This document shows positions 1 through 64,000 of a stretch of 64,000 bases of DNA, one piece after another (the stretch's first letter is position 1; each line of letters starts with the position of its first letter). Both the position numbers and the translations under genes were made by a program. The notes beneath the pieces are model-generated. The model made no database searches, was not told the origin of the DNA, and saw only the letters and a list, made by a program, of their open reading frames with translations. Source of the DNA: Cloeon dipterum (lineage: Eukaryota > Arthropoda > Insecta > Ephemeroptera > Baetidae); NCBI RefSeq assembly GCF_949628265.1, contig NC_088786.1:16988001-17052000 (forward strand), read 5' to 3'.

Positions 1-3000
1 ATTTTCTCGAGTTAGGAACGGTGAAAATTATTCAAACTCGCAGGATATATTGCTTTTATAGGTTTAAATAAATTCAAAAGGGTTTGGAGATCGAACTCCC
101 TTCAGGAGCCACCCCTCGAATTTTTAACCCTCAAAATTGACCCTTTTCCGGAGTTTTAATTAATTTTCTCGAGTTAGGAACGGTGAAAATTATTCAAACT
201 CGCAGGAAATATTGCTTTTATAGGTTTAAATAAATTAAAAAGGGTTTGGAGATCGAACTCCCTTCAGGAGCCACCCCTCGAATTTTTAACCCTCAAAATT
301 GACCCTTTTCCGGAGTTTTAATTAATTTTCTCGAGTTAGGAACGGTGAAAATTATTCAAACTCGCAGGAAATATTGCTTTTATCGGTTTAAATAAATTCA
401 AAAGGGTTTGGAGATCGAACTCTCTTCAGGAGCCACCCCTCGAATTTTTAACCCTCAAAATTGACCCTTTTCCGGAGTTTTAATTAATTTTCTCGAGTTA
501 GGAACGGTGAAAATTATTCAAACTCGCAGGAAATATTGCTTTTATAGGTTTAAATAAATTCAAAAGGGTTTGGAGATCGAACTCCCTTCAGGAGCCACCC
601 CTCGAATTTTTAACCCTCAAAATTGACCCTTTTCCGGAGTTTTAATTAATTTTCTCGAGTTAGGAACGGTGAAAATTATTCAAACTCGCAGGAAATATTG
701 CTTTTATAGGTTTAAATAAATTAAAAAGGGTTTGGAGATCGAACTCCCTTCAGGAGCCACCCCTCGAATTTTTAACCCTCAAAATTGACCCTTTTCCGGA
801 GTTTTAATTAATTTTCTCGAGTTAGGAACGGTGAAAATTATTCAAACTCGCAGGAAATATTGCTTTTATCGGTTTAAATAAATTCAAAAGGGTTTGGAGA
901 TCGAACTCCCTTCAGGAGCCACCCCTCGAATTTTTAACCCTCAAAATTGACCCTTTTCCGGAGTTTTAATTAATTTTCTCGAGTTAGGAACGGTGAAAAT
1001 TATTCAAACTCGCAGGAAATATTGCTGTTATAGGTTTAAATAAATTAAAAAGGGTTTGGAGATCGAACTCCCTTCAGGAGCCACCCCTCGAATTTTTAAC
1101 CCTCAAAATTGACCCTTTTCCGGAGTTTTAATTAATTTTCTCGAGTTAGGAACGGTGAAATTCATTCAAACTCGCAAGAAATATAGCATTTATTAGTGTA
1201 AAGGAAGTGGCAAGGGTTTGGAGATCGAACTCTCTTCAGGAGACACTCCTCGAATTTTTAACCCTCAAAATTGACTCTTTTCCGGAGTTTTAATTAATTT
1301 TCTCGAGTTAGGAACGGTGAAAATTATTCAAACTCGCAGGAAATATTGCTTTTATCGGTTTAAATAAATTAAAAAGGGTTTGGAGATCGAACTCCCTTCA
1401 GGAGCCACCCATCGAATTTTTAACCCTCAAAATTGACCCTTTTCCGGAGTTTTAATTAATTTTCTCGAGTTAGGAACGGTGAAAATTATTCAAATTCGCA
1501 GGAAATATTGCTTTTATCGGTTTAAATAAATTAAAAAGGGTTTGGAGATCGAACTCCCCTCAGGAGCCACCCCTCGAATTTTTAACCCTCAAAATTGACC
1601 CTTTTCCGGAGTTTTAATTAATTTTCTCGAGTTAGGAACGGTGAAAATTATTCAAATTCGCAGGAAATATAGCATTTATTAGTCTAAAGGAAGTGGCAAG
1701 GGTTTGGAGATCGAACTCCCTTCAGGAGACACTCCTCGAATTTTTAACCCTCAAAATTGACCCTTTTCCGGAGTTTTAATTAATTTTCTCGAGTTAGGAA
1801 CGGTGAAATTCATTCAAACTCGCAAGAAATATTGCATTTATTAGTCTAAAGGAAGTGGCAAGGGTTTGGAGATCGAACTCCCCTCAGGAGCCACCCCTCG
1901 AATTTTTAATCCTCAAAATTGACTCTTTTCCGGAGTTTTAATTAATTTTCTCGAGTTAGGAACGGTGAAAATTATTCAAACTCGCAGGAAATATTGCTTT
2001 TATCGGTTTAAATAAATTCAAAAGGGTTTGGAGATCGAACTCCCTTCAGGAGCCACCCCTCGAATTTTTAACCCTCAAAATTGACCCTTTTCCGGAGTTT
2101 TAATTAATTTTCTCGAGTTAGGAACGGTAAAAATTATTCAAACTCGCAGGAAATATTGCTTTTATCGGTTTAAATAAATTAAAAAGGGTTTGGAGATCGA
2201 ACTCCCTTCAGGAGCCACCCCTCGAATTTTTAACCCTCAAAATTGACTCTTTTCCGGAGTTTTAATTAATTTTCTCGAGTTAGGAACGGTGAAAATTATT
2301 CAAACTCGCAGGAAATATTGCTTTTATAGGTTTAAATAAATTCAAAAGGGTTTGGAGATCGAACTCCCTTCAGGAGCCACCCCTCGAATTTTTAACCCTC
2401 AAAATTGACCCTTTTCCGGAGTTTTAATTAATTTTCTCGAGTTAGGAACGGTGAAATTCATTCAAACTCGCAAGAAATATAGCATTTATTAGTGTAAAGG
2501 AAGTGGCAAGGGTTTGGAGATCGAACTCTCTTCAGGAGACACTCCTCGAATTTTTAACCCTCAAAATTGACTCTTTTCCGGAGTTTTAATTAATTTTCTC
2601 GAGTTAGGAACGTTGAAAATTATTCAAACTCGCAGGAAATATTGCTTTTATCGGTTTAAATAAATTAAAAAGGGTTTGGAGATCGAACTCCCTTCAGGAG
2701 CCACCCATCGAATTTTTAACCCTCAAAATTGACCCTTTTCCGGAGTTTTAATTAATTTTCTCGAGTTAGGAACGGTGAAAATTATTCAAACTCGCAGGAA
2801 ATATTGCTTTTATCGGTTTTAATAAATTAAAAAGGGTTTGGAGATCGAACTCCCTTCAGGAGCCACCCCTCGAATTTTTAACCCTCAAAATTGACCCTTT
2901 TCCGGAGTTTTAATTAATTTTCTCAAGTTAGGAACGGTGAAATTCATTCAAACTTGCAGGAAATATTGCATTTATTAGTTTGAAGGAAGTGGCAAGGGTT

Positions 3001-3240
3001 TGGAGATCGAACTCCCTTCAGGAGCCACCCCTTGAATTTTTAACCCTCAAAATTGACCCTTTTTCGGAGTTTTATTTAATTTTCTCAGGTTAGGAACGTT
3101 GAAATTAATTCAAAATCTCAGGAAATATTGTTTTCATCGGTTTTAATAAATTGCAAAGGGTTCCAAGATTGAACTCCCTTCAGGAACCACCCCTCGAATT
3201 TTAAGCCCTTAATTTGCACCCTTTTCTTTTGCTCAAATTT
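1..3240. repeat. Satellite array, 162-bp monomer, about 20 copies
   Basis: The same unit recurs head-to-tail every 162 bp. Its anchor, attttctcgagttaggaacg, starts at 1, 163, 325, 487, 649 and so on. Two monomer classes are visible. Class A has tttaaataaatt in its middle. Class B has aaaggaagtggcaaggg there, and occurs at 1135, 1621 (chimeric), 1783, 2431 and 2917. The last two units (from 2917 and 3079) are clearly more diverged, as expected at an array edge. The array runs off the left end of the window, so its full size is unknown. No reading frame runs through it. Each unit carries a CTCGAG and the short inverted repeat GGAG-ATCGAA-CTCC. Confidence 0.97.
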
Positions 3241-3466
3241 TTATTTTACGAATAAGAGTTGCATTTTACTTCACTTGGGCAGTATCCGATTCACCCCCAT
3301 CCCTTAAATTTATGCATACGACCCTCTTTTTGCGTTAGAAATTTTTGGTTGGCAGCATTGCTGAAAAAGCGGCTATCTTCTCGCGAGCGGCTAACTCGAA
3401 CGGCTATCTTCACGATCGTCCGTTTGTGCTCTCTCTTAACTCAACGCAGCAAAATAAATAAGAAAC

Positions 3467-3493
3467 ATGGCGGTCAGGATGCTGTCGGGGTAG
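3467..3493 (+). other. Upstream ORF in the 5' leader of the BTBD3/6-type gene
   Basis: An ATG at 3467 in context gaaacATGg opens an eight-codon frame (MAVRMLSG) that stops at 3493, 38 bp before the chosen start codon of the BTB gene and out of frame with it. If the transcript starts upstream of 3467, this uORF could dampen translation. The transcription start is not known, so its presence in mRNA is inferred. Confidence 0.3.
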
Positions 3494-3531
3494 GACAGCC
3501 TGCTCAAGTCCTGTTCGAATTCGGCCCGAAA

Positions 3532-6500
3532 ATGAACAATCTTTACTCGAAAATGTCGGCAAAACCCGTGGTGAAGCGTTGTCATCAGGATCCGCTGTCC
3601 GTTTCGCAGACCAACGCCTGGGTCAATGGTGAGTGGGCAGAAGAAGGTCATCACGGCCCTGTTGTTGGTTCTTGGGCTCGCGACTTTAGTGAAATCTACA
3701 CCTGCACCGCTCGCCTCGGGCTGTTTGCGCCCCGAAATTCCAGAAATATAGGACGGACGTCTATCATTTATTAATTTGACTTGAGAACAACAACATTCCA
3801 ATGTTTTTTGATCATTCAATTCATTAACGTTTGGATTTTTTGCTGTCTCAAAATTTTAATAGGGTCAAGAAGCAATTTTTGCCCTTCGGCAATTAATTTG
3901 AAGCGGCAGGTCGTTAGAGAACAACCTAAATAAAATATTATTATCTTAATCATGATGCCATCAAATAATAGCATTTTTTATGTTTCTGATTTTCATTTTT
4001 GCACGAACAACAGATTTTAAGAATATGGACACTCAAAACCGTTTAAATCTTCCTTTGAATTTTCCTTAAAAAACCTAAAATTCGTTCTAAATTTTATTTT
4101 TTTTGGCACCTGGGGCATCTTTAAATTTAATAATCATTGGAAAAATTGGTTAACTATTTTAAACCACTTTTTGTTAGTCGTTTCAAGAACCGAATAGAAA
4201 ATTTACTAAGATAAAAAAACTTACGACCCTCTCACTTAATTATTTTTCGTTGTTCATTTCCATGATTAAATCAATCATTTTATTAGAGACGAGAAAGCAT
4301 TGTATTGCTGTTTAATAGAATAATATTGATTTAGGGTTTATTTGACGAAAAATTTTGACTATCTGTTCACGCTCACTCAGTTATATTTTTGTTTAAAAAA
4401 ATTAATTTGTAACAATTTTATTTTTCAGCCGAGAGCATCGAGAGCAGCTCCGGAGGAGTTGGCGGTGGCATTTCTCAGCGCGAGAGCAACATTCTGGTCA
4501 CCCAGCCGGCCAGTTTGCCCAACTCGCCCCTGGCGTCACCCAACTCGCTGACCACAACCTTCAACCTTTCGCCCCCGGTCTCACCCCCACCCCCAACGCA
4601 CTCGACGGACGATCCTAACTGGCAAGCATGCAAGCCGTCGGTGCGTGAACGCAACGCAGCCATGTTCAACAATGAGCTGATGGCCGATGTGCACTTCCTA
4701 GTCGGATCTCCAGGTTTGATCTTAGTTTATGATACTCATAATAAGCTAAAATTTGTGGAGGTCAATTAGAAACTCGCTGAAATTCAACAAATTAGTGGTT
4801 AGTTAAAATTCAAATCAAGATAATTTGATAAATTAACAAAAACTATTTCAGTGTAAAAATAAATTTTTAAGCGACAATAGAGCTGCTAACTTTGAACTTT
4901 TGACATTTGTTTCTAATTTTTGGTTTGTCTTGACTCAAGATAAGTAATTCTAGAAAAAATATGGTTTATTGTAATTATTAAGACAGTAATTCCTTGCTAT
5001 AATATCATATTAAAGAGATTGTCATAAAATACTGAAATTGTATTTTAAAAAACCTTATTTGAATTCAATGATCTATTTAGTAATGAAAAATCCAGTCTTT
5101 TTTAGAGATTGTAGATTACGAAAAATGAAAAATATCTTAAAACTGTCTAGCACGGTTACAAAATTCATTGATTTTTAATTTGGTAAAATGTACGATGCTT
5201 TTAAAATATTTTTTGCGGTTATATTTTATTTTGAAAGTCCTTTCCATATTGGATACTGTGTGCGATTTTTTTAAAAACATTTTATAAATTTGGAACGAGA
5301 ATTGTTGCTTCAGTATTGTAACCTTTCAAAGATATTTCTGAAATAAATATTCCTCTCACCAACCTGTTCTTAAAGAACGACATTATTGATTTTTTTTTAA
5401 ACTGGAGGGGTATAGCCGAAAACGGCTAGCGAAAAAACGTCCCTTTACCACTGAACCTTCACAGTATATTTAGCTCTGAAAATAAAAAAAATGTGTCTGA
5501 TAATATAATTGTTTCCCTCAGTGCAAAGTATTCCTGCGCACAAGTATGTGCTGGCAACGGGCAGCTCGGTGTTTTACGCCATGTTCTTCGGCGGTCTGGC
5601 CGAAGAGTCTGCCGAGATTGAGGTGCCGGACGTGGAGCCGCAAGCATTCCTCACTATGCTGCGCTACCTGTACTGCGACGAGATCCAGCTGGAGGCGGAC
5701 ACCGTGCTGGCCACGCTGTACGTAGCCAAGAAGTACATGGTGCCGCACCTGGCCAAGGCCTGCGTCAGCTACCTCGAAACCAGTCTGACGGCAAAAAACG
5801 CGTGTCTGCTGCTCAGCCAGTCTCGCTTGTTTGAAGAGCCTGAGCTGATGCAGCGGTGTTGGGAGGTCATTGATGCCCAGGTGAGAAATTTCAATTTTTA
5901 AAATGTTCCAAAATTCTCAAAATTATTCGAAAATTGCAAAGAAATTCACCCTACATATCGATAAGATTTCAAAGCATTGAATAATAACAAACTGTTTATT
6001 TTAATTAGATTTTTTATTCATTTAATGTCCTCAAATTATTTGCCTTATGTTAAATGTAACAAAAATTCAGATTAAAATAGGTCTGGTATAGATTAGCAAA
6101 AGGGACTGTTAAATTTTTTTCTGTCGCTGCTGTGATGCTCAGATCATCAAAAATGAGCACAAAGCATGATTTTTTAGGCATTTCAACGAATTTTAAAATC
6201 AATATTTTCAAATTGTGTCTGTAAAACTGCAAATCGACCATTTAAACAAGATTTTTCCTGAAAATATTTTGTAATGTCCAATTTTACAATTTCCCGCGCT
6301 TTGCAACATGTTCCACACCTTTTTTATTTTCTGGGGATTGACGCTCCCTTTTCAATTTCCTTTGAGTTGCTTCCTATTCTGGTGGTCTCTGTGAAGAGAT
6401 AATTCAGTAGACTGTTTTTCAATTGCAAAGATATAGAGGAACTTAAAAATAAATCCAAGGTTTTTTGTGGCAGTCTTTTCCAAATTAATTAAATGATTAC

Positions 6501-8174
6501 TAAAGTTTTAGAATTATTTCAATACTGGACGTTCAATAATGGAAAAATTTCACATTCTATCCAGTTTTTTATTTTAATTTATTTCTAGTAAACTTTTGGA
6601 TTCTTTACTAGTCCTAATCATGTTATTAAAAAATTGTGATTTTAGCTTAGTTTTAACGTAAAAATTGTAATCCAGGCGGAGATGGCGCTTCACTCGGAAG
6701 GATTTGTAGACATCGACCTGAACACATTAGAGTCAGTGCTGTCACGAGAAACGCTAAACTGCAAGGAAACGGCGCTATTTGAGGCGGCCATCAGTTGGGC
6801 GCGGGCCGAGTGCCAGAGGAGGGAAATCGACCCTACCGCACAAAACGTCAGGGGCGTGCTCGGCAAGGCGCTGTTCCTGGTGCGCATTCCCACCATGGCG
6901 CTGGACGAGTTCGCCAACAAAGCCGCTCAAAGTGGCGTCCTCACCCTTAAAGAGACCATCGACATCTTCTTGCATTTCACGGCAGACATCAAGCCAACGC
7001 TGTCGTACCCCACTAAGGCTAGGACGGGATTAAAGCCACAGGTATTAAGAGTGATTTTGTCCAGTTTTGTTTACTTTTCTTTTAGAAGAATCAATAGATA
7101 TACAAATTGTTCAAAAAAAAAAAAAAAAAAAATAGATTGTAACATTTACAACCAGTCGATTTTTTCCATTCACGGAGCCCCTAAAGTTTTTGTTGAGTTA
7201 AAAATAAATTAAAAAATAACTTTTATCAATTCACCAGTTGTTATGAAAGTCCTTAGTGTTTGAAGCTGTCAATAGACGGTGCCAGCGGTTACTTGCAGTT
7301 TTAAAGTAGGATGTTTGTTCTCAATTGCGGTGATTTTCACAAAGTTCAAACCCGTCATGCTTCGCGACTAGGAAATAAAATTCCAGAGAAATATCAAATA
7401 GGTGATACTGGACCAATGCAGGGACTATTCAGAGGGGACTATTTTAAAGATAACTATTTAAAAGGGGATATAAACGGGGACCATTTTGGAAAATAGAAGA
7501 AAATCATTTTGAGTACTGAATGTTTTGGACACACCAATTTTGGGTAAAACAAGGCGCACGCTATTGAAAAAAGCTGCAAAATTGTTTCTCTAATATTTAA
7601 ACCCATTGGCACACCAAAAACTGAGCCCGTTTTTTTCTGAAACCGTATTTTATTTGTATTGTACTAACTAAATGTTACGCACTGACCATGTTTGCAGTTG
7701 TGCCATCGCTTCCAATCGTGCGCGTACCGCAACAACCAGTGGCGATACCGTGGGCGCTGCGACAGCATCCAGTTCAGTGTGGACAAACGAATCTTCGTCG
7801 TGGGTTTCGGTCTGTACGGCTCGTCAAACGGCGCGGCCGACTACAACGTCAAGATCGAACTTAAGCGACTTGGCCGCATCCTGGCCGAGAACGAGACGCA
7901 GTTCTTCTCGGACGGCTCGAGCAACACGTTTCACGTCTACTTCAAGCACCCCATCCAGATCGAACCTGAGGCGTTCTACATGGCGTCTGCGGTGCTCGAC
8001 GGCCAGGAGCTCAGCTATTTCGGTCAGGAGGGCATGAGCGAGGTGTCCGTAGGCACGGTCACCTTCCAGTTCCAGTGCTCCTCTGAGAGCACCAATGGCA
8101 CTGGCGTCCAGGGGGGACAAATACCTGAACTCATTTTCTACGGCCCGCAGCCGGTGCTCAGTGACGAACATTAA
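3532..8174 (+). CDS. BTB-BACK-PHR domain protein, BTBD3/BTBD6 type
   Basis: Five coding exons with matching phases: 3532-3628, 4429-4713, 5522-5880, 6676-7041 and 7698-8174, giving 527 aa. The N-terminus is Ser/Pro-rich. The BTB domain (about aa 100-225) begins at the block NWQACKPSVRERNAAMFNN and includes ADVHFLVG and IPAHKYVLATGSSVFYAMF. BACK covers about aa 230-360. The C-terminal PHR domain (about aa 370-527) starts in the last exon with LCHRFQSCAYRNNQWRYRG. This domain order and length fit BTBD3/BTBD6 (lute in flies), Cullin-3 substrate adaptors acting in neuronal development; that role is family knowledge. The ATG at 3532 has A at -3 and follows an out-of-frame uORF. The frame stays open upstream to 3259, so a longer N-terminus is possible. 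A polyA signal lies at 9002-9007. Confidence 0.93.
7242..7306 (+). repeat. Dispersed repeat (family Z), decayed copy in a BTB gene intron
   Basis: The stretch gaaagtccttagtgtttgaag, then tcaatagacggtgccagcgg and ttttaaag, aligns with the better-preserved copy at 16041-16104 in an Asx intron. It lies in the last intron of the BTB gene. The CTCF-like core found in the other copy is degraded here (GACGGTGCC instead of GATGGCGCC). Confidence 0.6.
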
Positions 8175-11100
8175 ATCATGCCTGGCGACGCTCCTCTTGC
8201 AGTTGACTAGAATTTCCCGTTTCTCAAGGGAACTGTGTAAATAATCTTGTAATTACCCGAAATTAGAAGATTTCAGGCTTGCCATCAGTGGCAGGTGATG
8301 TTCAGGGCTCGAAAATTTTTTTTTTTCATTTGTAATCACCTATTTCTACAAATTATATTGAGAAGTGCATAATTCTGCCAATTTGCTATCGTTTTTTTGT
8401 GGATTTAAAAAAAACAAAGAATCTTCCGTCCTTCAAAAATATTTTTAATTTTTATTTATGCGTTCTTTGAAACCACTTCTATTTATTTTGAGACGTGCGT
8501 GAAAACAAATTTACAAAATCAACCGTCTAATAAAACCAGTTTTCTGAAACCCCATTTCTACAATTAATTGTGAGACGTTCAAATTTGGCATAGTTTTAGG
8601 ATAAGAAATCTATCGCCAGGAAAAAACTGATATTTAAACCGGCCGTGGAAAAACTGGACGGAAATTTGTGCGAACCCTGGCGTAAGTCTAACAACTCGCC
8701 CTGCCGCTTGTAAGCCGACCTATTTGCCAAGTTACTATGGTATTTGAATCTTATTAACTGTTAGTAATTAAACACCAATCAAAACCAAGACCTTTTGTTT
8801 GTCCTTGAGAGTATTCGGAGCGAGTTAATTTGGAATTGTGATAATATTTTTAATACTTGCGTTGACAAATTCGTCGCCCAATTAGTCCTGTTAATTTATG
8901 TGAAAGTTCATCTGATCAAATTGATTATTATTGTAAATTAGGTTAAGCCGTGTAACCGTTTATGTAATACGTAATTTTTCGAGGAGTCAATACACTTGAA
9001 TAATAAAACACTGACTTGAAATTATTATTTCATGAGATTTGCTTTTTTTATTTTATCATCTAGTAATTTCGCTTAAATTTGCGTCCAATGGTGTTGTGAA
9101 TATACAGAGCCTTATAATGAGATTAAATTATAGAGTTGTGCCCCGATATAAACAATCTTCACACTCCGCGCCGGCTGGCAAAACGAGCGCACGTTTTCTT
9201 TAAGAAAATAGATGCCATTTGCACAGTTACCGAAAAGCAACATTCTACACATTTGATGAATCACAACAACAGCAACCTGTCCTTTCCACGAGACGCACGT
9301 CATGACATCAAACATACTGTGCGTGTGTGCATTTGACAAAACATTTACATCACATTAAATCTGAAAACTAAATAAACTTTTGTGATTATTTTGATCTGGA
9401 GGCGAGTAATAGAATGAAACAAGCACACCATCAGTCTTTCCTTCAGAGTTGTGGTGAGGCGAAATACGCCTGCGTCCGTAAGTAGAGTAACAAGGAAAAT
9501 TGAAGATGGCTCCCGAATGTGAGGTAGCGTCAATTGCTAAGCAAATAACCAAAACATTCACCAACCTAAATTCTCGACAAAATGCGTCAAATCAATTTAA
9601 AACAACTGGCAAAGCTCATTTCATGGTCAAAACAAGTAGGTGAAACCGGTACAATTCCCAAGAGTCATGGTAAAATATAAGCCTTAGTTAAGTAGAATCA
9701 AAACAGATAATGGCAGAAAAATCAACAACGAATTCAATTACTGGCACAAGTTGCACATTTCAATTGCGGAAAACAAAATTGCAGTGTTCGCCAGTATTTA
9801 CCAACACCAAGTACCAGAACATAAGCTTGATATAAAAATAGACCAGTTTTCTTTTTTAAATTGTGAGCAAACATTAAACTGTGCTAAACTCAGAATCAGA
9901 TTGAAATAATATCAAAATGAACACAAACAATAAAATAAAACGCGTTCAACCGGTTAAACCAAAAAATCTTATTTAGATGTCAAACTAAAGACGAAAAAGT
10001 AAAGGACCAGAATATTAATTAAATCAACAGAACTTAATTCAATGACCCATACCGCCAAGAAACTCGGCAAAATGTTACAGATACCTCCAGTTTGAAATTA
10101 GCAAAATTTGTTTTGGAAATCACGCCAAAATATTAAATTTTGTTAATTTGATCGAATGAAAATAAATGTGATATACCAAAATGAACAAAATATTTGCATT
10201 TGCACGAATTGATAAAATGTGTCAATTTCAAGATGATGATTGAAATAAGACATTGACTAAATATGTCCCGGAATATGACCAATAGAAATGCACGACAAAA
10301 ATATATTTAAGAAAGTTGTTAATTTGCAAAAATCTTACACCTTGTTCATTTGCGTCACAAAATTATGGTATTTTTCAAGACCATTAAAAGCTGAAAAATT
10401 TGCCAAAGGAATACAACATCCCGTTGGTAATGGTTCACTACATCCAGACCTTCGATAATTCATTCAGAAATTTCAAACTGCCGTAGTTTCTTGAAACGTA
10501 TCGGATTTCAATGATAAAAAAAATTTGGAATCTGATCTGAAACAAATCGAAAAATTTCATAATATTGCAAAGTTCGTGATTTGTCCAAAATTTCCAACAG
10601 AAAAGAGTTCTGGGAAAATCGCGTGAAGAAATGTGACGGCTTTTGTAGTGGTTTTAATTTTTTTCTAAAATAGTTTTCATAAGATCCAGCTCAATATACT
10701 GGCCATTTATTTTTTTATCGGGTTGGGTATATTAAATACACACAAGTATTTTTTAAAAACGACTTATCTGAGAAATTAGGGTGGAGATTTTTCTGAAAAT
10801 ATGTTAAAAATTTCAAGTTTCATTTTTGCTATTTGAATTTTTTAAGATATTTCCTCCAGTACTCAAAGCCGCTGAATTATTAAGTCACACTCGTAGATGA
10901 AATTATTGCACAAGAAAAGTGAACAATTTAGAGTTAAATTTAAGTTTTGACACAAGATACAGGCCGATTTTAACGGTTTTTGGCAGTAAAAACCGATTTT
11001 AAGTGTGCCTCCAAGGTATCAAAATTGCATAGTTCATGCTAAGTTGATGTCTTACGAGCAAATTAGACTGCCAGAAAAATGTTTTAACATAAAAAGTTCC

Positions 11101-11317
11101 TCTGGTTGCTTCATCAATCGAATTAAAAATACGAAAAGACTATATTTTAAACGGCCAGTTTAGACAGGTCTGACAAAAACTGATATGCTGGTAAATGTGG
11201 AACACTGCAAAATTGGGAGAGCGACAGAAGTAATCTCGCATAGGGTTTGCTCCAATTTCTATAGAAACAACAATCACAGACTGGGTGAAATGAAAAATAA
11301 ATAAATCTGGCTGGCTT
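8175..11317. other. 3' UTRs and spacer between convergent BTB gene and Asx
   Basis: No coding exon is recognisable here. The left part is the 3' UTR of the BTB gene, with candidate polyA signals AATAAA at 8529 and 9002-9007. The rest is the Asx 3' UTR on the minus strand plus spacer. A minus-strand AATAAA lies near 9050, so the two 3' ends may come close together, but the Asx cleavage site cannot be fixed. A degenerate family-Y repeat lies at about 10545-10680. Confidence 0.6.
10545..10680 (+). repeat. Dispersed repeat (family Y), degenerate copy
   Basis: The string attgcaaagttcgtgatttg, then tccaaaatttccaacaga, tgaagaaatgtgacggctttt and a t-rich stretch ending atagttttcat, aligns with copies at 53936-54080 and 57236-57380. 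Identity is only moderate and judged by eye. Confidence 0.45.
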
Positions 11318-14300
11318 CTACCTAATGTGGCAGGTGACACAGAGTCTGGTGTTGGGCGTGATGCAGTCGTCGTGGCAGTAGGCGCCGCACTTCTGGCACA
11401 TGATCATTGCCTTCAAGTTGCACACACACGACTGTGGGGCCTGACCACCAGCGCCACCGGGGGGGCCTTTGCGGCCAAGGAGCAGCTTTTCCTGTCCCGA
11501 GGGGTCCGTGCTGGCCGGCCGGCCACTGGCCGCCTGGGGGAGGGCCACGGGGGGCACCGGGGGCGCGCTGGAGGCTCTGGTGGGGGCGGGCAGGGGCGGC
11601 CGCTGCACCAGAATGTACTGCGTTCCTGCAGTGGCGGCGCCAGAGTTTTTGTCCACCACCTGCAGTGGGGGTAGGGCCACGGGCCGCGGGGCGCCGTTGG
11701 CCGAGTTTCGACGGGCGGCTACGGCGGCCGCCTGGTTAGGTGGCAGCACGGCCATCGTCACTGGCACCCCCTGCGGCGAGATGACCTGCCGAAGCACGAT
11801 CGAGGTCATCCGGCTCGAGTTCTGCGGCGGCATCGGCAGCTTTGCGGGTTTGGCCGGCGGCCGCGGCCGCTGCACCGCTTGGTTGGCCCGCGACGGAATG
11901 GTCGTCTGCTTGTTGGCCAGCGATGGCGGCACCTTCAACTGGCCCTGCAGCTGCTCCCGGTTTGGACTGTTCTGGATCACCGCCTGGCAGATCTGGTACG
12001 AACGCTCCAGGTTGACGGCGCCAGGCGGCGTCGACTTGCTGCTCGACCGAGAACCTCGTCCGCCCTGCGTCGAAAGAAGGGATGACGATTTAATGAAGGC
12101 TCGAACACCAACAATCCGTAGAAGACAGGTAGAGAGAGAGAAAAGTGCCCAAAAAATCGACCATACCCATGACCGGTTTCAACAAGAAACATGATTGTTT
12201 TTTGCCACAATATTTTGGAAATTAAAAAAGTGAAGAGAGTGACTTTTTTAATGAAGATCAAATTAAAAAAATATGTTTTATTAATAAACTCCCACCTTAG
12301 AGGAGTGTGTGTGCTGCAGCTTATCATAGTATAATAATTAATTTAAAAATACTTTTTTGCTATGAAAATAGAAATTCATTGAGTTAATTCACTGTGGCAT
12401 AGATATTAATGACTATATCTCACTCCAGACGCCAACAACTCACTACAAAATCCCAGAACCTTTTTCTTTATGCATCTCATCGATTGTTGCAATGCAAAAT
12501 TTAAGTACTCGTGCACATATTTGGAAACAAATCAATGGAGTTTACTTCCAAGTGGCAATCTTCAAGCAAATGAGTTATTTTTTTTGTAAAAGCTGAAGCT
12601 CCTTTTTTTAATTAATGTAACGGTTTCATTTAAAAAGTTTATTTTTGGCATCAGATTGAGCCACAATATATTGACAATTATATGAACCTTGCAGACAATA
12701 ATTACCCACTGACCAATTTGTCTAGTTAAATAGTGTTAACCTATTTAAAATCATCACGATTGAATAAAAACTGGCTTCACACTACGATTTAGAAAATTTC
12801 ATGAGATAAATCCCTTTCGAGCGTCAAAATTCGCAATCTCAGTCAAATCAAAAATTTCTCCTGGTAATACATTATGTCTTAATTCGTAGGATACTACACG
12901 ATTTCAATAATTTTGCCAAACTTGACCACTTAGAAGAAACAAAAGAGAAATCATGCAAATGACGCTACCATTTAACTGAAGGTAGCCCAGTTGTTTTGTC
13001 CATCCACCCGTTACCTCTGAGACCCACTTGGGAAAAGGAGAGCATCAAACCAATTCACACAAGTCGAGCTACCGATTTGATTCTTTGACAATACCTGGGA
13101 CTTTGCTTTGACATGGGCTTTTACACTGTGACCCACCAAGGCGGCAGCAGCTGCTGCGGCTGCGGCGGCAGAGGCGGCGCCGTTATTGTTGTTGTTGATC
13201 GGCCCTGGGGAGGAAGACTTGCCGGGCGCCATGTTAGACGCGAGGTTGGCCTGCAGGGGTGGCGGCCGGACTGCGGCGGCTGCCACGCAGTTGACCAGTT
13301 GGGGCTGGACGGCCGAGATGACCTGCGCTCGAAGGTTGGGACCCAGCAAGGGCTGCATCACTGGCAAGGAGTGCTGCTGCGGCAGCGGCAGGGGGATTGG
13401 CGTCATGATTGGCGCGGCGGCCACCTGCGGCTGCGGCAGTTGCATCTGCGTGTTGGAGAAAATGGACTGCGATGGGGCCAGGGATGTTGGCAGCTGGTGT
13501 AGCTGCATAGGCTCAGAACTGTAAGGTGGTGGAGCGGGAACAGACGACACCATTGGCCCGGAGGTAGTGACAGCCTGGCTGCCGTAGTTCACTGGAGAAT
13601 TTTCGATTTAAATTTTAAAATTCAGAACAGTGATTTGAGGACGAACTGTCAAGAGTCGGGAGTACAAAAGAGGCATGAAAATTGAAAAAATGACCAAAAA
13701 TCAGTTACAAGTAAATTTTTCATCAACATTTACAATAATTTAATTTTGTAGATTTTTCTTTGACCCGAGTGAAATTTTTCCTCTTAACTAATGACATTTC
13801 ATCTAAGAATGAAAAATATTACTTTACCAAAGGTGCAGTGAAAGCCTAAAATTTCTCTAATAGTAAGGTAAATAATTAACATGGAAAAAATATTTTGCTC
13901 ACTATCAAGCTCAAGTTTGGAATGGTCTTGCATGACGTCCATCTTCTGTGGTTGGCTGTGCGGCACAAACATGTTCATTTGAGACTGCACATTTGTTGGC
14001 AGCATGTTTTGCTGCAGGTCCGAGTTGCTCGTGCTGAAGATCGGCCACTCGACAGGCGAAATCTCGACATTGGCTTCGTCAGGCATGATTATCGGCGACT
14101 GGTGCATTTCCATGTCCTTCACAATTTGGCCCACGACGAGATCCATCTCTCCCGCCAGAGACTCGACATTGTCAACCCGGTCGGCAGGGTTTCCAACCTG
14201 TAAACAATTGTGAAAAATGGAAATTGATAATGGGGCTTGAATGCTTACATTTTCTTCAGAAGGATTGCCCAGCAAATTGGTTGAGCTCTGGTCCATGGAC

Positions 14301-17300
14301 CAAAATTGAGCCTGCAGCAAGAGGTCTGAGTGAACATCGCTGGTGGACAAACTCTTGACAACACCTTCCTCTTCAGCCTTTAGAACGTCTTCTATCACTT
14401 GATTGTGGTCAGCGTCATTATCTGTAATTAAGTCTCAAAGTTATTTCAACTGACAGATTATTGAATAATGATATTAAAAAAAGATTTTTCATGACGTTTT
14501 TATTTTTAATATAAAATTTCACCTAACGAGAATTTTGTTAAAGACTGAAAAATTGATTCTAAATTCTAAATAAGTTTCGCAATACATGTTAAATTATGAG
14601 AAAAATATTAAGTAACATTACTTGAAATTTAATTTTCTAACCTTGGCAAAATGAAATTTCTGTTAACTACTGCAAAAACATCTGTTAGAGACTGATTATT
14701 TGTGGATATAAAAAATATAAAAAATACAAAAAGAAATTAACAATGGAGTATTAAATGTAAATTTTTCACCCTTTTACCCTACCATTTGAGATCTGTCGAG
14801 CCATTTCGAACAAATTGGAAGAGTTGACAGTACCCTCCGGGCGGTTCTGCTCCAAAGGCACCACAATTGAACTGATTGGATTTTCGATCACAGCCTCTTC
14901 TACCACTTCCTCCACCACACGAGCCTGCAGCTCTGGAATCGGTTCCTCGGCGCACAAGATTTCTTGCTTGGCCATTTTACATTCATCACTGAGTTCAAAG
15001 TCAACAGAGGAGGGCTTTTCGACGCTAGCGGCGCGTTCGGGTTGCTCAGAAACGGAACCCTCTTCTGGCGGAAGCTGCTGCAGTTCGAGAACAGCCTCTT
15101 CCTTAGGTTCCTGTTCTTCCATCGCTGGAGGAATTACAGGAATCTCCGGCCGAGCAGGAGAGCTTGATTCTTGAACCAATTCTTGAGCTGTTTGGAATAG
15201 ATCGGCACGTGTAGCAGCAGAATTTGTTTAAAAATTTAAATGTAGGGAGAAGATCTATAAAATAACTAGCGAGAGTTCACGAATAAATTACACACTTTAA
15301 ATTATCTGATTGATCGACTGCATTCCGATCTACAAATTGAGAATTTCAATTATTCCAACGAATAATTCTAAACATAGAAGATATAATTATTTCAAATATT
15401 CAATCTCACCATTTTGAAAATCAGCCTCCAAGGAGTCGTCCAACTTGGGCTTCTTGGCCACGCTCTCGACCTCTTCTGCAAAGCGTTTTTGTGGCAAGGA
15501 TGGCTCTTCTGGTGGAGGCGTGGAGGCGGGCACTGGCGGAGATTCAGCTAAGGATTGTGCAATCACCACTGGCGAAATACAAGGGGAACTGCTCTTCGGT
15601 ACTGGCGTTACAGAGACAGGGGCAGGAGGGAAGCTCGCTTTGTTTGCTGACGAAGTGCTTGGAACAGGGCAAAGAGGGCTGTCTTCCAAGGGTTCTCCCG
15701 TCCTCTCACCCCAGATGGCTTCAAAATGCTTGCTCTGTAAGAAAACGTCACATTAAGAAGAAATATAAATGCTGATCATTATTGGCACTCCAGAATCCAT
15801 GAAATTTATCTAACACGTATTATATGCGATTCCAATTCCAATGCATGTGCAACAAGCAGGGTTTGGGAAGAGGGCGGAAATTTTACAAATTGTTTCAATG
15901 ACCTTGTTTTACTACGATTTAATTTGAGACATTTAAAATTTGTCCTACATTTTGAGGAAAAATTATAGAAAATCTATCGTCTGGCATACAAATTTTTTGT
16001 TATTTATATTTAAATTTTTTGTTCAAAGACCTAAAATTCAGAAAGCCCCTTGGTGTTTGAAGTCGCCAATAGATGGCGCCAGCGGTTCCTTTCTATTTTA
16101 AGGCACTTTCGCTGCTATTTAAGACTCAATCCTGCTGCTGTTCATTCTGCTCTAAAATGTTTTATTTTGATGTGCTGGAAACAAAAATCAGTCCAGCCAT
16201 TCACCTTAGAAACGTCAGGAAATGTTTTTATTTTTAAATAACGTAAACTTTAATAATTCTAGAAATATTTCTGCGTATTTTATGAAACTTTGCCTGTATG
16301 GAAAACCAAGGAAATTGATTATAATACCTTCCATGGGTCGAGAATTTTCCGTCTCTTCTCCGATTCAAACTTGAACTTCTGCTGATTTTCTGAGCTGAAT
16401 TTCCCTTCTGCCAGTCGACGGCGCCACTCGAGACAAGCCTTAGCGAAGAACTCATTACTGAGTCCAGTAAAGTCCTTCTTCAGAGCACCTACGGAGGTCG
16501 GCCGGTCGACCTCCGGCAACAGCTGAAGCAGCTTCTGCTGATACAGCAGAGGCAGCTGAGCCAGTGTCTCCTGAGTCAATAATTTGGACAAATTCAGCAC
16601 GGCAAATATCGAATCAGGTGTTTCCAGGTCGATCAAACCCTCCTTGGTCTGCTCCAGTTGGGCGGCAGCCGACAGCTTTCGCGCCGACTTCTTGCGGTGT
16701 TTCAGATTGAAGCCGGGAATCGAGGCCAAAACCTCCTGCATGGTTGAAGCCTTTGGCGTCGAGGAAGGTGACGCCGGCGACGGACATCCCAATGAGGAGG
16801 TCTTCACCACCAGTCGCGGGATGGGCGCAATCGGGTTGCCTGACGCAATGGTTGTGTTTTTCCGCCGCCTCTTAGCTTGCTGACGCAAAGCATGTTTTAT
16901 CACCTGAAAAATGGCGTAAAAATATAGCGAAATATTAATCAACATATTATTTCTTGAACAGGAATAATCAAAATAATTTCATTGTTTTCCTGAAAAATAG
17001 ACTAAAAATTTTCTTAACAGTATTTTTTCTCTTTCTAACAATATTTTCCTCCCTTCAAATTTCTTTAGACATAACATTTAAAACTTTGACCATTTAAATA
17101 TAGGTAATTTATAATTATTTACAAAAATTTCAGAATATTTTATTATTGTCATATCTTTTTGATACAGACAAAAATCAAATCTGAATAGTGGGAAAATTGA
17201 TTAAGCCATCCTCGAGAAAAATATTTAAAGTAATTTGTAAATTAAATACCATAGCCTAATGTATCTGAAATAATTTTTTATGACACTGTATCACCAGAAG

Positions 17301-18528
17301 AACTAAGCGAATTTTCCAAAACAATTCCAGGCAATAATTATTACTAGTAGTATAGTCAAGAAAAAATTATAAAACATGACAAATTAGAAGTTATAAAAAT
17401 GAACTAATAGATTGATGATTCAAACAGAGTTCTTGAGAATCAGAATAATAATATTATTTTTTTTTGCTCTTTTGATCCCTGTCCGGGGACCGGGAAGGGC
17501 GCGCACTGCTTTAGCACGAATGCTGAAACCCGGGTCCCAATAACACCGCGAACGGATAACATGGGCGCACCAGGCCGCACAGGGACCCAGCCCACTCAAG
17601 GGCCACTTGCCTCCGCACCGAGGACTTTTTATTTGAAACGCTAGACATTCGTCCCATGAAGCCAAATCACGCATGCTGGAAAGGTGCAAACCAGCAAGTA
17701 GCGAGTCGGCGCCGGTGCGCCTCCCAGCCTGTTGAGCAATTTGAGCAATTCGAGTCACTAAACTAACCACTTTTTGCCATCTCTGACATTGGGTAGCCAG
17801 TATTAGATCTCCCAACTGCTCAAATACCTCCCATTGCTTTGACACTCCTGAGAGTGCCTTAACAATGCGAGCCAACAGGCTGGTATTAAATATATATACA
17901 TAAATTTAAATTAGGTTATGTTTGGAAAACAAAGTATTTGATGTAGAGAAAAATATTTATATCCTTGAGCAATAATCTACCTTTTTGCTGTGATTCTGCG
18001 AAAAAAGATGCCTTGAATTGAGATCCTTTGGGGCGTGATCATTATTATTATTAGTGGCCGCGGCGGCCGTGCTTGCCCTCACGAGGGCAGCGGCCATGCG
18101 GCAGCTCCTCCGCACGGGACGAGGCTCTGGCACATCTGTGGCCGGGGCATTGTGTTCCTCCACGGAAACAGGTGGGCCGGCCACATAAGAAGCAACGAAT
18201 TCTGCGAAATAATTAAAAGATTATACCATTTTGTCAATAGTTTCAACTGGCAAATTTTAAAGTCATACTCCTCTTGTAAAATCGCCTAAATTTTGTACAT
18301 TTCATTTTCCTGAAAGAGGTTTAACATGAACCACGATAGCAAAACAACATTCAACGTGCCTCTCTCTCGTTGACACATTATCGAAAATTTACTTCCGCTT
18401 TCCGAGCATTGCTCACCAGCATTTTCTTGTGACTCGTCCTGTGCTATTGTGGGTGGCACATCCTGTGGAGGGCGCGCGTCCGTGGTTTCGCCGTTGCTGC
18501 TAACAGACCGATCGTCGCCACCTTCCAT
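11318..18528 (-). CDS. Asx: Additional sex combs (ASXL family Polycomb-group protein)
   Basis: Nine coding exons, phases consistent: 18528-18417, 18201-17981, 16903-16328, 15734-15410, 15187-14783, 14421-14249, 14197-13903, 13591-13095 and 12064-11318, giving about 1116 aa. Exon 3 encodes [13 protein letters not shown] and the DEUBAD/ASXH domain (about aa 165-303), with [20 protein letters not shown] and the NEF-type motif [16 protein letters not shown]. Exon 9 starts with the family block [20 protein letters not shown] and ends in the atypical PHD finger ([20 protein letters not shown]). Family knowledge: the DEUBAD activates the BAP1/Calypso deubiquitinase for H2A within PR-DUB. The middle is Pro/Gln/Ala-rich. 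No N-terminal HARE helix-turn-helix, as in vertebrate ASXL, was found. The frame upstream of the ATG hits a stop in the likely 5' UTR exon. The exon 8 donor at 13095 was chosen by phase; reading through adds an unrelated tail. Confidence 0.94.
16041..16104 (+). promoter_or_regulatory. Family-Z repeat copy with CTCF-like motif in an Asx intron
   Basis: The sequence ccccttggtgtttgaagtcg followed by CCAATAGATGGCGCC (16066-16080) and agcggtt contains a match to the vertebrate CTCF core CCASYAGRKGGCRS at 13 of 14 positions; only the S at position 4 (A here) differs. It lies in the intron between Asx exons 3 and 4. A decayed sister copy is at 7242-7306. CTCF binding is inferred from the motif only. 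Confidence 0.5.
17450..17890 (-). mobile_element. Probable truncated retroelement in an Asx intron
   Basis: This block is conspicuously GC-rich inside an AT-rich intron. Read on the minus strand it has a long open frame (about 17875-17420; e.g. [18 protein letters not shown] and [19 protein letters not shown]) and then ends in ggacagggatcaaaagagca followed by an A-run. A GC-rich body plus a terminal A-run on one strand suggests a 5'-truncated non-LTR element or SINE. I recognise no protein family in the frame. It is not needed for Asx: exons 2 and 3 join in phase across it. No clear target-site duplication was found. A lineage-specific alternative Asx exon is less likely. Confidence 0.4.
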
Positions 18529-19244
18529 CACGCTGCGAACAGCATCCCTTGCAGCTGGAACACCAATTTTAAATGTGCAATTCGGAAAAATAATATTTTT
18601 TCTTACAATAGAGATGCCAGTGCCAGTGGGGTTGGCTCAACGCAAAAAACACGGACGTCCGACGTTTGTATATGTGAACGGCACAACTGCATCAAAATGT
18701 TGGAACCTTGCACTCAGCCTCCTTTCGTGGAAACGAAATTTCAAGCACGGAGAGAAACAATTTTGATGAAAATGTTAGAGATTTAGAAGCAAATAACCGT
18801 TTGGCTCTGGTTTAGATTTTGATAATCTCGAAAAATTCACGAATAAAAACAAACTTGAATTTTCGCCATGTTTGGCTGCCTCGCTTCTGTCACCAATTGC
18901 CAACATGACCAATTACTATTGAATAAGATAAAAAATGACCAACTTCGTAAATATTTTTAAGTTATCTATCTATGATAAATTTCCTACTTTGATTATGATG
19001 AACAATTGTAATTAAAAATACATATAAAAAGCAATACAAGTCATATTTAAATTGTTTTATGCACTAAGGATTTAAAAATTATTAGCAAAGTTTATTATTA
19101 TCGTGTTGGCGGCAATGTCCTCAACGCCATAAGCTCCTCTCACTCGCCATATTTTAATCTGTCCGTGAAAGAGCTTGTGCTTGATTTTGGCCCCGTGCAG
19201 ATCAAAATAAGATTATTTGCTATTAATTTACAACAAAAATAACC
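18529..19244. promoter_or_regulatory. Divergent promoter region between Asx and TfIIS
   Basis: The start codons of Asx (18528, minus) and TfIIS (19245, plus) lie 716 bp apart, head to head. On the minus strand a probable Asx 5' UTR exon ends with a GTAAGA donor near 18606 and joins an acceptor (gttccag) near 18557. No TATA box can be singled out with confidence. Shared promoter use is inferred from spacing only. Confidence 0.5.
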
Positions 19245-21496
19245 ATGTCCTGCGAAGATGACGTCGCTAAAATTCAGAAAAAACTCAATAAAATCGTGTC
19301 TGGAGAGAAATCGGTGAGTTTTGTGTTATAATTAGCGAAATTGCTGCCGCGCCAAAATGCTCTTGGGCTTGTGTTTCTTATTTTTATGGAATGTTCTGCA
19401 TTCTGTCCCGGTGCTCCTTAACCAATTTGTTTCATTGATATCATACAGGTCAACAATCGGAAATAATTTAAATTATTGACTTTAAATTGCAGATGATTGA
19501 ATTGCTTGTTTGAATAAGTATAGTTTTTCCAATATTGAGCAAGTATGTATGATAAAATCAAATGAGGCACGAGTAGCAGTTAAATTTCTAAATATTCCGA
19601 ATTTATTGAAATATTAAGCGGTTTGTCGGGTTTCTCAATGATATTTACGCACGATTTCGATTCTTCTCCTCGTGAGGCCAACGGTGTGTGAATTATTGGG
19701 TAGATTTCCCTCCTGGCGAAATAAATCATGGTTTGCAATAAGGAGACAGTGCTCGCCGCCTGATTTGCAGCTGATTTAGTTAAAACGGCAACCAGGGTAG
19801 ATAAATTTCATCTCTTTCCCGATATTCCGAGCATATTTATTTATTTAAGGTACATGGAAGTAAAAATTATTTTCCTGAAATGAAGTCCTCTTTAAGCTCT
19901 GCCAGTGTCTACAGAAAATGGTTTGACTTAAAATGAAAACAAGCCAAAAAAAATTATGAGTACATAATTTTTCATGCTTTGAGCGCATTGACCATGTTTC
20001 GCAGCTGTTAGAGCATAATTTAACCGAGTAAACGTAAAAGTAAATTGCGTTGAAGTTCTCATTACTCTCACTTCATTGCAAAATTGAAAAAGGCTTGCTT
20101 TGCTTTAAAAATAAAACTTCCAAGAGGCTGTATAATTTTTCAAATATTTTATTATCATTCAGGATCATCCGCTTGAGCTACTGAAAACCCTGCAAAAGCT
20201 GCCGGTCACCCTGGACATATTGACGAGAACCAGAATAGGAATGACAGTGAATTCCCTCAGAAAGTCGAGCTCTGATGATGATGTCATCAGCATGGCCAAA
20301 TCTCTCATCAAAAGCTGGAAAAAATTTCTCACTCGTAAAAAAGCCTTTCTCAAACAGCATAATATTTAATATTGCGAATTTTTAGCTGGAACTCCTTCTG
20401 GAAAAGACAAAGAGCCAAGTGGCGGATCGGCGAAAAAGCCAAGCAGAGAGCCCGAGAGCAAGCCGTCGAAACCGGTAGTCAAAGAAGAGAAGAAGGATAA
20501 AGCGCCCGTACAAACATCATTCCCGCCAGTTTCCGTAACCACTGACTCTGTGCGCCTTAAGTGCAGAGAAATGCTAGCCAATGCCATAAGAGGCACTGGA
20601 GGTGTGTAGATGTCTTCTTTTAACTCCAGAAGCTGCAAATTTAATACGCCACCCATACTAGAAAACCCTGCATGGCTTCCAAAATCAGAAAAACAATTTT
20701 GTATTCAACGTCCACTTTGAATATTTTTAATCTAGCATTGTGTGTTCAGCTACGAACTAGACAAATTTTTGTCAGTGGAAAAACTTACAAAATCAATTTA
20801 AACATCCAAATTTTTCCTATCGTGAGGATATTTGGTATATATAATCCCTTGGACGATAGGAATCAATTGATGGACCATTTTTATTTACGAAATAATCCTA
20901 GATTATACTGAAGAGGATTTGACCAATTAAAAAAAACTGCTTTCAAATAGAATATCCTGAGGGATGCCAATCTGCGGAAAACCTAGCAGACGAGCTGGAG
21001 GACGCGATTTATAGTGAGATGAAGAACACAGACATGCGCTACAAGAACAGGGTGCGCAGCCGAGTCCAAAATTTGAAAGACACAAAAAACCCTGAACTAA
21101 GAACCAATTACATTTGTGGTGCGATCACAGCTCAAAAGCTGGCAGTCATGACTTCGGAGGTTTGTGTTCTTAAAATCTATTGTGTCGCTTTGTCATGTAA
21201 TTAATTTCGCAGGAAATGGCTAGCAATGAAATGAAAAACCTCCGAGAAAAGTTCACGAAAGAGGCAATCAATGACGCCCAGTTGGCACAGGTGGAAGGTA
21301 CAAAGACTGACCTGCTCAAGTGTGGAAAATGTGGAAAGCGGAATTGTACATATAACCAGGTACGCTGAAGCATTATTGGTAGTTGAGTCCTCACTACAGT
21401 CTAATTAATTCGCAGATGCAAACAAGAAGTGCTGATGAGCCCATGACCACGTTTGTCTTGTGTAATGAGTGCGGCAACCGATGGAAATTCTGCTAA
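19245..21496 (+). CDS. TfIIS: Transcription elongation factor TFIIS
   Basis: Six exons in consistent phase: 19245-19313, 20163-20334, 20386-20601, 20951-21159, 21213-21359 and 21416-21496, giving 297 aa, close to the usual ~300. The N-terminal LW domain (about aa 5-80) contains [21 protein letters not shown] Lys/Ser/Pro linker follows. The central Pol II-binding domain starts near [20 protein letters not shown] and includes [17 protein letters not shown]. The C-terminal zinc ribbon has C259, C262, C287 and C290 ([18 protein letters not shown]). The acidic pair D278-E279 (RSADEP) is present; in the family it reaches the polymerase active site and stimulates cleavage of backtracked RNA. The start agrees with known N-termini. 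It shares an upstream region with Asx. PolyA signal at 21749-21754. Confidence 0.96.
19640..19785 (+). repeat. Dispersed repeat (family X) in TfIIS intron 1
   Basis: The stretch cgatttcgattcttctcctcg, ccaacggtgtgtgaattattg, ccctcctggcga, aatcatgg, aataaggagacagtgctcgcc aligns with the copy at 55975-56110 and partly with those at 46690-46780, 43198-43272 and 57938-58012. Confidence 0.65.
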
Positions 21497-21748
21497 ACAG
21501 GTACCTCAATATGTGAAATTTGATTCAAGTGGCAGAGAATGTTTTCACTAGCAGTGGATTTTTTTGTCTCCCAATCAAAGAATGGACCAAATGATTGATG
21601 CAAGTGAACTATGTTTTCGAACCCCATTTTCTTTTTGTTATTCTTAATACATGTACATGCGTAGTAATAAGTGTCGCAGGTCAGTTTTGTTCTCCAGAAT
21701 GAAAGAGATTCTCCCCTTTTGTTACCAAATGGCAAAACTTTTCAAATC

Positions 21749-21754
21749 AATAAA
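21749..21754 (+). terminator. PolyA signal of TfIIS
   Basis: AATAAA 253 bp after the TfIIS stop codon. The minus-strand AATAAA of the convergent Reeler-type gene (21793-21788) is only 34 bp away, so the two transcripts end back to back. Confidence 0.6.
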
Positions 21755-21787
21755 AACGCAGACGTAAATCACAGGAAAGAAATAATA

Positions 21788-21793
21788 TTTATT
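21788..21793 (-). terminator. PolyA signal of the Reeler-domain gene
   Basis: Minus-strand AATAAA about 108 bp after the predicted stop (21901). It sits in the short spacer shared with the TfIIS 3' end. Confidence 0.55.
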
Positions 21794-21900
21794 GACGGAT
21801 AATTCAATTTTCATGTACATTGATTAGGCTTATATACGCTTAAAGAACTTCTCGTTGAGGTTGATGAAATGGCTATAAATTAGATGGTGCTTGAAGTTCA

Positions 21901-23056
21901 TCACTGAAAAATGTCAAAATGTTAAGCCAGAATTTTTGGTACAACCAACGCTTACCTGAACCCTGAGAGGAGCAGCCTTCTGGGCAACCCAGAAGGTACC
22001 TCCGTCCTTGGCAGTGGTCACGCTAAAAAAAGGAAAATTCAACTTCAACAAACTAATCTCTATGGAGAAAATTAGGGTTTTTATGATTTTTAGTCTGTTT
22101 TGGAGCCAATGTGAACGGGTTATACAAGTCAATATCTGGTAAATTTTATTCCACTTTTGTTTATCTTGCCTTAAAATTGGCGTTTTTAATTTTAACTTCA
22201 GTTTGTTTCCTAAATTAATATATTGACTAGGTTTGACAAAAGATAATAATTTTCCTAAGAAATAGTTGCCGTTTTTTAGGGTTCGCGAGCTCCTTGCCAC
22301 CGTAATTTTAAAATCAAGATCTAATCAAATTTCAAACTCTTAATTTCCTGAAAAGTTGTCACGTTCCAATTAACTTTTAATAAGTGTTGTCTGCTCAGCG
22401 AGACAAATCGGAATCGTCGAATGCGCGATTTTCATACTATTGCTGGAGGTTTTTTATTTTTCCCAGAAATTCCAAAGTGTTCTGAATATCGCGTGCTGAA
22501 ATATTTTAAAACTAATTAAATTTACGTGAAAATGACGGTCTCGGAGAGCTCAGGGGGAGCCTCCCAGGCGACGGTGACCTTGGTCTTCTCCTTCGAGTTT
22601 TCGTGAGTGGCTGCGCTCTGAAAAAGGAATGCGAAAAATGTCAATGACCACAGTCGGACGACAATTTGGTGCGTTTTACAGCAACTCCGTTTCCGCAATT
22701 GACGAGTTTGACTCCGGCGGCGGCGTCGAACTTGCCTACGGCGGTGTCGCCAACTCGGGCCTGGATGAAAAAGCCCTTGAAGGTGTCGCCCTGTTTGCTA
22801 CTCAGGGTCACTACGGGCGTTTAAATTAGTCTACCTGCTCAAGGCCGATTGGTACTAAATCTCTCTCACCATAAACCTTTTCCTTCGGTCTGACGGAGTT
22901 TTTGTTGACGCTGATTGTGTACGGCGACTCGCTCGTCTGGGGCGGGGTGTGATGCTGGGGCACCATGTCCCCGCAAGCGCCTTCTGGGGCTCCGCCACCA
23001 TAGCCGGCAGCCAGGGCCACCAGCCCGCTGAACAGGGCGACTGCAAAAGCTCTCAT
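21901..23056 (-). CDS. Reeler-domain secreted protein (l(2)34Fc / Hdd11 type)
   Basis: Exons 23056-22870, 22810-22680, 22617-22526 and 22022-21956 join in phase. The stop TGA is the first codon of exon 5 (21903-21901), giving 159 aa. A signal peptide (MRAFAVALFSGLVALAAG) is followed by GGGAPEGACGDMVPQHH, then DTFKGFFIQARVGDTAVGKF, KVTVAWEAPPE and KDGGTFWVAQ, the usual Reeler blocks. Two cysteines frame the domain. Insect relatives are small haemolymph proteins annotated as putative defence proteins, some immune-induced; no activity can be read from the sequence. Intron 1 is only 59 bp. If the last intron is not spliced, the protein ends 13 codons later at another stop, so the exact C-terminus is uncertain. 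It is tail-to-tail with TfIIS. Confidence 0.85.
22385..22470 (+). repeat. Possible partial family-Y repeat in a Reeler gene intron
   Basis: The strings gctcagcgagacaaatcggaa and gcgattttcatactattgc resemble cgcttagcgagaccaatcgaa and ttcatacttttgc at 53936. Short and diverged; homology is tentative. Confidence 0.3.
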
Positions 23057-26000
23057 CTGCCAAATTGACAAACATGTTTCGCGTTAATAAAATCCTATTT
23101 GAAATTAAATACTTTTTAATCATGAAACTGATTGCAATTTAGTTACGTTTAAAATTTAAATTGTTAATGGTTTGCAGTAGAGAAAAATACTGAAAATATG
23201 AAAGCTAATCAAATTTCCATTTTTTCCATTTTTAATTTAATTTTCTTGTAGAAACTTTCTATTGAAGAAATATAAGAATATTGTAAATCTGAAGAATAAA
23301 TCTCAAGAAGATAGGGGGTTCGCCGATTCTGAAATGCTCAAAAAAGGCAGTTAAGAAAATGAAAAAGGCTGGGGCTATCATTTTTTCCAAATTTGATCCA
23401 CAAAAAGGTCAAACAAGACAGAGAGTATGAAAATGATTAATTTCAATGTTCATAAATCCAATTTTGAAGAATAGATTTCGTTTTTAAATATTTAAATAGG
23501 TCATCCAACATTAAATATTTGTGATCAATTTAATACTACACTTGTAACGATTTAATTATAGTAAATTTCCCCCATAACGTTGGGTTTCCCGGAAAAATGC
23601 GGGTATCGTGAAGATGTGATGTAGTGACCAACTATTTCGACGGAGTTTCATCAATTAAAAACAGACACAAGGAATAGTTTTAAATTCAGATAGCAAAATC
23701 TTTCAACACTGAAGGTGTGGAAAGCTTCATTGTGGATTAATTTTTCTCGAGTTTGTGTTTAATCTCATGTGAATTACATACTCGAGTCACGCTTGAATTG
23801 TTTAACGCCTTTCTTAATAAGCGTGGACGCACTCGGCCGTACAATTTTAATTTAATGAAGCTGGGAGATTATGAAAAGATTTTTCCGTTAGATGTGGATT
23901 ATGCAAGTAAAGGTTGAAACACGCTTAAAGGTCGCGATTATTCACAAAGAACTAGAAATGGAAAGTGTGTCTCTGCCAGCACACGATGAGAGAGAGACAA
24001 TTACTTAATGCATGCAGCCAGACGTGAGAGAGGTGACCTCTTCAGGTTATTGATTTATTTCGCAGCCTTTTCTGTCTGTGAGGCTTGTGCCCAAAATTCG
24101 CACGAAGATGAAAGCCTTGGCCCCTATATTTGGTGTCAATCAGACCACACCTACCGAAACAGGTTTTACAAGTCTCAATTCATCAACTTGCCGTGCCATA
24201 CATCTTAAAACTGAAATTATTCGTGAAAGTCTTTGTAATTGTAAGTTTAAAAAAGTGCCGAGAAAATTTGAATCCTTTTCCACGATAAAAAATGATAGTT
24301 TTCACAGTGTGACGCAAGTAAACGCATCAAGAAATGTTCATGCAGTTTTTGACAGTTGCAAAATATATGATTGTGTTGGTGTCATTGCATAACGTTTTAA
24401 ACATTGCTTTGTTTCTGCTGCTTTTCGTGCGAAAACACCGCTGTGAGGCAAGGCGAGCATAAATTCCAGGCCACTTTACTTGTAAAATTATACGGAATAT
24501 ACAAATAATAATATTACTTGTCGACTTCTTTTAAGCTCTGCTTTTTCTTGCGCAAAAAATCTAAAATTTCTGTAATTGTCTTTTAACTTCAATAGAAATC
24601 TAGGAAACAATTTTACCATTCTATTTTGCACAAAAAGTGTAATTCTGAAATAATAACGGTACGTGGTGCTAATTATAGATTTTCTACGATTTACAGCTTT
24701 TCAATGCCGCATAGTAATTTTGAAAACAGTTTTCACGGCCTTTCACTTTCCTCGCTCAAGAGCTGATGCTCATTTAAAGTGCAGTTTTAAATTGGTAGGA
24801 AAATTGAGTTTCCTGTTAGCCTTTGGCTATTTGTTTCCTCGCTCTCGTGTCGACGTAGAGCAACGGCCTTTTTTGAGCTAAGAGGCGATTTAAGAGTCGA
24901 AATCGACTCTCACCTTTGACACTAATACATGTAAAAGAGATGTTTATATATGGTTGACACGAGGAGAACAGGTTATTTTTCGAAACTTCTGATGTGTACC
25001 AACAGAGATGTTTCACAAATTATCCCAGAAAAGATCGTAAGAGCGAATAAAAAGCTGAATAGTTAAATGTTCTTTAAAAGTCTCTGCAATTATTTAGAAA
25101 GGTTACAAGCTATGCTTTTTAATTTAAAAAAAAATATACAAGAGAGTTGAAAATTAATTTTAAACTGCTAAAAGAAAATATTCATGGAAATTTAGGCATA
25201 GCCGGAGATTCAAAATTATAAATTTACACAAATCTTTTTCTTAAAAATATACTTAAGATCCCGATTTCTCGTTTGAGATATCGGTTTATTTCAAATAATT
25301 GCAAACTATGCGAAAAGCAAAATAATTTTTTTCTTATCCTAAACTGATATAGCTGGACGAAACTGATTGAACAAATCGCTTCCAATCCTGGAATTATTTG
25401 TCTGCGCTCTCACCTTTGTGATCTGAACCGGTCAGGACGCAGGGTTGGACTGGCCGGTTATGGTTCGGCGGCGGCTGTTTTAGCCTCCAAGGTTCTCTCC
25501 CTCTTCTCTGCTCAAATCGCGACGATCGACGACTTTTGCTGCCGGCGCCTCCATCCACGAAGAGTCCTCCACAGCGTAACCTCGCAGGGAACCTCCAGAA
25601 AATTGCTTTCCTAACGCTCTTTTTTAATTGCTTAGCAACACTTATATGTGATGATTTATATTTTTTTTTTAATTTGATCTTGACAACTATTCAAAAGTCA
25701 TTGTAAATATTCCGACTTAATGAATAAAGAAAATTTGAATTGAATTGAATTGAATCGGTGCAAAAATTTGATTGGGAAAATGGTCACTAAAAAGAATAAT
25801 AAAAACGATAAAAACGATAAAAACTGACAAAAATAGAAAGAAAAGTTAACAGAGGTGTGATGTTTTTTAAATATATCAAATATATTATTTGCATCAGGCT
25901 GTCAGAAAGTCCTTTTTGTATGTATTTAGTCCAGATTTCACTCTTCAGTCCCCGTTAAATCCTTGAACCTTTAATATCATTAAAAAAAGCATTTACATAT

Positions 26001-26485
26001 AATTATACAAAAATTATTGTGACGGTATTTATTATTAATAATCGTTTATTTTTTTTTATCAAAAAACGAGCATTTTTGGGTTTTTGTTAAAACAATCTAT
26101 AGAATATTATATATCTCCTTGGAGCAAAAGGGAACTGATTTTAGGTACAGATAAAAATTTCCAATTTAATTTTCAATCTTCTAGCTAAATTAGATGTTAT
26201 TATAATTCGAGGAATATTTTCAAATCTCCGCACGCGGTCATAATAATAATATTTATTTTGTCACCTGGCAACTACGCAACCGGGTGAACACCAACCATTT
26301 CTCAGACTCTCATAGTTTGTTCGGGATTCCACATCGTGGCGTTGTCGTCGAGAGCTTCGACAGTAATGGCCGCATGACGAAACTTCCCCACCTACTTTCC
26401 TTTCGACCAAAGTCTCAGTGAAAATCGCTGTGTGCGCACATTGTCCACACTTTTCGGGCTGAATTTACGCCAGAGACAACCAAAG
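23057..26485. other. Intergenic region between the Reeler gene and slmo
   Basis: I see no supportable gene in this 3.4 kb. Several open frames exist (for example 24008-24208, 24078-24392 and 24663-24881) but none has a family signature or exon-like partners. A likely LINE 3' tail lies at 25640-25760. A small hairpin (AGAGTCG/CGACTCT) is at 24893-24910. The last few hundred bases should include the slmo promoter and 5' UTR. Confidence 0.6.
25640..25760 (+). mobile_element. Remnant 3' end of a non-LTR retrotransposon
   Basis: The sequence atgatttatat, a T-run, aatttgatcttgacaactat, ccgacttaatgaataaagaaa and then the pentanucleotide tail gaattgaattgaattgaat resembles LINE 3' ends with (GAATT)n-type tails. 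GC-richer sequence at 25420-25620 may be more of the same element. No reverse-transcriptase frame remains. Confidence 0.4.
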
Positions 26486-29346
26486 ATGCGTGTCTGGACA
26501 TCAGAGCACATTTTCGAGTGAGTATCGATCCTATCAAGCATCCCCTTTCGGGTCAGAGGTCATCGCGAAAGATCCAGAAGTCCAGAACCAGAAGCACTCC
26601 ATGAGGACAGGGGCTATGAACTTGACACTGGGGGATTTCTTATCATGCAATTTTAAGCCAAATTCAGGGTCGTTTTATTTGTTTGTTAGTGTCGCAAGTG
26701 CAAAGTGCACCTTTACGTACAGCTGACTTATCATTATCATAAAAGGTTCAAAAAATTGAAATTAAAGGGTTGATTTGTTCGCAGCCACCCGTGGGAGACG
26801 GTGACGAAGGCGGCGTGGCGCAAATATCCAAACCCCATGAACCCGGCGGTGATCGGCACTGATGTCATCGAACGGGAGGTCAAGGACGGCATACTGCACT
26901 CACACCGGTTGGTCAGCTCCAAGTGGTACTTCCCCTCGTGGGCCCGAAAGGTGAGAGGATTACACCGCACCAAAGCTAGATTTTATCGGTTTTATCAGAA
27001 ATTTGCTGTGGAAAAACACTAGATGTTTGGCTCGTTATCATCTTTAGAGGGTTAAGTTCAGAAAATGGACTTTGATTAGCGAAGGTGTTATGCAATCACT
27101 TTGAGGAATTCGCATCTGGCCCAAGTGACGTCTGCCAAACTCGTGGCCACGCTCGGCACACGCTCATATGACGCGACGATCATTATTATTTTTTCTTGGT
27201 TGGCTTCCTCCGCATTGAGGTTATTTTTTACCAAAGAAGCTGGCCAATATCCAACAGTTAGAACACCGAGTGACACTCAACTCAATTGATTTGGTTACGG
27301 CAGTATTGCCTCGTCACACTCCTAATTTTACCACTCTGCGGTCTTGTAATTAAATAATAGCAGTACGTAATAATTAAATTCAAATTGAAGAGGAATATAT
27401 GTAAATCTTAAAAATAGCCATTTTGAATAAAAAGTGGACATAAACTAGCAACTTTTAACAAAACAACTATCACATGACTCACATTGATCGACAGGATCCA
27501 AAATAAGTTAAAAATTTAACGTCTTTATAAATATTTCGAATTATTTGCTAACAAGGGAACATAGGGTTCTGCTTTAACATGTATTTTTTTGCCTCAAGTG
27601 GGTTCACCTTTGTGATGTTTGTATATGCCAATATTAAAAAAAAATTCGTTTCTTTTTGTTACAAACTGGATAAATTGTTTTAAAAAACTTTAAAATTGAA
27701 TAGTATTCAAGTGCGGTTAATTTTTATTTAACGGCTGACTAGGGAAAGACATTTCTTTAATTTAATTTTAAATTTATATCACCTATTCCGTTTCTCTTTT
27801 TTTATTTATACTGAAATAATTATCGATCCAGCTGTAATTGATGTCAGTGCAGTTTCTATCAATGCGTGAAGCAGGGAGAAAGAGAAATTGCACTCGCGAG
27901 GAAAATGTAGAGCATAATTATTGCAGTAACGTTTCCTTGCTGCACGCGTGACACTGACGCAATCCCTTCATTCAACGTTTTGTCAAGCTCATGTGCGCAA
28001 ATTTAACTTGTTTTGTATTGATGTTGATCAATTCAGGGTCTGAAAACATCCCAAAATAACTAACATTTAGTTGTTACGCCTTGTTTTTCTCAGATCATAG
28101 GTTCAGCCAACGTTTGCTACGCCAGCGAGTGGTCTCAGGTTGATCCTGCAAATAGGTTGATGACCCTGAAAACCAGAAATGTAAGGAAACTCTTTTAATT
28201 CATTTCGTCAATTTATTTATTTTTACTTTATCAAGCCGACTGTGACTCTTAATAAATCGTGTAGAATATTTAATTAGTTTTGAATCATTTTATTAATGAT
28301 CCTATTTTGCAATTTTGCTAATCCAATACTTTAAACAATAATTACGTTGAAGCTAATTTACCTTTGATTTGAACAAACAATTCAATTTCACATGACAACC
28401 CGTGGAATTTTACTATCAATTCAATTCCAGCTAACTTTTGGCCGCTTCATCTCCTGGGACGAACAAATGAGTTACAACCCACACCCAACTGACCCGGAAA
28501 AAACTCTGCTGCGACAAGAGGCGGTCATATCTGTCCAGGGAGTCCCTCTAACTAGTTACATCGAGGAAATGCTCACAAGCAGGGTATCAGCTAATGCAAG
28601 CAAGGTAAAAAATAATAAAAAATAATTTTTCTATTTTCTCCCTCTCCAACCAGTGGTTTTCTCAGGGATGCTTTATTTCTTTTTTTGCCCTAATTTTTGT
28701 CATGGTCATTTCTTACTTTAGCAATTTCTCATAAAAACGCAATTTAACAAAATAAATTCCCCTGAAATAATAAATATATTAAATATTCTTTATCAGGCAC
28801 CCATGGTTAAGAAAACCTTCAGACATGAAGAGTGATCTCCATTGTTCCATTTTCGACAGTCTGCAGTATTTCTAAAATAATTCATTTTCTCAAATTTTGG
28901 AGAATTTAAATAATTGTTTGATTTCTTGACGTGTTGGAAACAAACTATATTTATTATTTAATAATAAAAAAATAAATGCTCAGCCCTGATCACGCTATAT
29001 ATATATATATATATATATATACCAATTGACTTAGTAGCTGAATGATTCTTCTAAATTGTAGATTGATGGAGATTGCTAAACCATAAAACATTTTGTGCAA
29101 CTCTGTGTTGTGTTGCTCGCAAGGCCAAGACCAAGAGACTAATTGCGTTGTTGTTTTTCGTTTGAATTTCAGGGGCGGTTAGCAATAGAGTGGGTAATAA
29201 GCAAACTGGATGCGGAAGTGAAGGAAATCAAACATGAAGTGAAAGAGTTCACAAGCCACGCGCGCAAATCGACCGACGACTTCATCAAGACTGCCAAGCT
29301 GTCGTTGGATAACCTTTCAGCCAAGACTGAGGGCCAGCATCAATAG
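26486..29346 (+). CDS. slmo: slowmo, PRELI/MSF1-domain mitochondrial lipid-transfer protein
   Basis: Five exons in phase: 26486-26517, 26785-26950, 28094-28180, 28431-28604 and 29173-29346, giving 210 aa. Nearly the whole protein is a PRELI/MSF1 domain: MRVWTSEHIF, HPWETVTKAAWRKYPNPMN, GTDVIEREV, HRLVSSKWYFPSWA, ASEWSQVDP, LTFGRFISWDEQMSYNPHP and RLAIEWVISKL. The C-terminal 40 residues are helical and charged. PRELID3/slmo proteins, with TRIAP1-type partners, move phospholipid between mitochondrial membranes in the intermembrane space; that is family knowledge. Start and length match the family. A short alternative last exon lies at 28797-28835. A possible polyA signal is at 30062-30067. Confidence 0.95.
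28797..28835 (+). CDS. slmo: Possible alternative terminal exon of slmo
   Basis: After exon 4 (ends 28604, phase 0) an acceptor ctttatcag at 28796 opens the in-phase frame APMVKKTFRHEE and a stop at 28835. AATAAA signals follow at 28963 and 28971. Using this exon would give a protein of about 165 aa lacking the usual C-terminal helix. Seen in sequence only; no transcript support. Confidence 0.35.
   Translation, partial: APMVKKTFRHEE
28996..29021. repeat. (TA)n microsatellite in the last slmo intron
   Basis: About 13 perfect TA units. Confidence 0.95.
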
Positions 29347-31381
29347 CAACAACTAAAATTATGCCAGCGGTGTGTCATCGTGGGGGATTACAAATTTTGC
29401 GTCGTCTGCTCTTGAGTGAGATTTGTGATACGTACTTATATATTAGCTGTAACGTGACTCAAAGCGTTCTCTGGCCCAGAATTTGTGATTCCTCGCGTGC
29501 TCAAGAAGCTGCTTGAAAAAATACCTAAAACCGGAAGAGGTATTTTATTTGGAGGTGCTGGTAGTCTTGAAAACTCCAGGTGCGCGAGAACTGTAAAAAA
29601 TTAAATAAGTGAAAAAACTAGGATTTTACCAGCATCATGTCCATGTAAAACTATAACCAAGGTCTCAGTTTCAAACCATTTTAAATTTAAACTGTTCATC
29701 AGTGTGTGCGAGCTCTTGTGTAATGATTTGGACAGCAATTTGTCGGTGTAAACAACAGCAAATTTTGACTCTGGAAAGTAAGACAAGATTCTGGAGTGCG
29801 AGACATTCCACTCAGATCAAATGACTAGCACGTGAGCCCATCTCTTAGTACCATGTAGTTGTGTTAGCCGGCTGTCGCTGGTCGTTAGCTATGTTGCCCA
29901 CTCTGCATGTTGATTATGTAATTTCTGATTCCTCACAACTGCACAGCTGATAAAGCGGGCACCACTGACCGCGTTGATCGGCTTCACGTTGACTGTAGCG
30001 TTACAACAGGGAGCAATGAAGATTTCAGATTTGTGTTACTGTGTAACATACCACAATATATAATAAATTAGATCAATATGCTTGGTACTTTATTGTTTTA
30101 TTTAAAGTTCAATGGCGATCTAAGAAATATTTTATATGAATTTTTTAATAAAGATTTTACTTTCAGTAGTTAGATACAATGAATACTTTGCAAAGAGACG
30201 TCGTAAGAAGGCATATTTATGTAATTTCAAAATGGGAATAATTCTTCATTTTCCCCTACTACTTTACAAATTTGATTAATAATGCTATTTCCATGAACTC
30301 CCTGTAGATTTAAAAAAGTGGAATTCCAATTCCAAAATTATTTAACTATATGACGTATTTTTAACGATGATTTGCAAAAATAATCGGTGAATAATTATTT
30401 TTGTTTATTTTTCTACGTTAATTTTATTTTGCAAACTGCCATCAGTTAAATAGCCACATATTTCTTTTCCTATGAAATCGATAATTTATCGCTTTGCATA
30501 AGTTCACCGTTAAAATTTCAGATTTTTTGATACTGAAAATCAACGTCCACCGGATTTTTTATGAACAACAACCACTGGAAGAGGACGTAAGTTGCGGAAA
30601 TTTTGAAATGGGGGCATGGTTTCCTGAAAAATTGAAACGTGTCGCAGAGCATGGAAAAACCGTTAATATTTTTATCGAAATTTTCTGCATATATATCCTG
30701 AAAAACATGATTGATTAAATTACTGGGGTTTTTCAGAAATTATGAGGAATTAATCGATTTAAAAAAGGAGAATGCTTTATACTCGTGGTTTGTGTAGAAA
30801 AGAATATCCTTTGGTGTAGATTAAAAAAATTAAAATATGGTGCATACTGTGTAACGAGTATTTGGATACTCGCTTATCTATCTGAGTGATGGAGAAATAA
30901 TTGCATGTCTCGATTTGTGAATTTGTGAGATTTTTGTAAGCCAGCAGGGGCTTTATGCTCAGCTCGGCATTAGGAGAGCGTTGCTGGCCGAGTTCAGCAC
31001 GTCTCGTCCGCCAGGGGTGGCTTGGCCAAGATGGGCCAAGGCCACGAGAACGGTTTCGCATTGGATTGCGGATATAAACCATTTCAAGTTGATTGTTTGT
31101 GATCAACCACATTTTTATTATACTTTGCAACAAATCACAGGAGGGACTTCGGTGTATATAATTTAACTTCGGAATGAATGTCTCACGTTCTCAACACAAT
31201 AAAAGTAACACTGTCGCAGTGAGAAAACAATACAAATATAAATTAAAGCCATATAAAAGGCTTGACGCGGAAAACAATGAATGCACACAAATAATGCAAA
31301 AGTTGATTTTTTTCTATGTTAATTGTTGTGCAGAAGAAGAATCCCACTGAACACTTCTTTGTATTAGGTACAGTGTGTGTT
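29347..31381. other. slmo 3' UTR, spacer and SLC33A1 3' UTR
   Basis: No gene is supported here. The first part is slmo 3' UTR. A minus-strand AATAAA at 31119-31114 probably ends the SLC33A1 transcript. A GC-rich block at 30940-31080, with inverted repeat CTTGGCC/GGCCAAG, stands out but is unidentified. The open frame 30494-30718 shows no family features. Confidence 0.55.
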
Positions 31382-34300
31382 TTAAGACTTAGCAGCTTTC
31401 TTCGGTACCACCTGCCAAGCAGTCTTTTCGAGACCTTGGACCTTTTTTATTGTCCTCTTGCCCCACAAAGACAGCCAAAGCACCCCCATCACCACACAAA
31501 CAAAACTTTCAATATAAAAGCCGTCAATTTCAGTTTTGCACACACCTCCGCTGTCTTCACACTGCTGTAAAAAAAGAGTATTATCAAAATTAGAAGGCTA
31601 CGAAAAAGAATTACTTTTGTTTAAGACATAATTATTCCAAGCAAAAGTTCAATAATCGAATAATCGAGGATTTTCAGGCACCAAATAATAATTGGTATAT
31701 TTTTAATTATTTTATTTTAGGACTAATTTTGATTATATTGGGCCCATAAATGATTTTATGTAAATTTTTGTGACTTTTGAAAGTTGTGTTGATGGTTGAA
31801 ACTGATTAGACACCCCTCAGATGATTTCTGGGGGGTGGTTTCTGGACTGTTCAAATCTTTAGTTGAAACAATAGCGTTCCTGGTGTCAATCCACAAGATT
31901 TCCCCCTTCAGAACCTTGCATTACAAGTTATTATAAGTTTATCTCAAACTCTTCAACAAGAAACAGTAAAATATGAAACAATTATGCAGTCTAGTCTGAG
32001 GGTTCTCAAAAACTAAATTTAAATTTAAAAAATAATAATTCTTCCAAAAAATTTAAATCATCAGATCATAAATCAATATATTTCTACGTTTCGTTAACTG
32101 TCTTTTTCATCCTAGGAAAGATTTCCAACATTTTTCCTGCACCTTAAATACAACAATAATTACCTTTTTAAGTTCTTTGCCGACGCAGCTCTCTCCAGCA
32201 AATGTGCCGTTTTGGCAGGTGCGCCACGTGAGTGAGTCGACGCCCCAGAGAGCGACAGTGGAGGGCCAGTTGCTGCCGAGGTTGGACAACGTGTTCAAAA
32301 GAGTCATGTACGTGCCCCCAACGGCAGGGTCGCTGACCTGTGCGAAGAAAGCCATCACAGCCACAAACATGCTGTACACAGTCACCTGGTGACACGCGTA
32401 CACCAGCACCACGCCCACGTAGTAGTAAAAAGGTGCTGGACCGTCTTTTGTGAAGAACGGCGTTATCCACACCATGAACGCAGTCACCAGACCCATGATT
32501 AATCTGGAAATGCATTTTTATGTAAAAAATATCGTCCGAATTTTTGTTAGCTAGTATTGCATTTTTAACTTGATTTTGAGATTTTCAAGTTAATAACATT
32601 TGCCATTATTTTCAACAGATTAAAATTAGGAAATTGCATCAACTTTTGGATTTGTGTTTTTTTGCTCTTCAATATGAACTATGAAGTACTTACAGAGCCA
32701 ATTTAAAGGAAATTTCCATCAAATTGAGAAAACACTGTATTTTTAAATCTAGTTTGAATTTCTTTTTCACTAAAATTGGCAAATTAAAATTTTCTACCAA
32801 ATTCGCATCAAGGAAACGAAGGAAAAGTGGGAACATACCTGTAGGGAATGGCTTTGAGGTAAACATCCATCGGTCTTGGCCCAGCCGTGTACTTGCTTAC
32901 AAGTAGGGGCAAAATCATTTGCAGAGGTACTAAAGGTACCGCTATGAGCGCCAACTTTTCCTGAGGCACGCCCCGCTCGACCAGCTTCAGACCTGTCACT
33001 GCGTCGCACGCGGCAAACCCGATCTGATTGTGAGTAGGAAATCAATGCACAAATTGGTTTAAAACTTGTGACCAACTACCCTGCAGGTGAGAAGAATGCA
33101 AATTGTTGTTCGAATGCTCGGCAGCTTGATAATGCTCCACAGCAGTTTGTACGACTCGACCAGGTCCATGTCGTGCTCTACCTCTCCATCCCTCTTCTTT
33201 TCAGTCTTGAAAATGGCGACAAATGTGGTAGTCACCAAGAACACAATGCCCCAATTGTATAAGAATCCTGGAAAAATTATTTTAAATTATTAATTAAGCA
33301 GTGATAAATAAATGGGTATTTCCATGAGATGTTTTAATTTTCATTACAGCTCTATTCTGCTTTTTTCTAGGTTGTTAGGGTGCTAAAAAGGTGTCCAAAT
33401 AGACAAGTTTGCTGGAAAAGTGCAGTGCAGTTCCAGAAAATCAGGTTAAATTTGAAGAAACCAGCCTACTGGCGTTCACAACAATGAATAGCTGCTAGAT
33501 TTTTTATGATGGTAGAAACTTGGTGCCAAAAGATGCCTTATTAAACAGCCTAAAACGTTTCAACTTCATAAACCAAATTTACAAATTTATGAGCAGTATT
33601 ACGATTTATTTTACAGTCTCAAAAACGGATCATTTTCCGAAAATGATGCCCTAATTTGTATCACATCATGAGTAGAAATTTTCAGGGAAATACGAAGGAT
33701 CAAAGGTTGAAAAGAGGGTATCGGGTGAGATTTTAGAAAATCAAAATTGCACTCTTGGTTGATTTTGACCTGTGGAACATGCTTGGAATCACTCCTCAAA
33801 TCAGACAAGATTTGATCAGGTAAAAATCAAACCGTGGTATCTGGGTTGCCCTCAAGCGATCAATATCATTAAATTCCAATTGTATTTACGTATTGTGGTC
33901 TCTGTATAAGTTTGATTTGCAAAATTTGCACACCTTTGCAATGGCTATAGGTCTGTACTATTAACAATAATACATATATGTACATTTTGATCCATTAAGG
34001 GAGCTCAGGAAGCGGTCAGATGTTCCTAAAATCACTTTTCTGAGCACATCTTGGCAAAAGCTGCAGTTATTTTAATTTGAAAAATTACAGACGGTTTTGA
34101 ATCTTACGTGGAAATTAAATTAAATTAATTAAATTCACCTGCTAACGTGACAATTCCATGCGGTTCTGGCTGCGATCTCAGGTATGAATTGCAGAAATCA
34201 GCAGATTCCAAGGCCATGAAGAGAACGTAGCCAAGGAGGTAGCCTGCGGTTTGTCCAACACTGTTGCACGTGGATGCGTGTCCCACGTTTGATCTAACAA

Positions 34301-34651
34301 GAGCAAAATAGCAAAATTGGATCAAGGTCGAATCATTTATTTGGGAAATGTTTGGCTGCATACCTCTTCAGCATTGTTAGTGCCCATCCGTCTACAGCTA
34401 TGTCTTGGGTCGCAGCCAAGAAGTTGAGACAAAAGAAAACGGCAGTTATCAGAGGCACGTTTGGACTTCCTTCGCCTATCAAGAACAACACAGTTATCAA
34501 CAGTTTTTAATTACCAGCACTAATTCCGTGAAAAGAACACACTTTTCAACAATTTTGACAAGCTTAAAAATTTAAAGAAATATAGCATTCCATTTTAAAT
34601 TTTTCGCGGGCTGTATTACTTACTGGTTAATAAAAAATATAAATATTTATA

Positions 34652-34689
<38 letters not shown>

Positions 34690-36307
34690 AAAATTGATTA
34701 AATAAATATTTATTCAAAAAATAAGAAGTATCGACGCACCTAGCAGAGAATCAACACAGGTGGAGAGGAAGAGCATGAAGAGGGCGAGCAGGTATTGGGT
34801 GGGAATGAGCCAAGACTTCCTGCGGCCAAAGCGGGCAACGAAGCGCGAGTCCACGATGGGCGCCCACAGCAGCTTGAGGCTGAAGGGCCAGTAGACGAAG
34901 CTGAACTCGGCCTGCTGCTTGTAGGACGCGCCCCTGTTCAGCAGGATCATGGGCACGGCGGCTGTCAGGCCTAAGGGAATACCCTGAAGCAGGTAGAGCA
35001 GGAATAAAAGGGCGATGTTGCCAGTATCGCTGCGCGCCTCCTCAGGGTCCGAGGGGGGAAGCAGGGGCTCCGAGGACACGTGCCGCTCATCGTCCCACTT
35101 GCCGCGGCGACGGGTGCCCATCTCAACGTCTGGGTCGTCGTCCTGAAATAGAAAACAAGTGAATTCAAATGAAAAATGAATTAATTTTCAATATCGAATT
35201 TGAAATACGGTTTTTGCTCAGTTTACATGAAATTTGGATCATATTACACTGTTTGATGAGACAAGTTGATCAGTGGGTCGGTTTTGACATTCAGAGGACA
35301 ACTTGAATTTTGAATTACTTTTTAAAAATCTTTGAAAGTTGATGAAATGTCCTATTTTGTACAATGTTGACTGAAATTTTCTTGAAGTCATTTAATTCCA
35401 AAAAGGTTTATTCAAAATCTGAAAATGAAGTAAATTTTAATTTTTAAAAAGTTTCCAATGACCTAAAAATGGAGTTATGTATAACTAATTTTGTAGTCAG
35501 CTCAGAAAATTTGGAAATATGCATCGTACCATTAATGAGCCCTTTCCAATTTTCTTAGAAATATTTGAAATTTAGAAAAACAAGGAATCGCACAATCGTC
35601 AAGACAATACATAATTGACTTCAAAATATGTACTCCATTTTAAATCAATTTCCGTGTTAGTTCATAAAACGATGACAAGTTCCGTCCACTGCTCTTGAAT
35701 TTGAGACACGCACCTTGAGGCTGATGAGTGCTTTCGAGGCTGATTTCTGAAATAGCAGGCTTTCCTTCTTCGCCGGCACCGCGAAGGTAGCAAAAGCTGC
35801 CACTGAAAATAATAAAACACGTCACACTTTAAGAAGCGAGTTGGAATGTTTTGATTCGGCTAGGCTTATCACCCCCACCCCGATCGCGATTTTTTAGATT
35901 TATTTTTTATCTCACCCCTTACCTTTTAGATTAGAGCCAGTTCATGACTAGCTCTGATAAATCATCCGCATTTTGCTAGAATTATTATTTGATGTTGCGC
36001 TAGGACAGTCCAGCTGGTTTTGTATTTTCACAGAGCGAAGAACTGAAAAAGAGGCGTTCCTCTGCTTTCTCCACGTGGAGGTGCGCATGATCGGTGGCTG
36101 CGTAGGTGGTATGCAACTTGCAGCGCAGGAAGCTGTTGACGGTTGCATAATGATATTTTCTGCAGGCGTTTGATATATAATAGAATGTTAATTTTTGCTC
36201 GCAACAATTGAAATAGCCAGAAATAAGCTGGATTTTATGAAAACTATCTAAGCTAAATTTTTTGAAACCTTGCTACAATAATAGCTCCTACCCATTTCGG
36301 ACGCCAT
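31382..36307 (-). CDS. Acetyl-CoA transporter, SLC33A1 (AT-1) family
   Basis: Nine exons in phase: 36307-36292, 35802-35714, 35142-34740, 34475-34364, 34293-34139, 33267-33080, 33023-32839, 32503-32164 and 31564-31382, giving 556 aa, close to the human protein. The first 16-nt exon encodes MASEM. A polar cytosolic N-terminus precedes many hydrophobic segments. Family blocks: LLYLLQGIPLGLTAAVPMIL, SFVYWPFSLKLLWAPIVDS, FGRRKSWLIPTQYLL, FLAATQDIAVDGWALTMLKR, SNVGHASTCNSVGQTAGYL, LESADFCNSYLR, GGTYMTLLNTLSNLGSNWP and IDGFYIESFVCVV. It imports acetyl-CoA into the ER lumen for acetylation of sialic acids and proteins (family knowledge). The last exon acceptor is a tandem NAGNAG. Its start faces the OBP-like array. 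Confidence 0.95.
34655..34685. repeat. (TA)n microsatellite in an SLC33A1 intron
   Basis: About 15 uninterrupted TA units. Confidence 0.95.
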
Positions 36308-36689
36308 TTTCCCAGAACAATCACGAATCACGAAATTTTGCAAAAGTATGAAATAATAATAATTTTTATTTGTCTTTTGGCATGTACATAATTGAACACA
36401 ATTCGTACATCATTCGATTCCTCTCGCTGAGAAAAGAAATAATTGAATAAGAGGGATTTCTGTGTGTCAAAATTTGCAGGATTCGTTTGCAATAAGAAAT
36501 TCAGGCTCGTAAAATATTTTTGTTCATCAGAACATATTATAATTTAAAATTAATTATTTGTATCATATAACAGCACCGACCGAAAAAGGGGGAAGGGGAA
36601 TCGCATCAAGAGCTCCATTCGCTGGACCATTTTTATTGGATGGAATTGAATATCGAGGTGGCATGGCTGGCTAGCAGTCGCTCCGCAGG
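36308..36689. promoter_or_regulatory. Divergent spacer between SLC33A1 and OBP-like gene A
   Basis: 382 bp of AT-rich DNA between two head-to-head start codons. It must include both 5' UTRs and core promoters unless there are further 5' exons. No distinctive element is recognised. Confidence 0.4.
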
Positions 36690-37863
36690 ATGACAAAAAC
36701 AACTGCAAAACGAGTATTCCTTTGTGTCACCATCTACTTATTAGCACATTTCGAATTCACCTTGCCCTTTTCCGAAATTTCACAAACTATAACCCGCTTC
36801 CCCAATAATCCATCAATTCGCCGAAGGCATCGTGCCCAAAAACAAAGGAGGAGAGTGCAGCTACCATCTAACTTTTGCAGCGACATTAAGTTCGAGGTGC
36901 GCTTGCTTGAGTTTTTAATCAAAATTTCAAAAAAATGTTAACATAAAGAATGTGTTTCGATGCTGCGAGTTGCCGACAATATTGCCCGCAAACGATTTTA
37001 CAATTTGTAGGCAGGAAAATGAAGCTTGGTTCCAGCCACCTAGAAAACGGCCAAGACAACAAGCTGTCAAGTGTAATGATTTTTAAATAAAATAAAATAA
37101 ACCATTAAAATAATTGATCCATCGCAGTCTCGCCACGGGACAACCCTTTGCTTAAGATTGTAATGATTTATGATATTTTTTATACTGAAAAAACATGTGA
37201 ATTAATTAATAACAAATAGTGCATGTCTAACTGCGTCTTCCAGCGAAATGGATTTGTATTTGTCTCATAGAGAAATTGAATTACAGCTTACATTTTTGTA
37301 TTTAGATATTGAGCAGTGGAGAACTGAATATGACTAGCATTTTGGAGACTTTTGTAAGAAACCAAACTAGTGAGGATTGGAAAAATGTAATTGCAGCAGG
37401 CGTGGAAAAGTGCTATGCTCAAATGAACAGTAAGCTTTTAACTGAGTGTTTTGGTATAGACTGATTCAAATAAAAACTTTAGATGCGACAAAGTATTTAA
37501 AAATAGATCCTTGCAGGATCGAAAACCATATGTTTCTGACCTGCATTAGACAGTATTTGAGTGTCGTACGTTTAAAATTGTTTTTTTTATTAATAGCCTC
37601 TAACATTTAAATATTTAGAATTGCAGCAAGGATGCGTCGGCTGGAGCCACAATCTGTAACTTGTACTTTATTTGTTTTCAATTTCTTTGCTAAGATTCGC
37701 ACACACATTCATAGATCCAACCTGCGAATTCAACATGAAAATTCTAGAAACTTGTGATCCATTTATCAGGGACCCTCGCATCGATCTTTATCCTCCGATG
37801 CGCCAGCGGAAAATGCGAACCTCTACTTCACCTGTGTATTATTATTATTACAATTCTTACTAA
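36690..37863 (+). CDS. OBP-like secreted protein A (divergent paralog)
   Basis: Eight exons, all phases agreeing: 36690-36896, 37015-37072, 37128-37159, 37220-37255, 37306-37429, 37483-37565, 37619-37655 and 37715-37863; 241 aa. The hydrophobic N-terminus looks like a signal peptide, followed by a basic stretch (RRRHRAQKQRRRVQ). The 36-nt exon encodes CMSNCVFQRNGF, as in its three neighbours. The next exon has EDWKNVIAAGVEKCYAQM, then a C..C-x-R helix (FLTCIRQYL) and the C-terminal ETCDPFI. These match genes B-D downstream. Unlike them, it has no recognisable C-x-x-P-x-LF segment before the CxxxC exon; exons 2-3 there are Arg/Pro-rich and less certain. It ends in a Tyr-rich tail. The function proposed for the family is binding of small hydrophobic ligands in extracellular fluid. 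Confidence 0.6.
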
Positions 37864-38133
37864 TTAATTTTGTAAATAAAATAAAATTGACCTGTACAAA
37901 ATAAAAATATAACTTTTCACTATATAATCTACAGACTTGCAAATTTATAACTTTTAAGTAAAATATTTATCCTTAAAATAAAAAAGCAGATTTGGCTGAA
38001 AAAAAGGCATCAGTCGCGATTTATCAGCAAGCGAAAATTCGAAATTGATGTCGAGGAGAATCAGTTCGGCCATGCAGGAAACCTGTGTGAGTTGGAGGCA
38101 GGAAGCCACGAGCAGCGGCAGAAAGCGTCCAAC

Positions 38134-39354
38134 ATGGCAGGCAAAATAACGTTTCTCGCTCTGCTTACCATTTTCACAGTAGTGAGTATTTATTTAAATG
38201 TATTGTTCCAAAATAAATTGTAGCACCTTTTATACTTATTTTGTAAAAGAAATCAATAAATAGCCACTTTTAAATTGTTCAGGCGTTTGGTGCTAATGAC
38301 GATAAATTCGCGAACAGCACTGAACCATGCAGCTCCAATGTGTACGATGTGAGTTATATAATTAATTGATTATCTCAATTAATTAAAACAAAATGATACA
38401 TTTTAAAGGGGCTCGAAATGTGCTGCGGCATGCCGAAACTTTTCTCGAATGACGTTTTTAAGACTTGCTTGACATCGCAAGTGTCCAAGATGCAGCAGCA
38501 CGCCGCGCGCTCTGCGAAAAGAAAGAAAAATAGACGCACAAGATCTTCAGGCAACAAAAGTCAAACTGGTAGAAGTGGAGCAATAATCATGCGACGCACA
38601 GCGGGACCTTTGGGGGGCCCAATGGTGAGTGCTATAAAATTTCTGACGTGATATGAGTGCAATAGAGTAATTTTGCAGTGCATTCTCCAATGCGTGTTTG
38701 AAAAAGAGGGCTTGGTAAAGAATTTAGCTTTATATTTGTTAAAGCTATTCACTAATTAATAAATTTAGCTAAATAAGGACAAAAGTATTAATTTGGAAGC
38801 GATGGTGAAGTTGTTCAGCGCAGCTTCAGATGAAAGCTGGGTTGATTTGGTGAAAAACGTTACTGGAAACTGCTACAGTGAACTCCAAAGTATCTGATCT
38901 ATTTGAGATTTTATTTCCTTGTCATTTTTTGAATTTCCAGGATCTAATTACTCCGCCCTACCCAACGTCACCGGTGGAGAACCTTCTTGCAAAGCCAACT
39001 GCGCCATGATACTATCTTGCATTCGCCGCCAGCTTACTTTGGTATAATTATTTTTCATAATGGCTCAATAGGGACGAGTAAAATCTGTTTAATTTAAACA
39101 GCGTTGCCCTGAGAACATGCTGAACATAAAAGGTCATCTCGTAAATTAATTTATCAAAATTTTTAAAATAAATTTCTCCATAAGTAGATAAGAAATGTCC
39201 TGCAAAAATCGAGGCATTGAAGAAGTGTGATCCGTTTGCTATTCCAACTCCCGCCGAGCTGATAGACGGAAAGGTGGTGGCCTCAATCAATGAGGCCGTG
39301 GAGAAGAAGAAATCTTCCAAGAACAACAAAAGGCAAAAAGGAAATAAATATTAA
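38134..39354 (+). CDS. OBP-like secreted protein B, 12 cysteines
   Basis: Seven exons in phase: 38134-38181, 38283-38348, 38409-38624, 38679-38714, 38769-38889, 38941-39041 and 39193-39354; 249 aa. Signal peptide MAGKITFLALLTIFTVAFG. Cysteine blocks in order: EPCSSN, MCCGMPKLFSNDVFKTC, CILQCVFEKEGL (a 36-nt exon), VTGNCYSEL, PSCKANCAMILSCIRRQ and KCPAKIEALKKCDPFAI. A CC-x-x-P-x-LF start, a CxxxC-VFE helix and 12 cysteines resemble Plus-C/Obp59a-like insect odorant-binding proteins, but a database search is needed to name the subfamily. Between the third and CxxxC cysteines is a Lys/Arg/Ser-rich insert (SAKRKKNRRTRSSGNKS), and the C-terminus is also Lys-rich; both are unusual for OBPs. PolyA signal at 39388. 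Confidence 0.85.
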
Positions 39355-39600
39355 TGAAAACTGTACTTTATTGGGCTAATTTCATGCAATAAATTCACTG
39401 ATTTGACCTGAAAAATTATGATTTTAATTTTAAAAGAACAATTTTCATGCGCATGTTGAAGGCAGCGCAATATATTTTTCGTGGAAATTGAAACTGGCCT
39501 TATTCGAAACAGGATATTCCTCCATATTTCTGTCCTTGAGCTGGAAACAAACGTCACACGCAGGAAATTTCCACGCAGAACAGTATTGGTCAGCGACGCG

Positions 39601-40846
39601 ATGCGGTGCCTCTTGATGCTGGTGATTTTTGCTTTATGCTCTCTGGTAGAATATTTTTACAAAATGTAATTCAACTTATAAAATGCAAAAACTTTTCAAA
39701 ACGACAGGCATTTGCTAAGAAGGGCGATAAAGCCAAAATGAAAGTGGACAGGTACGCAGGCTCAACTAGGCCATGCAACCCGAGGGTGTTTGCGGTGAGC
39801 ACGCGTTTTTTTTGTATTATTGCTGAAGCGTCCACATATTTCTGCTTCTAGACTCTAGACAGTGCTTGTTCAATGCCAAAATTCATGCCGGTGGCTACGA
39901 TTGAAGAGTGTTTTGGCAAAAATGCTTCTAAGGAGGCTATCAAGAAAGCAGCTTTCTCGGCCAATCGGAAAAATAAAGGCAAGGATAATCCTGGAAACGA
40001 GAACCCTATCAACAGTTGAGGAAATTTACAGCTGGATTAAAAAATGATGCTAACCGATTTTATTTTTGTTTCAAAGGTATCAAACCAGGTCGTCGTGAAT
40101 TCGGTCCAGAAGGAGGCCCCATGGTGAGTTGTATCCATCGAACCGGAAGCTATCTATCACGATGGCAGCCAATAAAATCCAATTTCTAGAATTTTAATTT
40201 TCTAGTGCTTCGTCAAATGCGTTTTTGAAAAAGAGAAATTGGTGAGTTGCAGTTTTTTTTAAATATGTAAAAAAATAAACTCGGATTGTAGTGTGACGCA
40301 AAGGGCGTTGTGGACATAAATGCCGTGAAGCAGAAGTTCTCAGCAAACTCGAATGACACCTGGAAAAGTACTGTCGAGAAGTCCGTGGATACTTGCTGGG
40401 CTGATTTTCAAAGTGAGGCACTGAATTATATTGTTAAGACTTCATTTTCGAGAAAAATTTTAAGATGTGAATTTCTCAAACTCCTCAACTGTACCAAATG
40501 AAGCGAAGAACTGTAAAGGTGACGCAGCCATGCTTACTGCTTGCGTGCGCAGAGCCCTTTTCATGGTTAGAATTATTGAAATATTGTTAATTTGGATTTT
40601 CATCACAATAATTTTTTTATAGGATTGCAAGAACATCATAGACAGTAAGTAAATATTTTTTCTGATCGATGAACTCACATTTCTTCTTGCGTAGAAAATA
40701 AATACGAGAAGAAGCGAAGCAAGGTTGAGAAATGCGATCCTTTCTCCATTCCCCCTCCAAGGTACAATGCTACCGAAGCGCGAAAAAGCAAGCGCAATAT
40801 GGGAAAGGGAAATAAAATCGCCAAAGACCCCAAGACCCAGGGTTGA
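39601..40846 (+). CDS. OBP-like secreted protein C
   Basis: Nine exons in phase: 39601-39645, 39708-39794, 39852-40014, 40077-40123, 40206-40241, 40292-40412, 40504-40565, 40623-40644 and 40695-40846; 244 aa. Signal peptide MRCLLMLVIFALCSLAFA. Blocks parallel gene B: RPCNPRVF, SACSMPKFMPVATIEEC, a basic insert (SANRKNKGKDNPGNEN), PEGGPM at the splice before CFVKCVFEKEKL (36-nt exon), DTCWADF, KNCKGDAAMLTACVRRALF, MDCKNI and EKCDPFSIPPP. Compared with B it has single rather than paired first-helix cysteines, plus extra introns splitting the insert (40014/40077) and the C-terminal part (40565/40623, 40644/40695). The C-terminus is again Lys-rich. PolyA signal at 40881-40886. Tandem duplication with B is clear from the shared exon pattern. 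Confidence 0.85.
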
Positions 40847-41768
40847 TTGTGTATTTTTGGAATTGATGGTGTAGGTTTTGAATAAATTGGTTGAATTTAA
40901 TTGCATTTTAATTGGTGCAAGCTACAAAAAACTATTGTGTTTTACTTGAACTCTTTTGCAACACAAAAAAAAAATTGGCGTCGATAAAAACACACTACAT
41001 AATAGATTAATAAAAAATATATTAGGACGTATCAATTGCTGTGAATTTATGATTTTCACAATTATTATATAGATATTGTTTTATTGAGAGAAAATAATCA
41101 GTTTTTGGTGGGTTCCAAGACAATTTTAAAGGCCATAAAACCCTTAGCATAAAATTTTTCCAGAAAAGGATATTTTGTCGTTTTAATTAACTTAATTAAT
41201 GATTTCTGGCGTATATATTGGCTTAAGAATAATCTTTGACAGTGTATTTACCATTACCGTGTTCAGGATACATGAGAAAAGGCAAAATTCCTACCCGAAT
41301 TAGCAAAATGGAACAGACAAAATATTCTTCACCAAATCTTATTGAGTTCCCTGGAAGTATTTTGAAATATCTCTTATTTTGGCACGCAATTAAAATCCAT
41401 AAATTTTCTGACCATTTCAATTCCGTCCAGTACACAACATTTTTATTTCAGTTTATTCCGTTGATCCAGAATGTTAAATCAAAATGGAATGAATAAATTT
41501 CACAAATTAATTTGTTTTTTATTTAATCTGAGATAATACAGAAAATAATAAATTTTAGGTGAATAAAACTCAGCAAACAGGGGTTGCTTCATGTCAAAAC
41601 TTCGCAGGAGAATGAAATTTATGCTCTTAATTTCAAATGTGAGTTTCGTCCCCAATTCGCATTTGATACAGAGATGTGCACGCTGTTGCCATCAAACACG
41701 CGACTGACGTTGCTTCCGCTCAACCGCTGAGTCACAAACTCGTTGGAAAAGCAGTTGGCAACAGCAGA
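40847..41768. other. Spacer between OBP-like genes C and D
   Basis: No gene is supported. The frame 41236-41496 is open on plus, and 41435-41223 on minus, but neither has a signal peptide, cysteine pattern or splice partner. AT-rich. It should contain the promoter of gene D. Confidence 0.5.
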
Positions 41769-42928
41769 ATGCTGAAACTAATTGCGTTTTACTTTCTCTT
41801 CGTGGGTATTGTTCAGGTTTAGAAAATTTACTAAATGATATTTTGAGGGTTTAAATTTGTGATAATTATAATTTACAGGCGCACAGGCATCGTGGCGGAG
41901 GGGGCAGAGGGAGATATCGAAACGATCCACTCGTGTGCAATAAACATTACCTCATGGTTCCCCTATCCAGATCACTTGAATAAAACTATTTAAAACAACT
42001 CATTTATTAACAGAATGCAGCACTTTGCGTCACTGTGCCAGAATTATTCAGCGCAGATTTGTTTGACCAGTGCAATAACGAGCTTGTTGCCAGTGCTTCA
42101 ACCGCGACGCAAAGGCTTTCTCGGCGCCGAGGCCGAAGTGCGCACAGGGGCGGGAGGAATGGCAGATTTGGAAAATGGTCCCGAAACTGGAATGGCAGAA
42201 GCCGATGCCATGACCGCTATGTATATGTTGATTTTTAGCGTAACTATGTATTGACAGTTATTTTACTTGAACAGTGTGCTGGTCAATGTGTCATGAACAA
42301 GACAAATAACGTGAGTTTTAAAATTAAATTTTTGACAGACAGTTTTTTAAAACTATAATGAACCCAGCTCCTAAGCAACGGCTCGGTCGATATAAATGCG
42401 CTTTTGACTAACTTCGAAAACAAAACAACTGACGCCTGGAAACAAATTGTTTCGCAAGCCATCAATGATTGCTGGAAAAGTGAGCCAGTTTTGTGTGCAT
42501 TAGAAAAATTACTCACAGCAAACATTAAAAGACATCAGCTCCAAATTGACTACACTAGACGCCCAACCTGGCCCAAAAGGCGTTAGCAAATGCAGTAAAG
42601 GATCTATGCTCACGATCATTTGCATTCAGAGATATCTATTTTTGGCGAGACAAAATTTATAATTGAATGTTATTTGCTAATAAAATCATGATATCCGCAG
42701 AACACACCTGAGGACCAAAAAGTCAACTTGGTTCCTAGCGGTCAGGACAATTGCACAGTCCGGGATAATCAGCTGTCCAATTGTGATCCATTATACCTGC
42801 CTACACAGAGCGGTGGACGCGGTGGAGGGCGAGGTTGGAACACGCAGCAGGGGATAAATAATGGTGGCAACTTTAATGAATTTGCTGATGAAGGAAACCC
42901 GGCAGATGTAGACATTATTGACATGTAA
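41769..42928 (+). CDS. OBP-like secreted protein D with Gly/Arg-rich segments
   Basis: Seven exons: 41769-41816, 41879-41932, 42014-42220, 42275-42310, 42368-42479, 42532-42644 and 42701-42928; 265 aa. Signal peptide MLKLIAFYFLFVGIVQA. Blocks match the neighbours: ALCVTVPELFSADLFDQC, CAGQCVMNKTNN (36-nt exon), NGSVDINALLTNFENKTTDA, AINDCWK, KCSKGSMLTIICIQRYLF and NCDPLYLP. The mature N-terminus (HRHRGGGGRGRYR), the insert (RRRGRSAHRGGRNGR) and the C-terminal tail (SGGRGGGRGW) are Gly/Arg-rich, RGG-like, which I do not know from OBPs. The exon 6 donor position that is GT in B and C is GC here (42645-42646); with GT-AG only, the frame would end nine codons later. The tail after that is acidic. 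Confidence 0.8.
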
Positions 42929-43419
42929 CAGAGCTGTGTGTATTTTCTGTTTGCGTTTGAATTTTTATCGTGTGTAAAAAATGTGGAGTTTATGGACGTG
43001 CAATTTTTATGCCTAAAAAAATGTTATGCATGGGAATGAATTCACAATTTCCCAGGTTAATTGACGTTTAAATTTTTGAGAACAGCAGCTCCAAAGTTAG
43101 CATGCTGATCAATCAGTGAGCACTCTGTCTCCCTATTATAAAATCACGGTTTATTTCACGATTAGAGAATAATTGTTCCTCGAAATTCGCACGCCGTCGG
43201 ATAGATTGCGACGAGAGGAAATCGGAAAAGGAGCAAAAAATATGGAAAACTCGTTAAATGGATCATTAAATTTGGTAAAACCTTATTTTTTCTTGGTCCT
43301 CTGATTTGATTCTATATGTAGCAATTTTATCAACTGCTAATAAATAAAAGGTCTATTTTTACTGCTTTTAGAAAAAAAAATTTATTTCTTGCTCACATTA
43401 ATTTTAATACAATTGAAAT
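42929..43419. other. Spacer between OBP-like gene D and the S28 peptidase gene
   Basis: Convergent spacer. It holds the 3' UTR of gene D, a family-X repeat (43198-43272) and the minus-strand AATAAA (43386-43381) of the peptidase gene. No coding sequence seen. Confidence 0.6.
43198..43272 (-). repeat. Dispersed repeat (family X)
   Basis: ggatagattgcgacgagagg, aaatcgg, agcaaaaaatatgg and gttaaatgg align with the copy at 57938-58012 in the same orientation, and in reverse complement with those at 46690, 55975 and 19640. Confidence 0.65.
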
Positions 43420-46151
43420 TTATTTCTTGGCTGCCGCTAGCCAGTCTCCAATAATTTGGATTACGCGATTTCTAGCATTAATAAGGTCGGCAGAGTCGGT
43501 CGAGCTGGGAGATCCAATGTCTCTGCAGTGGGAATGTCCTGAAAATTTCCAGATTAGTTGCATTGATCAAAGTTCAAGATAAAACAATTTTTATACCGGC
43601 AATCAAGATAACGGGCGATTCAGGGCTCAGATCAGTTTCACGTCCCAGGGCGTGCCAGGGATCAAGACTGCCGTGGGTGTAGAGCACCCTGGTCACGTCA
43701 GGATTGAGTCCTCCGTATTCAAGGTTGGTGCGATCAACGCCAGCCTGAGAAACATCCTGCGTGAACCTGAAACAGGAATTACAAATTTTATCTTTTTCCT
43801 TTATAATGCAGTTTGAAAATGACAATAAAGTTATAGCAAAAATTGGATCTTACTGGGGTCCAAAGACTTCGGTATTGAACAGGATGGAGAAAGACAAGGG
43901 AACGTTTTGTCCAAAAGGCTGATCTGGTGACGAAAGGCTTTGGTAGTAGCCAAATTCGGTAGCAGTCTGGTAGACCCACTGGCGGGCTAATTGATTGTTT
44001 TAAAGAGTGATATTTTGGTTCGGTAACTAATACTTACTAATGTCATCGGAGAACGCAATATTGGTGCGGTAGTACTCAAACATGTTGGCAGCTACAATGT
44101 CTACCTGGAATCCTCCAAAGTAGTCCCTGAATAACTGGGCAACTGTTTCCAATGGAGTGCTCTGGCCTGCAATCAACGTCTGGCAAATCTGGGCCAAATT
44201 ATCGCCGCGGGCGTACTGCACTTCTCCAGCAAACACGTACGACACGTATGAGCGCAGGTTCATCACGTCATTCTCGTTGGCAAGGTCAATAGGCGTGTAC
44301 AGACTATAAAGTTTTTTAAAATTATTAAACGAAATGTCACAGGTTGGAGGAAAAATTGGTATGAGATGCTAAGTAAACTCTAAGAAATTCACCCCGAAAA
44401 TCAGTCTTTACTAGTTGCGTCATACAAATATTTCGACAAAATATTCCTTTTTATGGGATATACGGGATAATTTAGAAAAACTATGATACCTCAGTATCTC
44501 ATCTCCCCGTGGTGCAATTAAGAAAATAAAGTTTGCTTTATGGATTCCTCTCGCCAAGCTCGAACATACTATATTATCACCAAGTTTAATGTCGTAGGAT
44601 AAGATAAAATATTTCTCGTTTTCGAATTGAAATTTGGGAATTCGGGAGTAATTTTCGAATTTAGAAAACATATGCTTAAAGGATTCCTATGACATGTGTG
44701 CAAATTCCAGAGTTTTGTTCTCTTTTTGTTTCTGAGTAATTGCCTTCAAAACTCGATTTTTTCGCCCTGTCATGTCAACTCCAAATTTTGAGTTTAAACG
44801 ATTAGAATTACGAAAACTGAATGCCTTTAGACCCCTCTCAACCTGCCCTAACCAGCTGAAGAGCTTAGAAGCCAATTATTCTAAAGAGGCCGCGATAATT
44901 TAAGTACTTGAAAAGCTGAGTGATCTGTGCAACGTCTCCGTTAGCGATGAGCACGTCGAGCTCGTCAGTAGACTGCTGGATGACGGCGGGACAGGCTGGG
45001 TCTGTTGCTAAAAGGGCCTCGTTGACCACCTCCATGTACTCAGGGAAGTCGAGCTGCGCCAGAATTGGGGCGCTGGATGCGTAGGCTGCGAAGAAGATGT
45101 GCGGGTAGCGAGCGCGAGCCCAAGCTGCCATGTTGGCGGAGTAAGAGCCGCCGACAACGATCCAGGGGCCGTCGAGACCAAGGCTTGCCTTCATGTCCAG
45201 GGCGAAGGTGGCGGCGTCCTCAAGGGCCTGATCCACGCTCAGGTACTTCAGATTGTCACTGCTCGTGTCTCTGAATAACAAAAATAAAGCTTGTTTTTGT
45301 GAAAAGTATTTCAGAAAAAATAAAAACGCTACTACCAAGCCGTTAAATTTCTGCATGCGATTTCCCAGAGCAAGTTACTGTTGGAAAATTTTGAAAAAAT
45401 TAAGGGATTTCGAAAAATTATGAAAGTTGCTCATCATTCGTTTCGTCTTGCTGCGAGATTATAAAAATGTTAAAAGTTAATTGAAATGAGACCATTTTTC
45501 AAGATATGGCGGTATGAGATTTCTTCACATTTACATTTTAAAATTACAGAGGTGAGCATCTAGCACACCATAAATATTCTTTTGGCATTATCAATATGTT
45601 ATATTTTATTAAACAACATCGAATAGGGGCGAAAAAATCATAATTTTCGGATTAAAAAGGTATAAGCTCCACTCGTAAGAAGTAATAATGCTTACGGGAC
45701 AGGTCTGCTCTGGCCATAATATCTGTGTTCGAGGTCGATGGTGAAGCCATTGTGTGCGGCTGCCAGCTCACCCACAAAGGTGAATTCTACCTCTCCAGCG
45801 CTAGCTTCCCATTCACCGGCCAAGTACAAGAAAATCGGTGAGCCAGGAACGTAGGTCGCGGTTGAGATGAAGTAACGCTGTTTTAGTTGCGTAACGAGTA
45901 TTAATTTTTTTATTCAATATAAATTTAAATTTCCTTACCTGTTGCCAAGTATCAGTATTCAATGCGTCGAAGTGGTCCAGCTTTTGGGTATACCACATGG
46001 TGTTGTGGGCCTTGGCGGCTCCGAATTCTGTCGGTGGTGGAGGAACACCTCGGCGAATGATCTGGTATGGGTTCACGACCTTTGTCGTGGGAAGCGAGGC
46101 GGCCAGGGCTGCGGCCAGCACGCCGAGAAGGACAACTGCTACGCGGGCCAT
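43420..46151 (-). CDS. Secreted serine peptidase, family S28 (PRSS16/K12H4.7-like)
   Basis: Seven exons in phase: 46151-45939, 45877-45696, 45270-44908, 44303-44038, 43986-43854, 43766-43597 and 43538-43420; 481 aa. Signal peptide MARVAVVLLGVLAAALA. S28 blocks: QKLDHFD, FLYLAGEWEAS, IDLEHRYYGQSRPVP, LSVDQALEDAATF, then the nucleophile motif GGSYSANMAAWARARYP (Ser174), YVFAGEVQY, RQWVYQTATEFGYYQS and THGSLDPWHALG (Asp421), and finally GHSHCRDI (His446). The triad is therefore complete and in the expected order. Family members are lysosomal or secreted Pro-Xaa carboxypeptidase-like or dipeptidyl-peptidase-like enzymes; the exact specificity cannot be read here. The motif usually reads GGSYSG; here Ala replaces the last Gly. 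PolyA signal on minus at 43386-43381. Confidence 0.95.
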
Positions 46152-47782
46152 TTTTCGGTAGAGTGTGAGTTGGGAACAGTGCGATCCGAACTTTATGTTG
46201 ATCGATTATCTCTACTTAAGCTATGATCAATCAGTAGCAATGTCAATTTCAAGGACTTATAGCATTTAGTAAAAAACATTAGCTTTGCAATAATCACACT
46301 TACCAATTGGCAAACTTAGCCACTGCTGGTTTTTTTGATAAAGGAATGTGATTAATGGATTATATATTGCGTGATTAAGTTGTGGACAGAGTGTTTAGGA
46401 TTATCGCCAAAAAATAAACTTATCAGAATCAATGGTACGCGTGATAAATAATATAAGTGTTGCTGGAACATGCATTATCATCCTGTAAGCTGTGAAAAAG
46501 ACAGTAAACCAAGTGTTCCAAGTCCTCCAATTATTTTTCTACTCCATTTTCGAATGTCGTGGTTTTTGTTTAAGTCTCAGACGTGGAATTAAGCTTAACA
46601 ATTGTAAAATAATCAAATCTGGAATGAGTAACAATACAATTTCAGATTTAGCAAAATTTCTCGAAAAGTTAAACGATGCGTGTCAATGCGTTTTTCGCTT
46701 TATATTGATTCCACTAGTCGCGATCTATCCAACGGTGTGTGAGAATTGTGAGGAAAATGACCACTCTGGCAAAATAACACAGCACAATTCCTTTTTTAAT
46801 GTTGCAACATGATAATGAAAAATCAGGGTTCTTTGCTTCAGATTCATCTTTTTATTTACATACAGCAGCACAGGCATTCAAACCAACAGCCAAGAGAGAC
46901 ATAAATTTATATCTGGTTTTGTTTTCGAGAGGAAGTTGCTCGCGTGAGTGGTGGCTTAAGTAACATTAATCAGGATTGTAGGCCATATCAGGTATAAAAA
47001 AACTCAGGCTGACTGGCGCAACGGTCGATTTCCACTTACTACATTGCATAGAAGAACCACCCACGTTTTAGAATTATTGCCTCGTCTTGAACAGTGCACG
47101 TATAGAATCGTATAAACTATATTAGAACCAAAATAATCTAAATGTATCTTTCTATTTTTTTTTCGCAGAGCTCTCGTGAAAAGTTTAGTCCAAAAGGCAC
47201 CACATCAAATTATAAAGTTGCTCTCTCATCGATTCTAGTTCCCACTTATTACTTACAAATTAATACAGAAAAGCATATATTTCATCTCTTTTGATTTTGC
47301 TGGCGTGTGTTTATCAAGTCGAACCAAAAGTAGGAAATTGCTCTTTTCGCTTAAAAGGAGACAAACATTTCAATATAACAAGGTTTTTCTCTTTTTTTCA
47401 CCGCCCTCTCACGTCTTTCTATTGCTTTCCATATTGATTGAATATAATAACACAGTCTTCGGAGTAATGTCTCGATTTTTTCTAACGCCATTTTTTATGT
47501 ACGTGTGTGTGTGTGTTTGTCTCTTCCTTGTGAGAACAACTCATCAGTTTCGCCACTTTTGTCCGCGGGACGATATCACAGATCACATGAAATATTCCAA
47601 GCACACTTCCTTGTAACAACTCGCGCACGTCTTCTCAAAGTTAATTTGTAAGTCTCTTCCCCTGGGTAGGGCCGGGAAATTTGTTGCAAGTCACTCAGCG
47701 GTCAGCAATATTGATTCCTGCGAACAATATTGAATTGCATTCGTTGCTTTGATCGATAGTGGGGTAAAATAGTTACCGAGAG
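46152..47782. other. Upstream region of the S28 peptidase gene and 3' flank of the GPI-type gene
   Basis: No gene is supported. The frame 46492-46812 overlaps a family-X repeat and has no family features. A minus-strand AATAAA near 46850 may end the transcript of the next gene, which would make its 3' UTR about 0.9 kb. Confidence 0.5.
46690..46780 (+). repeat. Dispersed repeat (family X)
   Basis: tttttcgctttatattgatt, agtcgcgatctatccaacgg, tgtgagaattgtgagg and ccactctggc align with the copies at 55975-56110 and 19640-19785. Confidence 0.65.
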
Positions 47783-50700
47783 TCACCTGTCGAAGATCGA
47801 CGAGAACAGGAGGAGAAGACCGAAAGATAGGAAAGTGTTGAGTGCTGAGGGGGAAAGGCCAGCGCTGCTGTTCTCCTCCATGCAGTTACCTGAAAATTAA
47901 AAGGATTTTTTTTATTTTATAAACAATATTACGTATTACAAATAATGTAATTATGTCGGGTCAAATTAGAAAGTAAAATCTTTAAAACAATTCATGTAAA
48001 GCGGCTCAGCGAGAATTCCCAAATTATATCAAATATTTTAAATTTTACCAGCTTTTCATCTTTGCAAAGATTATATATTGCTCTAGCACTGAATAGCTGC
48101 TGAACTATAAAGCCCTATAATTAAATTCAATATAGCAAAAATGTATACACAAATTGTGAATTTTTAAAATCAAAATCTAAAAAAATTGTGTTTCATAAAG
48201 TAGATGACTCTCATTTTTCATTTAAAAAAAGTAAAAAGCTTTTCTTCACAGGAAGCAGGCAAGTGTGCGCGCAGAAAGTGGCACAATTCTGGGTCTGTTG
48301 TTTTAGCAAATGCACTCGGAAAAGACCCCACTCGAGCCTTGAGAGGTGTGTGTGTTTTCTGGAAATGCTGACCTGAGCTGGTGACGTTGAAGGCGAGAAT
48401 GCCGCCGACGCCGGGGCTGATGTCCCTCTGGCAGGAGGCGGCGCTGCTGGAAAAGTGCACGCCCAGGGGGCTCTCGCGGTAAATGAAGCACATGCGGCGG
48501 GCGCCGAGCGACGTCCTGCTCAGCGGCGTCGTGATGAGGAAGTGGGTGCCGTTGTCCTCCCAGCCGCCGTGGCACGAGTACGCTGCAAACGCAACACACA
48601 CATTTACTCACACAGAGGCAAAAGAGAGTGGGCTGCGCAAAAAGTCAGTTCTCGAGAGAGCTCGAGCGTGACAGACGGCTCGTTTCGCCAGATAAAAAGC
48701 GTCGGGCAAATGTCGGACCACCGTTTTGTGCCATTTTGCCGGAAAATGCCACCGACACGGTATAAAAGGCAGATTATTTATACGTTTTCTCGACCGTCTC
48801 GCTTCGTTCGGTAACTAAACAGGCCAATTTTACTTTTATTTATTCTGTCTTGCTTCAGTTGGTTTAGTCAAAGGTATAGATAAAAATAAGACCAGACAGT
48901 TTTTTACGATTATTTAATTTTTGTACAATATTAGGATGGCCTTTCACATAAAATCAGTGCAAATGTCCTTGCTTGATTTGGTATGGTATTTTTTCTTTAA
49001 TTTGCGCGGTCTTGTTCTGGAATTATTCACTGATAAAAAATATTTTCACTGTTAAGGGACCCAGCTCTAAATCAATATATTCGACATCAGTGAGAAAAAT
49101 GTTTGTGTACCAATTTGCAATTTTATTACGAAGAGAAAAAAATACAGTCTATATTTCTATGTATATTTCAATTTATATTTACCAGGATATCAGATTTTGT
49201 AAAAATCGTATTTATTTATGAAAAAACTATAGTATTATTATTTGCCTTGTTTTGTAAATAAAAAAATTTAAAGTAATTACCTGACATTTTAAATTTTAAG
49301 TAGATTCAGGTTTTTAGAACAAAAAATATTATGGCAATTAAAAAATTAAATTTAAAGTATTCTAGTCCAACAAAATAAAGGCTTTTAAAGTCCCATGTCT
49401 GACATTTTATTGAGAGAAACCAGTCCGAACGTTGCATTTGGCAAGGGCTCAAGGCATTTGGATAAAAACCTGAAATAGTGTCGGTTCTTGTGCATTCGGA
49501 TCGGAACTCCATTGTGTCCACGTTGGAGCAGCCGACGCGCAGGCTAGTGAATTCGGGCGAGCAGCCACCAGGGATGATGGCCGAGTTCTCGACGCTCTGC
49601 GACGTCTGCGCGGCGCTGTTTCCGCTCTGCCGACGCTCTTCCTGGCTCAGACCAATCACGCTGAAGCGGCCGGTGTATGGACAATCGCGCGATTCCGGGC
49701 TTGAAGCTGAAAGACGCATCGATTTTAGGACAAAGAGAAATGATTGCTATTGAAACTAGTCTCAATTCAAGAATACAAAAATTTAGAAAATATGAATAGA
49801 TTCTCATGAGACTGAAATAATTGTGTTGAAAATCATTGAAGCATCAATTATAATTATTTCACTTGAAGAAATTTCAATCTAAAGTAGAAAATGATTTTAA
49901 ATTGATTGAAAAATCTAGAAAAGGACGTCAGTTTTCCGATTAAAAGTATCCTTTTCCCCAGAATGTTATTTATATTTTCTTCTTTGAATTATTTTCTAAA
50001 TACCAATGAAAGCAAAACAATAGTATATTTTAAAACTTTTTCTTTTGAACATTAGCAAATCTTGTTTTCCATGAGTTCATTTGTTAGTCTCGATAGAATA
50101 ATATAGAGATGAAATTTTTTCTTGATGCAATATCCTCTGATACATTATTATTTTTTTTCAAGGGAATATAATTAGAAGGCTTTGCTTATTTCACGGCAAA
50201 CGAACATGCTCGAGTTTCCTGCGGAATCACTCTATGCGAGGAGGAAATTGGTTTGTTTTGATACTCACTGACAAGGGTTACATAGGGAAGGGTGTTTTTG
50301 TCAAAGTGGTGCGAGTGACACGCTTCCTCTGGTCTCCGCGAAAACAATCCTGCAAACAAAGTGAATAAGAGGCTTTTGCCATATTCGGAATTTTTTTCTT
50401 TTCGTCTCCTCTGCATTTTAATTAGATGTTGCGCATGTAATCAATTTATTAATTAAAGCGACAGAGTGCCCCCTTTGAACTCTCAGTGTTTATATAGAAA
50501 AGCTCCTTTTTGTCAAAGACACTGCTCACCTGTTTGTAATTCAATTACGTGCGCGTCTCTCCTGTAGAACATCATGCATACGTATCCACTTTGGCTGAAA
50601 CAAAACAAGAAACCAGACATCTTTAGTTGCTGCTTTTATGGAATTGAAAGAGCTGAAACGTTCCGGCAAAAAAAAACTCGAGACTGCTATAGTAATTCAG

Positions 50701-53700
50701 AGTAAGAAATATGTGGTAGGCAACCTGCGCATCTTTTGCGCCCACCGGGTTGCATATTGATCTTTGTGAAATCCGCGGCAACTGATATCATTTTAATCTG
50801 ATTTTAGTGATGGGAAGATCTACAAAAGCATAGGCTTCCGTTTCGAATGCGGTGGTTGAATTCTGATTTTGTCTTTGTTAGGATTTTTTAATACTTAAGT
50901 AGACTTTAGGCCAATCACAACCCAATGGCTCGCGAAATATTAATAAAAAAACTTCATTTAACTAAATTTAAAATTTTGACTAATGAATAACAATATAAAA
51001 AAACATAATTTAGATTCTTCTTATTGATATTTAATTAAGTTTTCCTGGGTTCCGGCAAATTTTATTAATTTTAAGTGCCTAACACATTGGAACCACTTAA
51101 CCGAACAACTAACGTTTAGAAAATCGGACACCGTTGAGCTCATCTTGTCAATACAAATAACTTCACTGCGCAACGGAGCTGAGTGTTTAACACCCTTAAA
51201 CCACTTCAGTACAGGTTAGTAGCAAACAACATTTTTGCTTAAGTATATATGAGAACTACGACGGCATTTGTTTAAAGTTTTTAAATGATTTATTCAAAGT
51301 TTACAATGATATTTACGCCTAAAGTAACCGTGAATGAAAAAAAAATCAAAAGTGGTTTCCGGAAAGTAAAAAATGACTTAAAATTACGTAACACGTTGAG
51401 AACAAGACAGAAGTCCTCTAATAAAATCGCTTTCATTTAATTAACTCTTTGGATCGTCTCATTGGATGTCACGCAGAATATACTGTATAATTAATCACTA
51501 TATTTTATCCTAATCAGCTTAATAGAAATTTTGTTGAGTTCGGTACCAAGTTAAAAACAATAAGGGGCAGCTAATCGATAATTTGCACTACTTTTGTCTC
51601 GGCCTCTGCTCGAAGAGTTGATGGAGAAAGAGGGGGCTGCCGCGCTGTTAGCGTTATTGGCTACAGTAAATCTGGGCGCGCGTGACGCGTTGTTAGCTGC
51701 TGCACAAACATAACTCTTCCTCCACGGCCGCCGCCTGCCTCTCCCGCTGGGGGTGGCATTCATTCACGTGTAATTAAAGCAGCTTTGTGCGTGCTTGCGG
51801 TGCACCGACGATGACATCCATTCCATAACAATGTGCCAGCCGCCGAGCTCGGAGCAGCTGCTTTTATTCTGTCACCTCTGTCGTCGTCGCCGCCGCTGCC
51901 GCCTGTGAATTCCCGTCGGCACGCGCTCGGCCCTAATTGCGGCTAATTGGCAAAGTCGACGACTGATTTCAAAAGTTGCTTTGCTCCCCGGCTGACGCGC
52001 ATAATGGGCCTTTGTTGCGCCGCTGGTGCCACACGCCATGAAGGTTTGCTCGAGGAGAAACCGATTCATCGCTTTTGTTTCGAATTAATTTTATTCGTGA
52101 GTTTGTGAGCCTGGTATTTTTTTCAGGCTGAAACGGGTTAACATTATTTGTTGTTCTTCCGTGTTTTGGCAGTTCTATCTGTTGGTTGTTTTCCGAAAAA
52201 AAAACTAGGCGAGCAATTTTGCACTTATAAAAACTCTCTCACAAAATCACCCGTCGCTAAGTATAAAATTACTTATTTAATTAGCCATTTGACCAATTGC
52301 TAGCTACGGAAAATAAGCAATATGGCTTAATGATTAAAAAAAATTAGAATCGGTAAAATCTGAAGGAACCCTTCTCTGTCTTAATTCATGAAATGACTAG
52401 CTGGATGACTCGAGCTGCTTTGTGGATTAAAAATTAATTCAGAAGCAGCTATTGACAATATGCTAAATAGATTCTGAATTTTTGATCACATTTCCATTTT
52501 TGATCAGAAATTGAAGTCAGCCTTTTTCACAAACCGTCATATTGATGCAAAATTGTGCATTTATCCAAAAATGCGTTTGTCCAATGCAGGAAAAACAACA
52601 CTTAAAAAATGCAATCTTTGTGCCAGAGGCCAAAGGGGATTCCTTCCAAGAAATCGAGAAGTTTCGAAATTTTGCCAAATATATTTTCTGGAAGGAAGAA
52701 ATCAAAGCTGGAGAAACAGAGCAGCACCGGAATTCCGCTCAATTTCTCCCGCTTCTTTCTGTGTGTGGGGGGTGGCGGTGATATATACATTCGACTTTCA
52801 TTTTTTCCTGCCTGCCAACGGCTGCCTGGCGGACGGGTAATGCATGCTAGATTTAACATCTAATGGAGCGGGCCAGAGTTACGGCGCAAACTTATAGACA
52901 CTTGACGGCGGCGGTACGGTGGTAGGCAAGCAGGCAGGCAACCCGTTGTGCTCGGCTGCAGCAAAGTGGCTCTCGCTCTCTTGCTCTCGATAAGGGGGGC
53001 ACAATGACGTGCCGAATATGCATGTGCGCGCAGACCGGGCCATAAATAATAAGGGCAGCGCATTCCGACCTTCCAGCCGCATGCCCGACGTTTTAATACG
53101 CGCGCGAGCATGGCCACCATAAATGATAATTTGTTTGGCGCAAGTTTGCGGCACGAGCCACTTTGTCGGCCGCAAAAATTCGCTGCTGCACAAAACGTGT
53201 CAGCCGCACGCACTTTACGACGCCCGACCACCGCCCTCCTGCCACGCGAATTCCTTCCCGCTGCCTGCAAAGTGCTCCTCCACTTTTAGGCAGCTGCAAT
53301 ATTGTTGCCGACGTTGAAACAGCTTTCGACTTATTTACCGACCGGACACCGAGTTATTGGCCAAATACGCCCTCTGTTCCACTTTCGGACACAAACGCCC
53401 CCAGAAAATCGTACATTTTTGCAAAGTATGCGTTTGAGGCTGGGAATTTTGTAGTGAATGAGAATCTTGATCTGCAAAAACTGTAATTACTGGCCTTGCA
53501 TTTAATTATTGAACTGCCAAAAGTGTAACGCGGTCAGGTGTTTTTCTCCATTTTATTTGTTTGTTGTTACAAAGCAATGAAAGAGCACGGACGCCAAAAC
53601 TTAACCTTAGTTTAACATAAAATCAGTGGATTTCAAGCCCATGTCAAAACTAACAACTATTTTAAAATATTAATATAATGTAACTGATATTAAACTATTT

Positions 53701-56700
53701 TTCCATTTCTGATCACCCGCATTTTATCGTTTTTGTCCGGGTTTTATAAATTCTTTCAATTTTACCCCAATCTAAAATTTAATTTTGACAAGGAGAGAAC
53801 TCCCCCTAAATATTTTTAATAAATTTAACCTTTTAGTCCGAAAAAAAAAAATTTCTCTGCCTATTTTATGTAGTTTGATTGATGAAAAGTGGTCGTATTT
53901 CAATCATCTTTACATTAGTTACTTGTAATCCGCTTAGCGAGACCAATCGAATGCAATATTCATACTTTTGCAAAATTTTGCGATTTTTCCAAATTTTTCC
54001 AACACAAAAGATCTATGGAAAAATAATGTGAGAAATATAATGGTTTTAATAGAGTTTTAATATTGTTTTTCTGAGATCATTTGACTATAACATTCTTTTA
54101 GAAGATTTTTTAAAATGGCTTTACCGGGAAATTTGGAAGAGGAAAACAAGTTGATAATTTAAAATTTCATCAGCTTTTCTAATTTACGGAGATATTATTT
54201 TCTCTTTATAGCACTCATATTTTAATAAAAAGACCAAAAAACTGTAACGGATTCATTTTATGAGTTTACATGATCCGATTTTTTAGCCGAAGCGTTTCAC
54301 GATCCAATTTCCCTTTAATCAAGTTCCATTCTGAGTGCGGCGGCTTCTCTCTCAATTGCTCCAATTTCACAGATGCTCTTTAATCAGCTCAGCTGGTATA
54401 ATGTTGCGTGAATGTAAACATAGGATCCAGCCTAATGAAGAGCTTCTTGTGAACTCCTTTTTTTAATTTGATCAGCCCTGATTCAAGTGGCGTCGGACGC
54501 TAATGAATTCCCTTTGATGCTTTTAACACCGCTGGCACACTTTGCATGGAACTCGTTTGAAGTTGGTTCAGCAACGAGCAAAAATCGTATTGATGATCGT
54601 GCAACCTTTGTTCTCGTGCTGGCTGCAGCGGGAAATTATAAACGCACGTCGGACGGGCAAAGTTTGCAGAGTTGTTGATTTACTGCCCCCACCGGTCCAC
54701 ATAACTCATTTTGCCGCAGCTACCTGCTTCTGCCGCCTACATTTCTCGCTCCGCCAGCAATATTCCCAGATTGCTCCCATTGTTGGGGTTCATTGTTATT
54801 TTGCGCAGCAGACAAGTGTGATTGGATGTTTTGTACGCGGAGGCAGACGTCTTTTGCGCAACGACAGCTGAGGCCGAGATTGAAATTTCGCGGAAAAATG
54901 AGGCGAAGCTTTTCAAGAACTGAGAGACACTTCAGCTGCAGCTTTAAAATTATATCGAAAGTGTCGAGTGGTATTGTGGCTAGGGCAATCGAGCATTCAA
55001 AAAAATTAATCTATAATTAATTTCATTCATCAGGATCAACCGTCGCCGTTGTGCGGATATCGTTCTTAAATATTTCTGCTTTGATCGGCAAAAAGAAAAT
55101 TCAAGTCGCATCCTCGGAATTCAATAAAATCCTATTGAGAAATTGGGTCGTGCTCCAGCATGCACGCAGTAAAGAGTGAATACGTGCGCCAGGCAGGGTC
55201 GAGCGATCAAAAGCGATTGTTTCTGCGCGGCCGCCTCGCGAATCGACGACAAAGGGTCGTATTTTGTTCTTTCCTCTTGTTCTTGTGTACCGCCATTTGA
55301 AATATTAATTCAGGCGAGCGGGCGCCGAATTTGGACGAATGGCTTGCTGCGCCAATAACTCTTCAGCGTGGCGGCGGCAGAAAAAGCAGCTTCTTTTCCT
55401 TCCACCCACTCTCCCGGCAGCTTTTCTTTTTATCTCTCCGGCGCCATGTACGCTGGCTCGAGCCAAAATAATAACAATAATAACTCGCACAAAGCGGCCT
55501 GTAATGCCTTGAGTTTCATTTTGCAGCTCAAGTGCAATCCCCCTGGGCGGACGGGCGCGCGCGCGCGTGAAATAAAACGCAGCTCGCGCGCCACCAGGGA
55601 AATTTACTGTTAATACGTGCGGCCCAACTTCATAATTCATTGATTGCCGGCAGCTAGGGGCAAACGAGCCCGACTTTTTAATTTTCTGCCAGACTTTTCA
55701 ACGCAGAGAGTAGAGTAGAGTTCCTTGACACTTTGACCTCTGCCTTATTTTCACTAGCTTCTTAACTCTCCCCACCTGGGGCACGACTTTGACCATTTCC
55801 AGGAAGGATTGACGTTGCAATAAACAATTAAAAACATCTCCGGCTCTAGGATGTTTGTCAAGATAAAGAAAAGGAAAAATTTTATTCAAAAAAGCTTGTA
55901 ATTACAAAAGACATAAAGCTATTTCAGCAGTTTGCAAAAATAAGTTAATTAAGTAAGTTATATTTACACGATTTTTCGTTTAATTTTGATTTCCCTAGTC
56001 GCAATCTATCCAACAGAATGCGAGTTATGACGTAAATTACCCCTCTGGCGAGACAAGTCATGATTTTGATTAAGGAGACAGTTCTTGCTGCTTGATTAAC
56101 ATGCAAACTTTGGAGCCAATTTTCTCAGAAATTTTAAAAGCAGCTTGGGAAAAGCTAAGCTTTTTACCAATTTTCAGAGCATATTTAAGGAAGAGGAAAT
56201 TATTATTTTAAATTTTTTCCACTATTTAAAAAAGAAAAAAGAGCAACAACACCAAAACCTGTTAACTTACATATGTGTAGTACAGATTAAACGATTATGC
56301 CGAGTCAATTTTCAGAGTTTAGAAAAAAAAGACAAAATTCGACCTCATTACAAAATGAAGCTTTTTAAATCAATCATCTCATAGAACAATTTAATTAGAC
56401 CTCACGATTAAAAATTTGCAATTCTCTTTGCAGTGCAGCAAAATTGTCTGCAGTCAAACACGACGTGTTTAGCTCTTTCGCAGGACAGAAGAGAAAAAAA
56501 GCTGCTTCATTTTTTTCGCACAGAACGGAGCTCTCCAATTGGCGCGCATTATTTATGAGAAAGGGGTTGCATTTGAGCCGCCGCGTCGGCGATTTATGAC
56601 CTCGCCTTATTAGGCAGTCACGCGATTCGCGCGGCAGCCAAACATAAATAACACTTCGCGAACGGGCGCAGGATAAAAAAAGCCCGCACACACACACACA

Positions 56701-57689
56701 CTCAATTGATTTATATCTCGCGGGCCGGCGGAGCAATTAGCAAGGCAAATAAGCCGCGAACACAAAAGCAGCCCGAGAGAAGAGTACAAAAAATAAATTA
56801 CTGTAAAATAAAAAAAAAACAAAACTGAAACTCACCACCCAGAGGTCACGTGGGTGACGATGTGGGCCGCTTCGGCCGTCACGTGACGGTCCTCGGTGCA
56901 CACCACGCGCATTTCGCCGCCGTCGGACGCGTTGGCGATTTTCAGCGTCGTGTTGCGGTGGTGGAATTGGTACGAGCGCCGGTAATCCAGCGTGTGCCAG
57001 TGCGGGAACTGCGTGATCCAGCTCGGGAACTTGCACTTGTTCGGCGATGGAGCTGAAACACGGGAGATACGAATTTTCACGTTTTGAAAATGTGAATTAA
57101 AATTGTTAAATTTGAAAATTGCGGTGCGTCATTTATGGTTCACTTGATACACTCCCCATAATTCAGAATTCCGAATTTTAACAAATCTCAAACTTCCATT
57201 AAGGTCTTCAAAATTTTGTAAATTGCTCAATAATGTGAATCGATATGTGCGATTTTCAAACTTTTGCAAAATTTGGTGATTTTTCCAAACATTGTCAAAA
57301 AAAAAAAGAATTATTGAAATCACTTGGAGAAATATAACGCCTTGAAGTAGTTTTTTCCCAAGATAGTTTTCGTTAAATCAAGCTTTCTTATGGCTATTTC
57401 AAAATATTGCAGATACAAAATAAATAAAGTATTGACTTTAGAAACTGACCTTTTCTGAGAATCATAGTCCTGGAACCCTCCATAGGGGTGAAGAGCCCGT
57501 TGCAGGTGGCGTCCCCGGACTGGGCCACCCAGTAGTCTACCGTCTCGTCTGGCGACTGCTCGGTGGCTTTCTCATATACGAAGCACCGATAGCGATCCTC
57601 GTTGGAGGTCGCGTGGCTGTGGTGCACCAGGCCGACCAGGTACCGCGAACTGCCTTCCTTCCACGTGGCCAGGCACTGCAGCTCCTCCA
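47783..57689 (-). CDS. Extracellular cysteine-rich, probably GPI-anchored protein, 5' end missing
   Basis: Seven 3' coding exons join in phase: 57689-57450, 57052-56836, 50594-50530, 50349-50269, 49706-49470, 48582-48373 and 47889-47783, encoding 384 aa plus stop. The first one begins at a phase-1 acceptor, so more exons lie upstream and were not found. Motifs: ELQCLATWKEGSSRYLVGLV, EDRYRCFVYEKAT, VAQSGDATCNGLF, CKFPSWITQFPHWHTL, RDCPYTGRFSVIG and YSCHGGWEDNGTHFL. Cysteines are paired across exons (SGC at the 56836/50594 junction). The C-terminus has a small-residue site (NSSAG) and a hydrophobic end (LSFGLLLLFSSIF), as for a GPI anchor. From memory this resembles insect proteins built from DUF7042-DUF7045-type domains; a domain search must confirm. 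Function unknown; cell-surface location inferred. Confidence 0.75.
53936..54080 (+). repeat. Dispersed repeat (family Y)
   Basis: cgcttagcgagaccaatcgaa, catacttttgcaaaattttgc, gatttttccaaa and gagaaatataatggtttta align with 57236-57380 and, more weakly, 10545-10680. Confidence 0.6.
55975..56110 (+). repeat. Dispersed repeat (family X), longest copy
   Basis: ttgatttccctagtcgcaat, ctatccaacagaatgcgagt, acccctctggcgagacaagt, ttaaggagacagttcttgctg and cttgatta. It matches both the 5' part (as in 46690) and the 3' part (as in 19640), so it links those two copies. Confidence 0.65.
57236..57380 (+). repeat. Dispersed repeat (family Y)
   Basis: tgcgattttcaaacttttgc, aaaatttggtgatttttcc, ggagaaatataacgccttg and aagatagttttcgtt align with 53936-54080. 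It lies in the intron between the two most 5' exons found for the GPI-type gene. Confidence 0.6.
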
Positions 57690-57937
57690 CTGTAACAGAA
57701 AATTGCAAATTTAGAATAAAATTCAAGTTCCAGTCAACTGAAAATTTGTGAAAAATCACTTTTATCTTTGCCAAAAATATTCTCAAACAATTTTAAAAGG
57801 TGCTTTAATATTTCCTGATTGCCGTTTATATATTTGGGAATTATGGTGCCAAACTTTAATGCTAACCAAGAAGCGAGCACTGCCTGATTTTATTTAAAAT
57901 CAAGATAGGGTAATTTAGCTCACAATTTGCTCACTAT

Positions 57938-58012
57938 TGGATAGAACGCGACGAGAGAAATCGAAATGAAGCGAAAAACATATACAATAAACGGTTAAAT
58001 TTTCGATCAATT
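57938..58012 (-). repeat. Dispersed repeat (family X)
   Basis: ggatagaacgcgacgagaga, aatcg, aagcgaaaaacatat and ggttaaat align with 43198-43272 in the same orientation. Confidence 0.6.
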
Positions 58013-61000
58013 CCGAAAATTTTCTTGATCCGAAATGTGAACAATTCATATAGTAAGGATTATTTGTTGCTGAATTCCACAAACAATAAATAATACAATA
58101 AGCCAGCACTTTTCAGCTAAAATATTTAATGTAAAAAAAACATATTGCTTAAATTTTTTTTCAATATAATAAATACAGCCACAGCCCTTTTATTAATAAT
58201 TTTTTTATTTTACACTTGGCCTTCAGAATGAGCAATAACCAGTAGAAGATATAACAGATTTTTTTATAGCTTTATGAACTGCATTTTGCAGCAGTAATTC
58301 TAAGAGAAGTGCCGTCAGCTGCGAAGAAATTTACATAAATAGCGTGCAATGCTTTCGAGAGCAGATTAAAAGTTGGAAACTTTGCAGACGTGCTCCATAA
58401 AAAGGCGATTTTTCCGCGGTACTAAATTTAAAAAGCTGGGATTTCCGCACGCTTATCACCTAGCTAAACGAGTCGCGGATTAAATTCACTCTGGTTCAGA
58501 GCGGCCTCAGGCGATCTTCGAGCTCTTGAAGCATCGTGCGTTGTTTATTTGAAATAACAAGGTGGAGAGAAAAAATTAAAAGTTAACTGTAGTTGGCTCG
58601 AGGAGTTTTTACACTAAACCTTTTTGTCAATAAGAGGAAAAAAACAAACCGAAATCGTGCCTGTAGGCCAATCGTACGTGATGCAAGGACCAAAGATCAA
58701 AAATGATTTATTATGCATTTAGCTTACTCATATCTCTCAGTAGACCTTTGGGCTTAGACTTAAGAATTTGGTGTTATGACTATCGATTTTTTAATCTTTA
58801 TTAAATGGAGCAAACGATCGGAGCCTATAATAAAATTCATTTGTTTTTGGACAATTCGGTTTATAGACTAAGATAACGGTTTTAACTGATCGATCCAGAT
58901 ATTTGCTAAGAAATCAAGCCTTCAAAAGAATCAAGCGAAAATCATTTAAGCGGTTGATTTGATCAACTATGATTTTTTAAATGATAGAAGACTTTTCTAT
59001 CTGCAATTCTTGTCATAATAGATAGTCAAATTTTGTTTTAGCGTGTAACTAGGGCTGTAAATAATTATGGTTTTGATGCAAAACTTTTGAAAAAAATTTG
59101 GACTGTTTGGAGCAAAATTTGAGACCTTACGCTATTACATATATAGATAAAAGGAAGAAGCAATCTAAAAAGCTATTTTTAAAAATCTGTATCTAAATTT
59201 TTTTATTAAATCTTCAAATTCTTCAAATCTTTAAAGTAAGCAAAATATGTCCCAAGAAATCGAGTATGATTTCTTAGCTATTTTTTAAACCCCTTAATAA
59301 AGAAAAAAAACATAATTATGTGCATATGTCTGACCCTTGAATTTATTTAAAATACAAAATTCCATTATTTCGTATTCAATGAAAAGAGATCAGGACATTT
59401 ATGTAAATAACTTATTCTTTTGCATAAGTTCATCGCAGTAGCAACTCCCTCAAAGCATAAAATAAAACTATACAGCTAGGGGCTAAACATTTTCAATTAA
59501 ACATGAATGTAGACCTTTCCTAAAAAATGTTTCGAATCGACAGGAAGATATTTGACCAACAATATGTATTGGAATTCAGAAAAATAACTTCCAAACTAAA
59601 AGTTGGACGGATTTAGCCATTTTAGACGGTTTTGATTATTTTTGTTAGCAGAGATTAGGATCCGACAATGGGTAAAAATTCTGTTGTATTATAAATCTGA
59701 GAAAATTTTTAACTTTACCAAGAATATTTGAGAGAGGCGTTTTTTTATTTACAGCACATATCCACTTAATTTAAGTTGTATTGTTGCATCATGGAATAAT
59801 GTTTCTTACTAGAAAACTAAATATTCATCAAATCATATAACAGCTGATGGCTCTTCAATGAGCAACTTAAAAAAGAATAAATTTTGTGAATGAAACCCAG
59901 ATTGAAATGAAACACTCTTTGATCAAATGATAAAAATATAAAGCATACGCGGGAAAGGTATTGAAAATCTGCCCTTCCTACTGCCGACGGAAATACATTC
60001 ATTTTGCTTAAACCCCTTTTGACGGCAGATCTAATTTACTAATTGCGCCGTGCATTATTCAAATTGAAAAAAGCAGCTGGGCGAACGTTCGCTCTCCGCT
60101 CACTGCTGCCTAATAAACGCGAGCGCGCTTTTTGCTCTTTTGATCTGATTACCATCATCATCATCATTATCATCGAGGCTTTTCTGTGAACACGCCAGTT
60201 AATACAGAGTGAAAAACGGCGCAACCCTTCGCCTTTCAGATAGGTACACACACAGGCAAAAACGCAGCATTCCGCCGCTTTTTGCTCGCACTAAAGTGAA
60301 ACGGGTGCATTCCGCGCCGAGCCAATTAGCAACCGTCATTAAATTTTCGCCGAATTCGGTGCTTTATTTTCCCAGAAATTCACCACGTTAATCCTTCGGC
60401 AAACATTCCGCCGATGCTTTCTGCAAACAAAACAAACCATTCCAGCCTTGAGGAGCAAGTCGTCCTTTATGATTTGCGAGCTTGTTCTTCACTGTAATTG
60501 TACATATGTGCGTGCACTAGAGTACATACATACTAAAAGTTGTGCCCGAAAAGGGTTTTTGACTTTTGGCAAGCAATGAAAAATCCCTTTCAACCTACAA
60601 ATTAATGGATTTTACTCTCGCAATTTGACATGTTCAAGTCCAAGGAATAATGCATTATGTATTCCATATTATAGCCATTTTTTCAAACGGGCGAAAGCCG
60701 GTTTCGTTGCCATTTTTAGACATAAATGTTGTTTTTCAGTTGTCATATGTGTTGGGGTTAAAATCCAGCATAAAAAATTTTGCTTCTGACGTACATTTCT
60801 AATAATTCACAAATAATTCCAACATTGAAGAAACGCATGACTTGTCCGTTTTGATGGCATGCACAAAATGTATAAATATATTAAAAATAATATAGCCTCT
60901 AATAAGAGTGTATAAATCATACGATTCTTAAAATTACGATCAAAAATGGTGTCCAAATTAAATAAAAGAGAAGAAAAATCGCGTAGCTTTTCTTGTTATA

Positions 61001-61585
61001 GTTTTTGAAAAAATCTGTTTCGATTGCGCAAAATAAATATTAGTAAGTGTGCATCGGGGGCAATCGGAATTTCGATAATTTTTCTGGAGATATGCTATTA
61101 GGCTAATTGTAAGTGATGTGTCGTAAACCTGAGTCTAAAATCAACCATTTTGAATAAAAAACTCGTCTAAAATAGACAGCTATATAGCGGAAAAAATTCA
61201 TAACCCTCTCATGATTTTAATCCATCTAGAAATTTCAGATCGTTTTAAATCCCTTCCATATAATATAGCAAATTAAATTGCAGATCAATTGTAATCTGGT
61301 GTAGGTGTAATAAAGTGGATAGGCTGTGTGGAATTTAGACTTCCCAACAATTCTTGTTTGAGCGATGACTTTATTTAGCCAGGTAGACAGAAATTGAACT
61401 GTGGAGATATACATTTCATGAATAATTTGAATAACATAAATATCATTGAGAAAAAGATTTCTTAACTAGCAGATTGAAAATTCAAAACGAATAAATATAT
61501 TCGGTAAAAGTACCTCAATTCTTGAATCGGCTCCGAGGGAATTATGAAATGCACTTATGACTGCTCGACCGCTGCAGCAGGTAAC

Positions 61586-61617
61586 CCGCCGTGCAGGTTG
61601 CATACTCTGCACGGCGG
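61586..61617. other. Perfect 11-bp stem hairpin
   Basis: CCGCCGTGCAG (61586-61596) and CTGCACGGCGG (61607-61617) are exact reverse complements around a 10-nt loop, in otherwise AT-rich DNA. A GCTGCAGC palindrome lies just upstream, and TCCC-CATACT-GGGA just downstream. It may be part of a structured RNA or a factor site. I do not recognise an RNA family. Confidence 0.7.
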
Positions 61618-62625
61618 TCCCCATACTGGGATCATTGAGTTTAGTTTTCGCTTTCGGGGTTTAATCTGGAGCAGACGGAGTGCGAATGCGCACCTCGGAT
61701 TAGTTTGATAAGGCGTACGTTGTGCGCGTTAATAAATAAACAACCTTGCCGTCGTGTTCTCTTCTCCGCTCGTGTTGAGGGTGATGTCGTCGCGAGAAGA
61801 ACAAAACAGCAGAAAACAAACAAAAGGGGTTATCGCTGCGACATGCTTCTATTTTTGCCTCCGCAGTCGCTATTGTGCTTGCACAAGCAATTACCGTAAT
61901 TATCAAAACACAAATTCCAACTCCCTGCTGGATTATTAAATTTGACACAAACTTTGTAAAAATCGTAAAAATGAATTTTGGCAAAGAGAAATTGATCAAA
62001 AATTTAGCAGCGGGAGTGGAGAAGGGTTGCAACAAATGCGTAAAAAGTTTAATTAATGCTACATCAAGTCCAAGCTGATATTAAACCACATTCCGGCTGC
62101 TATTTTGAAAAACATTCAACGCAAATTCCATCAACGAGCGCACGCAACAGCAAAATGCGGCAGAATATGTATGTTGTGCAGATTAAATTCTGCTGCCCAC
62201 CGAGCACTAGCAATTTAAAACCAGCAAATTAATTCTTTATGTGCGCGCACAGCACCGCGTTGAATTCGCAGATTGAATTTTAGTCAAAAGTCGTGTGTGT
62301 TCAAAACAAGTGGGATATTCACACATTTTGGTTTCTCCTATTTGTTGCTAGTCTAAAAAGCAACTATGGCAACACGCGCTAGAGAGCTGGTTCAGTTGAC
62401 TCACCGGATGTCCGAGGACCAGTCCGTTGCACTGCACAGTTTTGCAGAACTAGCTAGGCCGTGTCGAAAACACGTCCATAAACTGATTTAAAATATTGGC
62501 TTCGTTCTCACTAGTTTCATCGTCCCTTAATTATTTTATAGTTGCAGTGTGTTATGTGTAAAATCTGAATGCACAGAAATGTCAGAAATGGATAATAAAA
62601 TTTATCTGGGCCAATATGATGTTAG

Positions 62626-63446
62626 CTATAAGATGTTTAAAATTAAACGAAAAGAAATGCCAAGTCATGAAATTTAGAGCCGGTGGTCATGGTCGTTATA
62701 GCAAAGTAGATTTGAACTGGGAAAAACAGAATAAAATTACCTTCTGCTCTTCAATTAATTATCTAGGAGTCACTTTCCAAACTGCAGGTGTATGTTTTAG
62801 TAAACATATTGATAAGAGAGTTAAAGCCTCAATATTTGCTACAGGCAAAATTAAAAATTTGTCAAAAAGTTCTATTGTTACAGCCAAAAAATTATTTGAT
62901 TTAGCTATTTCTCCTGTTGCCTCATATGGTATTGAAGCTGTCTGGAAATACTTGACTTTAAAAGACTTAAATAATCTTGAATGTGCTAAGTCTAGATTTT
63001 TTAAGAAAGCCTTATGTGTCGATAAGAGAATGAAATCAAGATTTGTATATGATCTAGTTGAGACTGATTATTTTGTAAATGACTTAAAGACAAAATTCTC
63101 CCTGCCGGACACACCTGTTTATATTAAATTCTTGGATAATATGATGCATAAAAAACAAAATATTCACCCTAATTTTTACAGTACCCCAGCTATGACAAAC
63201 AAGAACTGGTGGCTACCCTATTGTAAAGATCGAAGTGTTTTTACGAGATACTCTTTCCATGGTTATCATTTTCTGTTATGTAAAGACAAACGTTTCCATC
63301 TTGATGTTTCTGCTAATTGTGTTTGCCAATTCTGCGATGAAAGCGGTATAGACATGTATCATTTCCTCAATTGTAAAAATAATACAACTACCTTATTTCA
63401 AGCTGCTAAATATAAGAAATTGCAGTTAAATAATATCGTTATATAA
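62626..63446 (+). pseudogene. Reverse transcriptase C-terminal fragment of the LINE
   Basis: An open frame of about 273 codons continues from flanking DNA into the element. LKLNEKKCQVMKF corresponds to the end of the RT palm/thumb region (L-N-x-x-K-[CT]), and INYLGVTFQ to the following F/Y-LGV motif. The C-terminal CQFCDESGIDMYHFLNC is the cysteine/histidine motif found after the RT in many LINE ORF2 proteins. The catalytic core (including YxDD) is missing because of 5' truncation, so it cannot be active. There is no internal stop, which suggests a fairly recent insertion. The clade cannot be assigned without a search. Confidence 0.8.
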
Positions 63447-63493
63447 TGTACTCTGTGTTGTACACCGTTGGTGTCTAATATAATAAATAATAA

Positions 63494-63633
63494 CGTCCTG
63501 GTCCCGGCAAAATTGCGTAACTTTCAACAACCAAACGCGAATTTTCTTGTTGCAACAAAAGGTCAACAATCAATTCGACAATGAAAATTTGGGTGTTTGT
63601 TAAACGTTGCGCAATTTTGCCGGGACCAGGACG
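63494..63633. mobile_element. MITE-like element, 140 bp, 24-bp perfect terminal inverted repeats
   Basis: The left end CGTCCTGGTCCCGGCAAAAT, continuing TGCG to 63517, is the exact reverse complement of 63610-63633. The inverted similarity continues imperfectly inward. Both flanks read ATAATAA (63487-63493 and 63634-63640), consistent with a short target-site duplication, although the site is itself a TAA repeat. No coding capacity. It lies inside the tail of the LINE and so inserted later. Confidence 0.85.
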
Positions 63634-63654
63634 ATAATAATAATATGATGTTAG

Positions 63655-64000
63655 GGTAAAACCAAATGAACACAACTCATGTAATTTTCTAAGTTTTAGG
63701 CGCATTTTGTCGAATTTTTAAAATCTATTATTTCTGCAAACCCAGAAAAACGATAATAGTATTACCAGGCTTTTCCTAGTAAATCTCTGTATTAATCTCA
63801 AATTTTACGGTTTTCCCCGCTTTGCGACTTGTACCTCGACCTTTTTTCAATTTTCTTAATAACCTTATTAGGCTAGATATAACTTTTATAAGGTCTCTAA
63901 AATTTCCACGCATTCATTTGATAATTCCTACAAGCTACGTACTCTTCCAGTGTTCGCTGTCTGCAAAAAATCCTCATTAATTCTTCCCAAATCAACTATT
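63655..64000. other. Right-end flank, no feature seen
   Basis: AT-rich DNA following the LINE insertion. I see no exon, repeat or RNA gene here. Confidence 0.5.

Follow-up and report, generated by a model that had tools for sequence, protein, structure and literature searches.

The locus described here raises two questions: to which protein family do four tandem genes (A, B, C and D) of the mayfly Cloeon dipterum belong, and what might the positively charged loop in their products do? The window, by which we mean the whole 64,000-nucleotide stretch of DNA that was analysed, carries all four genes on the plus strand, extending from the ATG of A to the stop codon of D (36690-42928). We modelled these genes manually from ATG to stop, as predictions from DNA alone (Table 1). 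The array lies between two minus-strand frames, one with a match to an acetyl-CoA transporter (PF13000) and the other to a serine carboxypeptidase S28 (PF05577). The four genes encode carriers of the odorant-binding protein (OBP) type with an extra positively charged loop; they belong to a well-known family, of which they are a local variant.

Table 1. Gene models, 36-nt exons and inserts of the array, with positions counted from the first nucleotide of the window.
Feature	Position	Strand	Exons or content	Product	Basis and profile score
Gene A	36690..37863	+	8 exons: 36690-36896, 36949-37072, 37128-37159, 37220-37255, 37306-37429, 37483-37565, 37619-37655, 37715-37863	263 aa	hand model; PF01395 23.3 bits (cut-off 22)
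Gene B	38134..39354	+	8 exons: 38134-38181, 38283-38348, 38409-38624, 38679-38714, 38769-38889, 38941-39041, 39102-39132, 39188-39354	261 aa	hand model; PF01395 24.4 bits (over cut-off); PF22651 22.8 bits (below cut-off 27)
Gene C	39601..40846	+	9 exons: 39601-39645, 39708-39794, 39852-40014, 40077-40123, 40206-40241, 40292-40412, 40465-40565, 40623-40644, 40695-40846	257 aa	hand model; PF01395 21.1 bits (just below cut-off 22)
Gene D	41769..42928	+	7 exons: 41769-41816, 41879-41956, 42014-42220, 42275-42310, 42368-42479, 42532-42644, 42701-42928	273 aa	hand model; PF22651 OBP47_like 27.2 bits (cut-off 27)
A, 36-nt exon	37220..37255	+	C-x3-C		sequence and gene model
B, 36-nt exon	38679..38714	+	C-x3-C		sequence and gene model
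C, 36-nt exon	40206..40241	+	C-x3-C		sequence and gene model
D, 36-nt exon	42275..42310	+	C-x3-C		sequence and gene model
A, exons 3 and 3b	36949..37159	+	hairpin and insert, phase-1 intron	insert 32 aa, net +5	gene model, charge count
B, exon 3	38409..38624	+	hairpin (MCCGMP...C) and insert	insert 52 aa, net +13	gene model, charge count
C, exons 3 and 3b	39852..40123	+	hairpin and insert, phase-1 intron	insert 50 aa, net +6	gene model, charge count
D, exon 3	42014..42220	+	hairpin and Arg/Gly-rich insert	insert 49 aa, net +11	gene model, charge count

The models of A-D follow a common plan, and all four have a hydrophobic N-terminus. A signal-like exon is followed by exon 2 with a single cysteine and by exon 3, which encodes a cysteine hairpin (two adjacent potential cysteine places, then P, then a closing C) ahead of a variable insert. 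Downstream of the insert come the 36-nt exon encoding C-x3-C, an exon of 112-124 nt encoding a tryptophan and C4, another of 83-113 nt for C5 and C6, and finally a C-terminal part that contains a CDP motif and a tail. An earlier reading of this DNA, made from the sequence alone (the sequence-only reading), had claimed that the four genes share exon order and phases. The phases indeed agree wherever introns are common to the genes, but the exon order does so only in part, since a phase-1 intron that is absent from B and D splits the insert in A and C, exons 1 and 2 are fused in A, and the last two exons are fused in D. All introns are of the GT-AG type with the exception of one GC-AG intron in D, at a place where the paralogues have GT.

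OBPs are secreted carriers of small ligands, and those of the Plus-C kind are distinguished by extra cysteines and a C-P after C6. Three of the four genes exceed the curated cut-off of an OBP profile (PF01395 in A and B; PF22651, AgamOBP47-like, in D), while C falls just short. The PF01395 match spans C-x3-C to C4 or further, and this is the part that A-D have in common with classic PBP/GOBP OBPs; unlike the latter, A-D contain extra cysteines, an N-terminal hairpin, a long insert and a C-terminal extension, and the whole models have a pI of 9.3-9.6. Among eight scanned family members, seven match PF01395 and five match PF22651 (E <= 0.05), and the segment from C-x3-C to C4 of the relative C5c reaches 33.3 bits with PF22651 on its own (cut-off 27). 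Whole-genome searches with the two families were weak (one match to PF01395, five to PF22651) because the genes match exon by exon.

With Pfam scores of single genes so near the cut-offs, one could argue that A-D are cysteine-rich secreted proteins of another family, in which the C-x3-C exon is incidental. B alone reaches OBPs in the PDB at E 0.0042 (4ij7) and weaker (3pm2, 0.034; two shorter OBPs, 0.035 and 0.051), and a RING protein ranks among these weak matches at E 0.017. However, a profile of eight of the nine modelled members (C5c was omitted as close to C5a and C5b) matches 3pm2 best of all PDB sequences, with an E value of 5.9e-11, followed by a D7 salivary protein (0.0016) and THP12 (0.0027); 4ij7 is absent among these three sequences at E <= 0.01. 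In the alignment to 3pm2, the core matches at chain 54-170 and the hairpin, weakly (6.8 bits alone), at chain 13-40; the two blocks are collinear and flank the insert. This match makes membership in another family very improbable. The cysteine columns that are invariant in eight members (C112, C116, C158, C181 and C191, D numbering) correspond to the order C2-x3-C3, C4, C5, C6. We take 3pm2 (AGAP007287 of Anopheles gambiae) to be AgamOBP47, a Plus-C OBP. Judged by these profile matches, A-D are OBPs of the Plus-C (AgamOBP47-like) kind. The OBP derivation proposed in the sequence-only reading is thereby upheld, as is, through 3pm2, the Plus-C relation for which it had suggested a profile comparison.

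The same reading had singled out an exon of exactly 36 nt encoding C-x3-C in each gene. This exon is present in all four models at the coordinates given there, bounded by AG and GT, and encodes the peptides CMSNCVFQRNGF, CILQCVFEKEGL, CFVKCVFEKEKL and CAGQCVMNKTNN in A, B, C and D. The stop-free pattern AG-TGY-N9-TGY-N21-GT occurs four times on the plus strand of the array and nowhere else on the plus strand of the window; a single match is found on the minus strand (13090-13125). When the array was simulated 1000 times with a first-order Markov model, the pattern appeared 0.001 times per copy on average and never more than once.

We compared eight further OBP-like genes of the genome, which were gathered by similarity to the A-D proteins or families and hence are not a sample of all OBPs, and searched the loci for exons of 27 to 63 nt that encode C-x3-C. 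A 36-nt reading emerged in L020, L022, L023 (two), L025, L042 (where an alternative 57-nt exon with a later donor is possible) and L043, whereas L018, L019, L021 and L024 yielded no exon of this kind. In L025 the frame runs from C-x3-C to C4 without interruption, so that the 36-nt reading is probably no exon; a single exon likewise encodes C-x3-C to C4 in the gene at the C3:3625501-3625665 match. An acceptor lies right before the first cysteine in all eight genes, and six use the donor 36 nt later: C5a, C5b, C5c, C1_32 (L042), C1_21p (L043) and the L020 gene, a weak OBP match under the cut-off (PF01395, E 0.0029). All nine modelled genes with a long insert, A-D included, have the exon. Strict conservation of this exon thus holds within the array (four of four), but fails as a hallmark of the array or as a general rule, given its use by six of the eight other genes and the one unbroken exon in the remaining two. 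A match at C4:7496106 (E 0.25) was dropped as a relative, since neither L018 nor L019 contains a C-x3-C exon and a stop falls among the matching letters. Weak matches at C2:15734325, C2:17771916, C5:32084083 and C1:8514824 (E 0.18 to 1.8) lie outside the eight-gene comparison.

Like 3pm2, A-D contain a hairpin with the CC places four and three residues before P, the C-x3-C, C4 and further cysteines. B resembles 3pm2 exactly in the spacing C5-x9-C6-x8-C-P, as counted in the alignment; at the place of the Plus-C C-P after C6, B has C-P, A has C-S, C has C-K and D has T-P. Both CC cysteines occur in A and B. Compared with 3pm2, C lacks the first of them along with C8, and D lacks the second along with C7. 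We extended this comparison to eight genes with modelled C-termini, leaving out C1_21p, in which the hairpin spacing is off by one residue. A, B and C have the second CC cysteine together with C7, which follows C6 by nine places; D, C5a, C5b, C5c and C1_32 have neither. C alone lacks the first CC cysteine and C8 (before CDP), each of which occurs in the remaining seven genes. Such co-loss of hairpin and C-terminal cysteines is the pattern that would be expected of disulfide partners, although it rests on few, related genes and perhaps on two events.

D shares 29, 30 and 25% identity with C5a, C5b and C1_32, as against 23, 23 and 16% with A, B and C, and its fused last exon is common to C5a, C5b and C1_32. 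Since D is closer to these relatives in both respects, two old lineages are apparently present in the array. In a tree of nine core sequences, A, B and C separate from the other six (90/99), which we read as a hint only, as none of six inner branches is starred, five are open and the ends are very long.

The loop follows the closing cysteine of the hairpin and extends to C-x3-C. For this region 3pm2 has 21 residues (counted from the alignment numbering), whereas A-D have 32-52; its basic character is a further difference of A-D from 3pm2. Lysine and arginine make up 22-27% of the inserts of A-D, the sequences of which can hardly be aligned. At -5, the part of D that begins with CDP is net acidic, a point against the tether reading considered below. 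The sequence-only reading had assigned a basic insert to B, C and D and a basic N-terminus to A; both assignments stand, but the insert of A, though shorter, is basic too (Table 1). Long inserts also occur in five genes at three sites outside the array. In C5a, C5b and C5c they comprise 37, 41 and 41 residues with net charges of +5, +5 and +6; two inserts of like length are net negative (C1_32, 53 aa, -3; C1_21p, 44 aa, -5). This comparison covers the nine modelled genes, excluding the L020, L025 and C3:3625501 genes; the model of C1_21p is partial and those of all relatives are without exon 1. Within this set the insert is basic (net +5 or more) in seven of nine genes and at two of four sites. 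The idea of an OBP subfamily with gained charged loops is therefore supported, but the subfamily is wider than the array and, given the two negative inserts, the charge is dispensable for it.

Removal of the insert by skipping exon 3b is unlikely in A and C because the lengths of this exon, 32 and 47 nt, are not multiples of three; in B and D the entire loop is encoded in the hairpin exon. Lysine and arginine form runs in places (AKRKKNRRTR in B and SRRRGR in D, for example), and furin-like or trypsin-like proteases could cut the loop, as the sequence-only reading suggested, leaving a two-chain carrier or freeing basic peptides. No cleavage motif was seen conserved across A-D in the alignments, and we consider this function unlikely.

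Selection on the loop was estimated in the trio C5a, C5b and C5c using our own Nei-Gojobori script. The dN/dS ratio is 0.27-0.37 for the core and 0.72, 0.80 and 2.10 for the insert, with the last value based on only one synonymous and seven non-synonymous changes. Elsewhere it amounts to 0.13-0.40 (hairpin), 0.39-0.78 (exon 2) and 0.22-0.92 (tail), and to 0.39-0.66 overall. With a constrained core the trio looks functional, and the insert is among its loosely constrained parts. These values fit plain relaxed constraint: a disordered surface loop between disulfide-fixed elements may tolerate insertion and low-complexity drift. On this reading the family assignment is right, but the loop has no special job and its charge is incidental. 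The two net negative inserts of like length point the same way. On the other hand, the net charge of +5 or more recurs in seven of nine modelled genes and at two of four sites, though the inserts of A-D hardly align, and the C5 array keeps a basic insert in the same place as A-D while the core stays constrained. Drift is to us a real possibility with somewhat less than an even chance, and as an account of the loop it is nearly as likely as a tether.

The best reading, to which as a whole we give about an even chance, is that A-D form an old tandem group of Plus-C (AgamOBP47-like) OBPs that carry ligands and have a rapidly evolving cationic loop, which may act as an electrostatic tether. It starts from direct observations, namely the gene structures, the family, the place and charge of the loop, and a loop evolving faster than the core in the related trio. 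Each product would be secreted, as the hydrophobic N-termini suggest, and would fold into the family-typical cysteine-braced helical pocket, which may carry a hydrophobic or amphipathic ligand. The Lys/Arg-rich loop (Gly-bearing too in B, C and D), which connects the N-terminal hairpin to the C2-x3-C3 helix, is probably disordered. It could serve as an electrostatic handle by which the carrier is held on anionic mucus or matrix glycans, cuticle or membrane, possibly in a water-bathed sense organ or another secreting tissue. The non-olfactory role that the sequence-only reading envisaged is thus conceivable.

Cloeon dipterum is described as having 191 OBP genes, the largest set then known, with 25 of them gill-specific, and OBP-expressing cell clusters in the gills were stained for the neuronal marker HRP (PMC7250882). 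A-D may be among these 191 genes; in the passages of that account consulted here, neither Plus-C members nor basic loops come up (PMC7250882). For another mayfly only 10 OBPs are reported, all in Classic or Atypical clades (PMC13205551). Our literature search on mayfly OBPs and on Plus-C OBPs with basic loops, with subscription papers and supplements outside its scope, found no description of such proteins. A bolder and rather doubtful version of the tether reading is that of a Plus-C branch perhaps special to mayflies, in which a tolerated loop turned into a cationic anchor, with the charge kept and the sequence not, so that carriers stay on the anionic surfaces of, for example, the gill instead of washing out.

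A-D are well-formed, ordinary members of a known family with a loop variant, and not a new kind of system. If the loop is no tether, the group is still a clear case of paired cysteine loss and loop drift within an OBP array. If it is one, these genes would show in concrete molecular terms how soluble odorant carriers can function in water.

In the hand-built model of gene D, one of the four tandem OBP-like genes A–D, exon 6 ends at 42644/42645 in a GC donor (TTTTTG/gcgaga), which makes this a GC-AG intron, in contrast to the GT that the paralogues carry at the same position. The exon that follows continues in frame, and its letters are similar to those of the C5 genes, relatives of A–D that form a tandem trio on another contig. 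In this trio the inserts between the hairpin cysteine and C-x3-C are basic, and so are the tails.

Features in the window and in related stretches of the same genome (L020–L025)
Feature	Location	Strand	Basis
OBP-like gene	L020 7495-7665	-	acceptor ahead of C-x3-C retained; no intron 36 nt downstream
OBP-like gene	L025 about 5630-5811	-	acceptor ahead of C-x3-C retained; no intron 36 nt downstream
weakly OBP-like gene	L020 about 4900-5179 (C3:3.62 Mb)	-	PF01395 E 0.0029, below cut-off
tandem array of relatives, n=3 genes	L022-L023, C5:14503776-14515974	-	sequence
serine carboxypeptidase S28 gene	window 43400-46200	-	PF05577, single exon tested
Additional-sex-combs-like gene	window 11300-17000	-	PF13922 PHD_3 + PF13919 ASXH
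open frame, 294 aa	window 62562-63446	+	sequence

Within the window, the S28 gene adjoins the OBP array. The 294-aa frame gave no Pfam match at E 0.001; by impression, it resembles a retroelement reverse transcriptase in its terminal part.

The weakly OBP-like gene of L020 contains a Met/His-rich stretch, MAMNGEHNQQEVQSCMAMGMDHSGHM, which may perhaps bind metal.
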